Source: Blautia hydrogenotrophica DSM 10507
GTDB taxonomy: Bacteria; Bacillota; Clostridia; Lachnospirales; Lachnospiraceae
Reading direction: 5' to 3'
Length of the DNA: 64,000 nucleotides
NCBI RefSeq assembly: GCF_034356035.1
Contig: NZ_CP136423.1
Span: forward strand, 3,224,001-3,288,000
How positions within the stretch are numbered: position 1 is the first letter of the stretch; the number at the start of each line of letters is the position of its first letter. The notes under the pieces were generated by a model, which saw only the letters and a list, made by a program, of their open reading frames with translations, had not been told where the DNA came from and did not search any database. This document shows positions 1 to 64,000 of the stretch, in pieces. A program made the position numbers and the translations under genes.

Positions 1-274
1 ATTCCTCATCTCCCTCATTATACATCTCATGAATAACCCCAGCCTTCCAGTGCAAAGTCACCTGAGGTTTTGACATGTCTATCTTCTGCCCATCCACTAA
101 GCTGTAGCCTGTTCCCTGAAGGGTGTAAAGTACCTGTTCTGTAAAATGAATATGAGGGTTCATATGGGCATGAGGAAAGATCGTCACAATCCCAACATTC
201 AGTGCCGCTCTGCTTTCGTCCATATCTTCTTCCAGCCAGTCTATATATCCCCAGTCCGTATCTTGTCTCGTCAT
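1..274 (-). CDS. Cupin-domain protein (N-terminal part, cut by window edge)
   Basis: The reading frame runs from an ATG at 274 off the left edge, giving about 91 residues. The start follows a GAGGAG Shine-Dalgarno. The visible part has a cupin signature: an H-x-N-P-H-x-H run near residues 36-42, then E and the Y-T-L-Q-G-T-G turn, continuing to a second histidine in V-I-H-E-M. Cupin modules bind small ligands or metals, either as stand-alone sensors or at the front of AraC-type regulators. The rest of the protein is outside the window, so stand-alone cupin and regulator cannot be separated. A longer frame over the same DNA that runs into the neighbouring repeat is not credible. Confidence 0.6.
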   Translation of the reverse strand, partial: MTRQDTDWGYIDWLEEDMDESRAALNVGIVTIFPHAHMNPHIHFTEQVLYTLQGTGYSLVDGQKIDMSKPQVTLHWKAGVIHEMYNEGDEE

Positions 275-325
275 CCTTATTGCTCCTCTTCCCTATGTTC
301 TGTCTACAGTTCCCCAGTATAAAAC

Positions 326-516
326 AAAGTGGGCAAGCCCACTTCACCTCCCCCATCCCCTCAATCTTTGAGGGGCGCGTTCCACTTTGCGCGCCGCCGC
401 AACACCGCTTCGCGGTGAAATTCCTTATTGCGGCGTGTGCATCCTTAGCGGAGCGTTTTTGTAATAGGAAGGAGCTTTCACGCATTAGCGTGACAAGGTC
501 TTTCCTATTACATAAG
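326..516 (-). repeat. Terminator-docked structured repeat, copy A
   Basis: Full-length copy of the family also found at 4337, 11557, 21517, 26367 and 47596. Read on the minus strand it starts with a hairpin (GTAATAGGAAAG pairing with CTTTCCTATTAC, inner TCACGC/GCGTGA). It continues with GCCGCAA/TTGCGGC enclosing CACCGC/GCGGTG, then GGCGCG/CGCGCC, then CCCCTCAA/TTGAGGGG, and ends in AAGTGGGC/GCCCACTT followed by TTTGTTTTA. The first hairpin lies just past the terminator of the 77-residue gene. No credible coding capacity. Confidence 0.85.
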
Positions 517-522
517 AATAAA

Positions 523-560
523 CTGCAAACAATTATGGCCAGAGCTTTTCGCCCTGGCCA
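523..560 (-). terminator. Intrinsic terminator of the 77-residue gene
   Basis: On the minus strand TGGCCAG and CTGGCCA form the stem of a 25-nt hairpin (536-560), followed by an interrupted T-tract (AATTGTTTG). It lies 18 bp past the stop of the small gene and directly before repeat copy A. Confidence 0.75.
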
Positions 561-578
561 CGTCTATCCTCAAGTAAA

Positions 579-812
579 TTATCCGTTAATCATGAACTCC
601 ATCAGTTTCTGGATATCCTCAGGCTCATAGGCCACCAGCTCTAACTCTGGAATTGTTCCAACACTGAAGATATTTGCCAAAGACACATACTGTGCCAACT
701 TAGACTTCAAGTTCAAACGGTCTCCCTCTCCAGTCACTAACTCTACTCTTCCTTTGCAGCTGTCAATCACTTCAAATAATTTGTTTACATCTGTTACATT
801 GGATACTTTCAT
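579..812 (-). CDS. Small conserved protein of unknown function (77 aa)
   Basis: A 77-residue soluble protein whose ATG is preceded by AAGGAGAGG. It has its own strong promoter (867-894) and a terminator, so it is a real monocistronic gene. Visible features: no membrane segment or Cys motif; an alternating hydrophobic N-terminal half with a central V-E-L-V-T-G-E-G-D-R-L-N-L segment; an acidic C-terminal part ending in E-D-I-Q-K-L-M-E-F-M. Similar small proteins are common in Lachnospiraceae and are sometimes labelled 'polyA polymerase' without visible support here. No function is assigned. Confidence 0.7.
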   Translation of the reverse strand: MKVSNVTDVNKLFEVIDSCKGRVELVTGEGDRLNLKSKLAQYVSLANIFSVGTIPELELVAYEPEDIQKLMEFMING

Positions 813-866
813 GCTAATCCTCTCCTTTCCATTTCAATGATTTCCCTCTTAATATTACTCGGGGCC

Positions 867-894
867 ATTATAGCACATTCTCCTGAAATGTCAA
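867..894 (-). promoter_or_regulatory. Sigma-A promoter of the 77-residue gene
   Basis: Minus strand TTGACA (889-894), 16-bp spacer, TATAAT (867-872): a consensus promoter about 55 bp before the start codon at 812. Confidence 0.85.
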
Positions 895-947
895 ATCAGG
901 CCTACCAAGGCTGTCCCTATTCATTTTTCCATCTGTCCGGCTCATTT

Positions 948-2834
948 TCAATATAAGAAGATTCCGACGCCATAGGGAGCAAGAGGGTACTCAAAGGAAA
1001 ATTTACGGTTATCGCATTCCTTTTTCTCTGCCGCATACAAAACCGGCTCTTCTAGCATTCCATTCTGGTCCATAATCAGCTTATAGTTTTTCTTCTTTGG
1101 CAGACCTACCCGATAGTCACTGCGCTCCACCGGTGTAAAATTCATGACAAATAGCAGATTATTTCTCTTCGTGGGAGATTTTCTCACAAAGCTGAAGATG
1201 CTTCGATCCGCATCGTCTGCGTTAATCCATTCAAACCCTTCCCAATCCTCATCCATAGCATACAGTGCTGCGTAACGCTCATAGAGATGAATCAAGTCCC
1301 TGACAAAGCTCTGAAGCTGAATATGGCTTTCCTCTCTCAGTAGATACCAATCCAACTCCCTCTCCTCGCTCCACTCCTGAAGCTGGCCGAAATCCTGTCC
1401 CATAAACAGTAGTTTTTTCCCAGGATGGCCAAACATAAACGTGTAAGCAGCTTTCAGATTCTTAAATTTGTCATCCAGATATCCAGGCATCTTATTCACC
1501 ATGGAGCATTTCAGATGGACCACTTCATCGTGAGAAAGAACCAAGACATATTTCTCACTGTACGCGTAAGTCATGGAAAACGTCATCTTATTGTGGTTAT
1601 ATTTACGGAAATACGGGTCCAGTTTCATATATTCCAGAAAATCATTCATCCATCCCATATTCCATTTGAGAGAGAAGCCTAATCCTCCATCTTCCACGTC
1701 TCCTGTTACCTTCGGCCAAGCCGTAGATTCTTCCGCAATCATCAGTGTACCAGGATTTCTCCCTCGAACTACCGTGTTCAGATGTTTGAAGAATTCAATC
1801 GCCTCTAAGTTTTCATTGCCGCCATATTTGTTAGCTACCCACTGGCCATCCTGCTTACCATAATCCAAATATAGCATAGAGGCTACCGCATCTACACGCA
1901 GCCCGTCCACATGAAATTCTTCAATCCAATACAAAGCATTGGCAATCAGGAAATTTTTTACCTCATTCCGCCCATAGTTAAAAATCTTCGTTCCCCAGTC
2001 CGGATGTTCTCCCTGTCTAGGGTCCGCATGTTCATACACCGCTGTTCCATCAAAATTCGCCAGACCATGGGCGTCTTTTGGAAAATGCGCTGGAACCCAG
2101 TCTAAAATTACTCCAATTTTATTGCGGTGCAGGTAATCCACCAAATATTTAAATTCCACGGGAGTCCCATATCTCGCCGTAGGTGCGTAGTATCCTGTAA
2201 CCTGATAGCCCCAGGAACCGTCAAAAGGATGCTCTGCAATTCCCATCAGTTCTACATGGGTATATCCCATATCCTTCACGTAAGCTGCCAGACCGTGAGC
2301 AAACTCTTTATAACTGTAAAAACCGGTCTCATCCTCTTTGGTCAGAGGATGCTTCCTCCAGGAGCCCGGATGCACCTCATAGACTGCCATTGCATCCGTC
2401 TTCACATCGAAAGCTTCCCTCTTCTTTATCCAATTTTGGTCTCTCCATTGAAAATTCGAGATATCAGCGACCTTAGAAGCATTGCCCGGACGCAGTTCTG
2501 AAGCAGAGGCATAGGGATCGGACTTATACAGCAACTCTCCATTCATTCCTACTATAAAATATTTATACAGCTGGCCTTCTGTCACATTGGGAATAAAAGT
2601 CTCAAAAATCCCAATCGGCCCGATTTTTTTCATCGGATTCGCTTCCACGTTCCAGTTGTTAAACTCACCGACTACAGATACTGATTGTGCATTTGGAGCC
2701 CATACCGCAAAATGTACACCCTCTCTGCGCCCTACTTTTGAAAAATGTGCTCCCAGCTTCTTATAAATGTCGTAGTGTGTCCCTTGTCCAAACAGATATT
2801 GATCTAACTCAGTGATTACTACTTTTGCTCCCAT
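948..2834 (-). CDS. glgB: 1,4-alpha-glucan branching enzyme
   Basis: Makes alpha-1,6 branches in glycogen by cleaving an alpha-1,4 glucan and transferring the end. The 628 residues match GlgB length. An N-terminal CBM48/E-set domain (about 35-125, with F-A-V-W-A-P-N and G-E-F-N-N-W) precedes the GH13 barrel. The nucleophile Asp is in G-L-R-V-D-A-V (about 315), the acid Glu in I-A-E-E-S (about 368), and the transition-state His-Asp in L-S-H-D-E-V-V-H (about 435). AGGAGGG precedes the ATG. It lies 14 bp downstream of the GH13 gene, so the two are co-transcribed. No glycogen synthase or ADP-glucose pyrophosphorylase is in this window. Confidence 0.95.
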   Translation of the reverse strand: MGAKVVITELDQYLFGQGTHYDIYKKLGAHFSKVGRREGVHFAVWAPNAQSVSVVGEFNNWNVEANPMKKIGPIGIFETFIPNVTEGQLYKYFIVGMNGELLYKSDPYASASELRPGNASKVADISNFQWRDQNWIKKREAFDVKTDAMAVYEVHPGSWRKHPLTKEDETGFYSYKEFAHGLAAYVKDMGYTHVELMGIAEHPFDGSWGYQVTGYYAPTARYGTPVEFKYLVDYLHRNKIGVILDWVPAHFPKDAHGLANFDGTAVYEHADPRQGEHPDWGTKIFNYGRNEVKNFLIANALYWIEEFHVDGLRVDAVASMLYLDYGKQDGQWVANKYGGNENLEAIEFFKHLNTVVRGRNPGTLMIAEESTAWPKVTGDVEDGGLGFSLKWNMGWMNDFLEYMKLDPYFRKYNHNKMTFSMTYAYSEKYVLVLSHDEVVHLKCSMVNKMPGYLDDKFKNLKAAYTFMFGHPGKKLLFMGQDFGQLQEWSEERELDWYLLREESHIQLQSFVRDLIHLYERYAALYAMDEDWEGFEWINADDADRSIFSFVRKSPTKRNNLLFVMNFTPVERSDYRVGLPKKKNYKLIMDQNGMLEEPVLYAAEKKECDNRKFSFEYPLAPYGVGIFLY

Positions 2835-2848
2835 GAAAAATCCCTCCT

Positions 2849-4201
2849 CTATGCCATTGCTAAAATACAGCTCTCATTCGGTCCCAACTTCAATGAGAGC
2901 AAACCATTCTCAGCTCTGACAGCTTCTTCTGTGATCAAATTTTGATAACTCTTTCCCGGGAGCGGTTCCCGTATCGTCACACATGCTTCCTGCTCATCGT
3001 TATTTACCGCCACCACGATACCGCCATCCCCAAGAATCCTTGCAAACGCGTACTGGCGGTTCGTCAAAAACAATTCCTGATACCTGCCGTAAGCACAGGC
3101 ATCCTGTTCCTGATGAATTCTCCCCAAAGTCCTTACCCACTCCAGAATCTTGGAATCCGCATTCTCAACCAAAGCCTCTCCTATATCTATTGCCGGTCTA
3201 AGGGGCTCGTCATTTCCGCCTTCTTTTCTTCCCAGGATTCCCCACTCAGAACCATAGTAAATGGACGGAATCCCTGGTAGTGTATAGAGCAGAGTATAGA
3301 CTGGGAAGATATGTCCCGGCACCTTTAGCTTACTGGCAATCCGGTCCACATCGTGGTTATCCACGAAAGAATAGAGCTTCAGCCCTCTATAAATTCCTCC
3401 ATTGGCTTCAAACTGCCTGCGGATGGTGTGTGCGATCTCAAAATAATTGTGGTCATTATGTCCTGAATACAATCCCTTGTGAAGCTCATAGTTCGTGACA
3501 CTGTTTAGCATATGTGCTCCCACATAGCGGCTGTAATCTCCATGAATGACTTCTCCCATCAGCCAGAAATCTTCTTTTTTGCTGTCTGTAAACTTACGCA
3601 TCTCCTCCATAAACGAAACGTCCAGGCAGTCCGCACAGTCTAGGCGAATCCCGTCAATACCAAATTCATCCATCCAAAATCCAATCACATCCAGCAGATA
3701 ATCCCGTACCGCCCTCTCCTGTAGGTTTAGATTTACCAGCTCAAAGCAGTTTCTCCAAGCTTCATAGGAAAATCCATCGTCATACGGGCTGTTCCACCCA
3801 AAATTCAACCCTCTATACCAACTGCAATAGACGGAACTCTCCCGGTTCTTCTGTATATCCTGAAACGCAAAAAATTCCCTACCCGTATGGTTAAAAACTC
3901 CGTCTACTACAACTTTTAAATTCAAATCATGAGCTTTTTTCACAAATCGGCAAAAATCCACATTGTCTCCAAGCCTTTTGTCTACCAGCTTATAATCCTT
4001 CGTGTCATATCCATGAGAGGTAGACTCAAAAAGAGGGCCTATATAGATCGCCGTGCATCCCAACTGCGCGATATGCGGCAGCCAGCTCTCCAACATCGGA
4101 AACCTATGTGTAATTTTCTCCTGCTCATTTCGCCGCGGTGCACCGCTCATCCCTATGGGATACATGTGATAAAACACCGCTTCTTCATACCATTTACCCA
4201 A
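2849..4201 (-). CDS. GH13 alpha-amylase/cyclomaltodextrinase-like enzyme
   Basis: A 450-residue cytoplasmic (no signal peptide) alpha-glucan hydrolase of family GH13. Conserved regions are visible: V-V-D-G-V-F-N-H (region I), G-I-R-L-D-C-A-D with the nucleophile Asp (region II), L-M-G-E-V-I-H with the acid Glu (region III), and S-F-V-D-N-H-D with the third carboxylate (region IV). The start is a TTG at 4201, nine bases after AAGGAGG. It is first in a two-gene operon with glgB behind a consensus promoter, so a role in glycogen or maltodextrin turnover is likely. Exact specificity (maltogenic, neopullulanase, cyclomaltodextrinase) cannot be read from sequence. Confidence 0.9.
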   Translation of the reverse strand: MGKWYEEAVFYHMYPIGMSGAPRRNEQEKITHRFPMLESWLPHIAQLGCTAIYIGPLFESTSHGYDTKDYKLVDKRLGDNVDFCRFVKKAHDLNLKVVVDGVFNHTGREFFAFQDIQKNRESSVYCSWYRGLNFGWNSPYDDGFSYEAWRNCFELVNLNLQERAVRDYLLDVIGFWMDEFGIDGIRLDCADCLDVSFMEEMRKFTDSKKEDFWLMGEVIHGDYSRYVGAHMLNSVTNYELHKGLYSGHNDHNYFEIAHTIRRQFEANGGIYRGLKLYSFVDNHDVDRIASKLKVPGHIFPVYTLLYTLPGIPSIYYGSEWGILGRKEGGNDEPLRPAIDIGEALVENADSKILEWVRTLGRIHQEQDACAYGRYQELFLTNRQYAFARILGDGGIVVAVNNDEQEACVTIREPLPGKSYQNLITEEAVRAENGLLSLKLGPNESCILAMA

Positions 4202-4264
4202 ATCTTCTGTCCTCCTTATTTAGTGACAGATAGCTCCTTAAATTGGGGGCTTTGTCTCTTCATC

Positions 4265-4293
4265 ATTATAACAATCCCAGTGCAGTCAGTCAA
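4265..4293 (-). promoter_or_regulatory. Promoter of the GH13-glgB operon
   Basis: Minus strand TTGACT (4288-4293), 17-bp spacer, TATAAT (4265-4270), about 64 bp before the TTG start at 4201. It lies about 45 bp from the distal end of repeat copy B. Confidence 0.85.
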
Positions 4294-4336
4294 TCATACC
4301 ATCCTTAAAAAAGAATGCTGACACAGCCAACAGAAC

Positions 4337-4524
4337 AAAGTGAACAAGCCCGCTTCAACTCCCTCATCCCCTCAATCTTAAGGGGCGCACTTCCACTTTC
4401 CGCGCCGCCGCAACACCGCTGTGCAGTGAACCACCTTATTGCGGCGTACACATCCACGGCGGAACGTTTATGTAATGGGAAAGGGCTTTCACTCATTAGC
4501 TTGACTAGGTCTTTCCTATTACAT
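4337..4524 (-). repeat. Terminator-docked structured repeat, copy B
   Basis: Full-length copy of the same family as 326-516, with the same order of hairpins and scattered substitutions. The proximal hairpin (GTAATAGG...CCCATTAC) begins directly at the T-tract of the deacetylase terminator. The distal hairpin (AAGCGGGC...GTTCACTT) is partly decayed. Spurious reading frames on both strands come from the repeat. Confidence 0.85.
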
Positions 4525-4600
4525 AAAAACCGATGGCTGTTTTGAACTGCTCCGCAGGAGTCCCTGTCCATCCTTCCGTTCAAAATAGTCATCGGTTTTT
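4525..4600 (-). terminator. Intrinsic terminator of the polysaccharide deacetylase gene
   Basis: Long stem on the minus strand: AAAACCGATGACT at the 5' side pairs with AGCCATCGGTTTT at the 3' side, and TTTTGAAC pairs with GTTCAAAA inside, followed by TTTTT. Repeat copy B begins at once after the T-run. Confidence 0.85.
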
Positions 4601-4618
4601 AGATCTCAAGTTATAAAA

Positions 4619-5854
4619 TTACTGTTCGCTTTCACTGTCAAAGGACTCCTGCCCCTCTGAGCCATCCCCGGAAAATTCCCCAGAGGTATCATCAAAAGAG
4701 TCCTCCGATAAATCATCTGTATCCCCGGAATTACTGTCCGTCTGCTCACTCTCCTGCTCAGCCTCAGCCTCTAAGCTTTCTACCGTCTTATCCCAAAAAT
4801 CTGAGTAAGATTTTCCGACCTGCAAGTCAATGCCTTTAGCCTCTGCCAGCTCGCTGACTGTCACCAGCTTATACCCTTGCTTGATAAGCTCCGGTATAAT
4901 GCGGATCGCCGCTTCCACAGACGGCTCATGAATGTCATGCATCAACACAATCTCACCGTCTGATACATGTCCAATCACCGAATCGTACTCCGCATCCGCA
5001 TTCATCTTTGCCCAGTCCTCTGTGTCCAGAGACCACATAAAACAAGGAAGTCCAGTGGCTGTACAGATGGTCTCATCCTGAGCACCATAGGGAGTTCTTC
5101 CCACAGTGGCCGGAGAGCCTGTAGATTCTTCCAAAAGATTGTTGGTCTTCTCGAACTGATCTGTGACCTGGTCCAAGGACAGCGACGTAAGCTGAGGATG
5201 ACTGTAGGAATGGTTGCCCAGTTCACAGCCCAATTCTTTCATTCTCTTCGGAATGTCCGGATACTGCTCAACACACTGTCCCAGCATGAAGAAAGTGGCC
5301 TTAGCATTGTTCTCTTCCAGACAATCCAACAACTTGTCCGTATATTTGCCGGGACCATCATCAAATGTCAGAGCAATCATAGGACGGCGCGCTTCAGGAT
5401 CTAAAATTCCATTGTCGTTAAACTTATAGTCCTCCCCGTCTACTGTCACCCATCCTGTCTGCATATATCCGTTTTCATTAAAATAGTATGTACAGCCGTC
5501 GATCTCCTTCATTCCATTGGCGTAGTAAGTTCCGTCGGCGTTTTGATACCATTTTCCAGTTTCATCTTCCTGCCAACCGACAGTATGTACCCCAGCCTTT
5601 CCTCCGTCGTTTTGACTTCGAATCGGCTGTCTGACTGCTTCTCCTGGTCCTGACTCCTGAGTCTGAGCCTGCACCTCCACAGTCTTGCTACTGCCTCCGC
5701 CGATCTTTGTGACCAGTGGTGTGATAATTCCTTTCACCAAAAAGACTAGCACCAAAATCACAGCAACCGCACAGGCTCCCAGACGTATTATCTTGCGGAT
5801 GAAAAGCTGCCTCTTTTTTCGCCTCATCCGTTCCCGCAAAATTCGTTTATCCAT
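4619..5854 (-). CDS. Membrane-anchored polysaccharide deacetylase with cell-wall-binding repeats
   Basis: A 411-residue surface enzyme that probably removes N-acetyl groups from peptidoglycan or another glycan. The basic N-terminus and one membrane segment (about 24-46) anchor it with the enzyme outside. Two choline-binding-like repeats (about 93-145, G-K-W-Y-Q-N and G-W-V-T-V-D-G) follow. The NodB domain has T-F-D-D-G-P (163-168), H-S-Y-S-H-P (215-220), R-T-P-Y-G, D-T-E-D-W and L-M-H-D-I-H. A Ser/Glu/Asp-rich tail of about 45 residues ends the protein. It is probably monocistronic with its own terminator. Confidence 0.92.
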   Translation of the reverse strand: MDKRILRERMRRKKRQLFIRKIIRLGACAVAVILVLVFLVKGIITPLVTKIGGGSSKTVEVQAQTQESGPGEAVRQPIRSQNDGGKAGVHTVGWQEDETGKWYQNADGTYYANGMKEIDGCTYYFNENGYMQTGWVTVDGEDYKFNDNGILDPEARRPMIALTFDDGPGKYTDKLLDCLEENNAKATFFMLGQCVEQYPDIPKRMKELGCELGNHSYSHPQLTSLSLDQVTDQFEKTNNLLEESTGSPATVGRTPYGAQDETICTATGLPCFMWSLDTEDWAKMNADAEYDSVIGHVSDGEIVLMHDIHEPSVEAAIRIIPELIKQGYKLVTVSELAEAKGIDLQVGKSYSDFWDKTVESLEAEAEQESEQTDSNSGDTDDLSEDSFDDTSGEFSGDGSEGQESFDSESEQ

Positions 5855-5932
5855 GCTGTTTATCCATCCTCTATTTCATTCTTCCGTACTACCAAAATCA
5901 TCATTATTTATCCTACTGGGAACTACCAAACT

Positions 5933-7036
5933 CTAAATCACACGGCATAGCTTTAGGTCTTCATCTACCAAAAGCACATCCGCTTCTTTTCCCGGTGTCA
6001 GTGATCCTACCCTGTCATAGATTCCTATACTCTTCGCCGGATTCCTGGTCGCTGCCCAAATAGCATGCTCTCTTGGAACGCCAAAAGATACCGCACATCT
6101 CATACAGTCATAGAGATCTGTCGCAGACCCCGCCAAAGTGCCATCCTCCAATGTGGCCTTCCGGTCTTTCATCGTCACATTTAAATCTCCCAGCTTGTAG
6201 CTTCCATTCGGCATCCCTGTGGCCATCATGGAATCACTGACCAGGATTACCCGATCCGGCCCAAACAGTGCAAAAGTCGCACGTACCACACTAGGATGAA
6301 TGTGGAATCCATCGCTGATTAGCTCTACCATAGATTCTCTATCATCAAAGGCTGCTCCTATCAGACCTGGGTCTCTATGGGCCAAAGGCTGCATCGCATT
6401 GTACAGATGGGTCACATGATGAGCTCCTCTTTCTATCGCCTCCGCGGCTGTATCATAACCCATAGATGTGTGTCCTAGAGAAATGCAGACCTCATTGTGC
6501 ATCTCGTCAATAAATTTCATGCCACCTTCCATATTGGGAGCTAAAGTCATCAGCTTAATCCTATTACCGCAGGCTTCATTGCACTCTTTGAAAAAATCTG
6601 CACTCGGTTTGTGAATAAAACTCTCCTCATGAGCACCTTTTTTCTTAGGATCAATAAATGGTCCTTCCATATTGATTCCCAAGATTGTTGCCCCTTCTTT
6701 ATAGTCTTCGACCTCTAAAATTGTCGCAAAAATCTTTTTCAGACGCTCTTTTGGTAAAGTTACTGACGTGGGGCAATAAGAAGTAATTCCATGTTCTTTC
6801 TCGTACTTTAAAATCTTTTTCAACCCTTGGGCATCACCATCCGAAAAATCATGGCCTGCCGCGCCGTGACTGTGAATATCAATCAATCCGGGAATTACCA
6901 ACAGACCAGACGCATCCACTTCCATATCATCTGACACTTCTTCCCGCGAAGCTACAATCTTATGATTCTCGATATAGAGGTCCTGCTTCTTAAACAAGCC
7001 ATCCTCCTGGAACACAGCGCCATTTTTTATAATCAT
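5933..7036 (-). CDS. nagA: N-acetylglucosamine-6-phosphate deacetylase
   Basis: Converts GlcNAc-6-phosphate to GlcN-6-phosphate and acetate in amino-sugar recycling. The 367-residue length is typical. Amidohydrolase motifs: I-D-I-H-S-H-G near 55, E-G-P-F-I-D-P with the metal-binding Glu, G-H-T-S near 190, H-L-Y-N-A-M-Q-P near 210, and L-V-S-D-S-M with the catalytic Asp near 265. GGAGGAAATGAT precedes the ATG and there is a good promoter at 7082. nagB is not adjacent. The deacetylase gene downstream follows after 78 bp without an obvious terminator, so a link in wall amino-sugar metabolism is possible. Confidence 0.95.
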   Translation of the reverse strand: MIIKNGAVFQEDGLFKKQDLYIENHKIVASREEVSDDMEVDASGLLVIPGLIDIHSHGAAGHDFSDGDAQGLKKILKYEKEHGITSYCPTSVTLPKERLKKIFATILEVEDYKEGATILGINMEGPFIDPKKKGAHEESFIHKPSADFFKECNEACGNRIKLMTLAPNMEGGMKFIDEMHNEVCISLGHTSMGYDTAAEAIERGAHHVTHLYNAMQPLAHRDPGLIGAAFDDRESMVELISDGFHIHPSVVRATFALFGPDRVILVSDSMMATGMPNGSYKLGDLNVTMKDRKATLEDGTLAGSATDLYDCMRCAVSFGVPREHAIWAATRNPAKSIGIYDRVGSLTPGKEADVLLVDEDLKLCRVI

Positions 7037-7081
7037 ATCATTTCCTCCAATTCACAAAATTCCCGTTATCCTCTATCGAAT

Positions 7082-7110
7082 ATTATATATTCTTTCCCCT
7101 GCAAATGCAA
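7082..7110 (-). promoter_or_regulatory. Promoter of nagA
   Basis: Minus strand TTGCAT (7105-7110), 17-bp spacer, TATAAT (7082-7087), about 45 bp before the nagA start. Confidence 0.8.
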
Positions 7111-7139
7111 TGTATTCCAGTCATTCCCTCATAATTTTC

Positions 7140-7282
7140 GTAACAGTTCAGCCTTTCGGCTTCATTGTCACAAATGCATGCACACAGACTGCGATTCTCT
7201 CCGTCTGGCGCCTGCAATCCTCGGGATCCCGCTGCAAATGCAGCGTGACGCCTCGCGGGACAATGTCAGGCTGAACTGTTAC
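7140..7282. repeat. Palindromic element with 15-bp perfect terminal inverted repeats
   Basis: GTAACAGTTCAGCCT at 7140-7154 and its exact complement at 7268-7282. A second nested pair, CATTGTC (7163) and GACAATG (7259), lies inside. The interior has small hairpins such as GCTGCAAATGCAGC and CAGAC...GTCTG. No coding capacity. It could be a MITE-like element or the DNA of a multibranched RNA. No second copy was seen in the window. Confidence 0.65.
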
Positions 7283-7302
7283 TAATTTTCATATCAGTTC
7301 AA

Positions 7303-7455
7303 CCATAGGTCTGTTTGAGAGAGAAAATCATGCTTGCATGATTTTTCGATCAGACAGACCTATGAGAAGAACATCCGTTTATGAGTAAAACAGTGGCGTC
7401 AGCCACAACAAGCACGCAGTGCGGTTTTACAAATGGCGCGGGCTAACGGATACTA
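7303..7455 (-). repeat. Structured repeat family 2, copy a
   Basis: Read on the minus strand this matches 42261-42420 over about 150 bp, with the shared core GTAAAACC-x-x-ACTGCGTGCTT and then GGCTGACGC. Both have a stem (GTAAAAC/GTTTTAC here), two small inner hairpins, and a second long hairpin (CATAGGTCTGT/ACAGACCTATG around AAATCATGC/GCATGATTT). The 428-bp gap 7037-7464 holds the nagA promoter, the 7140 palindrome and this element, and no gene. Confidence 0.75.
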
Positions 7456-7464
7456 ATAATTATG

Positions 7465-7932
7465 CTACATAGGCTTGCACACGTCCACCCATGCCTTAGA
7501 ATTAGAATACTTTTCCAGCTCTTCACAAGTCAGCCCAATAGCGCTGTTTCCGCTTCCACAAGCCGGGTACACCGTCTCAAACCTTTTCATAGACTCATCC
7601 AGATATACCTGCACTTCTTTCGGAACCGCAAATGGACAGACGCCTCCGATCGCATGTCCCACTCTCTCCAAAACTTCATCCGGTGTCAGCATCTTAGCCT
7701 TCAATCCAAAGTAATGTTTATATTTGGCATTGTCAATTTTTCTATCGCCGGCAGTCACTACAAGAATCGTCTCTTCTCCCTTCTTAAACGACAGGGTTTT
7801 CGCAATTCTTGCAGGTTCCACTCCCACAGCCAAGGCCGCCAGCTCCACCGTGGCACTTGACTGCTCCATCTCTAAAATTCTATCTTCCATACCGTACTGT
7901 TTAAAATACTCTCTCACTTTTTCAATTGCCAT
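7465..7932 (-). CDS. YbaK/EbsC-type aminoacyl-tRNA deacylase
   Basis: A 155-residue single-domain protein of the YbaK/ProX editing superfamily, which hydrolyses mischarged tRNA such as Cys-tRNA(Pro) or Ala-tRNA(Pro). Visible family features: S-S-A-T-V-E near 25, the I-A-K-T-L-S-F-K segment with the conserved Lys near 45, and the glycine motif G-H-A-I-G-G-V-C-P-F near 92-101. AGAAGGAGAAGGAAA precedes the ATG. It appears to stand alone between lrgB and structured elements. Family assignment is firm; the editing substrate is not determined. Confidence 0.88.
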   Translation of the reverse strand: MAIEKVREYFKQYGMEDRILEMEQSSATVELAALAVGVEPARIAKTLSFKKGEETILVVTAGDRKIDNAKYKHYFGLKAKMLTPDEVLERVGHAIGGVCPFAVPKEVQVYLDESMKRFETVYPACGSGNSAIGLTCEELEKYSNSKAWVDVCKPM

Positions 7933-8001
7933 TTTCCTTCTCCTTCTGCTTTTTCATTATATATTCTCAGAATTTCTTTGTTCCTACATTCGTCTCTGCG
8001 C

Positions 8002-8694
8002 TCACATCAAATTTGCAAAAACAGACGCTCCTATCACTGTCAACAAACCCGAAACTGCTATAGCCAGGCTACTCATGGCACCTTCGATCTCTCCTAGTTC
8101 CATAGCCTTTGTCGTACCTATCGCATGGGACGCGGCCCCGATTGCAAGCCCTTTTGCCATAGGGTCCGTGATACGAAACACCGCACACACGCCTTCCGCA
8201 ATCATACTTCCAATAATCCCCGTCAAAATGATCGCCGCCACAGTGATCGTGACAATCCCACCAAGCTCCTCTGATATCCCCATGCCAATCGCCGTAGTAA
8301 TTGATTTAGGAAGCAAAGTCACATACTGCTCGTGGCTCAATCCAAAAAACGCAGACAAGAGAAACACACTGGACAAGCTGGTGAGAACTCCCGCTCCTAG
8401 CCCCGCAGCAATCGCCGCCTTGTTCTCTCTAAGCAGAGCCATCTGCTGATACAGCGGAATTGCCAGGCAGACCGTCGCCGGCGTCAGCAGATAACTCAGA
8501 TATTTTGCACTGTTGTTATAGGAATCATAAGAAATTCCTAAGGTCTTCAGCACCACCATGACAAAAATCACTGCAATGAGAAGAGGATTAAAAATTGCCA
8601 GTCTCCACTTTGTCTTAATCTTTCGTCCCAGTTCATATCCTAGTACGCTGATCGCCATTCCGAAAAACAAAGAATCTCCAAAGAAATCCTGCAT
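8002..8694 (-). CDS. lrgB: LrgB/CidB-family membrane protein
   Basis: A 230-residue protein with about six membrane segments and the LrgB hallmark L-L-P-K-S-I-T-T-A-I-G-M (about 127-138) and the S-H-A-I-G-T region near the C-terminus. The family works with LrgA. In Bacillus and plants related pairs carry pyruvate or glycolate, and in staphylococci they affect autolysis. It overlaps the end of lrgA by 62 bp on the same strand, indicating translational coupling. The role in this organism, perhaps overflow metabolite transport, is inference. Confidence 0.92.
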   Translation of the reverse strand: MQDFFGDSLFFGMAISVLGYELGRKIKTKWRLAIFNPLLIAVIFVMVVLKTLGISYDSYNNSAKYLSYLLTPATVCLAIPLYQQMALLRENKAAIAAGLGAGVLTSLSSVFLLSAFFGLSHEQYVTLLPKSITTAIGMGISEELGGIVTITVAAIILTGIIGSMIAEGVCAVFRITDPMAKGLAIGAASHAIGTTKAMELGEIEGAMSSLAIAVSGLLTVIGASVFANLM

Positions 8695-9046
8695 TTTCTC
8701 CCTTCTCCTTTCGTGCTGCCATCATAGTTACTCTGCCTGTAACTGCCATTACCAAAACCGTAGTAATAAAAATTATCACTGCTACAGGGAACAAGATTCC
8801 TTTTATATCACTCCACGCGTCCAAAAGCCCTACAGCTGCCGGTATGAACATCAACGGCATGATATCGATAAATAGATTTCCTGCGTCCTTCACATCTTCA
8901 AGCTTCACAATTCCCATCTTCAGTACCAGAAGCATCAGCACCAGCCCATAGATACTTGACGGAATCGGAAGCGGAATCACCGCTTTTAAGATTTCGCCCA
9001 AAAAGGAAAGGAACATAATGATAACAAACTGTCTTACGTACTTCAT
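8633..9046 (-). CDS. lrgA: LrgA/CidA-family membrane protein
   Basis: A 137-residue holin-like protein with four predicted membrane segments. The signature P-L-P-I-P-S-S-I-Y-G-L-V-L-M (about 25-38) and the later P-L-M-F-I-P-A-A-V-G-L-L segment are diagnostic of LrgA. The C-terminal 20 or so residues are polar and basic and are encoded in the stretch that overlaps lrgB, a longer tail than usual. The two genes form the lrgAB operon. No LytSR regulator is in the window. Confidence 0.92.
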   Translation of the reverse strand: MKYVRQFVIIMFLSFLGEILKAVIPLPIPSSIYGLVLMLLVLKMGIVKLEDVKDAGNLFIDIMPLMFIPAAVGLLDAWSDIKGILFPVAVIIFITTVLVMAVTGRVTMMAARKEKGENAGFLWRFFVFRNGDQRTRI

Positions 9047-9125
9047 ATTTTGCTTTTCTCTCTTCCTTCTAACTCTAAGTTTTTATCATACCACTGCCCT
9101 CTCCCATTGACAAGGTTTTTCCTGG

Positions 9126-9333
9126 AACAAAGTGGGGCGTTTGTTACAGTTCAGATCTCCAATATCCTGCGAGATGTTTTTGTACATTTTAAACAAAAAC
9201 GCAAAGACATGCTATCGCCAAACTGCTGTATACAACAGTTTATATGCATCGCGAGGCGTGTTACTACTCACGAGCCGCAAGTGAGTAAACAGTATCGGGC
9301 ATTTCTGCCATAGGAACTGCCTTTCCTATAACA
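9126..9333 (-). repeat. Terminator-docked repeat, copy C (same ends, different core)
   Basis: The gap 9047-9404 holds this element and no gene. Both edges resemble the family: the distal edge reads CCCACTTTGTTC, and the proximal edge reads TTATAGGAAAGG...TTCCTAT directly after the hairpin behind upp. The interior is unrelated to copy A. It contains GTTTTTGT/AACAAAAAC, AAACTG...CAGTTT and TACTCAC/GTGAGTA hairpins. This could be a hybrid or a sister element. Confidence 0.55.
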
Positions 9334-9363
9334 GAAGCTCACCACTTTTCAGCAGTGAGCTTC
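9334..9363 (-). terminator. Hairpin downstream of upp
   Basis: GAAGCTCAC and GTGAGCTTC form a perfect 9-bp stem 42 bp past the upp stop. The usual T-tract is replaced by TGTTATAGG, which is the start of repeat copy C, so the original U-run may have been altered. Confidence 0.55.
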
Positions 9364-9404
9364 CCGTAAAATTCCCTCAATTTCAGTCTAAACTTAATCA
9401 CTTG

Positions 9405-10034
9405 CTACTTTGTGCCGAATATCCTGTCTCCGGCATCCCCCAATCCAGGACAAATGTAAGCGTTCTCATTCAAACAGCGATCCAAATGGCCGCAGTAAAT
9501 CTGAACGTCCGGATGCTTTTTATGCAGTCTCTCCACTCCTTCTGGGGCTGCGATAATACACATAAATTTAATATTGGTCCCGCCTTTTTGCTTGATAAAA
9601 TCTACCGCCGCCTCTGCGGAACCACCCGTGGCCAGCATTGGATCTGCCACCAAGATCAATCTCTCCCCTATCGCTTCTGGCAGCTTACAGTAATACTCAT
9701 GCGGTTCATGCGTCACCGGATCTCGATACAGCCCCACATGCCCTACTTTTGCAGAAGGTACCAACGTCAAAATACCATTAACCATCCCCAAGCCTGCTCT
9801 TAAAATCGGTACAATAGCCAGTTTCTTACCTGACAGCATAGGAGTCATACAAGTCTCCAACGGTGTAGTGATCTCCACGTCCTCCGTCGGCAGATCTCTC
9901 AGCGCCTCATAGGCCATCAATACAGCAATCTCTTCCACCAGTTTACGAAATTCATTGGTTCCTGTCTGCACAGCACGAAGCATTGAAATTTTGTGCTGAA
10001 TCAAAGGATGATCCATATAAAATACATTCTCCAT
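9405..10034 (-). CDS. upp: Uracil phosphoribosyltransferase
   Basis: Salvages uracil to UMP using PRPP. With the ATG at 10034 (after AAAGGAAAAAGAG) the protein has 209 residues, the normal family length; an upstream in-frame extension is not supported. The PRPP-binding loop [12 protein letters not shown] is near 126-137, and the uracil-binding C-terminus has [12 protein letters not shown]. It has its own promoter at 10088 and is monocistronic. The uracil/xanthine permease at 15468 may supply its substrate. Confidence 0.97.
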
Positions 10035-10087
10035 CTCTTTTTCCTTTCTTTTGCACGTTATCATCGGTGACCTTTTATTCTGAAACA

Positions 10088-10116
10088 ATTATAATATCAC
10101 TCGGTTTATTTTTCAA
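10088..10116 (-). promoter_or_regulatory. Promoter of upp
   Basis: Minus strand TTGAAA (10111-10116), 17-bp spacer, TATAAT (10088-10093), about 54 bp before the upp ATG. Confidence 0.85.
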
Positions 10117-10153
10117 CTCTTGTGCTCTTTCCTACTGCCATAATCGTAACCGT

Positions 10154-11509
10154 TTAGCTGTATTTTTTGCAGATACTCACTACGACACCTCCAAGTGCCC
10201 ACAAAGCAATAGCATTTGGTATCACCATCAGACCATTGAAGAAATCAGACAGAGACCACACAAAATCCACTTTCAACATCGAACCGATGACCACAAAAGC
10301 GATGACCAAAACGGAATACAGCTTTCCAGCCTTATCTCCAAACAAGTATTTCATATTCACCAGCCCGAAAAAATGCCATCCCAGAATTGTAGAAAAGGCA
10401 AAAAATAACAGACAGACAGCGACGAAAATATCTCCAAAGCCCCCAAAGGTTCTGGAAAAAGCCGCCTGTGTCAAGGCAGTCCCGGTCTTATGTGTCTCCA
10501 TCGCTCCCGTGGTCAGGATAGAAAACACCGTCAAGTTTAAGATCACAAAAGTGTCGATGAACACACTGACCATGGCCGCCAGTCCCTGCTTATGAGGATT
10601 TTCCACTTTTGCTCTCGCGTGAGCGTGAGGTGTAGAACCCATACCTGCCTCATTGGAAAACAGTCCTCTGGCCACACCATAGCGAATCGCCTCCCGCACG
10701 GCGATACCGGCACCGGCCCCCATAACTGCCTCCGGCTTAAACGCTCCCACAAAAATCATCTTTATAGCTCCCGGAAGTTCTGTTATGTTAAGCAGAATCA
10801 GCAACAGACTTCCCAGGATATAGACAGCCGCCATAAATGGCACTAATTTCTCTACGACAGAGGCCAACCGCTGAGTGCCCCCTAAAAAGATAAATGCAGC
10901 AATAGACGCCAGGATAATTCCAAAAATCAGCGGGGAAACCTGAACTCCTCTCGCCTCAAATACTTCCGTGAACGCTGCCCCTATGGAATTGGCCTGAACC
11001 ATATTCCCGGTAAATCCCAGAGCAACCACAATAAAAATCGCAAACAGCCCCGCCAAAATCTTTCCAAATTTTCCCATAAAAGCCGCACGAATGTAGTAGA
11101 CCGGTCCCCCGGTGATCTCTCCGTCCACAGTTTTCTTATACTTTTGAGCCATAGTAGCCTCGGCGTAGATCGTGGACATCCCAAAAAATGCGCTGACCCA
11201 CATCCAAAAAATGGCCCCCGGACCTCCGCCTATCAGCGCAGTAGCCGCTCCCGTGAGATTTCCAGTTCCCACCTGCGCTGCGATAGCGGTAGCCACAGAC
11301 TGAAAAGCCGTCATCTCTCCTTTTTTTCCACCCTCGTTCTTTTTTCCCATACTTCCGAAGACCAATTTAAAGCCTTCTTTCAGCTTCCGAACTTGAATAA
11401 ACTTCAGACGGATTGTAAACATAATCCCTGTTCCACAAAGCAGAATGATCAAAATCACATTCCACAAAAAATCACTCGCCTGAGTCACCATACTTGTCAA
11501 TGCTTCCAT
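10154..11509 (-). CDS. Sodium:alanine/glycine symporter (AGCS family)
   Basis: A 451-residue inner-membrane carrier importing alanine or glycine with Na+. AGCS features: A-A-Q-V-G-T-G-N-L-T-G near 77-87, G-G-P-G-A-I-F-W-M-W near 94-103, and F-S-N-E-A-G-M-G-S near 285. About eleven membrane segments are visible. CAGGAGG precedes the ATG. The leader carries a glycine riboswitch (11831-11914) and a terminator (11723-11749), which points to glycine as a physiological substrate and to transcriptional control by it. Repeat copy D lies inside this leader. Confidence 0.93.
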   Translation of the reverse strand: MEALTSMVTQASDFLWNVILIILLCGTGIMFTIRLKFIQVRKLKEGFKLVFGSMGKKNEGGKKGEMTAFQSVATAIAAQVGTGNLTGAATALIGGGPGAIFWMWVSAFFGMSTIYAEATMAQKYKKTVDGEITGGPVYYIRAAFMGKFGKILAGLFAIFIVVALGFTGNMVQANSIGAAFTEVFEARGVQVSPLIFGIILASIAAFIFLGGTQRLASVVEKLVPFMAAVYILGSLLLILLNITELPGAIKMIFVGAFKPEAVMGAGAGIAVREAIRYGVARGLFSNEAGMGSTPHAHARAKVENPHKQGLAAMVSVFIDTFVILNLTVFSILTTGAMETHKTGTALTQAAFSRTFGGFGDIFVAVCLLFFAFSTILGWHFFGLVNMKYLFGDKAGKLYSVLVIAFVVIGSMLKVDFVWSLSDFFNGLMVIPNAIALWALGGVVVSICKKYS

Positions 11510-11556
11510 ACGTATTACTTCCTCCTGATTGTATTTTTAAAAAATTCGCCTCCATA

Positions 11557-11723
11557 AAAGTGGGGAAGCCCACTTCAACTCCCTCACCCCTCAATCTTTG
11601 AGGAGCGCGTCCCACTTTGCGCGCCGCCGCAACACCGCCTCGCGGTAAAATTCCTCATTGCGGTGTGTGCATCTTGCCCGGAGGGCTTTCTATTGCATAG
11701 GGAGCGAAGTTTCCTATGCAATA
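11557..11723 (-). repeat. Terminator-docked structured repeat, copy D (subfamily II), inside the symporter leader
   Basis: Same internal hairpins as copy A, but the proximal hairpin is TTGCATAGG/CCTATGCAA, as in copy E. It starts where the T-tract of the riboswitch terminator ends and stops about 48 bp before the symporter start codon. Any transcript that escapes the riboswitch terminator must pass through it. The distal hairpin here is AAGTGGG/CCCACTT followed by TTATGG. Confidence 0.85.
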
Positions 11724-11749
11724 AAAAAAGCTGATGTAAAATCATCAGC
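11723..11749 (-). terminator. Riboswitch-controlled terminator
   Basis: Minus strand GCTGATG-ATTTTA-CATCAGC (11730-11749) followed by seven T. It lies 82 bp downstream of the glycine aptamer and upstream of the symporter gene, as expected for the expression platform. Confidence 0.85.
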
Positions 11750-11830
11750 CTCTGAGAAAGTGAACATATCGCATATTTTCGGATTTCTTCTGTGTCACAC
11801 ACATATATCCCGAATCCTCTTTTTACATAT

Positions 11831-11914
11831 GCTCTGTCCTTTTGCCTGAGAGATTGGCAGCTCGTTCTCTGCCGTACACCTTCGGCGTCCTGAATTCAGG
11901 AACTCTCCAGAGTA
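11831..11914 (-). ncRNA. Glycine riboswitch (single aptamer)
   Basis: The minus strand shows the conserved glycine-aptamer pieces in order: CTGGAGAG, then GCCGAAGG, then CTCTCAGGCAAAAGGACAGAG. Only one aptamer is visible, as in singlet glycine riboswitches that control Na+/alanine-glycine symporters. The next gene on this strand is such a symporter. The direction of the response (ON or OFF) cannot be read from sequence alone. Confidence 0.93.
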
Positions 11915-11915
11915 A

Positions 11916-11960
11916 TCTAAAGAACTTTCACACATTTGCGTGACAAGGTCTTTTTCATAA
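11916..11960 (-). repeat. Solo proximal hairpin of the terminator-docked repeat (copy H)
   Basis: Minus strand GTTATGAAAAAGACCTTGTCACGC, interrupted here as GTTATGAAAAAG then ACCTTGTCACGC, then AAATGTGTGAAAG, matches only the first hairpin of copies A, B and G. It sits between the terminator of the Lrp gene and the glycine riboswitch. The rest of the element is missing. Confidence 0.65.
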
Positions 11961-12001
11961 CATAAAATAACATACCTGCCGCCATTTGGCAACAGGTATG
12001 T
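11961..12001 (-). terminator. Intrinsic terminator of the Lrp-family gene
   Basis: ACATACCTG and CAGGTATGT flank an inner GCC/GGC pair (11970-12001), followed on the minus strand by TATTTTATG. It lies about 60 bp past the stop codon, immediately before the solo repeat hairpin. Confidence 0.75.
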
Positions 12002-12060
12002 ACAAAAATTTCCCCAATCACTGTTCGTTTCATTTACAGTAACTTTTCCATCGCTCCAGC

Positions 12061-12513
12061 CTAACTTTTTTTCTCCATGACTTTCACTCCACGGTTATCC
12101 ACAATTGTGGAAAAGACAATCTGTGTGCTCGTCTTCCCGAAATGCTGAAGCTCCCCTATGAACAAGTCGAGTTCCATCGTACTTGGAAAAGCCACTTTCA
12201 TGATTACCGAGTAGCTGCCTGTCACACAGTCACACTCCAACACATTTGGGTTGTCCTTCAGATAAGGATAGACCTCCAGTTTCTGGCTAGGAGATATCTC
12301 CAGATTCACATAGGCTTTGATATGATAACCCAGTTTCATCGGACTGACCAAAGCCTGATACCCCTGAAGAACTCCCTCTTTTTCCAGACGTTCAATTCTC
12401 GCAGATACTGCCGGAGAAGAAAGATAGACCTCTGAGGCAATTTGTTTCAGTGGAACTCTCGCATCCTTCTGCAGCATTTCTAGTATTTTTGCATCAATCT
12501 TATCCATATGCAC
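12061..12513 (-). CDS. Lrp/AsnC-family transcriptional regulator
   Basis: A 150-residue regulator with an N-terminal winged HTH (about 4-62; A-S-E-V-Y-L-S-S-P-A-V-S-A-R-I as recognition region) and a C-terminal RAM/ACT-like ligand domain (about 66-142; G-S-Y-S-V-I-M near 100). Such proteins sense amino acids. The likely start is a GTG at 12513, six bases after GGAGAG; an ATG two codons later is possible. It is just upstream of the glycine-riboswitch symporter unit, so amino-acid uptake is a plausible target; that is inference. Confidence 0.93.
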   Translation of the reverse strand: MHMDKIDAKILEMLQKDARVPLKQIASEVYLSSPAVSARIERLEKEGVLQGYQALVSPMKLGYHIKAYVNLEISPSQKLEVYPYLKDNPNVLECDCVTGSYSVIMKVAFPSTMELDLFIGELQHFGKTSTQIVFSTIVDNRGVKVMEKKS

Positions 12514-12555
12514 AACAATCTCTCCTCATTCGAAACTTTCTTTTTAAAAAAGAAT

Positions 12556-12630
12556 CCCGCGGAGCATTTATGTTATAGGAGAAAACTTTTACACATCCAT
12601 GCGACAAGGTTCTGTCTACAACATAATAAA
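12556..12630 (-). repeat. Partial terminator-docked repeat (copy I) in the Lrp leader
   Basis: Minus strand TTATGTTGTAG, then CCTTGTCGCATGG, then TCCTATAACATAAATGCTCCGC matches the proximal hairpin and following bases of copies A and G. No clear intrinsic terminator precedes it. It lies downstream of the Lrp promoter, so it is part of the Lrp 5' leader: an exception to the docking rule. Confidence 0.6.
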
Positions 12631-12666
12631 ACGGGCTCTTTCATTCCCCATATCGTAGTTTCTTTT

Positions 12667-12695
12667 ATTATAAAATGCTTTTCTTCAAACTGCAA
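12667..12695 (-). promoter_or_regulatory. Promoter of the Lrp-family gene
   Basis: Minus strand TTGCAG (12690-12695), 17-bp spacer, TATAAT (12667-12672), about 150 bp before the GTG start. The gap 12514-12792 holds only this promoter and the partial repeat. Confidence 0.8.
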
Positions 12696-12792
12696 GGTTT
12701 TTGTCGACATTTTCTTAAATTATTAAAGTATATTCCAGTACTTCTCCAAAAAATGTAAAGTTTTTAATGTCAAAAGGAAATCTAAAATTCAC

Positions 12793-13488
12793 CTAAAAGC
12801 CTAAACTTCTCCACCAATATGACAATGGTATCACCAAGATCAATGCCGGAACCATATTTCCGATCGCAATATACTTAATCTGTGCCACTCTCAGCCCAGC
12901 TGCCATCGTCAGAATCCCTCCACAAGCCACAAACGCCGTGATCTCCTCCTGAGCGAGATAACCTCCCACCGCTCTAGCCGCCACGAATAACAGCAAAAAG
13001 ATCAAATACTGCGGAACTGCGATCAACCCTATGACCATTCCCATGGTTACAGCAAAAATCAAGGCGGTAAAAAAATCCAAAAACGACTTTGACAGCAACA
13101 CTGAGGAATCTCCACTCAGGCCTTCTGTGAGTACCCCAAAAATCCCAAAACCACTGGCACAAAATAGAACCACTGCCATCACAAACGCATCCATGTCCAG
13201 CCCTGATTTTCCTACAGGAACTTTCTTAAATATTTTGCCGAATATCCAAGCAATACGCTTTTCTAAATCAGCCAAATCTCCCAAAAAGTATCCCAGCAGC
13301 ACCGCCAAAATCACAGGAGGTGCTGACTCTACTTTCATAAGATTCAAAACACCTATGGAGAAAGAACATAGTCCCAGCACTCCCATCATTCTCTCTGTCG
13401 TCTTTATGGGAATATATCTTCCCAGCCAGCCTCCCAGAATTCCCCCTGTCAGCACAGCAAGGCAATTCACCGTCACTCCAACCGGCAT
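12793..13488 (-). CDS. DUF554-family membrane protein
   Basis: A 231-residue polytopic protein with about seven membrane segments. It opens with P-V-G-V-T-V-N-C-L-A-V-L-T-G-G-I-L-G-G and has the glycine-rich segments typical of DUF554 (YdfK-like) proteins. The family is predicted to transport something but has no agreed substrate. GGAAGGGAAGAAA precedes the ATG. The small Cys-rich gene at 13504 ends 15 bp upstream on the same strand, so the two are probably co-transcribed. No function is assigned. Confidence 0.85.
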   Translation of the reverse strand: MPVGVTVNCLAVLTGGILGGWLGRYIPIKTTERMMGVLGLCSFSIGVLNLMKVESAPPVILAVLLGYFLGDLADLEKRIAWIFGKIFKKVPVGKSGLDMDAFVMAVVLFCASGFGIFGVLTEGLSGDSSVLLSKSFLDFFTALIFAVTMGMVIGLIAVPQYLIFLLLFVAARAVGGYLAQEEITAFVACGGILTMAAGLRVAQIKYIAIGNMVPALILVIPLSYWWRSLGF

Positions 13489-13503
13489 TTTCTTCCCTTC
13501 CTT

Positions 13504-13695
13504 CTACATCTGTTTTCTCACAATCTTATACTCATCATTCATCTGAAAATACGGACACTGAAAGTGCTGGTCTGTCATCAGTCTCACGACCTCGTCTTCG
13601 TCCAGACTCACCTCACAAGTGTAACACTCATAATCTTCATCATAGCTGTAATTGGAACAATACTCACAGCCAGCAGTTTCCCGTTTCTTCCTCAC
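13504..13695 (-). CDS. Small Cys-rich protein (DUF6472-like)
   Basis: A 63-residue protein with the pattern C-x-x-C (C-E-Y-C-S-N-Y), then C-Y-T-C and a final C-P-Y-F, suggesting a small metal-binding knuckle. It is acidic in the middle and basic at the end. The start is a GTG at 13695 behind GAGGAGGGG. It resembles DUF6472 proteins of Lachnospiraceae; the family name is recalled and not tested. It lies 15 bp upstream of the DUF554 gene. The function is unknown. Confidence 0.7.
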   Translation of the reverse strand: MRKKRETAGCEYCSNYSYDEDYECYTCEVSLDEDEVVRLMTDQHFQCPYFQMNDEYKIVRKQM

Positions 13696-13881
13696 AGCTG
13701 TTCCCCTCCTCTTCTGCTATCTCTTAGATTCCCACTTACTATATCAAAAAAATAGTCTCTTTTCCATACCTGCCACAACTCTGCGCTTGTCTCCATCACC
13801 AAAATATATTATGATGATACCTATGGGGACGGCCGGCAGGCTGCGCCGCCTGTATTTCAATTTATAAACGAGGTGGTTTTT

Positions 13882-15027
13882 TTGAACAAAAAAGAAATAT
13901 CTGAGATAAAGAAGCAATTTACACCGGAACATTGCGCCATCACCCGCATCTGCGGCTGCTATGTGGACGGTGAAAAAGAAAAAAAGACGGAGATAAAAGA
14001 AGCCTTTCTCTCCTTACCTGAAGAAGAAATGTTTAAATATTTCGAGATTTTCCGCAAAACTCTCTCTGGGACCATCGGAAAAAATCTGATCAACCTGAAT
14101 TTTCCTCTGGCCCAGGAAGCAGAAGGAGGAACTCAGGAATACCTTATGAGACTGCGGAACAGTAAGCTAAAAGACGATGAATTACTGGAAGATTTTTACG
14201 ACAAGATCATTGAACACTACTTCTACGGCGAAAACTACTATATCATTCTGATTCACGGCCTCTACGACATTCCGGGCAAGTCCTCAGATGGAGCTGAAAT
14301 GTTTGACGCTTCCGATGAGGTCTATGAATTCCTGCTGTGCAGCATTTGTCCAGTAAAGCTTTCCAAAGCCGGCCTCTGCTACAACAGTAAGACCAATAGT
14401 ATCGAAGACCGCATCCGGGACTGGATTGTCCAGATGCCGGACCAGGGATTTTTGTTCCCAGTCTTCAACGACCGTAGCACAGATCTTCACAGCGTACTCT
14501 ATTACTCCAAAGACCCAGCTTTGGAACAGATTGACTTCATGGAACATCTCTTTGGCTGCGACTCTCCCATGTCTGCCCAGGGACAACAGGAGACCTTCAA
14601 CGCGATTGTGGAGGACACCCTGGGAGAAGACTGTGACTATGAAACCGTCAAAAACATCCACGAACGCCTGAATGAGTGGATGGAGGAGCGCAAAGACGAA
14701 CCAGAGCCCTTAGCTCTGGACAAGACAGAGGTGAAATGCCTCCTGGCCGAGAGCGGAGCAAGCAATGAAAGTCTAGAGACCTTTGACACTGCTTTTGAGT
14801 CTACGGCAGGGGAAAAAGCCTCCCTCCTGGCATCTAACTTGGCCAATACCCGAAAATTTCAAATCAAGACTCCTGATGTGGTAGTTCAAGTAAATCCAGA
14901 TCGTGCCGATCTGGTAGAGACACGAATTATTGACGGACGCCCCTGTCTGGTCATCGCAGTGGATGACCATGTGGAGGTAAACGGCATCAACGTCCACACT
15001 ATGAAGCCCCTTCCGGAGGCAGAATAA
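13882..15027 (+). CDS. DUF4317-family protein
   Basis: A soluble protein of about 381 residues with no signal peptide or membrane segment. The start is most likely the TTG at 13882, since GAGGTGG lies directly upstream; a GTG at 13873 would fall inside that Shine-Dalgarno. The N-terminus (K-K-E-I-S-E-I-K-K-Q-F-T-P-E-H-C-A-I-T-R-I-C-G-C, written here residue by residue) and the F-Y-G-E-N-Y-Y-I-I-L-I-H segment are typical of DUF4317. The C-terminus ends in two beta-rich repeats. Function unknown. It is a plus-strand island between minus-strand genes. Confidence 0.85.
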   Translation: MNKKEISEIKKQFTPEHCAITRICGCYVDGEKEKKTEIKEAFLSLPEEEMFKYFEIFRKTLSGTIGKNLINLNFPLAQEAEGGTQEYLMRLRNSKLKDDELLEDFYDKIIEHYFYGENYYIILIHGLYDIPGKSSDGAEMFDASDEVYEFLLCSICPVKLSKAGLCYNSKTNSIEDRIRDWIVQMPDQGFLFPVFNDRSTDLHSVLYYSKDPALEQIDFMEHLFGCDSPMSAQGQQETFNAIVEDTLGEDCDYETVKNIHERLNEWMEERKDEPEPLALDKTEVKCLLAESGASNESLETFDTAFESTAGEKASLLASNLANTRKFQIKTPDVVVQVNPDRADLVETRIIDGRPCLVIAVDDHVEVNGINVHTMKPLPEAE

Positions 15028-15043
15028 CCATTTCTCAAATGCA

Positions 15044-15442
15044 TCAGACCTCATGTCTGTCAAACAGAAAAAGTGTAAAATAGGCGGCTTTCTGATCTGA
15101 ACACCAATATGGAATCCCGCGGTGCTGCGCCATCAGCCTCGCATCCAGACAGTACGCCGACAGGCAGGAGGTTCTCCTTTGGGGACAGGCGTAAGACCTA
15201 TCTAACTTTCCCAGACACTCTTTACAGTAGGTACAAGGTCCTGTCGGTATTGTCTCGCCCGCTCTTCCATCTCCTGCACAGTCCCGCAGTCCGGCGGGCA
15301 AGAATGGTTCGTCCCATAGTTCCCGCAAACATTCTCTTCACAGTACCCACGAAAACTGTAATCGAACACCAGATCTTCCACATCCAGAAAGACCGCCGAA
15401 TCCTAGATCCAGGGCTGCCTGCCTTATCTTCTGCCCCCGCAT
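15044..15442 (-). pseudogene. Decayed DUF2284-family metal-binding protein gene
   Basis: An ATG at 15442 behind GGAGGGG opens a frame that stops early. Shifting one base near 15393 restores a clear DUF2284 stretch: Y-S-F-R-G-Y-C-E-E-N-V-C-G-N-Y-G-T, followed by N-H-S-C-P-P-D-C-G-T. That frame stops at 15202-15204. A third frame then carries the family C-terminus (S-A-Y-C-L-D-A-R-L-M-A, G-I-P-Y-W-C). At least two frame breaks and some missing middle sequence point to a pseudogene. DUF2284 proteins are predicted to bind metal through these cysteines. It lies 25 bp behind the permease gene. Confidence 0.75.
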
Positions 15443-15467
15443 TCTCACCCCTCCATTTTGGGTCACT

Positions 15468-16727
15468 TTATTCTCCTGCTGTCTCATTGGTCAAATGATA
15501 TTTTTCCAACAGATGAAAAATCAAACTCAGAGCCATGCCGACCACACAGGCCAGAACCATTCCTGTCAATTCTACATTTCCGATCTTTAGCGCAATTCCC
15601 GACAGACCGGTGACAAAGATTACGGAAGTTAGCGCTAAATTTTTAGATTTGCCGTAGTCCACCCGAGAGTCCACCAGCATTCGAAGACCGGAAGTTCCTA
15701 TCATCCCGTAGAGGAGAAAGGAAATCCCTCCAATCACAGGACCAGGAATTGTGCTAATCAACGCTGACAATTTGCCTAAGAACGAACAGCAGATGGACAA
15801 CACCGCCGCACCGCCGATCACTTGGACACTGTAAACCTTAGTCACTGCCATGACACCGATATTCTCCCCGTAGGTGGTCGTCGGCACCGAACCCACACAG
15901 CCAGAAAGTGTGGTAGAAAAGAAATCTGCGAACAAGGACCGGTTCAACCCCGGCTCCTTCAAAAGATCGCGCCCAACAATCTTTCCCGTCACTACCTGAT
16001 GACCAATGTGCTCCGATGTGACCAACAGCAGCGCCGGAAAAATCGTCAAGATTGCCTCTAAATTAAACCGAGGCGTCTGAAAATTGGGGAGTGCAAAAAA
16101 CGAAGCGCTTGAAACCTCCGCAAAATCCAAAAGACCGCACAGCCCGGCAGCCGCATATCCAACAATAATCGCAATCAAAATTGGAATCACGGAAAAGAAT
16201 TTGCGAAATAATACCTGTCCGAACACAGCAGTTCCCAGAGTCACGAGAAATACCATTACATTTTTCACATCAATCTGCTCCGCCAGAAGCCCCGCGTTGT
16301 CCGCCGCATTTCCCGCCAGCTCCAGGCCGATCAGAGCCACCACTGGCCCCATCGCCGCCGGAGGAAGCACCACGTCAATCCAGTCCGTACCAAACTTTCC
16401 AATAAGCAAAGCTACAATCATTCCCCCGATGCCGATTGCCACAAAACCACCTAGAGCATAAGAAAAACCAAATTTCTCAATCACCAGCCCCGCCGGGCCT
16501 AAAAACGCAAAACTAGAACCCAAATAGGCGGGCGCCTTTCCCTTGGTAATCAAAATAAAAAGTAAGGTTCCCACACCGTTCATCAGCAGTACCACTGCCG
16601 GGTTGATTCCGAACAAAAACGGCACTAGCACGGATGCCCCGAACATGGCAAACATATGCTGAATGCTCAGCGGTACCAGAAGTTTAAAGGGCACCTTTTC
16701 TTCTACCTGAATGATTCTCTTTTCCAC
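15468..16727 (-). CDS. Uracil/xanthine permease (NCS2 family)
   Basis: An inner-membrane nucleobase importer of about 419 residues. The preferred start is the GTG at 16727, which has GGGAGGAAG just upstream; an in-frame ATG at 16760 lies before that site. Visible motifs: S-I-Q-H-M-F-A-M-F-G-A near 20, the T-S-E-H-I-G-H-Q motif near 240 with the substrate-binding Glu, and S-V-P-T-T-T-Y-G-E-N near 280, together diagnostic of NCS2 transporters closer to UraA than to guanine/adenine permeases. Twelve or more membrane segments. Uracil is likely given upp in the same region; xanthine is the alternative. Confidence 0.9.
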   Translation of the reverse strand: MEKRIIQVEEKVPFKLLVPLSIQHMFAMFGASVLVPFLFGINPAVVLLMNGVGTLLFILITKGKAPAYLGSSFAFLGPAGLVIEKFGFSYALGGFVAIGIGGMIVALLIGKFGTDWIDVVLPPAAMGPVVALIGLELAGNAADNAGLLAEQIDVKNVMVFLVTLGTAVFGQVLFRKFFSVIPILIAIIVGYAAAGLCGLLDFAEVSSASFFALPNFQTPRFNLEAILTIFPALLLVTSEHIGHQVVTGKIVGRDLLKEPGLNRSLFADFFSTTLSGCVGSVPTTTYGENIGVMAVTKVYSVQVIGGAAVLSICCSFLGKLSALISTIPGPVIGGISFLLYGMIGTSGLRMLVDSRVDYGKSKNLALTSVIFVTGLSGIALKIGNVELTGMVLACVVGMALSLIFHLLEKYHLTNETAGE

Positions 16728-16841
16728 AATTCTTCCTCCCAATCTGACTTTTTTCCACAAACTTACGCAACGACTACTTTGCTACTGTTTACAAAGCACA
16801 TCCATTTTACTTTTGTGATTTATCATATCATAGCCCCTTGT

Positions 16842-16873
16842 AAAAAGCAAACGGGAAGACTTTCATCTTCCCG
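16842..16873 (-). terminator. Intrinsic terminator of msrAB
   Basis: Minus strand CGGGAAGA/TCTTCCCG stem (16852-16873) followed by TTTGCTTTTT, eight bases past the msrAB stop. No repeat copy follows this one. Confidence 0.85.
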
Positions 16874-16881
16874 CAAGAGCT

Positions 16882-17868
16882 CTATTTTACCAATTCTTTC
16901 AAATTCCCATATCCTTCCCTTTCCATATCTTCATAGGCCACGAAACGCAAAGCTGCACTGTTGATGCAGTATCGCAATCCTCCCGTCTGTACTGGTCCGT
17001 CCTCAAACACATGCCCTAGATGGGCATCTCCTGCCCGACTTCTAACCTCAGTGCGCAACATACCGTAAGAGGTATCCATTTTTTCCCTCAATACCTCAGG
17101 AGCGATAGGCTTGGTAAACGCCGGCCATCCGCAACCAGACTGAAATTTATCGGAAGACGCGAACAACGGTTCCCCCGTGGTAACGTCTACGTAAATTCCT
17201 TTCTCAAAGTGTCGATCATACTCATTTTGGTAGGGCAACTCCGTCCCGCCATTTTGAGTTACATGGTACTGTATGTCTGTCAGATTCTCTCTAAGAATCT
17301 CATCAGCTGGTCTTTGGTATGCCCCGGCCTGAATCCTCTCACTTCCTCTTTGCAGCTGTCTCAGACCTTCCTCTTCAATAAATGCCTCCGCCTCTCCCAG
17401 ATGAATATGACAGTATCCAGCCGGATATTTCTCTAGGTAGTTTTGATGGTAATCCTCTGCAAGATAAAAGTTCTCCAATCTTTCCACTTGGGTAACGATC
17501 GACTCCTCGTACTTTTTCTGCTGCTGCTGAACCGCCTGCCAGATTACCGGCAGGTCCTCTTCTTCTAAGTAATAAATCCCTGTACGGTACTGTTCTCCAA
17601 TATCCCATCCCTGACGATTTTCACTGGTGGGGTCGATCACTCTGAAAAACGCTTTCAGCAGCAATGCAAGACTTAATATCTCCGGCTGGTAAACTGTCTT
17701 CACGGTCTCCGCGTGGCCTGTGTGACGGTGACATACGTCTTGATACGTTGGGCTCTCCGTCCTCCCATTGGCGTATCCTGTCTGTGTCTGAACCACTCCG
17801 GGCAACCTTTTTAAATAAGCCTCCAATCCCCAGAAACATCCACCGGCCAGATAGATCTCTTTCAGCAT
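16882..17868 (-). CDS. msrAB: Bifunctional peptide methionine sulfoxide reductase MsrA/MsrB
   Basis: Reduces both S and R forms of oxidised methionine in proteins. A 328-residue fusion: MsrA (about 3-155) has the catalytic Cys in G-G-C-F-W-G; MsrB (about 190-325) has [16 protein letters not shown] and the catalytic Cys in R-Y-C-I-N-S-A-A-L. The ATG at 17868 sits eight bases after AGGAGG; an upstream GTG would overlap that site and is rejected. It is monocistronic with a terminator. It is cytoplasmic, as no signal peptide is present. Confidence 0.96.
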
Positions 17869-17944
17869 AACAAACACCTCCTAATCATGTGAGCCCACCT
17901 TGAAACGGGCTTTACGATAAGCAATTTACTTTTATGACGTTCGG

Positions 17945-18862
17945 TCATTCCGGGACAGAGCGAAAATATTCCTGTACGATCTCGATAAATCTTCTCGCAT
18001 TTCTCGTCAAGTCCTCCTTCTTTCTGCAAATCCACCCCAACTCAGTGTCCAGATCGCTCCCTTTAAGCTCCAGTACCGACACTTCATATTCCAGATAATC
18101 GTTCAGACACCAGGTCGGACAGGTCAAAAAGGCCCCTGTGCTCTTTAACAGAGCCAGCCTAGTCAGGCCGTCATTGGCAAAAAATATCTTCTCGAAATCT
18201 CCCCATCGGTAATCCTCCACCTTGATATGACAGGACAGCCCGGAATACAGATCATCCCTCGCCCTTATTATGGGGTATTTTCTCAGCTCTTCCATGTAGA
18301 TCTCTTTTCTGCCCGCCAGCGGGTGACTTTTGTCCACAATGATATGCCAGGTTCCTCTTTGAATATACGCATAATCCAAGGATTTCTTTTTCAACTCGCG
18401 AAAAAATTCTTTTCTCTGCCCCATATTCACCTGAATAATTCCCAGCTCCGCGGCTGAAGTATAGACCAGATCAATGACTTTAGACAGTCGGTATTCATCC
18501 GCAAATATCTCTATAGGATTTTCTTTCTCCTTCTCATAAAAATCCGCTATCAGCTTCGCTGTGGAAACCATGGGGTACAGCGCCACAGACAGACGATTTT
18601 CCCGCTTCTCTCTGGCCAACCCCTCAATCAACTCCATCTGATCTGCAATCCTCTCGGCATATTGGAGAAAACGCTTGCCGTCTTCTGTCAAAACAACTCC
18701 TTTATTGGAACGTCTGAACAGCCTTATATTCAACTCATCTTCCAGATTTTTTATTGACTGACCCAGACTCGGCTGAGACACGTAGAGCTTGGCGGCCGCT
18801 TTGTTGATACTTCGCAGCTCTGCAATTTTCAAAAAATAAATAATCTGCTGAAATTGAATCAT
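17945..18862 (-). CDS. LysR-family transcriptional regulator
   Basis: A 305-residue LysR regulator. The HTH occupies about 1-60 (K-L-Y-V-S-Q-P-S-L-G-Q-S-I-K-N-L-E), followed by a linker helix and a periplasmic-binding-like effector domain (about 88-300). The ATG at 18862 follows GGAGGGAAAA; an in-frame ATG at 18895 lacks such a site. The divergent or downstream target is unclear. It lies between msrAB and the YjiGH/M20 unit, all on the minus strand, and either could be regulated. The effector is unknown. Confidence 0.93.
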   Translation of the reverse strand: MIQFQQIIYFLKIAELRSINKAAAKLYVSQPSLGQSIKNLEDELNIRLFRRSNKGVVLTEDGKRFLQYAERIADQMELIEGLAREKRENRLSVALYPMVSTAKLIADFYEKEKENPIEIFADEYRLSKVIDLVYTSAAELGIIQVNMGQRKEFFRELKKKSLDYAYIQRGTWHIIVDKSHPLAGRKEIYMEELRKYPIIRARDDLYSGLSCHIKVEDYRWGDFEKIFFANDGLTRLALLKSTGAFLTCPTWCLNDYLEYEVSVLELKGSDLDTELGWICRKKEDLTRNARRFIEIVQEYFRSVPE

Positions 18863-18965
18863 TTTTCCCTCCAGCCATATTTGGGGCATAACCATTCACA
18901 AAACCCTTTTCTCCACACCCAAAGACAGCTAATATACTTTTATCATAACATACCCTATTCTCTGT

Positions 18966-19013
18966 TGCACGGTAAAATCTCTCACTGCGGCATATCTTTT
19001 CGCCTGTACCGGC
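18966..19013 (-). repeat. Degenerate copy of the terminator-docked repeat (copy J)
   Basis: Minus strand ATGCCGCAGTGAGAGATTTT followed by ACCGTGCAAC matches the GCCGCAATAAGGAATTT-CACCGC portion of the family with substitutions. It begins directly after the seven-T run of the terminator at 19014-19065, the same position relative to a terminator as the full copies. Confidence 0.5.
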
Positions 19014-19065
19014 AAAAAAATACTCTCTGTGTACAAAGCCGCATACGCCTTTGTACACAGAGAGT
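19014..19065 (-). terminator. Strong intrinsic terminator of the YjiHG-like operon
   Basis: A perfect 17-bp inverted repeat, ACTCTCTGTGTACAAAG and its complement (19022-19065), followed on the minus strand by ATTTTTTT. It lies 16 bp past the stop codon of the last gene. Confidence 0.9.
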
Positions 19066-19081
19066 ATCCCCGTCAAACATA

Positions 19082-19564
19082 CTATCCAATCTGCAAAACT
19101 CCAAGAATCACTCTCATAATCAACATAGAGAGAACTGCATCCACCAGTGGAACCGCAAACAACAGCAGATGCCACTTTTTATTGGCGCCTGATACCAGCA
19201 CAATTCTCGCATAGTGGCCGATCAAAGTTCCCATAAGAATACAGGCCGGAAAGAGTATCATCCCCTCTTTCAGGGTTAGCGTACCCTCAGTCACCATCAT
19301 TGCCGCTGTGGCACACCCACTAGCTTTCGTGAAAAAAGCCGCTAACAGAACGACAACTGCCGTTCCCGGAAGTCCAAAGATTCCCATAGCCGGACTGAAA
19401 ACCTTGGACACTACTTCCATCAAACCTGTGGTCTGCAGAAAAAATATCAGCGTGTATCCTAGAATCATAGCTGGAATAATCTGATTTACTCCTATGGTTA
19501 AGCCTTTTCGGCAGCCTTCCATAAAAATTTCCACAACCGACTTTTTTGCCTCCGCGCCGTTCAT
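19082..19564 (-). CDS. YjiG-like nucleoside-recognition (Gate) membrane protein
   Basis: A 160-residue protein with about four membrane segments and the Gate/nucleoside-recognition pattern (I-F-G-L-P-G-T-A and F-F-T-K-A-S-G-C-A-T near 65-85). It is related to spore-maturation protein SpmB and E. coli YjiG. Its start overlaps the stop of the YjiH-like gene by 4 bp, so the two are translationally coupled and probably form one transporter. It lies in an operon with an M20 peptidase, suggesting uptake of a small peptide or amino-acid derivative. The substrate is unknown. Confidence 0.85.
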   Translation of the reverse strand: MNGAEAKKSVVEIFMEGCRKGLTIGVNQIIPAMILGYTLIFFLQTTGLMEVVSKVFSPAMGIFGLPGTAVVVLLAAFFTKASGCATAAMMVTEGTLTLKEGMILFPACILMGTLIGHYARIVLVSGANKKWHLLLFAVPLVDAVLSMLIMRVILGVLQIG

Positions 19565-20196
19565 TCCCCTTTCCCCCTCTTCCTTTGCATATACATAACA
19601 AGACGTACCAGATTTGCACCGATCAGTTTGCAGATTACCTCAACGACAATAATCACTCCCGAAGACAGAGGGGAGATCGCAAGCATCGGGGCCCCCAGGG
19701 CAATCGTATTTGTGACAGGCCCTGACGCAGCATACTGAAAAGCCACGAAGATCGTGCGTTCATCATCAGTCAACTGTTTCTCCTCCACAAGCTCCTTGGT
19801 CATAACCGCTGCCACATCGGAACCGGTAAAGGAGCTGATGAAAGCCACTCCGGCACTGCCAGGCAGCCCTACCAACGGCCTCAATATGGGCTGAAACGCC
19901 TTTTTGCAGGCTGCAAAGGCTCCCAGCCTCTCAAAGACGGTAATCAATCCCGAAAACAGCATCACAGTAGGAATCAGCGTCAGCCCCACCAAAAAGCCGT
20001 CTTTTGCCCCGCTCCCGTTCTTTCCGGTAAAATCAATTCCTTCATAAATTTTTCCGAACTCTCCGCTCAGATTTGAAAAATCTATCGCCGCCAAAGGCCC
20101 TTCTTGATTCATAAAAATCCCAGACAGCATCAGAAGCAAAACAAGCAGAGAAACCCAACCTTTCACCGTTACTCTTTCATTATTATCCATCCTCAT
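19561..20196 (-). CDS. YjiH-like nucleoside-recognition (Gate) membrane protein
   Basis: A 211-residue integral membrane protein, partner of the gene at 19082. A long extracytoplasmic loop follows the first membrane segment (about 30-65), then G-L-P-G-S-A-G-V-A-F-I-S-S-F-T-G-S-D, the conserved Gate motif, near 110-127. E. coli yjiH-yjiG sit next to isoaspartyl dipeptidase iadA; here the pair sits next to an M20 peptidase, an analogous layout with a different peptidase family. It starts 9 bp past the peptidase stop codon. Transport role inferred from context. Confidence 0.85.
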   Translation of the reverse strand: MRMDNNERVTVKGWVSLLVLLLMLSGIFMNQEGPLAAIDFSNLSGEFGKIYEGIDFTGKNGSGAKDGFLVGLTLIPTVMLFSGLITVFERLGAFAACKKAFQPILRPLVGLPGSAGVAFISSFTGSDVAAVMTKELVEEKQLTDDERTIFVAFQYAASGPVTNTIALGAPMLAISPLSSGVIIVVEVICKLIGANLVRLVMYMQRKRGKGE

Positions 20197-20205
20197 CCCC
20201 CACTC

Positions 20206-21372
20206 TTATTCCAACTCGTCCAGCCTCAGAATCGTATTGACTATCAACTCGCATCTCGCAGCCATGGAATCCACAACCGCGTATTCCCGTTCCGTATGGT
20301 TGTATTCTCCTCGGACTCCGACACCGCACACAGTAGGGATGCCCAGAGAAGCTGGGATATTAGAATCCGAGCCTCCGCCTACTTCTTTTGCGTGAATGGG
20401 ACCGTATCCTGTCTCCTCTGCCACGCTCTCCATCAGTCTGAACAACCTGTAATTTTCCCGTGAAGGTTCCATACACTCGATCTTACTCTCAGAAATGTAA
20501 ACTCCCTGTGTCCCTGGCACAGAAACTGTCTCACAGATTTGCAGAATCTTCTGTTTTAATTCTTTATAAGCTTCTTTCGTTTTAAAACGAAAACATCCCT
20601 TAGCGACACATCGTTCTGGAATAATATTCGTCTTTTCCCCCGCCTGAATGACGGCCACGTTCATTAGCTTGCCATTTTCGATATCATTCAGATTTTGAAG
20701 TTCCACGATCTTCCGGGCCATGGCCTCCAACGCGTTTTTTCCGTCTGCGGGGTTATTTCCTGAATGCGCCGCCACCCCTCTTGTCTCTATGGTAAAAACC
20801 CCGGCACCGAGCCTTCCCACCACGATTCCATCCTGAATATCCCCGGTCTCAAAATTAAACGCTGCGCAGCTTCCTCTGATCTCATTTTCCATGGTCTCGG
20901 CAGTTTTTCCACCGCTATGCGCGGTCTCCTCGTCTCCTGCAAATACGAATTTCACAGGTCGCCCGCAATACCCACACTCCTGAAGTGCTCTACAGACATA
21001 GATGGATATTACCAATCCTCCTTTCATGTCAAGCACTCCGTGTCCATAGGCTTTTCCATTTTGAATTCTAAATTTTCCGTTCTCAGTCTGTTCATTAAAG
21101 ACAGTGTCCATATGTCCCATGAAAATAACCGGCTTTTCTGTGCTTCCCGGATTCCACGTACCTACAAGAGTGTTTCCATTTTCTTCCTCCTCGATTATTT
21201 TTACCTGGATTCCACTCTTTTTCATCTCTGCCGCCAGCACAGCACACACTTCATCCGTCCCCCTTTTGTTGGGAGTTCCACTGTTGATGTCCACAATTCT
21301 TTTCCACAGCGAAATCATCTCCGCCTGGTTTTCATACAGAAAACGACGGATAATCTCTCTTTGGTTCCCCAT
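20206..21372 (-). CDS. M20-family metallopeptidase (glutamate carboxypeptidase/CPG2-like)
   Basis: A 388-residue cytoplasmic zinc peptidase. Visible ligands: M-G-H-M-D-T-V (His and catalytic Asp near 84-86), G-V-L-D-M-K-G-G (bridging Asp near 118), D-E-E-T-A-H-S-G-G (catalytic Glu pair near 151), an E-T-G-D ligand near 181, and C-terminal H-T-E-R-E-Y. A lid dimerisation domain (about 185-290, A-A-H-S-G-N-N-P) is intact. The ATG at 21372 lies behind GAGGAGAATGTAC. First gene of an operon with the YjiH/YjiG-like pair; probable substrates are imported dipeptides or N-acyl amino acids. Confidence 0.9.
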   Translation of the reverse strand: MGNQREIIRRFLYENQAEMISLWKRIVDINSGTPNKRGTDEVCAVLAAEMKKSGIQVKIIEEEENGNTLVGTWNPGSTEKPVIFMGHMDTVFNEQTENGKFRIQNGKAYGHGVLDMKGGLVISIYVCRALQECGYCGRPVKFVFAGDEETAHSGGKTAETMENEIRGSCAAFNFETGDIQDGIVVGRLGAGVFTIETRGVAAHSGNNPADGKNALEAMARKIVELQNLNDIENGKLMNVAVIQAGEKTNIIPERCVAKGCFRFKTKEAYKELKQKILQICETVSVPGTQGVYISESKIECMEPSRENYRLFRLMESVAEETGYGPIHAKEVGGGSDSNIPASLGIPTVCGVGVRGEYNHTEREYAVVDSMAARCELIVNTILRLDELE

Positions 21373-21516
21373 GTACATTCTCCTCTTTCGATGAATTAAA
21401 AACATCAACCCGGATTGGTATTTCTTGTCCTTATCATACCATTTTATATGAATTTTGTATAAATGGTAGTTTTAATTGCCCAGTTATAGGAAATACCTAT
21501 ATCCATGCAGTTTCCA

Positions 21517-21694
21517 GTAAGACTTTTTCAGACCCTCATCCCTCCAGTCTTGAGAGGCACATCCACTTCTCGTGTCGCTGCAAGATCGCTGTGTGATAAA
21601 ATTCCTCATTGCAGCGTGTGCATCCACAGCGGAGCACTTATTTTATAGGGATAAAGTTTTATGAATTACCGTGACAAAGTCTTTCCTGTAAAAT
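21517..21694 (-). repeat. Terminator-docked structured repeat, copy F (diverged)
   Basis: A clearly related but diverged copy that keeps the stems. GCTGCAA/TTGCAGC replaces GCCGCAA/TTGCGGC, a paired change, and CCTCTCAA...GGAGGG replaces CCCCTCAA/TTGAGGGG. It abuts the terminator of the 2-hydroxyacid dehydrogenase gene. The gap 21373-21747 holds this copy, the terminator and AT-rich sequence, and no gene. Confidence 0.75.
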
Positions 21695-21733
21695 AAAAAA
21701 CAGCCTGGCTAATTTACAGCCTGACTGTTTTTT
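21695..21733 (-). terminator. Intrinsic terminator of the polyol/ketose operon
   Basis: Minus strand AAAAAACAGTCAGGCT paired with AGCCAGGCTGTTTTTT around a short loop, 15 bp past the stop at 21748. Repeat copy F starts right after the T-run. Confidence 0.9.
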
Positions 21734-21747
21734 ACGGACTCTTTCCT

Positions 21748-22716
21748 CTAAAAATTCACCACATTCTGCGCCTCTTTGCGCAGGAAAGCTTCCAAATTAT
21801 CCACCGCGATATCCATCAGTCTTTGACGGCTTTCCTTCGGAGCCCAGGAAATGTGCGGCGTGAGGATACAGTTTTTCGCCTTGAGCAGCGGATTCTCCCC
21901 TTTGATGGGCTCTGTGGACACCACATCTAGGCCCGCAGCTGCTACTTTTCCACTGTTCAGGGCCTCTGCCAGATCTTTCTCCACAATCAGTGGTCCTCTG
22001 GAATTGTTCAGAATAATCACACCGTCCTTCATCTTTGCAATGCTCTCCCGGTTAATCATCCCTTCCGTCTCAGAAAACAGCGGACAATGAAGCGCAATCA
22101 CATCAGACTTCGCCAGTACCTCATCCAGATCGGCATACTGGCAAGTCTCACTTTCCAGGGCAGGATTCCGGTACGCATCGTAGGCCAGTACTTTCATTCC
22201 CAGAGCCTGCGCGATTCTTCCGGTCGCCTGCCCAATCCGCCCATAACCGATGATTCCCATCACTTTTCCGTCCAGCTCGATCAGCGGATAATCCCAGAAA
22301 CACCAGTCCGGATTGTTCTCCCACCTTCCTTCATGGACCGCTTTGTCATGATGCCCAACGTGATGGCAGATCTCCAGCAGCAGTGCAATAGCGAACTGTC
22401 CCACGGCTGCGGTTCCGTAAGTCGGTATGTTGCACACCGGGATGTTTTTCTCTTTCGCCGCATCTACATCCACAACATTATATCCTGTCGCCAGAACTCC
22501 CACATAACGGATATTTGTGCAAGTATCAAAGACTTCTCTCGGCATCGGCGTCTTGTTGGTAAAGACAATCTCTGCATCCCCGATGCGGTCTATGACTTCC
22601 TGGACATCCGTCAGAGAAGTCCGATCATAAACTGTCAGGTCCCCTAATTTCTCCAATCCTTCCCAGCTCAGATCACCAGGATTTTCCGTGTAGCCATCTA
22701 AGATTACGATCTTCAT
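21748..22716 (-). CDS. D-2-hydroxyacid dehydrogenase (glycerate/hydroxypyruvate-type)
   Basis: A 322-residue NAD(P)-dependent enzyme that interconverts 2-oxoacids and D-2-hydroxyacids. Rossmann motif G-I-I-G-Y-G-R-I-G-Q near 153-162, Arg in N-S-R-G-P near 242, Glu in V-V-S-T-E-P near 269 and catalytic His in L-T-P-H-I-S-W near 292. It resembles hydroxypyruvate/glyoxylate reductases. AGGAGGTATTT precedes the ATG. It is last in a four-gene operon (dehydrogenase 25197, aldolase 24297, kinase 22726), so it may reduce the C2 or C3 fragment released by the aldolase after oxidation; inference only. Confidence 0.92.
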   Translation of the reverse strand: MKIVILDGYTENPGDLSWEGLEKLGDLTVYDRTSLTDVQEVIDRIGDAEIVFTNKTPMPREVFDTCTNIRYVGVLATGYNVVDVDAAKEKNIPVCNIPTYGTAAVGQFAIALLLEICHHVGHHDKAVHEGRWENNPDWCFWDYPLIELDGKVMGIIGYGRIGQATGRIAQALGMKVLAYDAYRNPALESETCQYADLDEVLAKSDVIALHCPLFSETEGMINRESIAKMKDGVIILNNSRGPLIVEKDLAEALNSGKVAAAGLDVVSTEPIKGENPLLKAKNCILTPHISWAPKESRQRLMDIAVDNLEAFLRKEAQNVVNF

Positions 22717-22725
22717 AAATACCTC

Positions 22726-24258
22726 CTATGCTCTGTATATCTCATACAAGTCTCTCACCCTGGGATACAGCCCTTTATAAATCTCATATCCTTTTTGGTA
22801 TACCGCAGCATAGCTTCTATCACTGTGAATCTCTTCGTATACCTTTCTTTTCATCTTCTTCGCCGCCTCTTTGCAATTCAAATAAAAACCTGCTCCTACA
22901 CCTGCCAACAGAGCGGCTCCCACGGGGGCCATATCATTAAAATCTAGAATCCTTATATCTTTACCTGTGATATCGGCCTTAATCTGTGCCCACACCTGGC
23001 TCTTTGCCCCTCCTCCTATGGATACAAAGGAAGAAAAGTCCCTCCCTGTGACCTCCTTCGCAGCTTCACAGAGCTGGCGCAGTCCATAACCGCAGCCTTC
23101 CAGCACGGCCCGGTTCAAGTCCCTTCTCTGAGTGAGCAGCGTCATTCCGAAAAAAACTCCCCTAGCATAAGGGTCCCACACTGGGCTGCGCTCCCCCATC
23201 ATATATGGGAGAAACACAACTCCTCCACAGCCGGGTGCAGCAGTCTTAGCCTCCTGATTCATCAACAACAGTGCATCTTTTTCGTTTTCTCTGATTCCCA
23301 GTTCCCGGCAGAACTGTTTTTGAAACCATTGATAGGAAGCTCCCGTGTGAGACATTGCCCCTTGGTAAATCCAGGTGCCATCTACCACATGGCAACGATT
23401 CAGAAACCTCGTATCAAACCTAGGTTCCTCCACACAGATTGTCAGGACATCCGTGGTCCCCACAGATTCACAAACCTCCCCTTCTTTTGTAACACCGGCT
23501 GCCAGGGCAGCGCAGGCAGTATCTCCGCCGCCCATAACCACGGGAATTCCTCTTTTCACCCCAGCCGCAATTACTTCTGGAGCTTCCAAAGCCCCCACCA
23601 CAGAAGAGGAAGAATAAAGAGTTGGCAGCTTGTCCATGTCCAGCCCAGTCTTCTCACATAGAAAAGGGGACCAATCCCCACCTTCACCTTTGACCGTCTC
23701 AAACAATCCCGTATAGGAGGCATTGGAATAGTCTATTCCGAACCTCCCGGTCAGTCTATACACCATCCAAGTGTTGATGTGCCCGAATTTCCAAGTTTTT
23801 TCATAGAGTTCGGGCTGATTTTTCTTAATCCAAAGCATGGAAGTGGAAGAGACCGCTCCCGCCATAACTCTATTAGCTGTAATCTCAAAAATAGCTTTCT
23901 CTCCCAAAATGTCTCTCATCCACTGTGCCTCCTGGACGCTCCTGCGGTCAGAGTACAAAATCGGTCCTGCAAGAGTCTTTCCCTCTTTGTCCATGGCTAT
24001 CAGACCAGGGCACAAGCAGGAAATTCCAATCCCTTCCACCTGCTCCAAGCTTACGTTCTCATCATCCACCAACGTCCTGAGACATTTCAAAAATGCATTC
24101 CAAACATCTTCACTGTTCATCTCCACTCGTTCTAGACTTGGCGTCACTGGGACATAAGAACAACTGCTAATATTCAATACTTCCCCATTCTCACACACCA
24201 CTGCCACCTTTAAACTAGAGGTTCCCACATCTATGCCCAGTAAATACCTCTCTCCCAT
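22726..24258 (-). CDS. FGGY-family carbohydrate kinase (xylulokinase-like)
   Basis: A 510-residue sugar kinase with two actin-like domains. N-terminal L-G-I-D-V-G-T-S-S-L-K phosphate loop near 6-16, mid-protein G-G-G-D-T-A-C-A-A-L with the catalytic Asp near 244, and the C-terminal S-I-G-G-G-A-K-S-Q-V-W FGGY signature near 420. The ATG at 24258 follows GGAGGCAGAAG; an upstream in-frame ATG overlaps the aldolase stop. It should phosphorylate a ketose produced by the operon's alcohol dehydrogenase and feed the class I aldolase. Xylulose, ribulose or a deoxyketose are all possible. Confidence 0.88.
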   Translation of the reverse strand: MGERYLLGIDVGTSSLKVAVVCENGEVLNISSCSYVPVTPSLERVEMNSEDVWNAFLKCLRTLVDDENVSLEQVEGIGISCLCPGLIAMDKEGKTLAGPILYSDRRSVQEAQWMRDILGEKAIFEITANRVMAGAVSSTSMLWIKKNQPELYEKTWKFGHINTWMVYRLTGRFGIDYSNASYTGLFETVKGEGGDWSPFLCEKTGLDMDKLPTLYSSSSVVGALEAPEVIAAGVKRGIPVVMGGGDTACAALAAGVTKEGEVCESVGTTDVLTICVEEPRFDTRFLNRCHVVDGTWIYQGAMSHTGASYQWFQKQFCRELGIRENEKDALLLMNQEAKTAAPGCGGVVFLPYMMGERSPVWDPYARGVFFGMTLLTQRRDLNRAVLEGCGYGLRQLCEAAKEVTGRDFSSFVSIGGGAKSQVWAQIKADITGKDIRILDFNDMAPVGAALLAGVGAGFYLNCKEAAKKMKRKVYEEIHSDRSYAAVYQKGYEIYKGLYPRVRDLYEIYRA

Positions 24259-24296
24259 CTTCTGCCTCCTGTTATTTCTGATCTCAAAGGCCGTTC

Positions 24297-25139
24297 TCAA
24301 AATTCACTGTAGTTCTTGTCATTCTCCAACTGCGCGAGTAGTTCTTTTGTCTCTTTCACACTATATCTTTCATGAATGAGATAGCGCAGAGCAATTACCA
24401 GTGCAGTCACATCTTTATAATCCCACACAAACCGTCCCATGGTAACGCCGCCTACACCGCAGTCCATGGCATCTCTGGTCATTTGAAGATAATCATCCAG
24501 TGTCTTGCAGGCATCCCCGCCTTGAATCACAACCCGAAAGCTGGATGGTACACAGGATACCACCTTTGCCATAGAATCCGGGTCTCCGGTGTAAGTCGTC
24601 TTCACAATGTCCATTCCCAGCTCGCAGGCGCTCCTCACACAGTAAGCAATGTTCTCCCAGGCCGTTCTTTTGTCTGCCGGTACGCTCTCTCCTTTAGGAT
24701 ACACATGTCCAATCAAAGGCATTCCCTTTGCCATGCATTCCTCTGAATATTTTCCGATAATCTCAAATTGTTCCCCCTGGAAATCCCCTAATGTCATTGC
24801 TCCCATGGAGACTGCGTCAGCCCCCATACGAATCGCCTCGTCCACACTCCCGAATACTGTATCCTTTGTGGGCGCCACTGGCGAATAGTTGGAGACCTTC
24901 ATCAACATTGCCACCTGGCCCGCATGGTCCCACATGCAGTGTTCCGCGATTCCCTTTGTCATCGTCATTGCATCCGGCCTTCCCAAGATAATCTTATCAA
25001 TCGTATTCTGAATCTGATGCAACCCGGTCATCGGCGCAATCCCTCTAGAAATCGCATGGTCCACAGTAATAGCCATCATCTTATTGCTCTTTGCATTCAC
25101 CAGCCTGCTCATTCTCACTTTTTTTCCCAACATTGCCAT
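24297..25139 (-). CDS. Class I aldolase of the FbaB/DhnA/LsrF family
   Basis: A 280-residue TIM-barrel aldolase using a Schiff-base lysine. The likely lysine is in M-D-I-V-K-T-T-Y-T-G-D (about 178), with T-V-D-H-A-I near 26 and phosphate-binding V-I-Q-G-G-D and G-V-G-G-V-T-M-G-R near 205 and 232. The same family contains archaeal FbaB and the autoinducer-2 enzyme LsrF. In this operon it is expected to cleave the ketose phosphate made by the FGGY kinase. No LsrR, LsrB or Lsr transporter is present, so an AI-2 role is not favoured. Confidence 0.88.
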   Translation of the reverse strand: MAMLGKKVRMSRLVNAKSNKMMAITVDHAISRGIAPMTGLHQIQNTIDKIILGRPDAMTMTKGIAEHCMWDHAGQVAMLMKVSNYSPVAPTKDTVFGSVDEAIRMGADAVSMGAMTLGDFQGEQFEIIGKYSEECMAKGMPLIGHVYPKGESVPADKRTAWENIAYCVRSACELGMDIVKTTYTGDPDSMAKVVSCVPSSFRVVIQGGDACKTLDDYLQMTRDAMDCGVGGVTMGRFVWDYKDVTALVIALRYLIHERYSVKETKELLAQLENDKNYSEF

Positions 25140-25196
25140 AATTTTTATCTCCTTTTTCGTTTTTTTGAAGCTTACTGCCTCTGCATTTTACACTCT

Positions 25197-26234
25197 CTAG
25201 GGTTCTATGATGATTTTCAGCCCTTTCCCACTCTTACACATCTCATAGGCCGTCTGAAAATCTTCTATTTTGTATGTATGGGTAGCTATTCTGTCCAAAT
25301 TGATCTTTCCGCTTATCACCATATCCGCTGCCTGAAGGTAATCTTCCCGCTTATACGCCGTACTGCCGTTGACATTGATCTCATTGTAGTGAATCGTGTT
25401 AACCTCTATCGTACACTCTCCAGTTCCTGCAAAACCAGCAAACAGATTCACTGTTCCTCCCCTCCTGCACAGCTTCAGCGTAGAGTTCACCAACGCCGGG
25501 ACTCCAATCGCCATCACAATGACATCTGCTCCAAGTCCACCGGTAACATCCGAGATAATGCCCGCCAGATCTTCCGTAACCGGGTCCACCGCTTTATCCG
25601 CTCCCAGTTCTAGAGCTATCTGCCGGCGCATCGGATTTGGCTCACTGACAATTACTTGCTTCGCTCCCGCGATTTTCGCCAGCTGCATATGCATCAGACC
25701 AATCGGCCCTGCTCCCACAATCAGCACCACGTCGTTAAACCCGGTTCCCGCGTTCTTTAAACCGCGGATACAGCAGGCCAACGGCTCAATCAGAGCTCCT
25801 GCGGTAAAGGACACCTGTTCCGGCAACTTGATGACGTTTCCACTCTTGATGGCAATTTCCGGTATACGAATATATTCCTCGAACCCGCCATTGAACTCAT
25901 AGCCAATCGCTTTTCTTCTCATACATGCGTTTTCTCTTCCCGACAGACAGCTTGGACAGGAACCGCATGGAATTACATTGGCAATCGCCACCTTCTCTCC
26001 CACTTCGTATCCTGTGACTTCCTTTCCGATTTCACTAATTACTCCGCAGATCTCGTGCCCGATCACGGAAGGATAACGAACACCTTTCGTCTTCGTCCCC
26101 TCTAAGATTCTGATATCTGTCCCACAGATAGCCGCTCTTTTCATTTCCAACAATATGTCATGGTCCCCGATCAAAGGTTTCTCAATCTCACCCGGAGCGA
26201 AATCGTTAGGCCCTGAGAGAATTACCGCTTTCAT
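25197..26234 (-). CDS. Zinc-dependent medium-chain alcohol (polyol) dehydrogenase
   Basis: A 345-residue MDR dehydrogenase of the sorbitol/threonine dehydrogenase group. Catalytic zinc ligands in A-I-C-G-T-D and G-H-E-I-C-G; structural zinc cysteines in C-G-S-C-P-S-C-L-S-G-R-E-N-A-C; NAD-binding G-A-G-P-I-G-L near 170. The ATG at 26234 follows AAAGGAG. A much longer upstream frame is an artefact running through repeat copy E. First gene of the operon, likely oxidising a polyol to a ketose. The 130 bp before it are AT-rich and must hold the promoter, but no consensus pair stands out. Confidence 0.92.
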   Translation of the reverse strand: MKAVILSGPNDFAPGEIEKPLIGDHDILLEMKRAAICGTDIRILEGTKTKGVRYPSVIGHEICGVISEIGKEVTGYEVGEKVAIANVIPCGSCPSCLSGRENACMRRKAIGYEFNGGFEEYIRIPEIAIKSGNVIKLPEQVSFTAGALIEPLACCIRGLKNAGTGFNDVVLIVGAGPIGLMHMQLAKIAGAKQVIVSEPNPMRRQIALELGADKAVDPVTEDLAGIISDVTGGLGADVIVMAIGVPALVNSTLKLCRRGGTVNLFAGFAGTGECTIEVNTIHYNEINVNGSTAYKREDYLQAADMVISGKINLDRIATHTYKIEDFQTAYEMCKSGKGLKIIIEP

Positions 26235-26366
26235 CTTTACCACTCCTTTACATAGATTTAAATAAAAATTATTTACACTTCTTTTATACCATTTTTGAAG
26301 TTTATTTTCAATAGTTTTCAATATTTTTTGTAGATTTTTTTCAAATTCTTTCCTAATCACAGAACT

Positions 26367-26527
26367 AAGTGGGCAAGCCCACTTCAACTCCTTCCTCAAT
26401 CTTTGAGGGGCGCGCCCCACTTTGCGCGCCGCCGCAACACCGCCTCGCGGTGAAATTCCACATTGCGGTGTGTGCATCCTGCCCGGAGGGCTTTTTATTG
26501 CATAGGGAACGAAGTTTCCTAGGCAAT
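26367..26527 (-). repeat. Terminator-docked structured repeat, copy E (subfamily II)
   Basis: Clean copy with the TTGCCTAGG/CCCTATGCAA proximal hairpin, then CACCGC/GCGGTG, GGCGCG/CGCGCC and the AAGTGGGC/GCCCACTT distal hairpin. It lies between the cstA terminator and the polyol operon start. Much of the CCCCTCAA stem is shortened by 3-4 bp at one side. The gap 26235-26599 holds no gene. Confidence 0.85.
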
Positions 26528-26567
26528 AAAAAATCGCCCTGCCATCCAATTCAGATGACAGAGCGAT
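26528..26567 (-). terminator. Intrinsic terminator of cstA
   Basis: Minus strand ATCGCTCTGTCATC pairs with GGATGGCAGGGCGAT, followed by TTTTT, about 33 bp past the cstA stop. Repeat copy E follows the T-run directly. Confidence 0.9.
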
Positions 26568-26599
26568 GCTCATTTCTAATGCTATAATTTTTTTACCAC

Positions 26600-28072
26600 T
26601 TATACAAATTTCTTGCTGGCTGCACGTTTCTTTCCATACCATATAATCACGCCCACATAAATCACAGCCGCAGCCACGCCGATTACATAGGCCCCTGTCC
26701 ACGGAATGTTGAAGCCAATCTTTGCGTTGGCAATATATGTAATGGTAACGAACGCATACCATGCGCCTGGAATCAATGGCATCCACACATATTTTGCCCG
26801 ATTGTTCTCGAACATCCAGACAGAAATTCCCAAGAACGCAAAAAGCGATAACGTCTGATTCGACCATGCAAAATAACGCCACAGAATATTAAATCCTTCC
26901 GCATTACTCTTGGCAAATACCAATATAACAGCCACAAGAGCAAAGATGATCGCAGCCAACCCCAGACGTTTCTTCACATTGGTCTGATCCAGATGAAGTG
27001 CATCCGAGACAGCTAAGCGCAGAGAACGAAGGGCTGTATCTCCTGAGGTGATCGGCAGTACGATAACTCCCACCAGAGCAATGATACCACCTACATTTCC
27101 CAGAATATCTTTGCAGATTACACCAATCGTAGATGTCGCCAGGGAAGCATCCGCTGCCTGCAACCCCAAGTTATATACTCCCATGGCACCTGCTGCCCAA
27201 ACCATAGCGATGAAACCTTCCAATATCATCATATTGTAGAAAGTATTGCGTCCCTGACGTTCGCTCTTCATAGTACGGGAAATGATCGCCGTCTGTGTGG
27301 AGTGGAAACCAGAAAGAATACCACAGGCTACCGTGATGAAAAAGATCGGAATAAAGTGGTTCGCGTTAAAATAGTCTCCATAGGATACCAGAGCGCCATT
27401 CCAGCCATCCCAGAGCTCAATCAGCGGATATCCCTTTACAAACAGTCCAATAAATACTCCAATAGCTGAGAACAAAAGAATCGCTCCAAAGATCGGATAA
27501 ACTCTTCCGATAATCTTATCGATCGGGAATATCGTAGCAATCAAATAATAAGCGAAAATCACTCCATAGATCACCCAGGTAGACACTGAGGTCGCTTTGC
27601 CATCAAATCCAAAAACCTGTGTAGCTGCAATGTCTCCAGGAGTATAGATAAACACTGCGCCTACCAGCAACAGTAACAGACTACAAAAAATCTGATATAC
27701 TGTGTAGACTCCTTTATTACTATAACGCCGTACCATCTCCGGCATCTGGGTTCCTCCATCCCTCAGACAAATCATACCGGAAAAATAATCATGCATAGCT
27801 CCACCAATGATATTTCCGATCGGAATCGTAATAAAAGCAATAGGTCCAAACAAAATACCCTGGATTGGCCCTAGAATCGGTCCAGTTCCTGCAATATTCA
27901 GCAGGTTAATCAGACTGTTCTTCCATCCTCGCATCGGAACATAGTCGATGCCGTCTTGTTTTGTATACGCTGGAGTCTTTCTGTCATCCGGGCCAAACAC
28001 TCTCTCACAAAACTTTCCGTAGAGGGCTGCTCCAACGAACAAGATCGCAAGTCCAATAATAAAAGTAACCAT
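26600..28072 (-). CDS. cstA: Carbon starvation protein CstA-family transporter
   Basis: A 490-residue polytopic membrane protein with the CstA pattern: G-T-G-P-I-L-G-P-I-Q-G near 61-71, H-D-Y-F-S-G-M near 93, and about twelve membrane segments. At 490 residues it is a short CstA without the long C-terminal extension of the E. coli protein. CstA and BtsT proteins import pyruvate or small peptides under carbon limitation. GAGGTAAGAG precedes the ATG. A promoter at 28121-28149 and a terminator make it monocistronic. The actual substrate is unknown. Confidence 0.93.
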   Translation of the reverse strand: MVTFIIGLAILFVGAALYGKFCERVFGPDDRKTPAYTKQDGIDYVPMRGWKNSLINLLNIAGTGPILGPIQGILFGPIAFITIPIGNIIGGAMHDYFSGMICLRDGGTQMPEMVRRYSNKGVYTVYQIFCSLLLLLVGAVFIYTPGDIAATQVFGFDGKATSVSTWVIYGVIFAYYLIATIFPIDKIIGRVYPIFGAILLFSAIGVFIGLFVKGYPLIELWDGWNGALVSYGDYFNANHFIPIFFITVACGILSGFHSTQTAIISRTMKSERQGRNTFYNMMILEGFIAMVWAAGAMGVYNLGLQAADASLATSTIGVICKDILGNVGGIIALVGVIVLPITSGDTALRSLRLAVSDALHLDQTNVKKRLGLAAIIFALVAVILVFAKSNAEGFNILWRYFAWSNQTLSLFAFLGISVWMFENNRAKYVWMPLIPGAWYAFVTITYIANAKIGFNIPWTGAYVIGVAAAVIYVGVIIWYGKKRAASKKFV

Positions 28073-28120
28073 ATTATCTCTTACCTCCTCTTTTTTCTTA
28101 GGGATTCAATACATTGTTAT

Positions 28121-28149
28121 AGTATAGCAATAGTTTAGTACATTGTAAA
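28121..28149 (-). promoter_or_regulatory. Promoter of cstA
   Basis: Minus strand TTTACA (28144-28149), 17-bp spacer, TATACT (28121-28126), about 48 bp before the cstA ATG. Confidence 0.75.
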
Positions 28150-28280
28150 TGAGAGATATGACGAAATTTTACCATATTTTTTATATTTTTTTTATTTTTT
28201 TTTAATATTTAACTGGCACTCTTTTCATGTATACGAGAAATTCCTTCTCTTAACTTACTCTTATCAGGTATATGGAGCTT

Positions 28281-28351
28281 AACCATAAACGAGGATTTAG
28301 CCGCATATGCGGCGATATAAGCTGCGTAGCAGCTAATCCGAGCTGTTATGG
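28281..28351. repeat. Three-way-junction palindromic element
   Basis: The outer arms CCATAA-ACGAGGATT and AATCCGAGCTG-TTATGG pair imperfectly. They enclose two perfect small hairpins, GCCGCATATGCGGC and GCTGCGTAGCAGC. The layout resembles the inner part of repeat family 2 but not its sequence. It sits in the 382-bp divergent gap between cstA and the MoxR gene, which otherwise holds the two promoters and a very AT-rich tract (28150-28230). Confidence 0.65.
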
Positions 28352-28393
28352 CCGAACTTGTTTACACTTACACACTAAATATTTCCCCGGTGG

Positions 28394-28422
28394 TTTTCAA
28401 AGTACCACACCAGTGCTATAAT
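28394..28422 (+). promoter_or_regulatory. Probable promoter of the MoxR/VWA pair
   Basis: TTTTCA (28394-28399), 17-bp spacer, TATAAT (28417-28422), 33 bp before the MoxR start. The -35 is weak. Confidence 0.6.
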
Positions 28423-28454
28423 AAACTACCAGAAAAATATAAGGAGATATCTCA

Positions 28455-29363
28455 ATGCTGGATTTTTTGAAACAGGAAATGATAGACTCAGAGATACTGT
28501 CTGGAATCGAAGAATTTCGCAGACGATATCCTATAAAAACAACCACACTATCCCGTTGTCCCCGTTATCTGTATTATGGAAAAGCCATATGGGAACAGGC
28601 CGCAGCAGCTTTGCTCTGTGGAGAAAATATATTGCTGACAGGCTCTAAAGCCACCGGCAAAAATGTGCTGGCTGAGAACCTGGCAGCCGTTTTTGGACGC
28701 CCTTCATGGAATGTCTCCCTACACATCAATATGGATGCCTCCTACATGATCGGAACAGATACCTTTCAAGATGGACAAGTGACTTTCCGACCTGGCCCCG
28801 TCTATCAATGTGCACAGGAAGGCGGTTTCTGCGTTTTGGATGAGATCAATATGGCCCGCAACGAAGCACTGGCCGTGCTCCACTCTATCTTGGATTTCCG
28901 CCGGGTCATCCATGTCCCTGGATACGGAGAACTGCCCTTACACGACGCCTCCCGTTTTATCGCCACGATGAACTACGGATATGCCGGTACCAGAGAGCTA
29001 AATGAAGCCCTCTCCTCTCGTTTTGTTGTGATTCAAATGCCTGAGATCTCCAACGAGAACCTGGAAAAATTAATCACCCGAGAATTTCCCTCCATGAAGA
29101 AAGAATATGTAAAGCAATTCTGCGGTTTATTCCAAGACATCAGCCAAAAGTGTCTCGGCGGTGAGATCACTTCCCGCGTATTGGACCTGAGAGGGCTTCT
29201 CGACGCAATTCGTCTGATACAGACTGGGCTTTCTCCTTATTCTGCTTTAGATATGGGAATCTCTAACAAGACATTTGACAGTTATGAACAAACCTTGATA
29301 AAGGATATCATTGCCTCCAGAATTTCTCCCAAAATCAGTCGTAAGGCAGTGTTCTCAGAGTGA
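28455..29363 (+). CDS. MoxR-family AAA+ ATPase
   Basis: A 302-residue AAA+ ATPase. Walker A is G-S-K-A-T-G-K-N near 63-70 and Walker B F-C-V-L-D-E-I-N near 125-132; sensor-1 lies in F-I-A-T-M-N-Y near 173-179, and E-L-N-E-A-L-S-S-R-F near 185-194 supplies the arginine region. The family acts with VWA proteins to insert cofactors or remodel enzymes. A VWA protein gene follows after 4 bp, so the two are one operon. AAGGAGATATCTCA precedes the ATG. The client enzyme is not identifiable from neighbours. Confidence 0.9.
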   Translation: MLDFLKQEMIDSEILSGIEEFRRRYPIKTTTLSRCPRYLYYGKAIWEQAAAALLCGENILLTGSKATGKNVLAENLAAVFGRPSWNVSLHINMDASYMIGTDTFQDGQVTFRPGPVYQCAQEGGFCVLDEINMARNEALAVLHSILDFRRVIHVPGYGELPLHDASRFIATMNYGYAGTRELNEALSSRFVVIQMPEISNENLEKLITREFPSMKKEYVKQFCGLFQDISQKCLGGEITSRVLDLRGLLDAIRLIQTGLSPYSALDMGISNKTFDSYEQTLIKDIIASRISPKISRKAVFSE

Positions 29364-29367
29364 AAAA

Positions 29368-31149
29368 ATGAAACCTTCTCGATCACAGACTTCCCCGCAG
29401 AGACGGGCTTACAACATCATATGGACAGCAGCGGAAGATTACAGTTTTGAACCACCCTTCGTCGCCTTTTTTCAGGATGGGGAACCTGATTTTTACATGA
29501 ACTCTGTCATCGGCTACGTACACAAATGGTACGACCCCGCCGTTATCGGTCGTCTGTTCGATACTCTAGAAGGCGCACTTTTCCATGAAACCTTTGACGG
29601 CTTGTTATGGATTGCCCTGGAAAACTGTGTCTACGAAAGAGAGTCCGCCGAACGTCCCGTTCTAAGAGAGCTGCGACTCAGCCACGCAGAACAGTTCTTT
29701 CTCCAAGAACAGAGACTCTCCCGTCAGCAGTGGATGGCCCAAAACAGTCTCGTTCATGCTCTACAGGCCGCAAAGTGCAGGGAAATTCTCGGCAAAAACT
29801 CTGGGCTTGTCAATCCTTGGGAGCGAACTCTCTACTCAGAGCTTCAATACAACGGTGAGATGAATGCCCTAGAAATCGAGCAGACAACTTTAGCCATTCT
29901 GAAGAAATATTTTCATTTCTCCAGTTCTGCCGGGAAAGAGAATTCTGTGCGGCTCTTTTTTCAGAAGCTGCGCCTGAAGCTTTTTCGTCCTCTCCCCTTT
30001 AAGGTTATCCGCAGTGAGAATTTGATGGTGGGCGCCCCGGATACCTCTTTGTCCACCCACCACCTCACGACCAATACCAGCTTATCCAAGCATTTTCAGG
30101 AAAGCCAGCCCAGACACGGCGACGCGCTCTACATTGAGAGCTGTTTTGGACGCTCCATCTTTTCCCAGGAGGAAAACCAGCAGATCAATCTGAACCTATG
30201 CCAAGACGCACATCAAAATTGCCGTCTGCATTTCACAGACGGCATCCTTGGCCCTAAAGTCCTAGAAGACCCGCTAGTTCAGAAAGCCTTAGAGGACGCA
30301 AAAAGACAGGGAGAGAAAAACCGGGCCTTCTATCAAAGCAACCATCAGGTCTATCAAAGAAGCATCCTGCGTCTGGCAAGACAAATCCAAAACGCCATGC
30401 TAGTTCATTCCCTACCTCTACCCGTGCCGAATCGCAGTGGACAATTTCATCCCTCCTGGGTATGGAGAGCGTTGACACTGAACGATACCAGAGTCTTTCT
30501 GGCATCCGTCCAGGAACAGCAGCCGGATTTCTCCGTAGATCTTCTACTGGACGCTTCTGCCTCCCGCCTGGAAAACCAGGAAATGATCGCTACCCAGGCT
30601 TACATCCTCGCTCGAGGTCTTCAGATCTGCGGCATACCTGTCCAGGTCTGCTCGTTCCTAAGTCTCAGAGGATTCACGGTAATCCGCCGTTTCTGTAGTT
30701 ACCAGAACGTCCAGAAACGGCAAACACAGCCCAGCAGCGAGACCAGCCGCATCTTCGATTATTTCGCGGCAGGATGGAACCGAGACGGCCTGGCCTTCCG
30801 CGGTGTCGGCCAGCTCATGGAGTCCTCCCACAATAAAAACCGCCTGCTGATTATTCTGACAGATGCCTCTCCCAACGACGACCGGAAAATTCCTTCCGCC
30901 CCCTTACATGGACGGCCAATCAGTCTGGACTATTCTGGCAAGGCCGGCATTCAGGATGCCTTGACCGAAGTTCGAAAGCTGCGCCAGAATCATATCCAAG
31001 TCATGGCCATATTAAACGGGACAGAGGATGACTCGGAAGCAGCCAGACAAATATACGGTGAAGATTTTATCCGTATTGAAAATCTGAACCAGTTCTCGTC
31101 GGCGGCCGGTCAACTGATTCAAAGACAGATTGAGAAAGCAAGAGGCTAA
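29368..31149 (+). CDS. VWA-domain protein partner of MoxR ATPase (CoxE/NorD-like)
   Basis: A 593-residue cytoplasmic protein. The first two thirds are helical and charged with no recognised domain. The C-terminal VWA domain (about 385-590) has a MIDAS-like D-A-S-A-S in L-L-L-D-A-S-A-S-R, and later L-I-I-L-T-D-A-S-P-N-D. The ATG at 29368 starts 4 bp after the MoxR stop; its Shine-Dalgarno is weak, suggesting translational coupling. Such MoxR-VWA pairs chaperone metalloenzyme assembly (for example NorQ-NorD), but no obvious client is nearby. Its 3' end overlaps the convergent RpiR gene by 4 bp. Confidence 0.82.
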   Translation: MKPSRSQTSPQRRAYNIIWTAAEDYSFEPPFVAFFQDGEPDFYMNSVIGYVHKWYDPAVIGRLFDTLEGALFHETFDGLLWIALENCVYERESAERPVLRELRLSHAEQFFLQEQRLSRQQWMAQNSLVHALQAAKCREILGKNSGLVNPWERTLYSELQYNGEMNALEIEQTTLAILKKYFHFSSSAGKENSVRLFFQKLRLKLFRPLPFKVIRSENLMVGAPDTSLSTHHLTTNTSLSKHFQESQPRHGDALYIESCFGRSIFSQEENQQINLNLCQDAHQNCRLHFTDGILGPKVLEDPLVQKALEDAKRQGEKNRAFYQSNHQVYQRSILRLARQIQNAMLVHSLPLPVPNRSGQFHPSWVWRALTLNDTRVFLASVQEQQPDFSVDLLLDASASRLENQEMIATQAYILARGLQICGIPVQVCSFLSLRGFTVIRRFCSYQNVQKRQTQPSSETSRIFDYFAAGWNRDGLAFRGVGQLMESSHNKNRLLIILTDASPNDDRKIPSAPLHGRPISLDYSGKAGIQDALTEVRKLRQNHIQVMAILNGTEDDSEAARQIYGEDFIRIENLNQFSSAAGQLIQRQIEKARG

Positions 31150-31994
31150 AATTTATTTTCTGACGTGGCCTTGCGGGTTTTTTGAATCGCCCGGTAAGAC
31201 TCATCATAATTCATAAACGCTACGATTGAGACCAAAGAATCGATAATCGCCAGCTGAGCAATTCTTGTGCTCACTGACTCCGACTGAAAAATTGTCTCCT
31301 CCGAAGCCGTGTCTATGACCACATCCGCAATTTTTGACAGCGGAGTCTTGCCACGGCTGACTAAGGCAATTGTCTGTGCACCATTTTCTTTTGCGTTCTT
31401 TAGACACCTCAATACACTGTAATTGCTGCCAGAATGAGAAATCCCAATAACCACGTCTCCCTCACCTGCCAGCGAGGATGCCATCAGCTGCAAATCCCGG
31501 TCCTCATGCACATAGACCTGAACGCCGATTTTCATAAATTTATGTAGCGCATCCTGTCCCACCAGAAGGCTGCCGCCACTCCCAAAAAATAAAACTCTTT
31601 TTCCATGAAAAATAAACTGAGCTGCTTTTTCCACCTCTCTCATATTCAAGCTAGCCAAAGTCCGCTCTAAAACAGAGATTTCAAGGTTAAAAATTTTATG
31701 GCAGATCATATCCGGGCTGTCACTCTCTTCCAAGATAGGATTTAAATGCTTTTCCCTCGGCAGCACATCTTTGGCTGCATTAATCTTAAAATCCTGATAT
31801 CCTTTGTAGCCCAGTGAACGGCAAAATCTCACCACTGAAGCGTCACTTACCTTCGCGTTCTCCGCTAACTCCGTGATATTACTGTTCAAAACCTGATCGT
31901 AATTCTCCAGTACATAATTTGCGATCTTTCTCTCCGTGTTCGTCAGGTAGTTCATTCTGCCCCTTATAATTTCCTTACAGCTGGATTCAACCAT
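31146..31994 (-). CDS. MurR/RpiR-family transcriptional regulator
   Basis: A 282-residue regulator with an N-terminal HTH (about 1-77; K-V-S-D-A-S-V-V-R-F-C-R-S-L-G-Y recognition region) and a C-terminal SIS domain (about 125-255; F-F-G-S-G-G-S-L and I-G-I-S-H-S-G-S-N) that binds phosphosugars. It is divergent from the phosphotriesterase-ABC operon at 32464. The intergenic region has two palindromes (32150, 32354), one overlapping the operon promoter, so it probably controls that operon and itself. The effector sugar is not known. Confidence 0.93.
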   Translation of the reverse strand: MVESSCKEIIRGRMNYLTNTERKIANYVLENYDQVLNSNITELAENAKVSDASVVRFCRSLGYKGYQDFKINAAKDVLPREKHLNPILEESDSPDMICHKIFNLEISVLERTLASLNMREVEKAAQFIFHGKRVLFFGSGGSLLVGQDALHKFMKIGVQVYVHEDRDLQLMASSLAGEGDVVIGISHSGSNYSVLRCLKNAKENGAQTIALVSRGKTPLSKIADVVIDTASEETIFQSESVSTRIAQLAIIDSLVSIVAFMNYDESYRAIQKTRKATSENKF

Positions 31995-32149
31995 AGCTTT
32001 TCCCTCCTATCTCTGTACGCTCGCAGAACCTTCCTTTGCTCAAACCAAAGAGCTGATTTTTCCTCAACTGCGTTTTAAATTCCGCGAGTATGCCTTTCTA
32101 TTTCTTCTATAATTATTCTTCGCTTTTTCAATATTCAAAATATCATAGC

Positions 32150-32164
32150 TGAAAATAATTTTCA
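32150..32164. promoter_or_regulatory. Candidate RpiR operator 1
   Basis: Palindrome TGAAAATAATTTTCA in the AT-rich gap between the RpiR gene and the operon it faces. It resembles the TGAAA-n-TTTCA sites of the RpiR family. The gap 31995-32463 holds no gene. Confidence 0.45.
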
Positions 32165-32353
32165 AGTTTGTCATAAAAGCTTCTAAATTTTTTTGCTTCT
32201 TCCACTGTCAATCCAAAGAATCATTTTGAAACTTTTTTTCATATCATCCAAATTTTTTATATATTTTTCCTATATTTCCAATATTATATATGGTAAATAT
32301 TTACAATGATTATCACCATTTTAAAAATATTTTTTATTTTCTTGTGAAAAATC

Positions 32354-32382
32354 TTGAAAAAATATTTCAAAAATGATAGGAT
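32354..32382 (+). promoter_or_regulatory. Promoter of the PTE-ABC operon with overlapping RpiR-type operator
   Basis: TTGAAA (32354-32359), 17-bp spacer, TAGGAT (32377-32382). The -35 and spacer form the 17-bp palindrome TTGAAAAAATATTTCAA (32354-32370), which fits RpiR-family operators. Binding there would block polymerase. The leader to the TTG start is about 75 nt. Confidence 0.65.
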
Positions 32383-32463
32383 ATAAGCACGTTGAAATCT
32401 TTCCCAGAAAGGTTCCAAAACATTGGCAGACCACTGCCGGAATTTCGTAAAGGAGGGACGAGC

Positions 32464-33420
32464 TTGACATATTTTACAACTGTAACCGGTGACATGCCTG
32501 CACAAGAGATGGGGCATTGCCAGCCGCATGAACACGTCTACATCGTTGAGACCCCGGCGCTTCTGACTCATCCGGAGCTTCGCCTGACAAATCTCGCCGC
32601 GTCCATCGAGGAACTCAAACTATATCGAATAGCTGGAGGTACGACCCTCGTGGATGCAAACCCATTGGCGACAGGGCGGGATGCTCTGGCCTTGCAGGAG
32701 GCATCTTTGACTTCAGGAGTAAAGATCATCTCCTCCACAGGTTACCACATCCCTGTCTTTTACCGACCGGACCACTGGATTTGGACTGCATCGGAGGAGA
32801 CCCTGACGGATTTATTCGTCAGAGAGCTAACCGAAGGAATGTTCTTAGGAGGCTGTTATCAATGGCCCAAATATCAGACTTCCATCAAAGCCGGCCTGGT
32901 CAAAGCGATGCTGACCGAGGAAGGAGTCAGCGGACGTACCGAGACTCTATTACGGGCAGCCGGACAGGCAGCAGTCATAGGCAAAGCCTCTCTGATGCTG
33001 CACACGGAATACGGCAAAGGAGCACTAGAAGCCATTGAACTTTTGAGGGAATTAGGTCTTGCCCCTGACCAGATTTTGATCTGTCACGTGGACCGCCAAG
33101 CAAACGATTACCGAATCCACGAAAAAATCGCAGACACCGGAGTCTTCCTGGAATATGACACCATCACCTTATTTGAGTTTCACGACAATGAAGCGGAGAT
33201 TCAGCTTTTAGAGCATATGCTTCAACGAGGATATGAAAAGCAGCTCCTTCTCTCCACAGACCCCACAGCCGATCGGCTGAAATCCTACGGCGGTTCTGTG
33301 GGAATGGACTACCTTCTAACGGTATTCCTGCCCATGCTGGAAGATCACGGCTTCTCTCAAAAGCTGCTGCAAACCATCACCCGTGAAAATCCAATACGTG
33401 CCCTATGTAAACGTACCTAA
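32464..33420 (+). CDS. Phosphotriesterase-family amidohydrolase (Php/lactonase-like)
   Basis: A 318-residue TIM-barrel metal hydrolase. First metal motif Q-P-H-E-H-V near 20-25; later S-S-T-G-Y-H near 90; L-M-L-H-T-E-Y near 178; I-C-H-V-D-R near 206; and the catalytic Asp in L-S-T-D-P-T near 266. The start is a TTG at 32464 behind AAAGGAGG. First gene of an operon with a ribose-type ABC importer under an RpiR regulator, so it probably acts on an imported sugar lactone, ester or phosphate. The carbamylated lysine of true phosphotriesterases was not located with certainty. Confidence 0.83.
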   Translation: MTYFTTVTGDMPAQEMGHCQPHEHVYIVETPALLTHPELRLTNLAASIEELKLYRIAGGTTLVDANPLATGRDALALQEASLTSGVKIISSTGYHIPVFYRPDHWIWTASEETLTDLFVRELTEGMFLGGCYQWPKYQTSIKAGLVKAMLTEEGVSGRTETLLRAAGQAAVIGKASLMLHTEYGKGALEAIELLRELGLAPDQILICHVDRQANDYRIHEKIADTGVFLEYDTITLFEFHDNEAEIQLLEHMLQRGYEKQLLLSTDPTADRLKSYGGSVGMDYLLTVFLPMLEDHGFSQKLLQTITRENPIRALCKRT

Positions 33421-33539
33421 AGCGGCTCACTTTACACACCGCCGCTAACATAAAGGAATTGCTCCCGGTGCTTCTTCGCACTTAGACAGTGCCAAAAAGA
33501 CTCCGAGAGTACCTACTAAACAACAAGGAGGAAAAAGAA

Positions 33540-34658
33540 ATGAAGAAAAAACTTGCAGTATTATTATGTGCGTCCATGCTGGGTACAGCCCTGACTGCCT
33601 GCGGTTCCAACAGTTCCAGTGACCAGACAGCCTCTTCTTCCACAGAAGAAAGCAAATGGGCGTCCACCGAGGAGACCTTTGACCCTCTGACAGTGGAGGA
33701 TGCCGTCACCTTTGAGGAACTCAGAGAATCCAATGGTGCCATCACCAAGTCTTCCGACGAATACAGCTTCGCAGGAAATGTTAAAGCTTTTGAAAACGTA
33801 GTCTGGCAAGAAATTGCAAACGGCTACGAAGGTTTTGCCGAAGACGCCACTGCTGCCGGCTGCAAACTCTCCGTCGATACCACCTCTCCTATGGGCGAGA
33901 GTGATGAAGAGGGACAACTTTCCATTTTGAAAGATCAGGTGAGAAAAGGTGTGAATGCAGTCCTCCTCTCCCCGATCTCCGACGCAAACTGCCTACCCGG
34001 CATCGAGGCGGCACATGAGGCCGATATCCCTGTCTACGCAGTCAACAACGAGTTTAACGGAGCAGATATGTTCGTAGGCCCCAATTCCCTAGAACAAGGG
34101 CAGCTCGCCGCCGAATGGGTAAATGAAAAACTAGGCGGCTCCGGAGACGTGGCTATCGTCATGGGAATGGCAAAAACCGCCGTGACACGAAACCGGACGC
34201 AAGGCTTTGAGGAATGGTTCGCAGACAACGATTCCGACATCCAGGTGGTAGCAAAACAAAATGCGGATTGGGACCGTTCTCAGGCCAAGGACGTTGCCGC
34301 CACCTTCCTGAAAACCTACCCTGACCTGAAGGCCATCTTCTGTAACAATGACGTGATGGCCCTGGGCGTCATCGAAGCTGTCAAAGAAGCGGATTTAACT
34401 CTAAACAAAGATATCTACGTAATCGGCTGCGATGGTCAGTCAGAAGCCTATGACTCCATCCGTGCCAATGAAATGGCAGCAACCATAGATACCTTCCCAT
34501 ACTACGAAGGTTACATGGCCGCTGAAGTATGCTACCGCTCACTGATCGGTCAGACTGTTCCTCGCGTCGTATTTACACCGAGCAAGATGCTAGATTCTAC
34601 CAATGTAGACAACACTCCAGAAGAAAACATTGGCTGGACAGACCCTGTGTTTGAATAA
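33540..34658 (+). CDS. Sugar ABC transporter substrate-binding lipoprotein (RbsB-type)
   Basis: A 372-residue type-1 periplasmic-binding protein. Signal peptide with lipobox L-T-A-C-G (Cys near 20), a Ser/Thr-rich linker, then the two-lobed binding domain (about 65-350) with D-V-A-I-V-M-G-M, C-N-N-D-V-M-A-L-G and V-I-G-C-D-G-Q. The ATG at 33540 lies behind AAGGAGGAAAAAG. It is followed by a terminator hairpin (34680) before the ATPase gene, an arrangement that raises binding-protein mRNA over transporter mRNA. Ligand unknown. Confidence 0.93.
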   Translation: MKKKLAVLLCASMLGTALTACGSNSSSDQTASSSTEESKWASTEETFDPLTVEDAVTFEELRESNGAITKSSDEYSFAGNVKAFENVVWQEIANGYEGFAEDATAAGCKLSVDTTSPMGESDEEGQLSILKDQVRKGVNAVLLSPISDANCLPGIEAAHEADIPVYAVNNEFNGADMFVGPNSLEQGQLAAEWVNEKLGGSGDVAIVMGMAKTAVTRNRTQGFEEWFADNDSDIQVVAKQNADWDRSQAKDVAATFLKTYPDLKAIFCNNDVMALGVIEAVKEADLTLNKDIYVIGCDGQSEAYDSIRANEMAATIDTFPYYEGYMAAEVCYRSLIGQTVPRVVFTPSKMLDSTNVDNTPEENIGWTDPVFE

Positions 34659-34679
34659 AACGGGGAAAAGCTATACATC

Positions 34680-34718
34680 ACAGGGGGCAGTCCGCCGGGC
34701 TGTTCCCCTGTTCGTTTT
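34680..34718 (+). terminator. Intrinsic terminator inside the PTE-ABC operon
   Basis: ACAGGGG...CCCCTGT stem with inner CAG/CTG (34680-34711) followed by TTCGTTTT. It lies 21 bp past the binding-protein stop, so it probably reduces expression of the ATPase and permease. Confidence 0.8.
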
Positions 34719-34745
34719 GTAATAGGAAAGACTTTGTTCTATACA
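34719..34745 (+). repeat. Remnant of the terminator-docked repeat on the plus strand (copy K)
   Basis: GTAATAGGAAAGACTTTG directly after the T-tract matches the first bases of the family (GTAATAGGAAAGACCTTG). The remainder is lost. Here both the gene and the repeat are on the plus strand, so orientation follows the terminator. Confidence 0.6.
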
Positions 34746-34787
34746 AAAATACATTCTGAAAATATCCCGATAGAAAGGAGGATTACT

Positions 34788-36281
34788 GTGGAAGACACAA
34801 TGATTCGATTTGAACATATCAGCAAAAATTTCCCCGGTGTCCGCGCCTTAAAAGATGTCTCTTTTTCAGTCAGACCAGGAGAAATTCACGCTCTGTTGGG
34901 AGAGAACGGCGCCGGAAAGTCCACGCTGCTGAACATACTTCACGGCGTCTATACAGCCACCCAAGGACAGATCTGGATAGACAATCAGGCAGTAAATTTC
35001 ACCAGCCCAGTGGACGCCCTGAATTTCGGTATCGCTAAGGTCCATCAGGAAATCCACATGGTAGACTGCCTGAATGTGGGACAGAACATTGCCCTGGGAT
35101 TTGAGAAACAAAAGCGCGGAATGCTAGATTACAAAGAAATCTACCGAAAAACCGATGAAATCCTGAAACGCCTAGGCTGCAAATTCAGCAGCCAGGACAG
35201 CCTAAGTGGGCTGAGTGTGGGAGAACTACAGATGATTGCCATCGCAAAATCCCTGTACCACCAGGCCAAAGTTATCTCTTTTGATGAACCCACCGCTTCT
35301 TTGTCCAATGTGGAAATTGAAAAACTGTTTGAGGTAATGCGCAGCCTGAAGGAACAGGGAATCACCCTTCTGTTTATCAGTCACAAATTGGATGAGATTT
35401 TCGAGATGTGCGACCGCGTCAGCATTCTCAGAGATGGGACCTACATCATGACAGCCGACATCTCAGATATTACAAAAGAAGAATTGATTCAAAACATGGT
35501 AGGCAGAGATGTCTCCAGCTACGCAGTACGTCAAAAGCCTTCTTGTGTCTCGAAGGAAGTGGTTTTAAAAGCCGACCACTTGTGCGGTGAAGGCTTTTCC
35601 GACATCAGCTTTGAGCTTCACAAAGGTGAAATTCTCGGTTTTTCTGGTCTAGTAGGTGCGAAGCGGACAGAAGTCATGAGAGCAGTCTTCGGCGTGGATA
35701 AGCGCACCGGCGGAGATATCTATATTAAAGGCCAAAAAGTGAATCCCCATTCCCCTCAAGAAGCTCTACGACACGGTATCGGCCTGATCTCCGAAAACCG
35801 TAAAACAGAGGGGTTCGTACCCATCATGAGTAATGCCATGAATATGGCCCTGGCCTCTCTTTCCTCTTTTTACAAAGGAGGGCGGCTGAATCAAGGACTT
35901 ATTACCAAAAGCTTCCAGCACTTCGGAAACCAGGTGCAGCTCAATATTATGGACCCTGACTATCTGACTCAAAATCTCTCAGGGGGAAACCAGCAGAAAG
36001 TCATCCTGGCCAAATGGCTGGCCACAGATGTGGATATCCTGATTTTTGATGAACCCACCAAGGGCGTGGATGTGGGCGCGAAAGCAGAGATCTACTCTCT
36101 GATGGAGGATTTCGTGGCGTCTGGAAAATCCATTATCATGATCTCCTCTGAGTTGCCCGAAGTGATCGGAATGAGTGACAGAATTATCGTATTGAAGGAA
36201 GGACGCATGTCCGCAGAAGTCAGCCGGGAAGAATTCCAGGAAGCTGTACTGCTAAGCCATGCGATGGGTGAAAAGCTATGA
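34788..36281 (+). CDS. Sugar ABC transporter ATPase, duplicated (RbsA/MglA-type)
   Basis: A 497-residue protein with two ATPase halves. The first has G-E-N-G-A-G-K-S-T near 42-50, L-S-V-G-E-L-Q near 141 and the D-E-P-T-A-S-L Walker B; the second has a degenerate P-loop (G-L-V-G-A-K-R-T) and L-S-G-G-N-Q-Q-K near 402, as usual in this family. The start is a GTG at 34788 after AAAGGAGGATTACT. It energises import with the permease that overlaps its stop by 4 bp. Confidence 0.94.
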   Translation: MEDTMIRFEHISKNFPGVRALKDVSFSVRPGEIHALLGENGAGKSTLLNILHGVYTATQGQIWIDNQAVNFTSPVDALNFGIAKVHQEIHMVDCLNVGQNIALGFEKQKRGMLDYKEIYRKTDEILKRLGCKFSSQDSLSGLSVGELQMIAIAKSLYHQAKVISFDEPTASLSNVEIEKLFEVMRSLKEQGITLLFISHKLDEIFEMCDRVSILRDGTYIMTADISDITKEELIQNMVGRDVSSYAVRQKPSCVSKEVVLKADHLCGEGFSDISFELHKGEILGFSGLVGAKRTEVMRAVFGVDKRTGGDIYIKGQKVNPHSPQEALRHGIGLISENRKTEGFVPIMSNAMNMALASLSSFYKGGRLNQGLITKSFQHFGNQVQLNIMDPDYLTQNLSGGNQQKVILAKWLATDVDILIFDEPTKGVDVGAKAEIYSLMEDFVASGKSIIMISSELPEVIGMSDRIIVLKEGRMSAEVSREEFQEAVLLSHAMGEKL

Positions 36282-37252
36282 ACAATCTGAAAAAATATGC
36301 CAAAGGATACATCCGTGAACTCACTACTTTGCTGGCACTGGCAGCAATCGTGGTCATCTTCTCAATTATCGCTCCCAGATATCTAGAAATCGGCAATCTG
36401 ATGGATATCGTGGAACAAGGAACTGTAAACGGTTTTCTGGCCATTGGAGTCACCTGCGCCATCATCACCGGTGGCATTGATCTGTCCGTGGGCTCTGCCA
36501 TGGCCGTCTGTGTCGTGACCTGTGGTCGTCTGGCTGTGGCAGGAGTCCCGCCTGTTCTAGTCTGTGTGATTGGCCTTGCCTTAGGAGCTTTCATAGGACT
36601 CATCAATGGTCTTTTAATCACGAAGATGAACCTCCAACCCTTTATCGCCACAATGGGCACAAACAGTGTGCTGCGCGGTGTCGCCTACCTGATTACCGGC
36701 GGTTGGCCGGTTCTGAACATTCCTAGCAGTTACCGGGATATTTTTCAGTTCTCTTTAGTTCCGAATTTAAGAATGTCCATGATCTTTCTCATCCTCATGG
36801 CAGTCATTTATTCTTTCGTGCTGAAACGCAGAAAAACCGGTATTTATATCTATTCCATCGGCTCTAACGAAGAGGCCACGAAGCTCTCCGGCGTAAACAC
36901 TAATCGCTGTAAAATCACTGCCTACATGCTGTGCAGCATGGGCGCGGCCATGGCCGGCATGGTTACTCTGGCCCGTCTAGGAACCGGCGAACCCACCTGT
37001 GGAGAAGGCTATGAGCTGAACGCCATTGCGGCGGCAGCCATCGGAGGCGCCAGTCTGGCCGGGGGAAAGGGCACGATTTTAGGAACCGTTTTGGGCGCAT
37101 TGATTCTCTCTGCTTTGAAGATTGGCCTGGTAGTCGTGGGAATGGACACCTTCTATCAGTACATAGCCACAGGCCTGATTATCATCGTAGCTGTATATTT
37201 CGAGACCATTCAGAAGAACCTCTCCAAAATAATGGGTAAAAAGAAAGCTTAA
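36278..37252 (+). CDS. Sugar ABC transporter permease (RbsC-type)
   Basis: A 324-residue membrane protein with about nine segments. The motif G-G-I-D-L-S-V-G-S near 68-76 and N-A-I-A-A-A-A-I-G-G-A-S-L-A-G-G near 248-263 are the conserved cytoplasmic loops of ribose-type permeases. It starts inside the ATPase stop (ATGA overlap), so the two are coupled. It is the only permease here and presumably acts as a homodimer, in contrast to the two-permease system of the arabinose regulon. It ends the operon. Confidence 0.94.
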   Translation: MNNLKKYAKGYIRELTTLLALAAIVVIFSIIAPRYLEIGNLMDIVEQGTVNGFLAIGVTCAIITGGIDLSVGSAMAVCVVTCGRLAVAGVPPVLVCVIGLALGAFIGLINGLLITKMNLQPFIATMGTNSVLRGVAYLITGGWPVLNIPSSYRDIFQFSLVPNLRMSMIFLILMAVIYSFVLKRRKTGIYIYSIGSNEEATKLSGVNTNRCKITAYMLCSMGAAMAGMVTLARLGTGEPTCGEGYELNAIAAAAIGGASLAGGKGTILGTVLGALILSALKIGLVVVGMDTFYQYIATGLIIIVAVYFETIQKNLSKIMGKKKA

Positions 37253-37256
37253 TTTA

Positions 37257-37272
37257 TGTGACCAAAGTCACA
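37257..37272. promoter_or_regulatory. Crp/Fnr-type palindrome upstream of thioredoxin
   Basis: TGTGACCAAAGTCACA, a perfect 6-4-6 inverted repeat, lies 110 bp before the thioredoxin start. A Crp/Fnr-family gene is present at 47840 in this window. The -10 of the thioredoxin promoter is not clear (TATTAT or CATACT nearby). Confidence 0.55.
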
Positions 37273-37381
37273 GAAACTTCTGAAATGCTTTGATATTATT
37301 TGGACATACTAAGAAAGAGTTCCGCAGCTGCGGAAGAAATAAATCATCAGAAAACTAATTCAAAGCAAAGGAGAGTACAAT

Positions 37382-37693
37382 ATGATAAATAATTTTAGAA
37401 CCCATAATTTTGAACAGGAAGTACTACAGTCCTCTCAGCCGGTCATGGTTGACTTCTGGGCCCCCTGGTGCAGTCATTGCCGCGCCTTAGAACCGGCATT
37501 GGAAGAATTCGCCCAGGATACCCCAAACTTGAAAATCGGTAAAGTCAACGTGGACGAAGAGCCTGAACTGGCCAAACAGTTCCGTGTCATGACGATTCCT
37601 ACCGTCCTCCTCATCCAAAATGGAAAAGTCCTGGAAAAGAAGATCGCTCCCGCTGAGCCTGAGGAGCTAGAAAAAATGCTGGAATCCCTATAA
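37382..37693 (+). CDS. Thioredoxin-like protein with W-C-S-H-C active site
   Basis: A 103-residue cytoplasmic thioredoxin fold: P-V-M-V-D-F-W-A-P-W-C-S-H-C (Cys 30 and 33), K-V-N-V-D-E-E-P near 54 and the cis-Pro loop M-T-I-P-T near 73. The dipeptide between the cysteines is Ser-His, not the usual Gly-Pro; such changes raise the redox potential and alter partner choice. AAAGGAGAG precedes the ATG. Monocistronic, with a Crp/Fnr-like palindrome upstream and a bidirectional terminator. No thioredoxin reductase is adjacent. Confidence 0.92.
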   Translation: MINNFRTHNFEQEVLQSSQPVMVDFWAPWCSHCRALEPALEEFAQDTPNLKIGKVNVDEEPELAKQFRVMTIPTVLLIQNGKVLEKKIAPAEPEELEKMLESL

Positions 37694-37709
37694 AAATAGC
37701 CCCCCTTAT

Positions 37710-37742
37710 ACGAAAAAAGCTGCCAAAAGCAGCTTTTTTCGT
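37710..37742. terminator. Bidirectional intrinsic terminator
   Basis: ACGAAAAAAGCTGC and GCAGCTTTTTTCGT form a perfect 14-bp stem between convergent thioredoxin and histidine kinase genes. T-runs lie on both strands. Confidence 0.9.
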
Positions 37743-37749
37743 GCCTAAT

Positions 37750-38634
37750 TTAATCCCCATTCTCAGGAAAGAAAACACGGATGCACAATTTCCCCTGAAC
37801 ATATTGCGCCGTGATCTCACCGCCCATGGACTCTGTAAGAGTTCTAGCAATGGATAGCCCCAGACCCGTGGATTTCGCAGCCGAGGTGACGGTGTAGAAA
37901 CGTTCAAACAGGCGCCCCACCTGTACTTCATCCAGAAGAGGAGCTTGATTGGAAAAAATCATCTCACCTTCAGACGTCAACGTGATCTCCAAATCCCCCT
38001 GGCTGTACTTAATGGCGTTGCTGACGACATTTCCCAACACACGAGACAGAGCATCTTGGTCCAGCATCCGTACAATCTTCTCTTCCGGTATGGTGATCTC
38101 TGGCACAATCCCGCCCTTTTTCAGCGCACCGTAATACACCGATACGCACTCTTCCAAAACCCGATTTGAAATCACCTCTTCCAGCACTATATCCTTTTCC
38201 GAAGTGATGACTGAATACCGAAACAACTCTTCCGTGAGCTTCTTCAGAGCCTCCGAACGGTCCCGTATCATCTTCAGATACCGATTCACATTCTTCGATT
38301 TTTCTTCCCGCTCCAACAAATCCAGATACCCGCAGATGGCTGTCAAAGGTGTGCGCAAATCATGAGAGATGTTCGTGACGGCCTCCTTTAGCTCCAAATC
38401 TCCGTTTTGAAGAGTCCTGCGCTCTTTTCTGAGCAATCTGAGCTGGCCGTTGATCTGGGCTGCCAGCCGTCTGACACGGCGATCTCCGCCCGACACGGTA
38501 ATCAACGTATTCGTATCCTCTTCCATTTTCTCTTGGAACTCTTCACACACCTCGTCTATTCCCCGCTGAAGGCAAAACAGCTTCACCCCCAAAAAGACAC
38601 AAACCAGGGCCAATATCACGCATAATATTATCAT
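37750..38634 (-). CDS. Sensor histidine kinase
   Basis: A 294-residue HisKA-type kinase. One N-terminal membrane segment (about 2-20), a short coiled cytoplasmic region, the phosphorylated His in I-S-H-D-L-R-T-P-L near 88-96, N-box V-V-S-N-A-I-K-Y near 206, and G-box S-T-G-L-G-L-S-I near 257. With almost no extracellular domain it is an intramembrane-sensing type, as in bacitracin/lantibiotic resistance systems. Its start overlaps the ABC permease stop (ATGA), so it is part of the response regulator-ABC-kinase operon. The paired response regulator is frameshifted. Confidence 0.93.
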   Translation of the reverse strand: MIILCVILALVCVFLGVKLFCLQRGIDEVCEEFQEKMEEDTNTLITVSGGDRRVRRLAAQINGQLRLLRKERRTLQNGDLELKEAVTNISHDLRTPLTAICGYLDLLEREEKSKNVNRYLKMIRDRSEALKKLTEELFRYSVITSEKDIVLEEVISNRVLEECVSVYYGALKKGGIVPEITIPEEKIVRMLDQDALSRVLGNVVSNAIKYSQGDLEITLTSEGEMIFSNQAPLLDEVQVGRLFERFYTVTSAAKSTGLGLSIARTLTESMGGEITAQYVQGKLCIRVFFPENGD

Positions 38635-39467
38635 TTTAAATCCTTTTTCCGAAAAAAGTATACTCCGCCTGCGGTGGTAATCACACAGAGTACCGCTGAG
38701 TACGCCAGCATTCGTTCATAGTGAGTTGGAGCCCACTGGGAGAGCTGCAAGGACTGCCCGGTAGGCAGAAAATCTTCCGCAAACTCAAAGACTGCTCTCT
38801 TCGTCCCCGTCAGATAATTGGGATTTGGCTCCGCCTCCTCTGTCACTACCTTCCCATTATTTTCATCCACATAGGAATAGCTCTCATAGACTTTCGGCTC
38901 CAGCAGCCTGGCATGGATATAGATCGAGAAGAACACAAATATGAAAAATCCAGCCAGCTCAATGACTGCCGCTGCCGCTTTATTCTGATTCAGCATACTC
39001 AACAGCGTAAAGATCGACGCCAGGGCAAAAGCCATCATCACACTCCCGAACAGAACTCTAAGCACAGATTCTAATGTGCTGTGAAGCCCTCCCAACAGAG
39101 GGATGCCAATTCCCAGAACCGCGGCGATATAGGCAGTTGCCAACAGCAGACTGACCACCATATTGACAATCAGATTGGACAGATAAATGCTGCTCCTGGA
39201 ATGTCCCACCACCAGTTTATTTCGGATGGTTCCGTCGCTGTACTCTTTGCCGATATACAAGCTGCTGAAAGCTGCCAGGAACATACCGATGTAGGTTCCA
39301 TAGCTGAACAGAGCGTCATCCACAGTAGCGCCGTATCCTCTGAATTTCATTGTCACATAATTGGAGATCACAAACAAAGCTCCTATTCCAAACATCACTG
39401 CCATACAAATCCAAAATGTCTTATCCTTTTTCAGCCTCGCAAAGCTTGCTCTCAGTAATCTACTCAT
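38631..39467 (-). CDS. ABC-2-type transporter permease
   Basis: A 278-residue membrane protein with about six segments and a large loop between segments 1 and 2, as in bacteriocin-immunity and BcrB-like exporters. The S-D-G-T-I-R-N-K-L-V-V-G motif near 76-87 is typical of ABC-2 permeases. The ATG at 39467 follows GGGAGGTGCCAGCC and overlaps the ATPase gene by 8 bp. It probably exports or expels a cell-envelope-active peptide together with the ATPase at 39460. Confidence 0.85.
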   Translation of the reverse strand: MSRLLRASFARLKKDKTFWICMAVMFGIGALFVISNYVTMKFRGYGATVDDALFSYGTYIGMFLAAFSSLYIGKEYSDGTIRNKLVVGHSRSSIYLSNLIVNMVVSLLLATAYIAAVLGIGIPLLGGLHSTLESVLRVLFGSVMMAFALASIFTLLSMLNQNKAAAAVIELAGFFIFVFFSIYIHARLLEPKVYESYSYVDENNGKVVTEEAEPNPNYLTGTKRAVFEFAEDFLPTGQSLQLSQWAPTHYERMLAYSAVLCVITTAGGVYFFRKKDLK

Positions 39468-40374
39468 GGCTGGCACCTCCCATCAGATTCACATAATAGC
39501 TCTCCAGACTCTCATCCTTCTCATGCAAAGACAGCACCTGACACTCTTCCTGCGCCAAGGCCAGCACAAGCTCTGAGATATTCAGTTCTCCGAACACATC
39601 TGCCTCATCCTCTGACACAATGCTGTATTCCAGCCTCATCTTATCCAGGACACAGGCCAGCGCCCTTGTATCAGAGACTGTCAGCCGAATACATTTTCTG
39701 CAAGCGTGTTCCAGTTCCTCGGCGCTGATCTCCCTCACAATCTGCCCCTGGTCGATGAAACCATAGTGGGTTGCCAGCCTGGAAAGTTCATCCAGAATGT
39801 GGCTGGAAATCAAAAATGTGATCTGTCTCTCCCTGTTCAATTTTAGAATCAATTCACGAATTTCGATGATTCCCTGAGGGTCCAGACCATTGACCGGTTC
39901 ATCCAAAATCAGAAAATCCGGATCGCCTGCCAGTGCGATGGCGATCCCCAGTCTTTGTTTCATACCCAGAGAAAAATTCTTCGCTTTTTTCTTTCCAGCG
40001 TCCTGAAGTCCCACCAGTTTTAACAGTTCCTGGATTCCCTCAAAGGAAGGCATTCCCAATACCAGATACTGCTCTCTTAGATTTTCCTCAGCGGTCAAAT
40101 CCAGATAGATGGACGGTGTCTCGACCACCGCTCCCATCCGCCGCCTGGCCTTTGAGATTCCCCCGTCAGTATTTTTCCTGCCATATAGAGAATACTCTCC
40201 ATTCGTGGGTTCCTGAAGCCCACAGATCAGACGAATCAACGTTGTCTTCCCTGCTCCGTTTTTTCCCACGAAACCGTAGATCGCTCCCTTTGGAACATGC
40301 ATATTCAAATTGTTTAAAGCCTTAAATTTACGATACTGTTTCGTCAAACCATTCGTACATAAGATGTATTCCAT
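39460..40374 (-). CDS. ABC transporter ATPase (BcrA-like)
   Basis: A 304-residue ATPase: Walker A G-K-N-G-A-G-K-T-T near 37-45, signature N-F-S-L-G-M-K-Q-R near 133, Walker B F-L-I-L-D-E-P-V near 156, and an extra C-terminal domain of about 90 residues as in the bacitracin/lantibiotic ATPases. AAAGGAGACAG precedes the ATG. It overlaps the permease gene and lies 89 bp behind the response regulator remnant. Function in antimicrobial peptide resistance or immunity is inferred from family and neighbours. Confidence 0.92.
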   Translation of the reverse strand: MEYILCTNGLTKQYRKFKALNNLNMHVPKGAIYGFVGKNGAGKTTLIRLICGLQEPTNGEYSLYGRKNTDGGISKARRRMGAVVETPSIYLDLTAEENLREQYLVLGMPSFEGIQELLKLVGLQDAGKKKAKNFSLGMKQRLGIAIALAGDPDFLILDEPVNGLDPQGIIEIRELILKLNRERQITFLISSHILDELSRLATHYGFIDQGQIVREISAEELEHACRKCIRLTVSDTRALACVLDKMRLEYSIVSEDEADVFGELNISELVLALAQEECQVLSLHEKDESLESYYVNLMGGASHE

Positions 40375-40463
40375 ATCTTCTGTCTCCTTTCCTGTACTGA
40401 CTGTAGTCTAACAGGACATGGTTAAGAAAGCGGTTAAGGAAACAGTAAAGATTTGGTAAAGAT

Positions 40464-41128
40464 TTATTCCTCTTTCAGCTTAAATCCAATTCCCCAGACT
40501 GCCTCAATATAGTCCTTTCCCGACGCCTGTCTTAACTTCCTTCTCAGATTGCTGATATGTACCTTCAAGGAGCTTTCTGTACAATCCGGCGTATCTTCGC
40601 TGACCAAATCCAAAAGCTGCGACTTCGTGAGTACCTGAGAGGGATTCTGCATCAGCCTACGAAAATCGCATACTCTGTTTTCGTCAGCCTCACCGGTTTC
40701 TCTCCCGCACGCACTTCGTGGGAATCCACTTCCAGGGTCAGCTCTTCGAAAGTCAAGGCTGCGGTTTTTCCTGACACGGCCGCATTCCTAAGCTGTACCG
40801 TCACCCGCGCCAGAAGCTCATCCATATCGAAGGGTTTTGTAATATAGTCCGCGGCGCCTTTTAACAAGAGACGGACTTTACCGCTTACCTCTGCTTTCGC
40901 GCTGAGGACAATCACCGGGATTCCTGTGATCTTCGACAGAACTTCCTCCCCGCTTAATCCTGGCAGCATCAAGTCCAGAAGGACCAGATCAGGGCTTTTC
41001 TGTTCCAAAAGAAGCAGCGCCTCCGTGCCTGAGTATGCCCGCCGCACCCCGTAGCCCTCCCGTCTGAGCATCTCTTCCAGCATATCTCCGATATAAATGT
41101 CATCGTCGATCACCATAATGTTTTTCAT
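40464..41128 (-). pseudogene. OmpR-family response regulator, broken by a frameshift
   Basis: The receiver domain (Asp pair near 8-9, phospho-Asp in L-V-L-L-D-L-M-L-P near 51, Lys in T-K-P-F-D near 98) and the start of the winged helix are in one frame ending at 40652. The rest of the DNA-binding domain, from L-M-Q-N-P-S-Q-V-L to the C-terminus, is in the next frame. A single missing base in or near the TTTT of the codons for Ile-Phe (about 40665) accounts for it. The combined length (about 221 aa) is normal. This may be a true recent mutation or a sequencing error; the other genes of the operon are intact. Confidence 0.85.
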
Positions 41129-41153
41129 AAAATTTTCACTCCCTCAAAATTTA

Positions 41154-42149
41154 TCATGAAGAAGAACTGGAATTGGATGCCGCCGCGCTCACCGCCACAA
41201 CTGCCGCACAGATGGCAGTCTGCTGGGCCACGATTAAGGCGATGGTTCCGCCCACGGCGGCAGCTCCCATCTTTAGCTCTACGTTCTCCCCGATATAATC
41301 GCTGGCTACGATCAGTCCTGCATGCATCAATCTCTGTTTTCTGCTGAATCCAAAAAATCCATACCCCTTTTGTTTTGCCAAAAATGCGTCCGTCTCTGCG
41401 ACATCCTCCGCAATGGTCTCCAGCTTCGCCGGTAAAAGCGCCAGCACGCCCAGAGTCGCCAGCTCGTAGCTGGTTCCATACTTACAGCCCTTCTCCTTCA
41501 GCAGATCATACAATCTTATGGTTCTCTCGCATTTTTCCTTGGCCGTACCTTCTCCTAGGGCCAGTGCGTGGCTGAGGGATTGAAGCGCGTTGCCCGTTGA
41601 AAACTGCTCTTTCAAAAGCCGGTAGCAGTCTTCGGTCTCTCGTATCACTTCCTCATCGCTTTTTTCTGACAGGGCCAGCAAAGCGGCAAATACACTGTCC
41701 TCGCTGGATGTCAGAAATGGATGTTCCTTTCTCATCAAATCATAAATCCTCCGGGTCCTGCGGGCAATTTCCTCATACCTGTCTTTCTCTGCCATTCCGG
41801 AAATCATCATCGAGGCCACCGAAAGATACTGGGAACTGAAAAAATGCTCCTTCATGGCCTCGTAGACCAGAAGCGCTTTCTGCATCCGCCTTTCTGGGCT
41901 GCCGTCCAGAGCCAAATAAGAAATCATGGAGAGCTTTGCGATTCCCCGAAAACCTGAGAACGCTCCTGTATGCTCCTCCAGGATGCCCTTGCACCGCTTC
42001 ATCCAATCAGTATCCGCGATTTGCCGCTGATTGGTAAAGAGCGCCGCGCAGACCGGGTGAAGATAAGAGTTCTCCCAGGCAAAGGCAGCCCGAATCCGTT
42101 CCTTGTTCTCCATAAAACTTTTGCACAGTCCAGATAATGTACTTCTCAT
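41154..42149 (-). CDS. DUF4003-family protein
   Basis: A 331-residue, mainly helical protein with repeated leucine-rich helices and a hydrophobic, Ala/Val-rich C-terminus (about 285-325) ending in a run of serines. DUF4003 proteins occur in Firmicutes, often near regulators or envelope-stress genes; their role is unknown. The ATG at 42149 follows GAAGGAGGTATAC; an in-frame codon at 42188 lies before that site. It has a consensus promoter (42201). It is first in line before the response regulator, 25 bp away, so it is likely part of the same operon. Confidence 0.8.
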   Translation of the reverse strand: MRSTLSGLCKSFMENKERIRAAFAWENSYLHPVCAALFTNQRQIADTDWMKRCKGILEEHTGAFSGFRGIAKLSMISYLALDGSPERRMQKALLVYEAMKEHFFSSQYLSVASMMISGMAEKDRYEEIARRTRRIYDLMRKEHPFLTSSEDSVFAALLALSEKSDEEVIRETEDCYRLLKEQFSTGNALQSLSHALALGEGTAKEKCERTIRLYDLLKEKGCKYGTSYELATLGVLALLPAKLETIAEDVAETDAFLAKQKGYGFFGFSRKQRLMHAGLIVASDYIGENVELKMGAAAVGGTIALIVAQQTAICAAVVAVSAAASNSSSSS

Positions 42150-42200
42150 GTATACCTCCTTCTTTCCCTGACAAAGAGAATTAACCAAACATTATGTCCT

Positions 42201-42229
42201 ATTGTATTTGCCGCCAAAATATTTGTCAA
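42201..42229 (-). promoter_or_regulatory. Promoter of the DUF4003/two-component operon
   Basis: Minus strand TTGACA (42224-42229), 17-bp spacer, TACAAT (42201-42206), about 50 bp before the DUF4003 start. Confidence 0.85.
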
Positions 42230-42260
42230 GAAAGCCTTGTTGCACCTCGTTTTCCAACCG

Positions 42261-42420
42261 CATTCGTTCAGCCATCGCCATTCGTAAAACCATACTGCGT
42301 GCTTATTGCGGCTGACGCTGCCGTCTTACTCATGAAAAGGCACTCAGCTCATACAGATGTCCGCTCGCAAAAACATACAAGTATGTTTTTTGCTTCCCGT
42401 ACATGGTATAGTTGAATTGT
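42261..42420 (+). repeat. Structured repeat family 2, copy b
   Basis: Matches the complement of 7303-7455. The second long hairpin keeps its shape with a changed sequence: AAAAACATAC/GTATGTTTTT here against AAATCATGC/GCATGATTT in copy a. It fills the divergent gap between the DUF4003 gene and the DUF3784 gene (42150-42501). Confidence 0.75.
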
Positions 42421-42501
42421 TGCTTCCAACATGCTATACTCTGCTCAAAGAAGCTTTGTAAACGAAATGAAATTTTGACGCTGAAACGGAGGCAACTGCG
42501 T

Positions 42502-42834
42502 ATGAATATTGGATTCTGGGTCTGTGCCGCTTCCAGCATCGTTTTTTTGCTGCTGGCTCTTTTGTTTACGCTCCTAAAAGGAAAAGCCGCCATTCTAATC
42601 AGCGGCTTCAGCACCATGCCGAAGGAGCAGCGCAGGCTTTACGACACCAAATGGATGAGCAAAGATCACCGGAACATGTTCCTGATCTGGACGGCTATTT
42701 TGGGAGTTGGGGCGCTTTTATCCCTCCTCATATCCACATATATGGCAATTCCGGCTTTCATCGTCTGGATCATTATGTTCTTCAAGGACGTACATCTGGA
42801 TGAGGAAAAGGCGTTCGGAAAATACAAGTTTTAA
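42502..42834 (+). CDS. Small DUF3784-family membrane protein
   Basis: A 110-residue protein with an N-terminal membrane segment (about 3-25), a cytoplasmic part with F-S-T-M-P-K-E-Q-R-R-L-Y-D and two further segments (about 54-95). This layout matches DUF3784, a family of unknown function common in Firmicutes. The ATG at 42502 follows CGGAGG. It stands alone between divergent and convergent neighbours. No function is assigned. Confidence 0.8.
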   Translation: MNIGFWVCAASSIVFLLLALLFTLLKGKAAILISGFSTMPKEQRRLYDTKWMSKDHRNMFLIWTAILGVGALLSLLISTYMAIPAFIVWIIMFFKDVHLDEEKAFGKYKF

Positions 42835-42864
42835 ATAGGAGAAGGGATTTCCCATAACGAACTT

Positions 42865-42891
42865 CGGGGGACTGCCATCGGCAGTCCCCCG
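42865..42891. terminator. Hairpin between convergent genes
   Basis: CGGGGGACTGCC-ATC-GGCAGTCCCCCG, a perfect 12-bp stem between the DUF3784 gene and hpdA. There is no good T-tract on either side (TCAATCTTTG on the plus strand), so termination efficiency is uncertain. Confidence 0.6.
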
Positions 42892-42901
42892 TCAATCTTT
42901 G

Positions 42902-43840
42902 TCAAAATGGCGTATCCTCTCCCACGTAGCAGGCAATCCCCTCATCCAGATAGAGCTCCTGCAAATGAAGCATTGCCTCCTCACTCATATCTCCGTGGTC
43001 ACTGTACTCATAGTTCTTTCCCAGCTGCTCCCACTTGGTCTGGCCCAGACGGTGAAATTTCAGCAGGTTGATCTCATACAGACCGTTCTTCTGCATAAAC
43101 CCAATCAGTGCCCTGGCATTCTCATCGCTGTCATTATATCCTGCGATGGTAGGCTGACGCAGCACCAGCCGCCCTTCCCAGCCTGACTGAATCAGTGCTT
43201 CAATGTTCGAGAGAATCTTCTCGTTTCCCACGCCGGTACCCCACCGATGAGCCTCACTGTCCATATGCTTCACATCAATAAAGGCAAAGTCAATGTATTT
43301 CATCACTTCCAGAAAATGCTTTTCACTGGCATAGGCTTCCGTCTCGATGGCGGTGTGAATGTGCCATCTCTTACATTCCTTTAAAGCTGCCAGCAAAAAC
43401 TCCTGCTGCATCATGGGGTCTCCCCCGGTGAACGTCACGCCGCCCTCGGAACCCCAGTTATTGAAATCCCGGCGCAGAATCTGCATCAGCTCTCCCACTG
43501 TCATCTCCCGCACACACTGTTTAAACACGTTGTTGGGACAGATCGCAGTGCATTCGAAGGTCTCACAGTCCTTACAGATCTCCCAGGTAATCGACGGCTT
43601 TCCTTCCGAGCTCCAAACAATCGAGTCCGAAGGACAGATATTCTCGCAGGCTCTGCAGCCCTTGTCATATTTGCAGACATTTTCCGCGAACATAATGTGC
43701 TTTTTGCTGCCCCAGCTCTCCGGGTTCGCGCACCAGCGGCATTTCAGCGGGCACCCCTCCAAAAAGACGTTAGTCCGGCAGCCAGGCCCGTCATGCACAG
43801 AGAAGCTTTGGATATCAAAAATCAGTCCCTTTGGTTCCAT
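42902..43840 (-). CDS. hpdA: 4-hydroxyphenylacetate decarboxylase activating enzyme
   Basis: A 312-residue radical-SAM enzyme that installs the glycyl radical on HpdB. The radical-SAM cluster cysteines are in G-C-P-L-K-C-R-W-C (30, 34, 37). A ferredoxin-like insert with two C-x-x-C-x-x-x-C sets (C-R-A-C-E-N-I-C-P and C-P-N-N-V-F region) follows near 57-105. G-G-V-T-F-T-G-G-D-P near 135 binds SAM. AAGGAGCAGCT precedes the ATG. Last gene of the hpdB-hpdC-hpdA cluster, the same order as in Clostridioides difficile. Confidence 0.95.
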   Translation of the reverse strand: MEPKGLIFDIQSFSVHDGPGCRTNVFLEGCPLKCRWCANPESWGSKKHIMFAENVCKYDKGCRACENICPSDSIVWSSEGKPSITWEICKDCETFECTAICPNNVFKQCVREMTVGELMQILRRDFNNWGSEGGVTFTGGDPMMQQEFLLAALKECKRWHIHTAIETEAYASEKHFLEVMKYIDFAFIDVKHMDSEAHRWGTGVGNEKILSNIEALIQSGWEGRLVLRQPTIAGYNDSDENARALIGFMQKNGLYEINLLKFHRLGQTKWEQLGKNYEYSDHGDMSEEAMLHLQELYLDEGIACYVGEDTPF

Positions 43841-43849
43841 AGCTGCTCC

Positions 43850-44107
43850 TTATCTGGCGTATTTTTCACAGGAATAGGCGCCGCAGGTGGCATAAGCCCA
43901 GTTTTCCTTCTCATAGCCGCTGCAGGTGCCGATTCCGTATTTGTCCGGGTCGGAGAAATTTTTGCAGTTGCCGCATTTGGGAGCAGCCTCGAATCTTGGA
44001 CAGCCTTCGCTTCCCTCTCCGTCAATGGGCACGATCACTTTGTCCAATGCGCACATCCCTTTTTCACAGTCCAGATTTATATAATTGATACAGTCAAAAT
44101 GTCTCAT
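43850..44107 (-). CDS. hpdC: 4-hydroxyphenylacetate decarboxylase small subunit
   Basis: An 85-residue iron-sulfur subunit required by HPA decarboxylase. His3, Cys6, Cys19 and Cys36 fit one [4Fe-4S] site, and Cys45, Cys48, Cys62 and Cys80 the second; these positions and the length equal those I recall for the C. difficile subunit. The ATG at 44107 follows GAGAGG; a longer upstream frame overlaps hpdB and is rejected. Presence of this subunit separates HPA decarboxylase from indoleacetate and phenylacetate decarboxylases, which lack it. Confidence 0.96.
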   Translation of the reverse strand: MRHFDCINYINLDCEKGMCALDKVIVPIDGEGSEGCPRFEAAPKCGNCKNFSDPDKYGIGTCSGYEKENWAYATCGAYSCEKYAR

Positions 44108-44126
44108 TCCTCTTATCCTCTCTTTC

Positions 44127-46820
44127 TCACGCTTCATCGTACTCGGTACGGTAGATGACCTCGTCCTGAATCGGCTTTCCGATCTCACACCAATACTGGG
44201 TAAAGCCAGCCACACGCACCATCAAATCCCGGTAAGCCTCCGGCTTCTTCTGTGCTGCCCGCAGGGTATCGGAACCAACCACGTTAAACTGCACATGGAA
44301 ACCGCCCTTTCTCATATAAGCCCGCACCACATCCAGCAGCTTTCTGGTTCCGCTCAGACCTTTCACCGCCGACGGATGCAGCTTCAAATTCATCTGCGCG
44401 TTCTGATTCTGAGAGTGATCGTAAACGGTGGCAGACTCAAAGATCGCATAGATACCATTCTTATCCGTACCTGCCGCCGCGGACACAGAACCATCCGAAT
44501 AAGTGGTTCCCGCCAGCCTTCCGTCTGCGGAAGCCAGGGTCACAAAGCCCTGCGGTCCATGGGTGGACACGGAGATCTGACACAGGTATTCCGGTTTTCC
44601 ATAGTAGGATTTCAGCGTCGGAAGATAATCCTTCAAGTACATCTGGTAATCCCGCAGAAGCTGGTCCACATATGGGTCGGCATTTCCATACTTCGGCGCG
44701 TTCACACAGTCCGCGAAAATCTGTGCGTATTTCGCCGCCTCCGGCGTGCTCTCCCGGAAATCCGGCGAGAAGACATTCGTCTCATATGCCGTCTTGAATC
44801 CAAAATTGTGTACCATCGCGTCAGTCATCTCTTCCAGCGTATATTTCTGATCGTCAAAAACATTTTTCTTAATGGAAGCCAGAGAATTGATATAAGTAAT
44901 CGTTCCGCAGGACTCAAAGTTGATGCAGGCGTTATAGCGGGCGCCGCAGTTTCCGATGTGCTGTCCCTTCTTGAAACAGTCTGCCTTCAGCAGAGAGTTC
45001 ACCGCCGGCATGTTGTATTTTCTCCAGATATCCATCTGCATGTTATTCACCCGATTCACAATCCGATTGCTGATATCCAGATACCGCTGCCACAGGGCCA
45101 CCATCTGATCGTAGGTCTCAATCTTCTCATTGTGAGCCGGGAAGACTCTCTTTCCAGTTCTCCGGTCTACCCCGTTGGTCAGCACCAGTTCCAGAATCTT
45201 CGGCAGAGCGGTAAAATGAATACCCGTTCCGCAGGTGGGAGAGGCCCCTCCCGGAATCATCGTCACTTTTCCATTGTACTCCAAAGGCGAGAAACAACCT
45301 GGCGCAGATTCCAGACAGCCGCCCAGACACCAGGCCCTGGCGTCTTCCAGGTTCATGCCCTCCGGCCCGTACTGGCGCATCATAAAGTTCATTCCCGTCT
45401 GGTTGTTCATCCAAGCCGGATAACCCAGCCCCAGCTTCGTACACTGCGCCGCCTTCATCAAGAAATCCTCCGGCGTTTTCTCATCATACAGCACACTTAA
45501 AGTCGGCTGAGGCGTCTTCGCGCGCATACCCGCTTCCAGAATCAGGTATTCCAACGGCGTCACCGCGCTTCGGCCGTCATAGGACTGCCCGCCCAAGGAC
45601 AGATTGTTAAAGGTATTGCCGGACAGCACACCGCCGGACACTCCCGCGGAGGCAAAACACTCAATACAGGTGATCTTAATTCTGTACAGTTCCAACAGTT
45701 CGATCACTTCCTCGTCAGTGATCTTTCCTTCCTCGATATCCTTCTCATAGAACGGCTGCAATACCTGGCCCAGACGTCCAATAGACTGGCCGGACTGCGG
45801 GTCCTCATTGACCACGCCGTAATGCAGACACAGAGTCATCTGCAGCGCTTCCCGGAAGGAAGCCGGACGTTTGTGGGCAATGTTCTCCATCACCTCTGCG
45901 ATCTCTTCATAGTTTTTCTTAAATTCCGGGTCTCTCTCCCTGGACGCCAGATCTTTGGCCCTTCTCGCATAGTTTTCACACCATTTGCTCAGCCCCTTAC
46001 AGACTTCCTTCATAGCCGCATAATAGTAGCCGCGGCTCATACCTAAAATTCCGTCGTCCTCAGCCTCGCCCATCACCAGAGCGATTCTGTCGTCGCACAT
46101 TTTCTGAATCTCATCAAAGCCGTACTGAAGCGGCATATAGTAATTCATAACCTCACGGCCCTGGGGAATCGCGAAGGAATCAAACATGACCACAACGCTG
46201 TCCATCACTGCGGAAAACTGATCGTACTCTGGAATCATCTTCGCATATTTTGTGCTGACATCCTCCACGGAGATGCCATCCCAATATTTTGACACCTTCA
46301 CCAGAACCGGAATATCTTCTTTTCTCATGCCGAACTTCTTCGCAATGGAAATAATCTCCCCATAGCTCTCCGTCACGTTTCCGCCGCCGGCGCCCACGAC
46401 GCTGACGGAGTCCGCCTCATTCTCCGCCGGAGCGTCCACCTCATTCATCAAAGACTCTGCCAGGCTGTTGAAAAAGCTGGCGCACACCCATGGAAATGGA
46501 AAAGCGCCGCGGATATCCTTAGTCTTATTCATGACCAGCTTCTCATAGGGCAGAATCGTCGGCGTAGTATGAGCGTAGCCGCCTGCCACTGCCTTGGCAC
46601 GGCGAACCTCGATGAGATCTCCGTCATTCTCCCACCAGATACGGTTGTACCAGTACGGCGTCTCCATATCCGCAGTCACCTTCAGGGTGTAGTAGATATC
46701 CATCAGCTTCTTAAAGCGATCACTGGCCTCCGGAATATCCTCCTCTTTTGTGTCGTCTGTGTGGAGAGCGGCAATCCCCCTCTTTCTCAGTATCTCTTCC
46801 AGTTTCTGTTTGTTGTCCAT
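44127..46820 (-). CDS. hpdB: 4-hydroxyphenylacetate decarboxylase large (glycyl radical) subunit
   Basis: Decarboxylates 4-hydroxyphenylacetate (a tyrosine fermentation product) to p-cresol. 897 residues. Counting from the ATG at 46820: thiyl Cys502 and Glu504 in G-G-C-L-E-S, Ser343, His535, Glu636 and the radical Gly872 in R-V-A-G-F-T. Each is exactly one less than the numbering I recall for C. difficile HpdB (Cys503, Glu505, Ser344, His536, Glu637, Gly873). GGGAGG precedes the ATG; a TTG one codon earlier is an alternative start. The enzyme is oxygen-sensitive, in line with a strict anaerobe. Confidence 0.97.
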   Translation of the reverse strand: MDNKQKLEEILRKRGIAALHTDDTKEEDIPEASDRFKKLMDIYYTLKVTADMETPYWYNRIWWENDGDLIEVRRAKAVAGGYAHTTPTILPYEKLVMNKTKDIRGAFPFPWVCASFFNSLAESLMNEVDAPAENEADSVSVVGAGGGNVTESYGEIISIAKKFGMRKEDIPVLVKVSKYWDGISVEDVSTKYAKMIPEYDQFSAVMDSVVVMFDSFAIPQGREVMNYYMPLQYGFDEIQKMCDDRIALVMGEAEDDGILGMSRGYYYAAMKEVCKGLSKWCENYARRAKDLASRERDPEFKKNYEEIAEVMENIAHKRPASFREALQMTLCLHYGVVNEDPQSGQSIGRLGQVLQPFYEKDIEEGKITDEEVIELLELYRIKITCIECFASAGVSGGVLSGNTFNNLSLGGQSYDGRSAVTPLEYLILEAGMRAKTPQPTLSVLYDEKTPEDFLMKAAQCTKLGLGYPAWMNNQTGMNFMMRQYGPEGMNLEDARAWCLGGCLESAPGCFSPLEYNGKVTMIPGGASPTCGTGIHFTALPKILELVLTNGVDRRTGKRVFPAHNEKIETYDQMVALWQRYLDISNRIVNRVNNMQMDIWRKYNMPAVNSLLKADCFKKGQHIGNCGARYNACINFESCGTITYINSLASIKKNVFDDQKYTLEEMTDAMVHNFGFKTAYETNVFSPDFRESTPEAAKYAQIFADCVNAPKYGNADPYVDQLLRDYQMYLKDYLPTLKSYYGKPEYLCQISVSTHGPQGFVTLASADGRLAGTTYSDGSVSAAAGTDKNGIYAIFESATVYDHSQNQNAQMNLKLHPSAVKGLSGTRKLLDVVRAYMRKGGFHVQFNVVGSDTLRAAQKKPEAYRDLMVRVAGFTQYWCEIGKPIQDEVIYRTEYDEA

Positions 46821-46880
46821 CAAAAAACCTCCCTTTTCTATTATTCGCAGGACCTAACTATTCCGCCATGCCCTCTTCCT

Positions 46881-47441
46881 CTAGCTGTTTACCTTTACAT
46901 TCGCGGCCAAAAATTTTGCTGCCTTCTCCACAGCGATCTCCTGACGGATACGCTGTCCTTCTTCTCCCTGAAGAATCTTATTCACCTGCTCCTTACTCAT
47001 CAGATACCGGACTGCCAGCTTATGAACCTCGCGGTCATATTCCTCTACCGTGGCTTCCAGATTTTCCGATTGGGCCACTGCCGCCAGCACCATTCTAGCC
47101 TGAATCTGTTTTCTCGCCTTCTCCTTCATCTGTTCTAACAGCTCCTGCTCGTTGGTTTTCTTTGTGCGATAGTACCCTTCAATGGAAAGCCCCTGCTGCT
47201 GAAGACGCAGCGCATAGGCCTCCATCATCTGAACCGCCCGTGCCGTGACCTCCTCCTCTGAAGTCTGAATTTGGGAACGCTTTACAATTTCCTTCGCCGC
47301 CAAATCCTCTTTTGCTTTTCTCTCAGCATTTTCCAGAGACATCCGGTATCTGACGATATTTTCCTCCACCGCATTCTTCCAATCTTCAAAAGGTACCCTC
47401 ACATGTCTGTACTCTCCCAACTTTACCTTTGGCGTGCTCAC
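46881..47441 (-). CDS. Truncated trigger-factor-like chaperone (C-terminal domain protein)
   Basis: A 186-residue helical, highly charged protein. The start is a GTG at 47441 behind AAAGGAGAG. Residues 3-15 (T-P-K-V-K-L-G-E-Y-R-H-V-R-V) resemble the end of the trigger-factor N-domain; the rest (about 45-185) matches the trigger-factor C-domain, with K-A-R-K-Q-I-Q-A-R-M-V-L-A-A-V-A-Q-S-E and Q-V-N-K-I-L near 160. The ribosome-binding signature and the FKBP domain are missing. It is the first gene before hpdB (60-bp gap), so it may be a chaperone for the 100-kDa glycyl radical enzyme; inference. Confidence 0.8.
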   Translation of the reverse strand: MSTPKVKLGEYRHVRVPFEDWKNAVEENIVRYRMSLENAERKAKEDLAAKEIVKRSQIQTSEEEVTARAVQMMEAYALRLQQQGLSIEGYYRTKKTNEQELLEQMKEKARKQIQARMVLAAVAQSENLEATVEEYDREVHKLAVRYLMSKEQVNKILQGEEGQRIRQEIAVEKAAKFLAANVKVNS

Positions 47442-47480
47442 TTTGATTCTCTCCTTTCCTCTCACGCATCTTAGTTTCTA

Positions 47481-47522
47481 ATTATAATGAACAAGGCTCC
47501 TCAATCACAGTGCACTTTGCAC
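47481..47522 (-). promoter_or_regulatory. Promoter of the hpd operon with a centred palindrome
   Basis: Minus strand TATAAT (47481-47486) with no good -35, and the palindrome GTGCAAAGTGCAC (47510-47522) centred about 42 bp before the likely start point. That is the class II position of Crp/Fnr activators, and a Crp/Fnr gene lies upstream at 47840. The site shares CAAAGT with the palindrome at 37257. Confidence 0.5.
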
Positions 47523-47547
47523 ACTTATTCACAGAAAACCCAAAGTA

Positions 47548-47592
47548 AAAGGAATCTTTCACGCATTAGCGTGACAAGGTCTTTTCTGTTAG
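47548..47592 (-). repeat. Solo proximal hairpin of the terminator-docked repeat (copy G2)
   Basis: Minus strand TAACAGAAAAGACCTTGTCACGC, given here as TAACAGAAAAG then ACCTTGTCACGC, then TAATGCGTGAAAG. It begins right after the distal hairpin and TTTGTTC of copy G, so it is a second, truncated unit in tandem with G. Confidence 0.7.
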
Positions 47593-47595
47593 AAC

Positions 47596-47784
47596 AAAGT
47601 GGGCAAGCCCACTTCAGCTCCCCCATCCCCTCCATCTTTGCGGCGCACAGTCCCACTTTGCGCGCCGCCGCAACACCGCCTTGCGGTGTACTACCTTATT
47701 GCGGCGTGCGCATCTTTAGCGGAGCGTTTATGTAATAGGAAAGGGCTTTCACGCATTAGTGTGACAAGGTCTTTCCTGTTACAT
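47596..47784 (-). repeat. Terminator-docked structured repeat, copy G
   Basis: Full-length copy of about 189 bp, nearly identical to copy A over most of its length, with all stems intact except CCCCTCAA, which here reads CCCCTCCATCTTTGCGGCG. It abuts the T-tract of the Crp/Fnr gene terminator. The gap 47442-47839 holds the hpd promoter, copies G2 and G, and this terminator, and no gene. Confidence 0.85.
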
Positions 47785-47812
47785 AAAAAATACCCCTGAA
47801 AAACAGAGGTAT
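47785..47812 (-). terminator. Intrinsic terminator of the Crp/Fnr-family gene
   Basis: Minus strand ATACCTCTG-TTTTT-CAGGGGTAT (47790-47812) followed by TTTTTT, 28 bp past the stop. Repeat copy G begins at the T-run. Confidence 0.9.
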
Positions 47813-47839
47813 TCGGAGTTATTTCCTGCTATTGAATTT

Positions 47840-48505
47840 TTACGGTTCCTGCTCTTCCATGTACCTGCGCACTTCCGAGCAGATCTTTTCCAGCTCCCGG
47901 CGGTTTCTGACATAATAACGGCTGCTTCCGACTTCCTTCTCCAAATAGCCTTTTTCCAGAAACTTATTCAGAATATTGTACAGACCTCTCCTACTGATAT
48001 CCAGCTCTTCACAGAGGCTCAGTGTACTCCTGTACTCAAAAATCTGGTCTTTCCCGGTACGGCTACAGATATGATAGGCCACCAACTCCGCCAGACTGTA
48101 AAAGCTTCGGACCAACCGTCCCTTGTACATCTGATAGACACGATTACTGATTTTGCGATAAAACAACTCGCTGAACCCTTTGTCCTTCATCATCGCCTCG
48201 TAGACCTTGCTCTCTAAAAACAAAAGATCACAGTCTGTGGCTGCGAAAATATCACAGGCAAAATAGGCTTTCTGTACCCGGCTGATTTTCCCGGTGAAAT
48301 TATCCGGCCCTAGATTATCCACCAAAATCTTCTTTCCTTCATGGGAGACACATTCCACTCTCATATATCCGCTGACCACATAGAACAGCCCTCCGTCAGC
48401 CTTTCCCGCCCGTGAAATGTATTCTCCCGCCTTCACCGTGACTCTCGGAATTCGGTCCAGACGATCTTTGATAAACGGATAAATCTCCAAATCTTTTAAA
48501 TCCAT
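47840..48505 (-). CDS. Crp/Fnr-family transcriptional regulator
   Basis: A 221-residue regulator with an N-terminal cyclic-nucleotide-like beta-barrel (about 15-115; L-F-Y-V-V-S-G-Y-M-R-V) and a C-terminal HTH (about 145-205; S-L-C-E-E-L-D-I-S-R-R-G-L-Y-N-I-L). It lacks the N-terminal Cys cluster of Fnr, so it is not an iron-sulfur oxygen sensor of that kind. The Shine-Dalgarno is poor. It lies just upstream of the hpd operon on the same strand and is the obvious candidate regulator of it. The ligand is unknown. Confidence 0.92.
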   Translation of the reverse strand: MDLKDLEIYPFIKDRLDRIPRVTVKAGEYISRAGKADGGLFYVVSGYMRVECVSHEGKKILVDNLGPDNFTGKISRVQKAYFACDIFAATDCDLLFLESKVYEAMMKDKGFSELFYRKISNRVYQMYKGRLVRSFYSLAELVAYHICSRTGKDQIFEYRSTLSLCEELDISRRGLYNILNKFLEKGYLEKEVGSSRYYVRNRRELEKICSEVRRYMEEQEP

Positions 48506-48611
48506 CCCCGTCCCACCCTTTCTCTAAATCAGAGCTTTTCTTAAGATTATACACAATCCATTCCTGAATGAAAAGCGCAAAACCCGCAAAACAAGCCCGA
48601 CTGCAACCCCT

Positions 48612-48667
48612 GGTTGACAAATTTTCAAGCGCGCTTGCTGGTTGTCAACCGCAATCTGTGCTATGAT
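48612..48667. promoter_or_regulatory. Divergent control region with inverted repeat
   Basis: GGTTGACAA (48612-48620) and TTGTCAACC (48642-48650) form a perfect 9-bp inverted repeat around CAAGCGCGCTTG. A plus-strand promoter for the XRE gene (TGGTTG 48639-48644, 17 bp, TATGAT 48662-48667) overlaps the right arm. The region separates the Crp/Fnr gene from the XRE gene (48506-48761). Confidence 0.6.
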
Positions 48668-48761
48668 AAGCCCAGAAAACAAGAAGCCCAGAAGGGCAAT
48701 CTGATATCAGAAGGAAAAACAAATCACTAATAGGCAATAAAAAGAAAGAGAGGTTGCACTC

Positions 48762-49787
48762 ATGCTTCTATCAGAAAAAATTTTAACCTTAAGAAAAAAG
48801 AATGGCTGGTCTCAGGAAGAGCTGGCTGAAAAATGCGGAGTATCCAGACAATCCATCTCCAAATGGGAAGGAAATCTATCCACACCGGAATTGAGTAAAA
48901 TCGTACTGCTCAGTGAGCTTTTTCAGGTATCCACCGACTACTTATTAAAAGAAGACGTACAGCCACAAACCGATACCGACGCTGAGCTTCCCCCTATGGA
49001 AGCTCCGTCCCACTCCCTGCGCCAAGTCACACTAGCTGAGGCCACCGCCTTTATTCAGGCACGAGAACAAGCAGCCAAGAAAATGGCTCTGGGAACCGTT
49101 CTGTGCATCCTGTCTCCCATCTGCCTCTTTCTCCTGATGGGGATGTCTGACAGCAGTCTTCTTCCCCTCTCCGAAGATATCGGCGCGCTGCTGGGTCTCA
49201 TCGTCGTTTTGCTGTTTGTCTGTGTGGCTGTCACCCAATTTCTTGGAACTGGCAGCCTCCTGAAGCCTTTTGCGTATCTGGAAAAAGAAGAATTTGACAC
49301 AGCCTACGGTGTGGATGCTCTGGCACGAGAACAAAAAAGCACCTATGAAGGTACCTATAACCGCTATACCATCATTGGCGTGATTCTCTGTATCACCGCT
49401 GTGATTCCGTTGTTCTGCGCCGCTGCTTTCCATGCTTCTGATTTTTTCGTCTTGCTGGGACTTTCTGTTTCACTGCTTATCGTAGCCGTCGCTGTTTATT
49501 TATTTGTGGTCTGCAACACGATTCAAAATACCTACTTACAGCTATTGCAGGAAGGAGAGTTTACCAAAAGCTCCAAACGTCATCAAAAACTTTTGGAACC
49601 TGTTTCCACGGTTTACTGGCTTGCGGTCACTGCTTTGTATCTGGGTTTCAGCCTAATTACCATGCGCTGGGAGAGTTCCTGGGTGATCTGGCCTGTCGCC
49701 GCCATTTTATATGGGGTCATTGTCACCCTCTGCCGGATTCTCCCCAAAAAATCTGAGCAGAACAACCAGAAAAAAACGCTTCTGTAA
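48762..49787 (+). CDS. XRE-family HTH regulator fused to membrane segments
   Basis: A 341-residue protein: an XRE HTH at about 6-60 ([21 protein letters not shown]), a linker, then about six membrane segments in pairs (about 105-165, 205-255, 290-330). Membrane-bound XRE proteins of this type are common in Firmicutes and may sense the membrane state or regulate a neighbour. AAAGAGAGG precedes the ATG. The DUF2798 membrane protein gene lies downstream behind its own promoter. The signal is unknown. Confidence 0.88.
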
Positions 49788-49824
49788 AAGCAAAACGAAC
49801 ATTATGCCAAAATTTAAAAAAATG

Positions 49825-49854
49825 CTTACATTTTCATTTATTTTTTGATAGAAT
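49825..49854 (+). promoter_or_regulatory. Promoter of the DUF2798 leader
   Basis: CTTACA (49825-49830), 18-bp spacer, TAGAAT (49849-49854). It gives a leader of about 220 nt before the DUF2798 gene. Confidence 0.65.
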
Positions 49855-49870
49855 ACTCAGCGATAAGAAA

Positions 49871-50020
49871 CAAGCTTTGTTGTTTTCCCTGTCCCCTTTA
49901 CAGGAACAGAGCTTAGATTTCACTTTAAAAAATAAATATCGGCGCTAGATGAAAATGGTAGTGAGATTATATGCTGTAGTCTTAACGAAAGTTATATTAC
50001 GCATATAGTCTCATTTTTTT
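49871..50020 (+). promoter_or_regulatory. Structured leader with attenuator terminator
   Basis: A first stem (AAGCTTTGTT 49872-49881 with AACAGAGCTT 49905-49914, inner CCTGT/ACAGG) is followed by a terminator: GAGATTATATGC (49963-49974) with GCATATAGTCTC (50001-50012), then ATTTTTTT. A short reading frame covers the terminator stem. I do not recognise a known riboswitch class. It might also just be the terminator of the XRE gene, but the promoter at 49825 lies before it. Confidence 0.6.
49949..50008 (+). CDS. Possible 19-codon leader peptide
   Basis: ATG at 49949 to TAG at 50006-50008, encoding a basic hydrophobic peptide (M-K-M-V-V-R-L-Y-A-V-V-L-T-K-V-I-L-R-I). The coding stretch includes both arms of the terminator stem, so ribosome movement or stalling would change its folding, as in leader-peptide attenuation. 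No good Shine-Dalgarno is seen, so the frame may be chance. Confidence 0.35.
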   Translation: MKMVVRLYAVVLTKVILRI

Positions 50021-50080
50021 ATGTGAACTTAGTATTCCGCCCATCAAAAACATATAAGCGCCAAGAAGGAGGACACAATT

Positions 50081-50566
50081 ATGCCGAAAAACAAATTTCA
50101 GGACGTTATTTTCACTCTTATTATGGTAGTGGTCATGGTCTACGCAATGGTTATCTATAACATCTCTTTAGATACGGGTAAACTGACCAACCAGGTATTT
50201 CTCATGGCTTTCGGAGAATTGCCAATCATGGGAATCGTCGCTTTTTTTCTGGAACTGTTCATTGTCGGACCTCTCGCCAAAAAGCTTGCCTTCCGTCTAG
50301 TTCAGCCAGGTATGGACAAAATGATCTTTATCGTTTTAGCCATCTCTGCCATCACCGTCTGCCTGATGTGCCCGCTGATGAGCTTGGCTGCAGCGGTTCT
50401 TTTCAAGGGAGGGCTGCAGCCGGAGCTGCTTTCTGTCTGGATTCAAACCGCCGCCTTGAATTTTCCCATGGCGCTGTGCTGGCAAATCTTTTTTGCCGGG
50501 CCTTTGGTGAGAGGAATTTTCCGCCGTCTTTTCCCAGAAAAGGAACCAGAAGCTCAAATCTCCTGA
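50081..50566 (+). CDS. DUF2798-family membrane protein
   Basis: A 161-residue protein with four membrane segments arranged as two similar halves (about 10-75 and 88-150). Both halves contain a G-P-L motif (I-V-G-P-L-A-K-K and F-A-G-P-L-V-R-G). This repeat is the DUF2798 pattern; the family is of unknown function, often near MarR/TetR-type genes. AAGGAGG precedes the ATG. Expression is probably controlled by the attenuator-like leader. A stress or drug-response role is only a guess. Confidence 0.82.
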   Translation: MPKNKFQDVIFTLIMVVVMVYAMVIYNISLDTGKLTNQVFLMAFGELPIMGIVAFFLELFIVGPLAKKLAFRLVQPGMDKMIFIVLAISAITVCLMCPLMSLAAAVLFKGGLQPELLSVWIQTAALNFPMALCWQIFFAGPLVRGIFRRLFPEKEPEAQIS

Positions 50567-50603
50567 AAACACCATCATATCTAATGCTTTATAATAATTC
50601 AGA

Positions 50604-50700
50604 GGCAGGTGCGCTTCATAATAGCTGCACCTGCCCCTATAGAAATCGTTCCGCTTCGCGGTAAAATTCCCCAGTACGGCATACGCACCCGCAGCAGACG
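50604..50700. repeat. Hairpin plus degenerate repeat remnant (copy L)
   Basis: GGCAGGTGC/GCACCTGCC (50604-50635) is a perfect 9-bp hairpin behind the DUF2798 gene without a clear T-tract. From about 50650, CCGCTTCGCGGTAAAATTCC then CAGTACGGCATACGCA matches the middle of the terminator-docked family with several changes. Its orientation is that of the minus-strand copies, downstream of galM. Confidence 0.5.
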
Positions 50701-50732
50701 TCTTCGTTATCGAAAAAATTCCTCACACCTCA

Positions 50733-51755
50733 TCATGACAAATCGTTCCCTATAACATGAAAACGATAGCTGGTCATCTCTCGATAGGTGTCCCCAGCCC
50801 GCAGAATCACAGTTGGGTTTTCTTCCTTATGGATGCTGTCTGGCATATTCTGTGTCTCCACACAGATAGCAGTCCTCTGATCAATGATATCCCCACCCTT
50901 GCCCTTGTGAGGTTCCAGGAAATTTGCCGTGTAGATCTGAGCCTGCGGCAAAGTAGTCTCCACGATCATTTCTATTCCGCTTTCTTCACAGTAAAGCTTC
51001 ACTTTTTCTTTCTCATCCCTGAAAATGAAGGGATGGTCAAAACCATGTCCGATTTTAAGCTGTTCATCTTCCATCTGTAGATGCTCTCCGAGCTTGCCAC
51101 CATTTCTAAAATCAAAGGGAGTCCCCGCCACATCACGAATCTCTCCTGTCACAAGTCCGTTTTCATCTACACAGGCAAAGCAGTCCGCCGCCGTCTGCAG
51201 CCAATGTTCCCCAATCCCGCAGGGTCTTCCGCTGAGATTAAAATAAGAGTGGTTGGTAAAATTCAAAATAGTATCCTGATCTGTATGAGCTTCATACTGT
51301 AAAATGAATTTATCTGCTTCCAGACGGTAAGTAACCGTCACGTTCAGCTCACCAGGATACCCTTCCTCGCCGTCAGGGCTCGTATAGGTAAAGACAATTT
51401 CATCTTCTCCTGTCGTATAGCTGAATACCTTGTTTGAAAACCCCTCGATGCCGCCGTGAATCGCGTTAGGTCCAGAATTTTTCGCAAGCTGGTAGGTTTT
51501 TCCATTCAGTTCAAAGCTGGCGCCTCCAATCCGATTCGCCACTCGTCCCACAAAAGCCCCCAAATACCCTGTATGTTCCTGGTACTCTTGAATCGTGTCA
51601 TATCCCAGTACCATGTCCCGAAACCGCCCATCTTTATCCGCTGTCAGAATCTTCATGACGGTGCAGCCAAGATTTGTGACGGTCACAGAAAGACTATCAT
51701 TTTTCAGTTCCAGAATATCTATACGATTCTCTGATCTTTTTACTAGATTTACCAC
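50733..51755 (-). CDS. galM: Aldose 1-epimerase (mutarotase)
   Basis: Interconverts alpha and beta forms of aldoses. 340 residues of beta-sandwich type. Substrate Arg in G-R-V-A-N-R near 70; His in N-A-I-H-G-G near 97; catalytic His in N-H-S-Y-F-N-L near 167; H-G-F-D-H-P-F near 232; catalytic Glu near 305 in T-A-I-C-V-E-T. It lies 3 bp behind araD, so it is the last gene of the arabinose operon and probably acts on arabinose delivered as the furanose or wrong anomer. Confidence 0.94.
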   Translation of the reverse strand: MVNLVKRSENRIDILELKNDSLSVTVTNLGCTVMKILTADKDGRFRDMVLGYDTIQEYQEHTGYLGAFVGRVANRIGGASFELNGKTYQLAKNSGPNAIHGGIEGFSNKVFSYTTGEDEIVFTYTSPDGEEGYPGELNVTVTYRLEADKFILQYEAHTDQDTILNFTNHSYFNLSGRPCGIGEHWLQTAADCFACVDENGLVTGEIRDVAGTPFDFRNGGKLGEHLQMEDEQLKIGHGFDHPFIFRDEKEKVKLYCEESGIEMIVETTLPQAQIYTANFLEPHKGKGGDIIDQRTAICVETQNMPDSIHKEENPTVILRAGDTYREMTSYRFHVIGNDLS

Positions 51756-51758
51756 CGT

Positions 51759-52460
51759 TTATTTTCCCTTCTGCCCATAATATGCATTGGCGCCATGCTT
51801 TCGATAATAGTGCTTATCCTGCAATTCCTGAGGCGCCGGCTGATTCTGAGGGTTAATCCACTCGCAGCGGGCAGCCATCTTAGCCACCTCTTCTAAAACA
51901 ACCGCGTTGTGAACTGCCTCATGCGCATCCTTACCCCATGTAAATGGTCCATGATTTTTGCACAGTACTGCTGGCATTGCCTCATAGTCCAGATTCTGCT
52001 GCGCAAAATGGTCGGCAATGAGAATACCAGTATACTTCTCATAAGCCTCGTCGATTTCCTCTTTTGTAAGATTTCTAACGCAGGGAATTTCACCGTACAG
52101 ATAATCCGCATGTGTGGTTCCATAGCAGGGAATTCCTCTTCCTGCCTGCGCCCAGCTTGTGGCCCATGGAGAATGTGTATGAACTACACCGCCGATGTTT
52201 GGAAAACGGTTATACAATACCACATGTGTAGCTGTATCAGAAGAAGGATTCATATCGCCTTCCACTTTTTTGCCATCCAAATCTATCACCACCATATCTT
52301 CTGGCTTCAACACATCATACTCCACGCCACTTGGCTTGATGACAAACAAACCTTTCTCACGGTCAATTCCGCTGACATTTCCCCAGGTAAATGTCACAAG
52401 CCCATACTTGGGAAGCAACATATTTGCCTCATATACCTGTTTTTTTAACTCTTCCAGCAT
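51759..52460 (-). CDS. araD: L-ribulose-5-phosphate 4-epimerase
   Basis: Converts L-ribulose-5-phosphate to D-xylulose-5-phosphate, the last step of arabinose catabolism. 233 residues, class II aldolase/epimerase fold. Phosphate and zinc motifs: G-N-V-S-G near 28, K-P-S-G-V near 43, T-H-V-V-L-Y and V-H-T-H-S-P-W-A (zinc His pair near 96-98), and C-K-N-H-G-P-F near 168. GGAGACAAAACA precedes the ATG. In order araA-araB-araD-galM on one strand. Confidence 0.96.
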
Positions 52461-52533
52461 TGTTTTGTCTCCTTTATTCTAAATCATTCAAGGAGCTGCC
52501 ACAGACAGCTCCCCTTGCTTACTTTGGCATCAG

Positions 52534-54138
52534 CTATATTAAATTCTGAATAGCTGCCTGTTCAATTATAATACCTCTTTTGTATCTTTCGGTAAAGACC
52601 TCAAAGCCTTCCACGTCTTTTTCCACCGGCTTCATACTGGTTCCGGCATTTTCTCCAAACACTTTCTTAGAAAGGTAATTTTGAAGAGACTCTCCGTCTT
52701 CTTTCTGCGCCATATAGGCTGCCAAAAGAGCCATTCCCCATGGGCCGCCCTCCCCGGCAGTCTCCATGACAGAGACCGGAGCATTGATCGCCGCTGCCAA
52801 GAAGCCCTGGGCGACGCCTTTGGTCTTAAAGAGTCCTCCATGGCCCAAAATGCTGTCAATCTGTACATGCTCCTCCTTCAACAAAATATCCATGCCAATC
52901 TTCAAGGCGCCCAGCGAAGTAAACAGATTCGCTCTCATGAAGTTCGCCAGATTGAAATTGCTCTTAGGACTTCTCACAAACAGAGGGCGTCCTTCGTCGC
53001 ATTCCGTAATATTTTCCCCGGACAGATATCCATATGCTAGCACGCCACCGCAGTCTGGATCTCCCTCCAAAGCCTTGCGGTAGAGCGTTCCATACAGCTT
53101 GTTCATATCTACGTCAACGCCGAAGCTTTCTGCGAACTCCTTGAAAATACCAACCCACGCATTCAAATCTGAGGTACAGTTATTTGCATGAACCATAGCC
53201 ACAAGGCTGCCGTCCGGTGTTGTCACCATATCAATTTCCGGATATACCTTGGAAAGCTCTTTTTCCAATACCACCATACCGAAGATAGACGTTCCGGCCG
53301 AGACATTTCCCGTGCGCTTTGCCACACTGTTTGTAGCCGTCATTCCGGTGCCTGCGTCTCCTTCCGGCGGGGCGATAGGTGTTCCAGCCTGAAGATTGCC
53401 GCTAACATCCAGTCTTTTAGCCCCTTCTTCGGTAAGGAAGCCTGCATTTTCTCCGGCAAGCTTTACCTGCGGCAGAACATCTTCCAGCTTCCAGCCAAAG
53501 TTTTTCTCCGCGATCAAAGCGTTGAATTTTTTCACCATCGCTTCATCGTAATCCTTGGTCTTGCTGCTGATGGGGAACATACCGGAGGCGTCGCCTACGC
53601 CGATGACCTTCTCTCCTGTCATCTGCCAGTGAATATAGCCAGACAGGGTTGTCAGGTATGCAAGATCTTTTACATGCGCTTCCTCGTTTAAAATAGCTTG
53701 GTACAGATGAGCAATGCTCCATCTTTGAGGAATGTTATAATCAAACAGCTTCATCAAAGCTTCCGACGCCTCTCCTGTGATGCTGTTCCGCCAAGTACGA
53801 AATGGTACCAACAGGCCACCGTCTTTATCAAAAGCGAGATACCCATGCATCATAGCACTAAATCCGATTGCCCTAAGCCTTGTCAATGTAACGTCATATT
53901 TTGCCTTCACATCTGCCGCCATCTTGCTGTAGCAGTCTTGAAGACCGGTCCAGATATCCTCCAAAGTGTAAGTCCAGATTCCATTGTCCAGACGGTTTTC
54001 CCACTCATGATCTCCGGAAGCAATGGGCGCATGATTCTCACCAATCAGCACAGCTTTGATACGGGTGGAGCCAAATTCCAGACCCATGACAGCTTTTCCA
54101 GCTTCAATGTATTTTTTGATTGCGTTTGTGTCACTCAT
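52534..54138 (-). CDS. araB: L-ribulokinase (FGGY family)
   Basis: Phosphorylates L-ribulose made by AraA. 534 residues with two actin-like domains: [10 protein letters not shown] near 19-28, G-D-A-G-T-G-M-T near 273, and the nucleotide-binding G-H-G-G-L-F-K-T near 416. It differs in sequence type from the kinase at 22726 (E-F-G-S-T in place of D-V-G-T-S), matching the xylulokinase-like ribulokinases of Clostridia. CTGGAGGAGATCACAT precedes the ATG. The araB-araA gap is 29 bp. Assignment rests mainly on the araA/araD context. Confidence 0.92.
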
Positions 54139-54170
54139 ATGTGATCTCCTCCAGCCTTATCTGCAGCTTA

Positions 54171-55667
54171 CTACTTGCTGAACGCAGCTTTGTTCCACAG
54201 CAGTTCATTTTTGAACTGGCGGATGGTTGTATCTTTGTCAATGTAAACCGCTTCGATTCCCATAGCCTCAGCCCAGTCACCCATCTGCTCCGCAGTCAAG
54301 TCATAAGAAAATGCGGTGTGGTGCGCTCCGCCTGCCAGAATCCACGCCTCGGCGCCTGTCATGAGATTTGGCTCCGGTGTCCAGTATGCAGTAGCTACCG
54401 GGAGCTTCGGCATTGGTTTCTCGGTCTTCTTGCAGTTCACGTTATTGATAATCAGACGGAAGCGGTCTCCTAAGTCAATCAGAGAGGTGGCGATCGCAGG
54501 ACCTTCTTTTGACGTGAATACAAGCCTTGCCGGGTCTTCACGGTCACCCATAGACAGCGGCTGCTCCTTGATGCTGATCTTGCCGTCAGCAATGGTTGGG
54601 CAGACCTCAAGCATATGCGCCTGCAGGATTCCCTCTTTTCCCGGTACAAGGTTGTATGTATAATCCTCCATGAAGGAAGTTCCCTTCGCGTCTTTCATTC
54701 CGGCTGTCATAACTTTCATCAGACGAACCATAGCTGCTGTCTTCCAGTCTCCTTCTCCGCCGAATCCGTAGCCTTTTTCCATCAATCTTTGGATTGCCAG
54801 CCCCGGAAGCTGTTTCAGAGAGCCCAAATCTCCAAAATGTGTCACGATCGCCTGATAATTTTTCTCTTTCAGAAATCTCTCAAAGCCGATCTCAATTCCG
54901 GCCTGAACCGCCACATGCTCACGGAATTCCTTTTCATCTCTTCCTTCCAAAAGGATTTCATATTTATCATAGTATTCCTCAACCAGAGCGTCGATATCTG
55001 CCTGTGAAACAGCAGCGACTGCTTCCGCGATTTCATTTACCGGATAGGCGTCTATCGTCCATCCGAATTTGATAGCCGCTTCTACTTTATCTCCCTCAGT
55101 CACCGCTACGTTTCTCATATTATCGGCGATACGCATGACACGGATATTTCTGCTCTCTACAATACCGATTGCTGTGCTCATCCAGGAAGCGATTCTCTTC
55201 TGTGTGGATTCGTCTCTCCAGTATCCCATAATCACCTTGCGCTCTTTTCCAAGACGGGTGAAGATATGTCCATACTCTCTGTCTCCGTGAGCTGCCTGGT
55301 TCTCGTTCATAAAATCCATGTCAATCTCATCGTATGGAATCTCAAGGTTATACTGTGTATGAAGGTGAAGTAGCGGTTTGCGAAGCTCCTGAAGACCCAG
55401 AATCCAGGATTTTGCCGGTGAGAAAGTATGCATCCAAGTGATAACTCCGGCACAGTTCTTGTCTGCATTCGCCTCATTAAATGTCTTCCTAATTAATTCA
55501 CTTGTAATCAGGGTCGGTTTCCATACAATTTCGTATGGAAGAACCCCCGACTTATTCATGACATCAACCATCTCTTTTGTATGCTCAGCTACATGTGCCA
55601 GGCATTCCTCTCCATACAAATCCTGTGAGCCTGTACAAAACCAAAACTGATATTTTTTTGTTTCCAT
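54171..55667 (-). CDS. araA: L-arabinose isomerase
   Basis: Converts L-arabinose to L-ribulose, the first intracellular step. About 498 residues. W-F-C-T-G-S-Q-D-L-Y-G near the N-terminus, W-M-H-T-F-S-P-A-K near 80, G-F-G-G-E-G-D-W-K-T near 300 with a catalytic Glu, E-D-Y-T-Y near 327, and G-G-A-H-H-T near 445 with metal ligands. Two in-frame ATGs (55673, 55667) follow AAGGAGG; the second has the better nine-base spacing. An ATTTGTAC half-site (55684-55691) precedes it, similar to the AraR-like box at 61673. Confidence 0.97.
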   Translation of the reverse strand: METKKYQFWFCTGSQDLYGEECLAHVAEHTKEMVDVMNKSGVLPYEIVWKPTLITSELIRKTFNEANADKNCAGVITWMHTFSPAKSWILGLQELRKPLLHLHTQYNLEIPYDEIDMDFMNENQAAHGDREYGHIFTRLGKERKVIMGYWRDESTQKRIASWMSTAIGIVESRNIRVMRIADNMRNVAVTEGDKVEAAIKFGWTIDAYPVNEIAEAVAAVSQADIDALVEEYYDKYEILLEGRDEKEFREHVAVQAGIEIGFERFLKEKNYQAIVTHFGDLGSLKQLPGLAIQRLMEKGYGFGGEGDWKTAAMVRLMKVMTAGMKDAKGTSFMEDYTYNLVPGKEGILQAHMLEVCPTIADGKISIKEQPLSMGDREDPARLVFTSKEGPAIATSLIDLGDRFRLIINNVNCKKTEKPMPKLPVATAYWTPEPNLMTGAEAWILAGGAHHTAFSYDLTAEQMGDWAEAMGIEAVYIDKDTTIRQFKNELLWNKAAFSK

Positions 55668-55699
55668 GTTCATTTGCCTCCTTATTTGTACCTGTGTCC

Positions 55700-56782
55700 C
55701 TAAATCTGTCGAATGGAATCGCGAACCACAGCCTGCGATTCAAACAGATAATTCCCATCAAACGCGGGATTTTCAATCATCTGTAGAAGGTTTTGAGCCG
55801 TTTTTTCTCCCAATATCTCTTTGGGATGGGAATATGAGGTAAACGGAACCTTACTCATCTGCGCAAGCTCCGAGTCATCAATACTTATAATAGACAGATC
55901 CTGTGGGATTTTGATGTTTCTTTTAAGTGCCAGGTCGATGACTTCTACCGCCACCTCATCGTTATAGCAGACAATTCCTGTACATCCCTTAATACGACGA
56001 AACAGGTGCTCCTCTATCTCCCAAAGATTCAATTCCGAATCTGTATCAATCCAGATCGTCGTCCTGGAATTCAGTTGAATCTCCGCCTCTCTCAGCGCAT
56101 CAATATATCCGCTATACCGCCGGCGTCCCTGGCCGTCGTCCAATTTAAAAATACCGGCGATTCTTTTATGCCCGGACTGAATCAAAAATTTTGTCGCCTT
56201 GTAGGTAACACACTGGTCATCCAGACGCACGCAGGGTACATCCAGTCCGGGATACATATCGTTAAAAAATATAATTGGAATATTTCTCTTTTGCAGCTCT
56301 TTATAATAAGATAAATTGGGATTCGGAAGGGCTCCTTTCGCAGCCTCCACAATCAGCCCGTCAATGTTGTTCTTCCTTAAAATATCTTCCAAAATCACCC
56401 GTTCCCTCTCTACCCTGTTATCTGTAAAAGACAGCCACATAGCATATCCGGCGTCAGAAAGTGTACGTTCAATTCCTCTAAGCGTCGGCGGAAAGATGTA
56501 CGAATTGTAGTAGGTACTGACAACCGCCACATTCATATGCTTTTTCTTTGGAGTATGGGGAAGTATCTGTCCCACATAGGTTCCGCTTCCCTGAAGGCGT
56601 GTCAAAACCTTCTCCTCCACAAGCTGGCTGGTCGCCCTTCGGATTGTCTGACGGCACAGGCCAAATTTTTTACTCAGCTTTTCTTCCGGCATCAAACGGT
56701 CACCAATCCTCATTCTACCCGAGGCTATCTCTTCATTAATCCAATCAATCACTACTTGGTATTTTGGCTTATTATCTGTCAT
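55700..56782 (-). CDS. araR: GntR-type arabinose repressor (AraR-like)
   Basis: A 360-residue regulator with an N-terminal GntR winged helix (about 1-70; L-S-K-K-F-G-L-C-R-Q-T-I-R-R) and a C-terminal LacI/periplasmic-binding-like sensor (about 85-355; N-V-A-V-V-S-T-Y, V-C-Y-N-D-E-V-A). This combination is that of AraR of Bacillus, which releases DNA upon arabinose binding. It lies between the transporter genes and araA on the same strand. Operators with ATTTGTA arms occur before the transporter operon and araA. Confidence 0.93.
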   Translation of the reverse strand: MTDNKPKYQVVIDWINEEIASGRMRIGDRLMPEEKLSKKFGLCRQTIRRATSQLVEEKVLTRLQGSGTYVGQILPHTPKKKHMNVAVVSTYYNSYIFPPTLRGIERTLSDAGYAMWLSFTDNRVERERVILEDILRKNNIDGLIVEAAKGALPNPNLSYYKELQKRNIPIIFFNDMYPGLDVPCVRLDDQCVTYKATKFLIQSGHKRIAGIFKLDDGQGRRRYSGYIDALREAEIQLNSRTTIWIDTDSELNLWEIEEHLFRRIKGCTGIVCYNDEVAVEVIDLALKRNIKIPQDLSIISIDDSELAQMSKVPFTSYSHPKEILGEKTAQNLLQMIENPAFDGNYLFESQAVVRDSIRQI

Positions 56783-56887
56783 TCTATTTCTCCATATCTG
56801 CCCGTTTTTGCCTTTTATTATACATCTTTCTTATACTCTTTTACAAGCTGTGCCGGTGCCCCTGTCATATTCAAATATCCTATCAAA

Positions 56888-57859
56888 TCACTTAACAACC
56901 TGTAAGGATTTTCTGTCTGCAAATACTGCCACGAATACGAGGAATACGATTCCCTCAATTAACTGCAACATCTGTGTTGAGATTCCCATCATGGTAAGTC
57001 CACTCTGTAACACGATAAACAGCATAGAACCAACAATAATATTCTCAAATCTTACATTTGCTCCGCCGGAAATCGGCATACCGCCGAGTACCAGCGCGAT
57101 CAGAATCTGTGTCTCCAACTGATTACCGCCGGAGGATGTCACAGAACCTACCTTGATTACGTTAATAAATGCCGCAAAGCCTGTGATCGCTCCTGCCAGT
57201 ACATAGATGAGAAATTTCATCTTGTCTGTGCGAATGCCGGCGAATTTTGCCGCCTTTTCCCCCGCTCCAATCGCTTTGAGATAAATACCAAACTTGGTGT
57301 AACGAAATACGATAAACCCAATTACGAGAACGATAAGAGTGCAGGTCAGTTTCAATACTGTCGTGTCATAATTAATCAGTGTCGCGGAACCTGCTACCGG
57401 CGCATCTGTCGTCAAATATTTGATAACCCCACGAAACAGGAACATCGTACAAATCGTTACAATAAAGGACTTAATTTTACGGTTAACATAGAAGAAACCG
57501 TTGATCGCTCCAATGGCAGCTCCTGTGACAATTCCCCCGAGAATTGCAATCGGCAGTCCGTATGATTGCGAAAGCGTACATACAACGATAGAGGCAATAC
57601 CAAGGATAGACCCCTGGGAGAAATCCAAGCCTCCCATCGACATGACAAAGAATACACCCATGGATGCAATCATCGTCACATATACCTGCGAAAGCACCAG
57701 ATTCATATTGGAAATCATTCTTCCGCCTGTCAACGCATTGAACAGGATGAAAATTGCTATCAGTCCCACTACCGGAAGCAATCTGCGGAGCCTTGCCATC
57801 TTGGAAAATTTATTCAGTTCTTTTTCTTTGCTTACTGCTTTTGCATTTTCGTTAGCCAT
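56888..57859 (-). CDS. Arabinose/furanose ABC transporter permease 2 (YjfF/AraZ-like)
   Basis: A 323-residue RbsC-type permease with about nine membrane segments: M-G-G-L-D-F-S-Q-G-S near 75-84 and A-L-V-L-G-G-M-P-I-S-G-G near 262-273. It is the last of four transporter genes (binding protein, permease, duplicated ATPase, permease). Two distinct permeases with one duplicated ATPase is the layout of the YtfQRT-YjfF galactofuranose importer and of the arabinose AraUVWZ system, so L-arabinofuranose is a good candidate. GAGGAGAGTC precedes the ATG. Confidence 0.92.
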   Translation of the reverse strand: MANENAKAVSKEKELNKFSKMARLRRLLPVVGLIAIFILFNALTGGRMISNMNLVLSQVYVTMIASMGVFFVMSMGGLDFSQGSILGIASIVVCTLSQSYGLPIAILGGIVTGAAIGAINGFFYVNRKIKSFIVTICTMFLFRGVIKYLTTDAPVAGSATLINYDTTVLKLTCTLIVLVIGFIVFRYTKFGIYLKAIGAGEKAAKFAGIRTDKMKFLIYVLAGAITGFAAFINVIKVGSVTSSGGNQLETQILIALVLGGMPISGGANVRFENIIVGSMLFIVLQSGLTMMGISTQMLQLIEGIVFLVFVAVFADRKSLQVVK

Positions 57860-57870
57860 GACTCTCCTCC

Positions 57871-59376
57871 TTAAACCATCATTGAAATCAGGCTGTTTTC
57901 GTTCATATCCCGATCGCGGTCAAGCTGGCCGCTGATCTTGCCGTCTTTCATAATAAGAATTCTATCGCACATACCGATCAACTCCATCAACTCTTCAGAA
58001 ATCATGATGATCGATTTTCCGTCCTTTCTCATCTGATCCATCAGCTGATAGATGTCCTGTTTTACCTTGATGTCGATACCACGAGTTGGGGAGTCCAGAA
58101 CAATGATGTCTGAATCACGTCCAATCCAGCGCGCCAGTACGACTTTCTGCTTGTTACCTCCGGAAAGCTCTGACACAAATTGGTCTGTATTCACCATTTT
58201 TACGGAAATTTCCTTTGCGTATTTGTTTGCAAACTCGTTAAGTTTTTTGTAGTTTAGAAACTTTAACGGCCCAGAGCCAAGCCTTCCAAGAGACGGCAGG
58301 CAGATGTTGTCTCCGATGCTCTGGTTGATAACGATAGACTCATTATCGCGGTCTTTGGATGTATAGGCGATCTCATGTTTGATAGCAGTCGGAATATCCT
58401 TGATCTGCGTTCCGTCCGCCAAAGTTACACTTCCTTCTCTGTCAAAAGAGGCTCCAAAAATTGCTTTTCCTACTTCATGCATACCAGACTCCGACAGACC
58501 ACCGAACCCGAGAATTTCCCCTTTGTGAAGATCAAAGGAAATGTTCTGAATCAGTCCTGGTACCGATACATTCTTCACAGAGAGAACCACTTCATCAGAA
58601 ACCTTCTCGCCATAGTCTGTCCGGTAGTATTTTCCTGTCATCTCACGCCCTACCATTAGTTTCTTCAGATCGTCTTCTGTCATATCCTTACTCTTTACCG
58701 TATCAATATAGACACCGTCCCTGAGGACTGTGATGGTGTCAGATTTCTCTAGAATCTCCGGCAGATCGTGGGAAATGAAGATAATGGTGTTTCCTTCCTT
58801 ACGGATTCGTTCCATATGCTTGTACAGCTCTTCACGGCCTTCCTGGGAAAGAGCCGTCGTCGTCTCATCAATCACCACAATCTTTGGTGAAAAATAGGTT
58901 GCCTTGACAATCTCGATCAATTTACGGTCCTCGAAATTATATTCGTCAATCATATGAGCTGCCTTAATCCGCTCAAAGCCATATTTCTTCAGCAACGCAT
59001 CTGCTTCCTTGTTCATTGCATTCGTATTCTTGATACCCGCTTTCACAAACCTATCTTCATGACCAAGGAAAATGTTTTCTGCCACAGTCAGCCCGGAAAG
59101 TGTTCCAAGCTCCTGTACAATAATGGAGACTCCTTCATTATTTGCCTCCACCTGGTTCTTCGGATGAATTTCCTTTCCATCCAGGATAAAGGTTCCACTG
59201 TCAATAGGATAGATGCCGGTCAGCATATTGGTAAGAGTGGATTTACCAGAACCATTTTCACCGATCAGTGCATGGACCTCGCCTTTATTTATATTGAATG
59301 ACACGTTTTGTACAGCCTTCGTAATACCAAAGGACTTACACACGTTTTTCACCTGTAATCTCACTTCATTACTCAT
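57871..59376 (-). CDS. Arabinose/furanose ABC transporter ATPase, duplicated (YtfR/AraV-like)
   Basis: A 501-residue protein with two ATPase halves: first P-loop G-E-N-G-S-G-K-S-T near 39-47 and V-I-D-E-T-T-T-A-L near 170; second half with L-S-G-G-N-K-Q-K near 402 and V-L-D-S-P-T-R-G-I-D near 424. Odd points: the first half has D-E-T in the Walker B where D-E-P is normal, and the second has D-S-P. The first signature motif is also degenerate (E-F-N-F-E-D-R-K region). Both are common in this subfamily. GGAGGAACATACT precedes the ATG. Confidence 0.93.
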   Translation of the reverse strand: MSNEVRLQVKNVCKSFGITKAVQNVSFNINKGEVHALIGENGSGKSTLTNMLTGIYPIDSGTFILDGKEIHPKNQVEANNEGVSIIVQELGTLSGLTVAENIFLGHEDRFVKAGIKNTNAMNKEADALLKKYGFERIKAAHMIDEYNFEDRKLIEIVKATYFSPKIVVIDETTTALSQEGREELYKHMERIRKEGNTIIFISHDLPEILEKSDTITVLRDGVYIDTVKSKDMTEDDLKKLMVGREMTGKYYRTDYGEKVSDEVVLSVKNVSVPGLIQNISFDLHKGEILGFGGLSESGMHEVGKAIFGASFDREGSVTLADGTQIKDIPTAIKHEIAYTSKDRDNESIVINQSIGDNICLPSLGRLGSGPLKFLNYKKLNEFANKYAKEISVKMVNTDQFVSELSGGNKQKVVLARWIGRDSDIIVLDSPTRGIDIKVKQDIYQLMDQMRKDGKSIIMISEELMELIGMCDRILIMKDGKISGQLDRDRDMNENSLISMMV

Positions 59377-59394
59377 AGTATGTTCCTCCTTCGA

Positions 59395-60363
59395 TTATTT
59401 CACGATTTCGCCTTTGTCAACTTTTGTGGTCAGTGTAATGATAATCAGCAGAGCCAGACCTGTAATTACGTCCTGGATTGCTGTAGGAGCTCCCAGTGCA
59501 ATAAATCCGTAGAAAATAATATTAATCACGAATTCACCAATGATGATGGCCTGAATCGGAATACCATACTTACGAAAAGCCATACCAAAGAAGCATCCCA
59601 TGGTAGGAGTAAAGTTTCTCGCCATGGACGCCATACCGGTAACAGCCACCATGGAAGACCCATAGCTGATAGAAAGAATTGCTTCCACACCAAAAAAGGC
59701 GCCGCTGATCAAAAATGCGATTACTTTATATTTGTTTACGTTGATACCCATATTCTTGGCAACAAATTCATTGGAACCAATTGCGTATGTATAAGTACCA
59801 ACTTTTGTATAGTTCAGGAAAATATATGCGGCAATAAATGCAAGGACTGCGAGAATAATATTTCCCGGCATCGAGCCAAACGCACGCATATCAGATGGAA
59901 GCGTCTGCTCAACACCGCCTGCGATATAATTGGCAACGGATTCATAAATAAGTGCAAGTCCTGTCGTAACGATCATGGAAGGAATTCTCAGCTTCACGTA
60001 GAACGCTCCGTTAATCAGTCCAATAAGTGCACCGCACAGGATACTTCCAACGACAAATCCCACATAGCCTAATCCGAAATTAGTTGCCAGAACACAGCCA
60101 AGAATCGATGAAAGCACAATGTTCGCACCGATGGAGAAGTCGAACATTCCCATTACCATAACAAAGTAAAAACCCACAGCGCCCGTCGCGGCAAGAAGGC
60201 TGGCCTGGAAATACTGGAGTATCTGTTTGGGAGAGCCAAAGTTGTCCGGAGTGACAATTTTGAAAATCCCGTAGGATGCGACAAGCAAGACAATCAGGAT
60301 CAGATACCCTTTTGTTTTTCCTGACAACTTTTTCTTTTCCGTTGTTTTCATTGAAGAACTCAT
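59395..60363 (-). CDS. Arabinose/furanose ABC transporter permease 1 (YtfT/AraW-like)
   Basis: A 322-residue permease with about nine membrane segments and M-G-M-F-D-F-S-I-G-A-N near 90-100. It differs clearly from the second permease at 56888, so the two likely form a heterodimer. It lies between the binding-protein gene and the ATPase gene; the hairpin at 60414 separates it from the binding-protein gene and probably lowers its expression. GAGGTATACGAT precedes the ATG. Confidence 0.92.
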   Translation of the reverse strand: MSSSMKTTEKKKLSGKTKGYLILIVLLVASYGIFKIVTPDNFGSPKQILQYFQASLLAATGAVGFYFVMVMGMFDFSIGANIVLSSILGCVLATNFGLGYVGFVVGSILCGALIGLINGAFYVKLRIPSMIVTTGLALIYESVANYIAGGVEQTLPSDMRAFGSMPGNIILAVLAFIAAYIFLNYTKVGTYTYAIGSNEFVAKNMGINVNKYKVIAFLISGAFFGVEAILSISYGSSMVAVTGMASMARNFTPTMGCFFGMAFRKYGIPIQAIIIGEFVINIIFYGFIALGAPTAIQDVITGLALLIIITLTTKVDKGEIVK

Positions 60364-60413
60364 ATCGTATACCTCATTCTTTAAAAGTTGTACTGTTTAC
60401 TGCTTCCATAAAA

Positions 60414-60440
60414 GAGACCGGTATCACCGATACCGGTCTC
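60414..60440 (-). terminator. Intraoperonic terminator-like hairpin behind the binding-protein gene
   Basis: GAGACCGGTATC-ACC-GATACCGGTCTC, a perfect stem, followed on the minus strand by TTTTATGG. It lies 36 bp past the binding-protein stop and before permease 1. It likely gives partial termination or protects the upstream mRNA. Confidence 0.75.
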
Positions 60441-60475
60441 CCGCATTCTGCTATTTAGTTCAAATCTGTCGAGGA

Positions 60476-61654
60476 TTATTTGCCAGCACGTGCGGCCGCG
60501 TCTTCAATAGACAGGGACTGTGCCTTTGCGATCATATCCTCCAGGCTCATCTCAGAAATTTCAACGATCTCTTCATTTGTATATGGAAGCTGATCTACGA
60601 AGTACTTTTCATATGCTTCGTAGTCCTCTGGTGATGATACGTACAGGTATGGGAATTCAACGTCCACAAAGTTGCCTGCGATATCTGTGTAATTGCCTTT
60701 GATTGCATTGTAAACCATTAGGAATGCGTACAGTGGATCACAGAAATGCCCGCCAGACTCACCAGCCATAGAACCGTTCTCAAGACGTTCTCCAAGATCC
60801 GGAAGGAAGTCTGTAGATACAACATCAATCTCGTCAACCTTTCCTGCACGCTCAACCGCCGCGATTGCTCCCTGAAGCGGGTCACCGCCGCCACCAGCAG
60901 GAATCAGAGCATCAATGGTATCATCTGCTGACATCAAAGCTTCTGCCGCTTTAGATCCACCGTCAGAGGAAGTTCCAGCATACTGTGGCTCTGAAAGCTT
61001 CGCCTGATCGTCTGGATTCTCTTTGTTCCACTCTTCAATGCCCGCTTTGTATCCTTCCCATCTGCCAAGCCAGGTAGCGTCTCCCTGCTCCCAGCCAATC
61101 AGACCAATGTTACGGTCGCCTTTGTCCAGAAGCATCTTAACCAACTGTTTTCCATTTTCCACTTCATTCTCATGAACCGCACCAATGAAATACTCAGAGT
61201 CTTTCGCTACTTGGTAGATATCTGGGTTGTCTTTTTCACTGATAACACGGAAGAACTGAGACAGATATACGCCATTGTCGTTGCAGGTCTTAATCGCAGA
61301 TGTCATTTCTGTATCAGCAGAGTTGCAGACAATGATTCCCTGACATCCAGCCGCGCACAACTGTTCAACGGATGCTGTAACCTTTTCGGAAACATGCGCC
61401 TGGTCAACATACTGAATCTGTACTCCAAGGGCCTCAGCCGCCGCATCCAGAATCCTTTTACACTGTGATCCTAATACATCGGTGGAGCTCCAAATGGAAA
61501 TACCAATTTTGATGTCTTCATTGGCTATCTCTTTACCCCCCCCCTCGCCAGAAGCGTTACTAGTCGGTGCACTGCCGCACCCTGCAAGCAGCCCCGCAGC
61601 CATTGTCGCACATAATGCTGTGCTGACGATTCTTTTGAATAATTTGTTTTTCAT
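60476..61654 (-). CDS. Arabinose/furanose ABC transporter substrate-binding lipoprotein (YtfQ/AraU-like)
   Basis: A 392-residue type-1 binding protein. Signal peptide with lipobox L-A-G-C-G (Cys near 26), a linker containing G-E-G-G-G encoded by nine consecutive G (C9 at 61536-61544 on the plus strand), then the binding domain (about 48-385; I-G-I-S-I-W-S-S, I-V-C-N-S-A-D-T, D-A-L-I-P-A-G-G-G-G). AGAAGGAGGTAACT precedes the ATG. First gene of the transporter operon; a perfect palindrome at 61673 lies just upstream of the ribosome site. Confidence 0.93.
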   Translation of the reverse strand: MKNKLFKRIVSTALCATMAAGLLAGCGSAPTSNASGEGGGKEIANEDIKIGISIWSSTDVLGSQCKRILDAAAEALGVQIQYVDQAHVSEKVTASVEQLCAAGCQGIIVCNSADTEMTSAIKTCNDNGVYLSQFFRVISEKDNPDIYQVAKDSEYFIGAVHENEVENGKQLVKMLLDKGDRNIGLIGWEQGDATWLGRWEGYKAGIEEWNKENPDDQAKLSEPQYAGTSSDGGSKAAEALMSADDTIDALIPAGGGGDPLQGAIAAVERAGKVDEIDVVSTDFLPDLGERLENGSMAGESGGHFCDPLYAFLMVYNAIKGNYTDIAGNFVDVEFPYLYVSSPEDYEAYEKYFVDQLPYTNEEIVEISEMSLEDMIAKAQSLSIEDAAARAGK

Positions 61655-61672
61655 AGTTACCTCCTTCTACAT

Positions 61673-61692
61673 AATTTGTACGCTTACAAATT
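61673..61692. promoter_or_regulatory. AraR-like operator next to the binding-protein start
   Basis: AATTTGTA-CGCT-TACAAATT, a perfect 8-4-8 inverted repeat. It resembles Bacillus AraR boxes (ATTTGTAC arms). It lies 108 bp downstream of the promoter -10 and 19 bp before the start codon, so binding would act as a roadblock. Confidence 0.75.
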
Positions 61693-61799
61693 TGAGCTTT
61701 TTCTTTTGTCCTCATTTCAGAATGTTCTGATATTTTTTAGCTATTATCACCATAAACGCTCTGTTTTAGGACATTTTTTTAAGCTCTTTGGATGTTTTC

Positions 61800-61828
61800 A
61801 TTTTACATTCTGTCGTACTATTCGTCAA
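61800..61828 (-). promoter_or_regulatory. Promoter of the arabinose transporter operon
   Basis: Minus strand TTGACG (61823-61828), 17-bp spacer, TAAAAT (61800-61805). The leader is about 140 nt and contains the operator at 61673. Confidence 0.8.
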
Positions 61829-61872
61829 TATGCAGTTTACATTTCGTTCACATCTCCAAATTAGCACATACC

Positions 61873-61934
61873 AATTTGTGCATAATATCTTATTTTTCAT
61901 GATTTGTATGTATATTTCTACGTATTTGTACGCA
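61873..61934. promoter_or_regulatory. Cluster of AraR-like half-sites upstream of the promoter
   Basis: Three ATTTGT elements on the plus strand (near 61873, 61902 and 61924), the last as ATTTGTACGCACTC, lie upstream of the -35. With the box at 61673 they could allow DNA looping across the promoter. The rest of the gap 61655-62146 holds hairpins behind acsB (GCTCAC/GTGAGC near 62105-62128, GGCC/GGCC near 62080) without a clear T-tract, and no gene. Confidence 0.45.
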
Positions 61935-62146
61935 CTCAAAACGAATATTATCCTTCAACAACAAAAAACCCAGACTGTCTTTCAATGCCTTTTCCCGTCT
62001 GATGATGCTTAAATGGGGAACATCCTCATTTGGGAAAAATTTTTAAAAACAGCCTGAGTTTTTTGGCCTTTCACGGCCTCTCTTTGGGTATGGGATTTCT
62101 ATCGCTCACCGCCCAGAGCCTGTGAGCCTGAATTATGAAATTTTCT

Positions 62147-64000
62147 TTACATCATGGGGTCCAGGCCCAGAGCCGGATGTCCCTTTTCTGTCAGGAAAGT
62201 TACCAACTCTTCCGGGTCCGTGGCGATCGTCTCATCACCAATCATATCGGTAAAATTGTCGATGCCGTAGATTTCTTTTGCCGTGGCATTAAGCCGCTCA
62301 GCCACCGTCTCTTTTAATTCCTTTGGCATCCAGACGATACGTTCCACGCCGCCCTCTGCCTTCATAAATTTCTTCGAACCAATAAAATGTTTTCCATGGC
62401 CCATAAAGCCTGGAGTCTGCACACCGCCGCCTGTCATGGACGCCAGCTCCGGGAAGGTCATTCCCAGAGGAGTCATACCTGCGTATTCCCGGTTCGCAAT
62501 GCAGACGCCGTTGGAAAACGGCTCTATTCCGCAGATACACTCGAAGCACCCGCAGGAGGTCATGGGTTTTTCCATAATGGAATACAAAGACACTTCCTCC
62601 AAGGCTCCCTGGGAGAATTTGCGAACCGCCTCGTTGACATCCTCATACTCTCCAATTCTTTCATCAATCACCCGCTCTTTGGTGATCTCCTGGCAGGGAC
62701 CGTTCGGGTCCAGCTGATGAGTCGCCTTGGCATCCAGCCAGGACACCGCTCCGCACAGTCCGAGACGTTCCGGCGTCACCACGCAGACATGGGACGGGGA
62801 AAATGCCTGACACAAAATACAACTATAGTACACATCCACCGACTCGTCTGTCAAAGATGCCAGACGGTCGTCTCTCTTATTAAATACCGGAATCGCCACC
62901 TCATGACGAATCCGTTTACACTCTGCAGGGTCTGTATAAATCACAACCTCACATTTGTCCACCACCGCGTCGAACTCGTTTTTCACCTGGCTGTAGAGCA
63001 CCTCACCGATATGGCGTACTCGGAAGCCAGCCGCATAGGCATCCTTGCTGATACGAATTCTCTGCATGTCTCTCTGTCCGGTGTGGTAAACTCCTTCAAT
63101 ACAGTTGATATAATTGTGGAATTTACGCTCGATGACAGGTTCAAAGTCTGGCTGCATGTTCTTTCCAGCCACTTTTACCACATAGGCGATGGAATTCTTG
63201 CTGCCCAGCTCCATATCGTCCGCTTCCGGTCCGATCACCGTGATCTTATGGTCTTCTACCTCGGACATCTCACAGGTCTGCACCAGCTCAGCGCAGTCCA
63301 CACGGGAGCCGTCGAACTCCACTTGCATGTCTCCCCGGCGGATGATCTCGCCCTCAAAGGCTGAGGCGAACGCCACTGGGATCTCTATATTTTTCACTTT
63401 GATTTTAATGTTTCTGGCTTCCAAAGAGGTGGTATTAAACCTTCCTACATCCGGCTGAACCAGCAGACTCTTCGGCACTGAGGCAACTCCTTCAGTTTGA
63501 TTCGTAACCACCGGGAAACCTAAAGCAATCGCTCCGGCTCCGCAGGCCACAATCACTTCGTCCAGGGGTGCAAAGGCATTGACAAAGGCCGGAACCCTCT
63601 CCATGGTATATTTCATCAGCTCTGCGGAATCCCCCGGCGTTATGTTTCCGAAAATCAACGCGGCACGCAGGGCCACAGAAACCACATGAATGACGGAAGT
63701 CACTTCTTTTCCCAGCGGAATCACTCGGACGTTGGCGCCCATTTTATAGCCTGCCGCCTCACACTGATCGATAATTCCACCCACCAAAGTCACCAGGATT
63801 CCCTGGGCCTGGTAGCTTTTTACCAGAGCTACGCCTTCCTCCTGGGTCGGCGCTTCCCCTAAGATTACCGCAACGCCTGGGATATCCCCGGTCACCAGAG
63901 GTACCCCCAGTTCCCGGATTGTGGCGTCTCCCAAATGACCATAGCAGGGAGCTTCATAGGGTTCTGCCCCATTGAGATATTTTAAGGCCTCGATAAATTC
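62147..64000 (-). CDS. acsB: CO-methylating acetyl-CoA synthase (N-terminus beyond window)
   Basis: Makes acetyl-CoA from CO, CoA and the methyl group of the corrinoid protein, the central reaction of acetogenesis. The frame continues off the right edge (E-A-P-C-Y-G-H-L-G-D-A-T is in frame before 63934), so about 617 C-terminal residues are visible of an expected 700 or more. A-cluster cysteines are present: Y-S-C-I-L-C-Q-A-F, H-V-C-V-V-T, G-L-C-G-A-V and S-C-G-C-F-E-C. It is the last gene of its operon on this strand. The other Wood-Ljungdahl genes would lie to the right. Confidence 0.97.
   Translation of the reverse strand, partial: EFIEALKYLNGAEPYEAPCYGHLGDATIRELGVPLVTGDIPGVAVILGEAPTQEEGVALVKSYQAQGILVTLVGGIIDQCEAAGYKMGANVRVIPLGKEVTSVIHVVSVALRAALIFGNITPGDSAELMKYTMERVPAFVNAFAPLDEVIVACGAGAIALGFPVVTNQTEGVASVPKSLLVQPDVGRFNTTSLEARNIKIKVKNIEIPVAFASAFEGEIIRRGDMQVEFDGSRVDCAELVQTCEMSEVEDHKITVIGPEADDMELGSKNSIAYVVKVAGKNMQPDFEPVIERKFHNYINCIEGVYHTGQRDMQRIRISKDAYAAGFRVRHIGEVLYSQVKNEFDAVVDKCEVVIYTDPAECKRIRHEVAIPVFNKRDDRLASLTDESVDVYYSCILCQAFSPSHVCVVTPERLGLCGAVSWLDAKATHQLDPNGPCQEITKERVIDERIGEYEDVNEAVRKFSQGALEEVSLYSIMEKPMTSCGCFECICGIEPFSNGVCIANREYAGMTPLGMTFPELASMTGGGVQTPGFMGHGKHFIGSKKFMKAEGGVERIVWMPKELKETVAERLNATAKEIYGIDNFTDMIGDETIATDPEELVTFLTEKGHPALGLDPMM

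Follow-up and report, generated by a model that had tools for sequence, protein, structure and literature searches.

REP sequences, the extragenic palindromes linked to RAYT transposases, occur in high copy number and often lie behind genes. Other small repeats likewise carry no gene. Parts of two reports (PMC6542083, PMC3446304) describe the bcr elements of the Bacillus cereus group (bcr1–bcr18) as non-coding interspersed repeats of 100–400 bp; bcr1 is present in a mean of 39 copies per strain and up to 130, its mobility has been tied to a T-rich TTTAT motif, and bcr1–3 have been likened to MITEs and are often transcribed. BOX, RUP and SPRITE of pneumococcus, a Firmicute, are structured repeats of small size and modular build, and SPRITE is terminator-like (sections of PMC3049150). 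Group IIC introns insert right after rho-independent terminators and into the lagging-strand template (sections of PMC8919778).

Here we describe an element of ~130–195 bp that carries no gene, is rich in hairpins and lies directly behind intrinsic terminators. No description of it was found in the open-licence PMC literature searched, and the family is apparently unnamed.

Copies in the window

The window is the whole 64-kb stretch of DNA analysed, C1:3224001–3288000 of the 3.6-Mb genome of Blautia hydrogenotrophica DSM 10507. A repeat search within it returned six copies in register, with low ends at 323, 4334, 11553, 21504, 26358 and 47594, and partial copies at 11919, 12580 and 50651. The six copies listed in the preliminary description are thus real, but the coordinates given there mark their far ends and not their terminator ends: all six lie on the minus strand, which puts their terminator side at the higher coordinate. 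The features of the window are as follows.

323–517, minus strand: near-full copy, subtype A, with its terminator-side end at 517
537–559, minus strand: hairpin upstream of the 323–517 copy, with a poor T-tract; failed the automatic terminator test
4334–4529, minus strand: near-full copy, subtype A
4527–4598, minus strand: long intrinsic terminator hairpin under the 4334 copy, by eye; exceeds the length allowed by the automatic test
11557–11729, minus strand: near-full copy, subtype B, flanked by a glycine riboswitch and a sodium:alanine symporter gene
11730–11749, minus strand: terminator hairpin preceding the 11557 copy
11919–11967, minus strand: fragment, H1 alone, behind a terminator placed by eye
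12556–12627, minus strand: fragment with H1 and some of the linker, followed by a T-run tail; internal deletion by eye
18967–18996, minus strand: weak H2-like fragment a short distance behind a terminator, by eye
21527–21698, minus strand: copy without its 3' end, profile positions 2–176 of 196
21695–21733, minus strand: terminator in front of the 21.5-kb copy
26363–26533, minus strand: near-full copy, subtype B, the copy of the original finding
26534–26566, minus strand: terminator in front of the 26363 copy
34715–34739, plus strand: internally deleted copy, one member of an inverted pair in the repeat search, behind the terminator of a plus-strand gene, by eye
47552–47591, minus strand: H1 of another copy, a truncated one, immediately behind that at 47593
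47593–47789, minus strand: near-full copy, subtype A
47789–47813, minus strand: terminator in front of the 47593 copy
50651–50762, minus strand: degenerate 3'-truncated copy, profile positions 2–114

Anatomy of the element

Read from the terminator side, the parts are the host T-tract, H1, a linker, H2, an optional H3, H4 and a T-rich tail. H1 is a long palindrome or hairpin whose outermost T/A pairs include the terminator's own T-tract, and it is followed by a conserved linker, AAACGCTCCGC-NNN-GGATGCG (consensus AAACGCTCCGCTAAGGATGCG). H2 is a long hairpin with a one-sided bulge of ~10 nt and a capping hairpin; H3 (CCCCTCAA/TTGAGGGG) was not seen in the copies read from genomes G009 and G031; and H4 (AAGTGGGCTTGCCCACTT) leads into the tail TTTGTTC, which in some genera is a T-run instead. 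Subtypes A and B differ chiefly in H1 and the linker, and a further subtype, complete in locus L414, has a terminal hairpin with a real T-run.

The core helices covary. In a covariance model of the core built on 27 sequences, both sides had changed in 10 of the 18 pairs, a value reached in none of 500 shuffles. The two ends differ by eye, an H1 palindrome at one and the H4 tail at the other, and terminal inverted repeats are absent. There was also no excess of target duplication, the mean longest match being 1.41 in 17 copies (1.80 when permuted) and 2.19 in 52 copies (2.12 when permuted). Separately, two cores (L246 at 536 and L307 at 1072; MAG RGIG731) start exactly at the A-run AAAAAACGC, with H1 absent and no T-tract before them, and at L444 1348 a lone H1 hairpin of the group 2 kind defined below stands without a core ~60 nt before a full copy.

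Docking on terminators

All six copies had been said to begin directly past the T-tract of an intrinsic terminator. By eye this holds for five of them, each on a strong minus-strand intrinsic terminator; it fails for the copy at 323–518, whose hairpin lies ~20 nt away and has a poor T-tract. The remnants reported near 11916, 18966 and 34719 do lie behind terminators by eye, the one at 18967–18996 being weak and a short distance away. The orientation claimed to be constant relative to the terminator was likewise borne out, since the plus-strand remnant at 34715–34739 sits behind the terminator of a plus-strand gene; orientation therefore follows the terminator. An automatic test covered five of the six window copies, the 3'-truncated 21.5-kb copy lying outside the test set: three passed, the 323 copy failed, and the 4334 copy failed despite a long, clear hairpin.

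A covariance model and terminator statistics, proposed in the preliminary description as the check on docking, were run with a positive outcome. In a strict test for a hairpin plus T-tract, 50 of 62 near-full copies in the B. hydrogenotrophica genome passed at their start, compared with 1–5 of 62 at ten shifts of 100–600 nt. For 10 of the 62, the hairpin upstream belonged to the copy before, as its H4; among the other 52, 40 passed, and some of the 12 failures were seen by eye to involve a hairpin that was long or weak, or an H4 missed by the pattern.

In other Lachnospiraceae, copies of group 1 (H1 mostly TAGGAAA/TTTCCTA) passed in 77 of 101 cases versus 0–8 of 101 at six shifts, and those of a sister subfamily, group 2 (H1 of the CTCAGTCGG kind on the same core), in 16 of 78 versus 2–7 of 78 when shifted; these counts leave aside 22 cores with no recognisable H1, and with the start offset by a few bases they become 56/103 and 18/76, respectively. 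The sole constraint seen in group 2 is a TTT right before the element, with T at a frequency of 0.91 at −1, 0.98 at −2 and 0.82 at −3 (n = 56, AACTCAGTC form with the core), and many group 2 copies lie at or overlap a stop codon by eye. Since group 2 needs only TTT, docking does not come with the core itself, and the rule is limited to the family of the window and group 1. At the 5' junction of group 1 TTTAT is frequent, yet not fixed.

Copy number, spread and orientation

With one window copy as the query, at least 75 matches were obtained in the B. hydrogenotrophica genome, 49 with a length of 122 nt or more and 78–100% identity; the others were short or self-palindromic, and with 40 of 224 candidates scored the figure is a lower bound. 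A subtype-B query yielded additional copies, and a profile search of 197 kb of this genome, in stretches picked for having matched the element, gave 75 hits, of which 62 were near-full. Head-to-tail tandem units measure ~191 bp here and 134 bp in genome G464.

By DNA similarity, two of 60 relatives matched (G009 and G031), while the core covariance model matched 64 of 397 genomes of the family Lachnospiraceae (E ≤1e-5, strict filters). The core pattern occurred in at least 120 stretches of a collection of named genomes; the 80 matches listed came mostly from Lachnospiraceae or its genera (Lachnospira, Butyrivibrio, Eubacterium oxidoreducens, E. cellulosolvens, Coprococcus comes, Blautia, [Clostridium] aminophilum), and a few, for example in Achromobacter and Pelotomaculum, look like chance. 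Nine genomes from which loci were drawn held 120, 80, 60, 44, 21, 21, 21, 3 and 0 model matches (E ≤0.001), the 120 being those of the 2.4-Mb genome G464. Across 222 kb of G464 there were 34 full copies, with a mean identity of 97.5% (80–100) to one typed copy, which argues for recent, extensive copying and mobility. Two exact core patterns gave no match in viral_contigs, three distant queries none in plasmids and a single query none in phages. An element-like copy behind a terminator was also seen at L245 1731–1767, in a MAG labelled Anaerolineaceae; it may reflect a transfer or an error of binning.

The preliminary description had left a choice between a new non-autonomous mobile element and a terminator-linked RNA. 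Mobility is strongly supported by the near-identical dispersed copies in several genomes, the head-to-tail arrays and the patchy presence in 2 of 60 relatives. This is an apparently undescribed repeat family in a major family of gut bacteria, dense enough in some genomes for copies to fall at contig ends.

The element is oriented on the lagging-strand template. Of the 62 near-full copies in B. hydrogenotrophica, 60 are co-oriented with replication (24 of 26 on the left arm and all 36 on the right), the GC skew of the stretches that hold them being +0.21 on the left arm and −0.20 on the right. Among window ORFs of at least 150 aa, 39 of 49 are co-oriented with replication, so the strand bias of the copies exceeds that of genes (P ~1e-4, for copies that are not fully independent and a background taken from a single 64-kb window).

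Regulatory context

A glycine riboswitch aptamer lies at 11824–11920 on the minus strand and the sodium:alanine symporter gene at 10154–11509; the 11557 copy docks on the terminator between them and thus lies in a regulated leader. Copies directly behind T-box leaders were found at four loci, L010 and L022 in B. hydrogenotrophica (two of 40 loci of this genome scanned), and L191 and L498. The element therefore places a folded sequence between regulated terminators, of the glycine riboswitch and T-box kinds, and their genes.

Search for an enzyme and linked genes

Neither an intron domain V nor a transposase had been visible at the outset, and this stood: Rfam scans placed no group II family on the element, and no transposase, reverse transcriptase or TnpB was found linked to it. 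The B. hydrogenotrophica genome gave no RVT_1 match, which makes a resident group II intron unlikely; of 21 other element-carrying genomes, some of them incomplete, 14 contain RVT_1 and seven do not. A Y1 (TnpA) domain was found in 15 of 20 element-carrying genomes and was absent from five, several of the genomes being incomplete; B. hydrogenotrophica has one 89-aa TnpA fragment, among phage-like genes. The best listed TnpA loci of 20 genomes contained no strong core, the two matches being weak (E 0.22 and 0.39), and the best listed TnpB loci of nine genomes, including the single TnpB locus of B. hydrogenotrophica, contained none.

Four genomes carry genes that we take, by motif and length, to be RAYT-like. 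Those of G070 (L428) and G351 (L430) are flanked by their own, different palindromes with GGGGACGG motifs, and no palindromes were seen at the other two loci. A weak core-like fragment (E 0.14) lies ~360 nt from the gene in G070; because its contig is rich in the element and holds a strong copy as well, this fragment is read as chance.

No neighbour gene common to the copies emerged from 82 loci with flanks of 1–1.5 kb, in clusters inspected in part; the ORF clusters fell mostly at the element itself. Cores without a nearby 5' arm made up 17 of 134 scanned, several of them chance pattern hits, and in L302 alone was the arm found 3.5 kb away. There (4389–7985 of the locus, CAMOYN010000003.1) the element is split, the 5' arm of H1 standing 3.5 kb before the 3' arm, core and H4. 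The interior holds two compact genes, by eye an ApbE-like gene and one for a secreted repeat protein; a ribosome-binding site comes right after the 5' half, and the 3' half is immediately preceded by a stop codon. These are either cargo or the filling between two decayed copies. L308 has a similar 5' half, with no 3' half among the core matches listed for its contig.

Proposed mechanism of movement

The explanation that we favour, with moderate confidence, is a mobile non-autonomous element that inserts at terminators through a single-strand mechanism supplied in trans. That this is a mobile, non-autonomous family targeting terminators is highly probable; the single-strand mechanism taken by itself is put forward tentatively. 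Insertion occurs directly 3' of a hairpin and T-tract, without target duplication, and H4 with its tail forms a new hairpin and T-tract, so that each insertion creates a fresh target; tandem copies are explained in this way. A single strand folded into hairpins may enter the lagging-strand template where a T-run of the target lies exposed, and this T-run would pair with the A-run that H1 has at its 3' foot; the enzyme acting in trans would most likely be an HUH-like single-strand nuclease. Docking, arrays, strand bias, covariation, lack of target duplication, near-identical copies, breadth and co-changing H1 arms support this explanation. Counted against it are the failure to find an enzyme, the absence of Y1 from 5 of 20 genomes, the docking of group 2 in only 16 of 78 cases and a guide geometry that differs from that of IS200/IS605. 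Three features are surprising: docking on terminators that renews itself, an occurrence spread across the Lachnospiraceae and the lack of a recognisable enzyme.

The co-change of the H1 arms was observed in G464, where the outer arms of near-identical copies agree at 341 of 384 comparisons (permuted mean 317.6, maximum 333, 5000 permutations), although inheritance of stem variants may leave fewer independent events than copies. Of 32 copies, 22 have A/A at the position beside the T-run (ATG with CAT), four have G/G there (GTG with CAC) and six are mismatched. One arm of H1 has probably been rewritten from the other.

The main alternative, although doubtful, is RNA-templated copying, in which an opposite-strand RNA ending in the A-run would be primed by the terminator T-tract and reverse-transcribed in trans, by target priming or in the manner of group IIC introns. 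In favour of this route, the 3' foot of H1 carries an A-run that matches the T-run of the target, and group IIC introns share the targeting and strand bias (parts of PMC8919778). Fragments in B. hydrogenotrophica mostly keep the terminator side, ~10 lacking the 3' end and two the 5' end, a count that excludes two hits reinterpreted as a different subtype or as internally deleted; at least five copies in G464, however, lack the 5' part. A strictly one-sided truncation, which would point to reverse transcription, is weakened by these copies and by the other subtype in L414. Two chimeras would fit template switching: C1:3503974 joins an H1 of B type to an A-like body, and C1:1603883 is a B copy fused to an A-type H1. 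Mismatches in H1 are more often A-C than G-T (20 versus 5 in B. hydrogenotrophica and 46 versus 15 in others, partly inherited), as if the opposite strand had folded, but those in H4 lean the opposite way (21 G-T versus 7 A-C). The route is further disfavoured by the missing RVT_1 in B. hydrogenotrophica and in seven of the 21 other carriers, some of these incomplete.

A site-specific recombinase, or another enzyme that recognises folded ends as suggested for the bcr elements, is unlikely to be responsible; it would accord with the lack of target duplication and with the short fixed TTT target of group 2, yet no observation demands a double-strand crossover. More speculative, and improbable, is a new SINE-like class in bacteria, in which the internal A-run of the folded strand would pair with a terminator T-tract and be copied from there into the chromosome, no known transposon family supplying a dedicated enzyme; each insertion would make a fresh target, the H1 arms would be rewritten together, and the element might even carry cargo, as perhaps in L302. 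That the element is instead a regulatory RNA, retained by the host for a function behind terminators, would suit the covarying helices and the copies behind riboswitch and T-box leaders; this is very improbable given how patchily it occurs (in 2 of 60 relatives and 64 of 397 genomes of the family), the tandem and degenerate copies, the lack of a common neighbour gene in the partly inspected clusters from 82 loci and the up to 120 hits in one genome.

Comparison with known systems

The mobile terminator-targeting element favoured here was compared with known families of RNAs and of repeats. Rfam scans found no family that covers it. One hit reached the gathering level, Clostridiales-1 (RF01699, 52.1 bits) over the last 37 nt of the L014 copy, where H4 of the element is aligned to the first hairpin of that RNA; sub-threshold microRNA models match H1, as with any long hairpin. 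Two copies in B. hydrogenotrophica, L014 1413–1537 and one around 976 in L411, are joined to the same 3' sequence, which in L014 is part of the RF01699 match.

The element resembles group IIC introns in inserting directly 3' of an intrinsic terminator (50/62) and in its lagging-strand bias (60/62). Unlike them it is shorter than 200 nt, has no group II match in Rfam and resides in a genome with no reverse transcriptase match; a group II intron is rejected on the last two grounds. According in part to PMC6006769, IS200/IS605 elements and their gene-less derivatives, the PATEs, also have subterminal hairpins, no target duplication, a lagging-strand preference and a short, fixed, one-sided target. 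Hairpins near both ends and the absence of target duplication are shared by our element, and its proposed single-strand movement follows the same logic. The tetranucleotide guide of IS200/IS605 lies, according to the same source, 5' of the hairpin, whereas the pairing A-run here is on the 3' foot of H1, and no tnpA/tnpB parent with the same ends was found among the loci examined.

A MITE of a DDE transposon is rejected for want of terminal inverted repeats and a target-site duplication, and a REP/RAYT origin because none of the four RAYT-like loci is flanked by the palindrome of the element, the E 0.14 fragment in G070 being the only match. The element thus lacks hallmarks tested for group II introns, MITEs and REP/RAYT and, with no IS200/IS605 parent found, is filed in none of these classes.

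Among the small structured repeats, BOX has terminal repeats resembling an insertion sequence and boxA/B/C modules, in the description given in parts of PMC3049150, and the element has neither; unlike BOX, RUP and SPRITE as portrayed there, it docks behind existing terminators. It is likewise set apart from the bcr elements, which are said to be confined to the B. cereus group, with no docking on terminators reported in the portions of PMC6542083 and PMC3446304 used. How gene-less repeats such as bcr and BOX move is a long-open question, which near-identical copies in cultured species (Lachnospira multipara, Eubacterium oxidoreducens) would make testable. On the best reading, the nearest known kind is that of the small gene-less repeats of the bcr and BOX type, and the interpretation of the present element as mobile is supported here.
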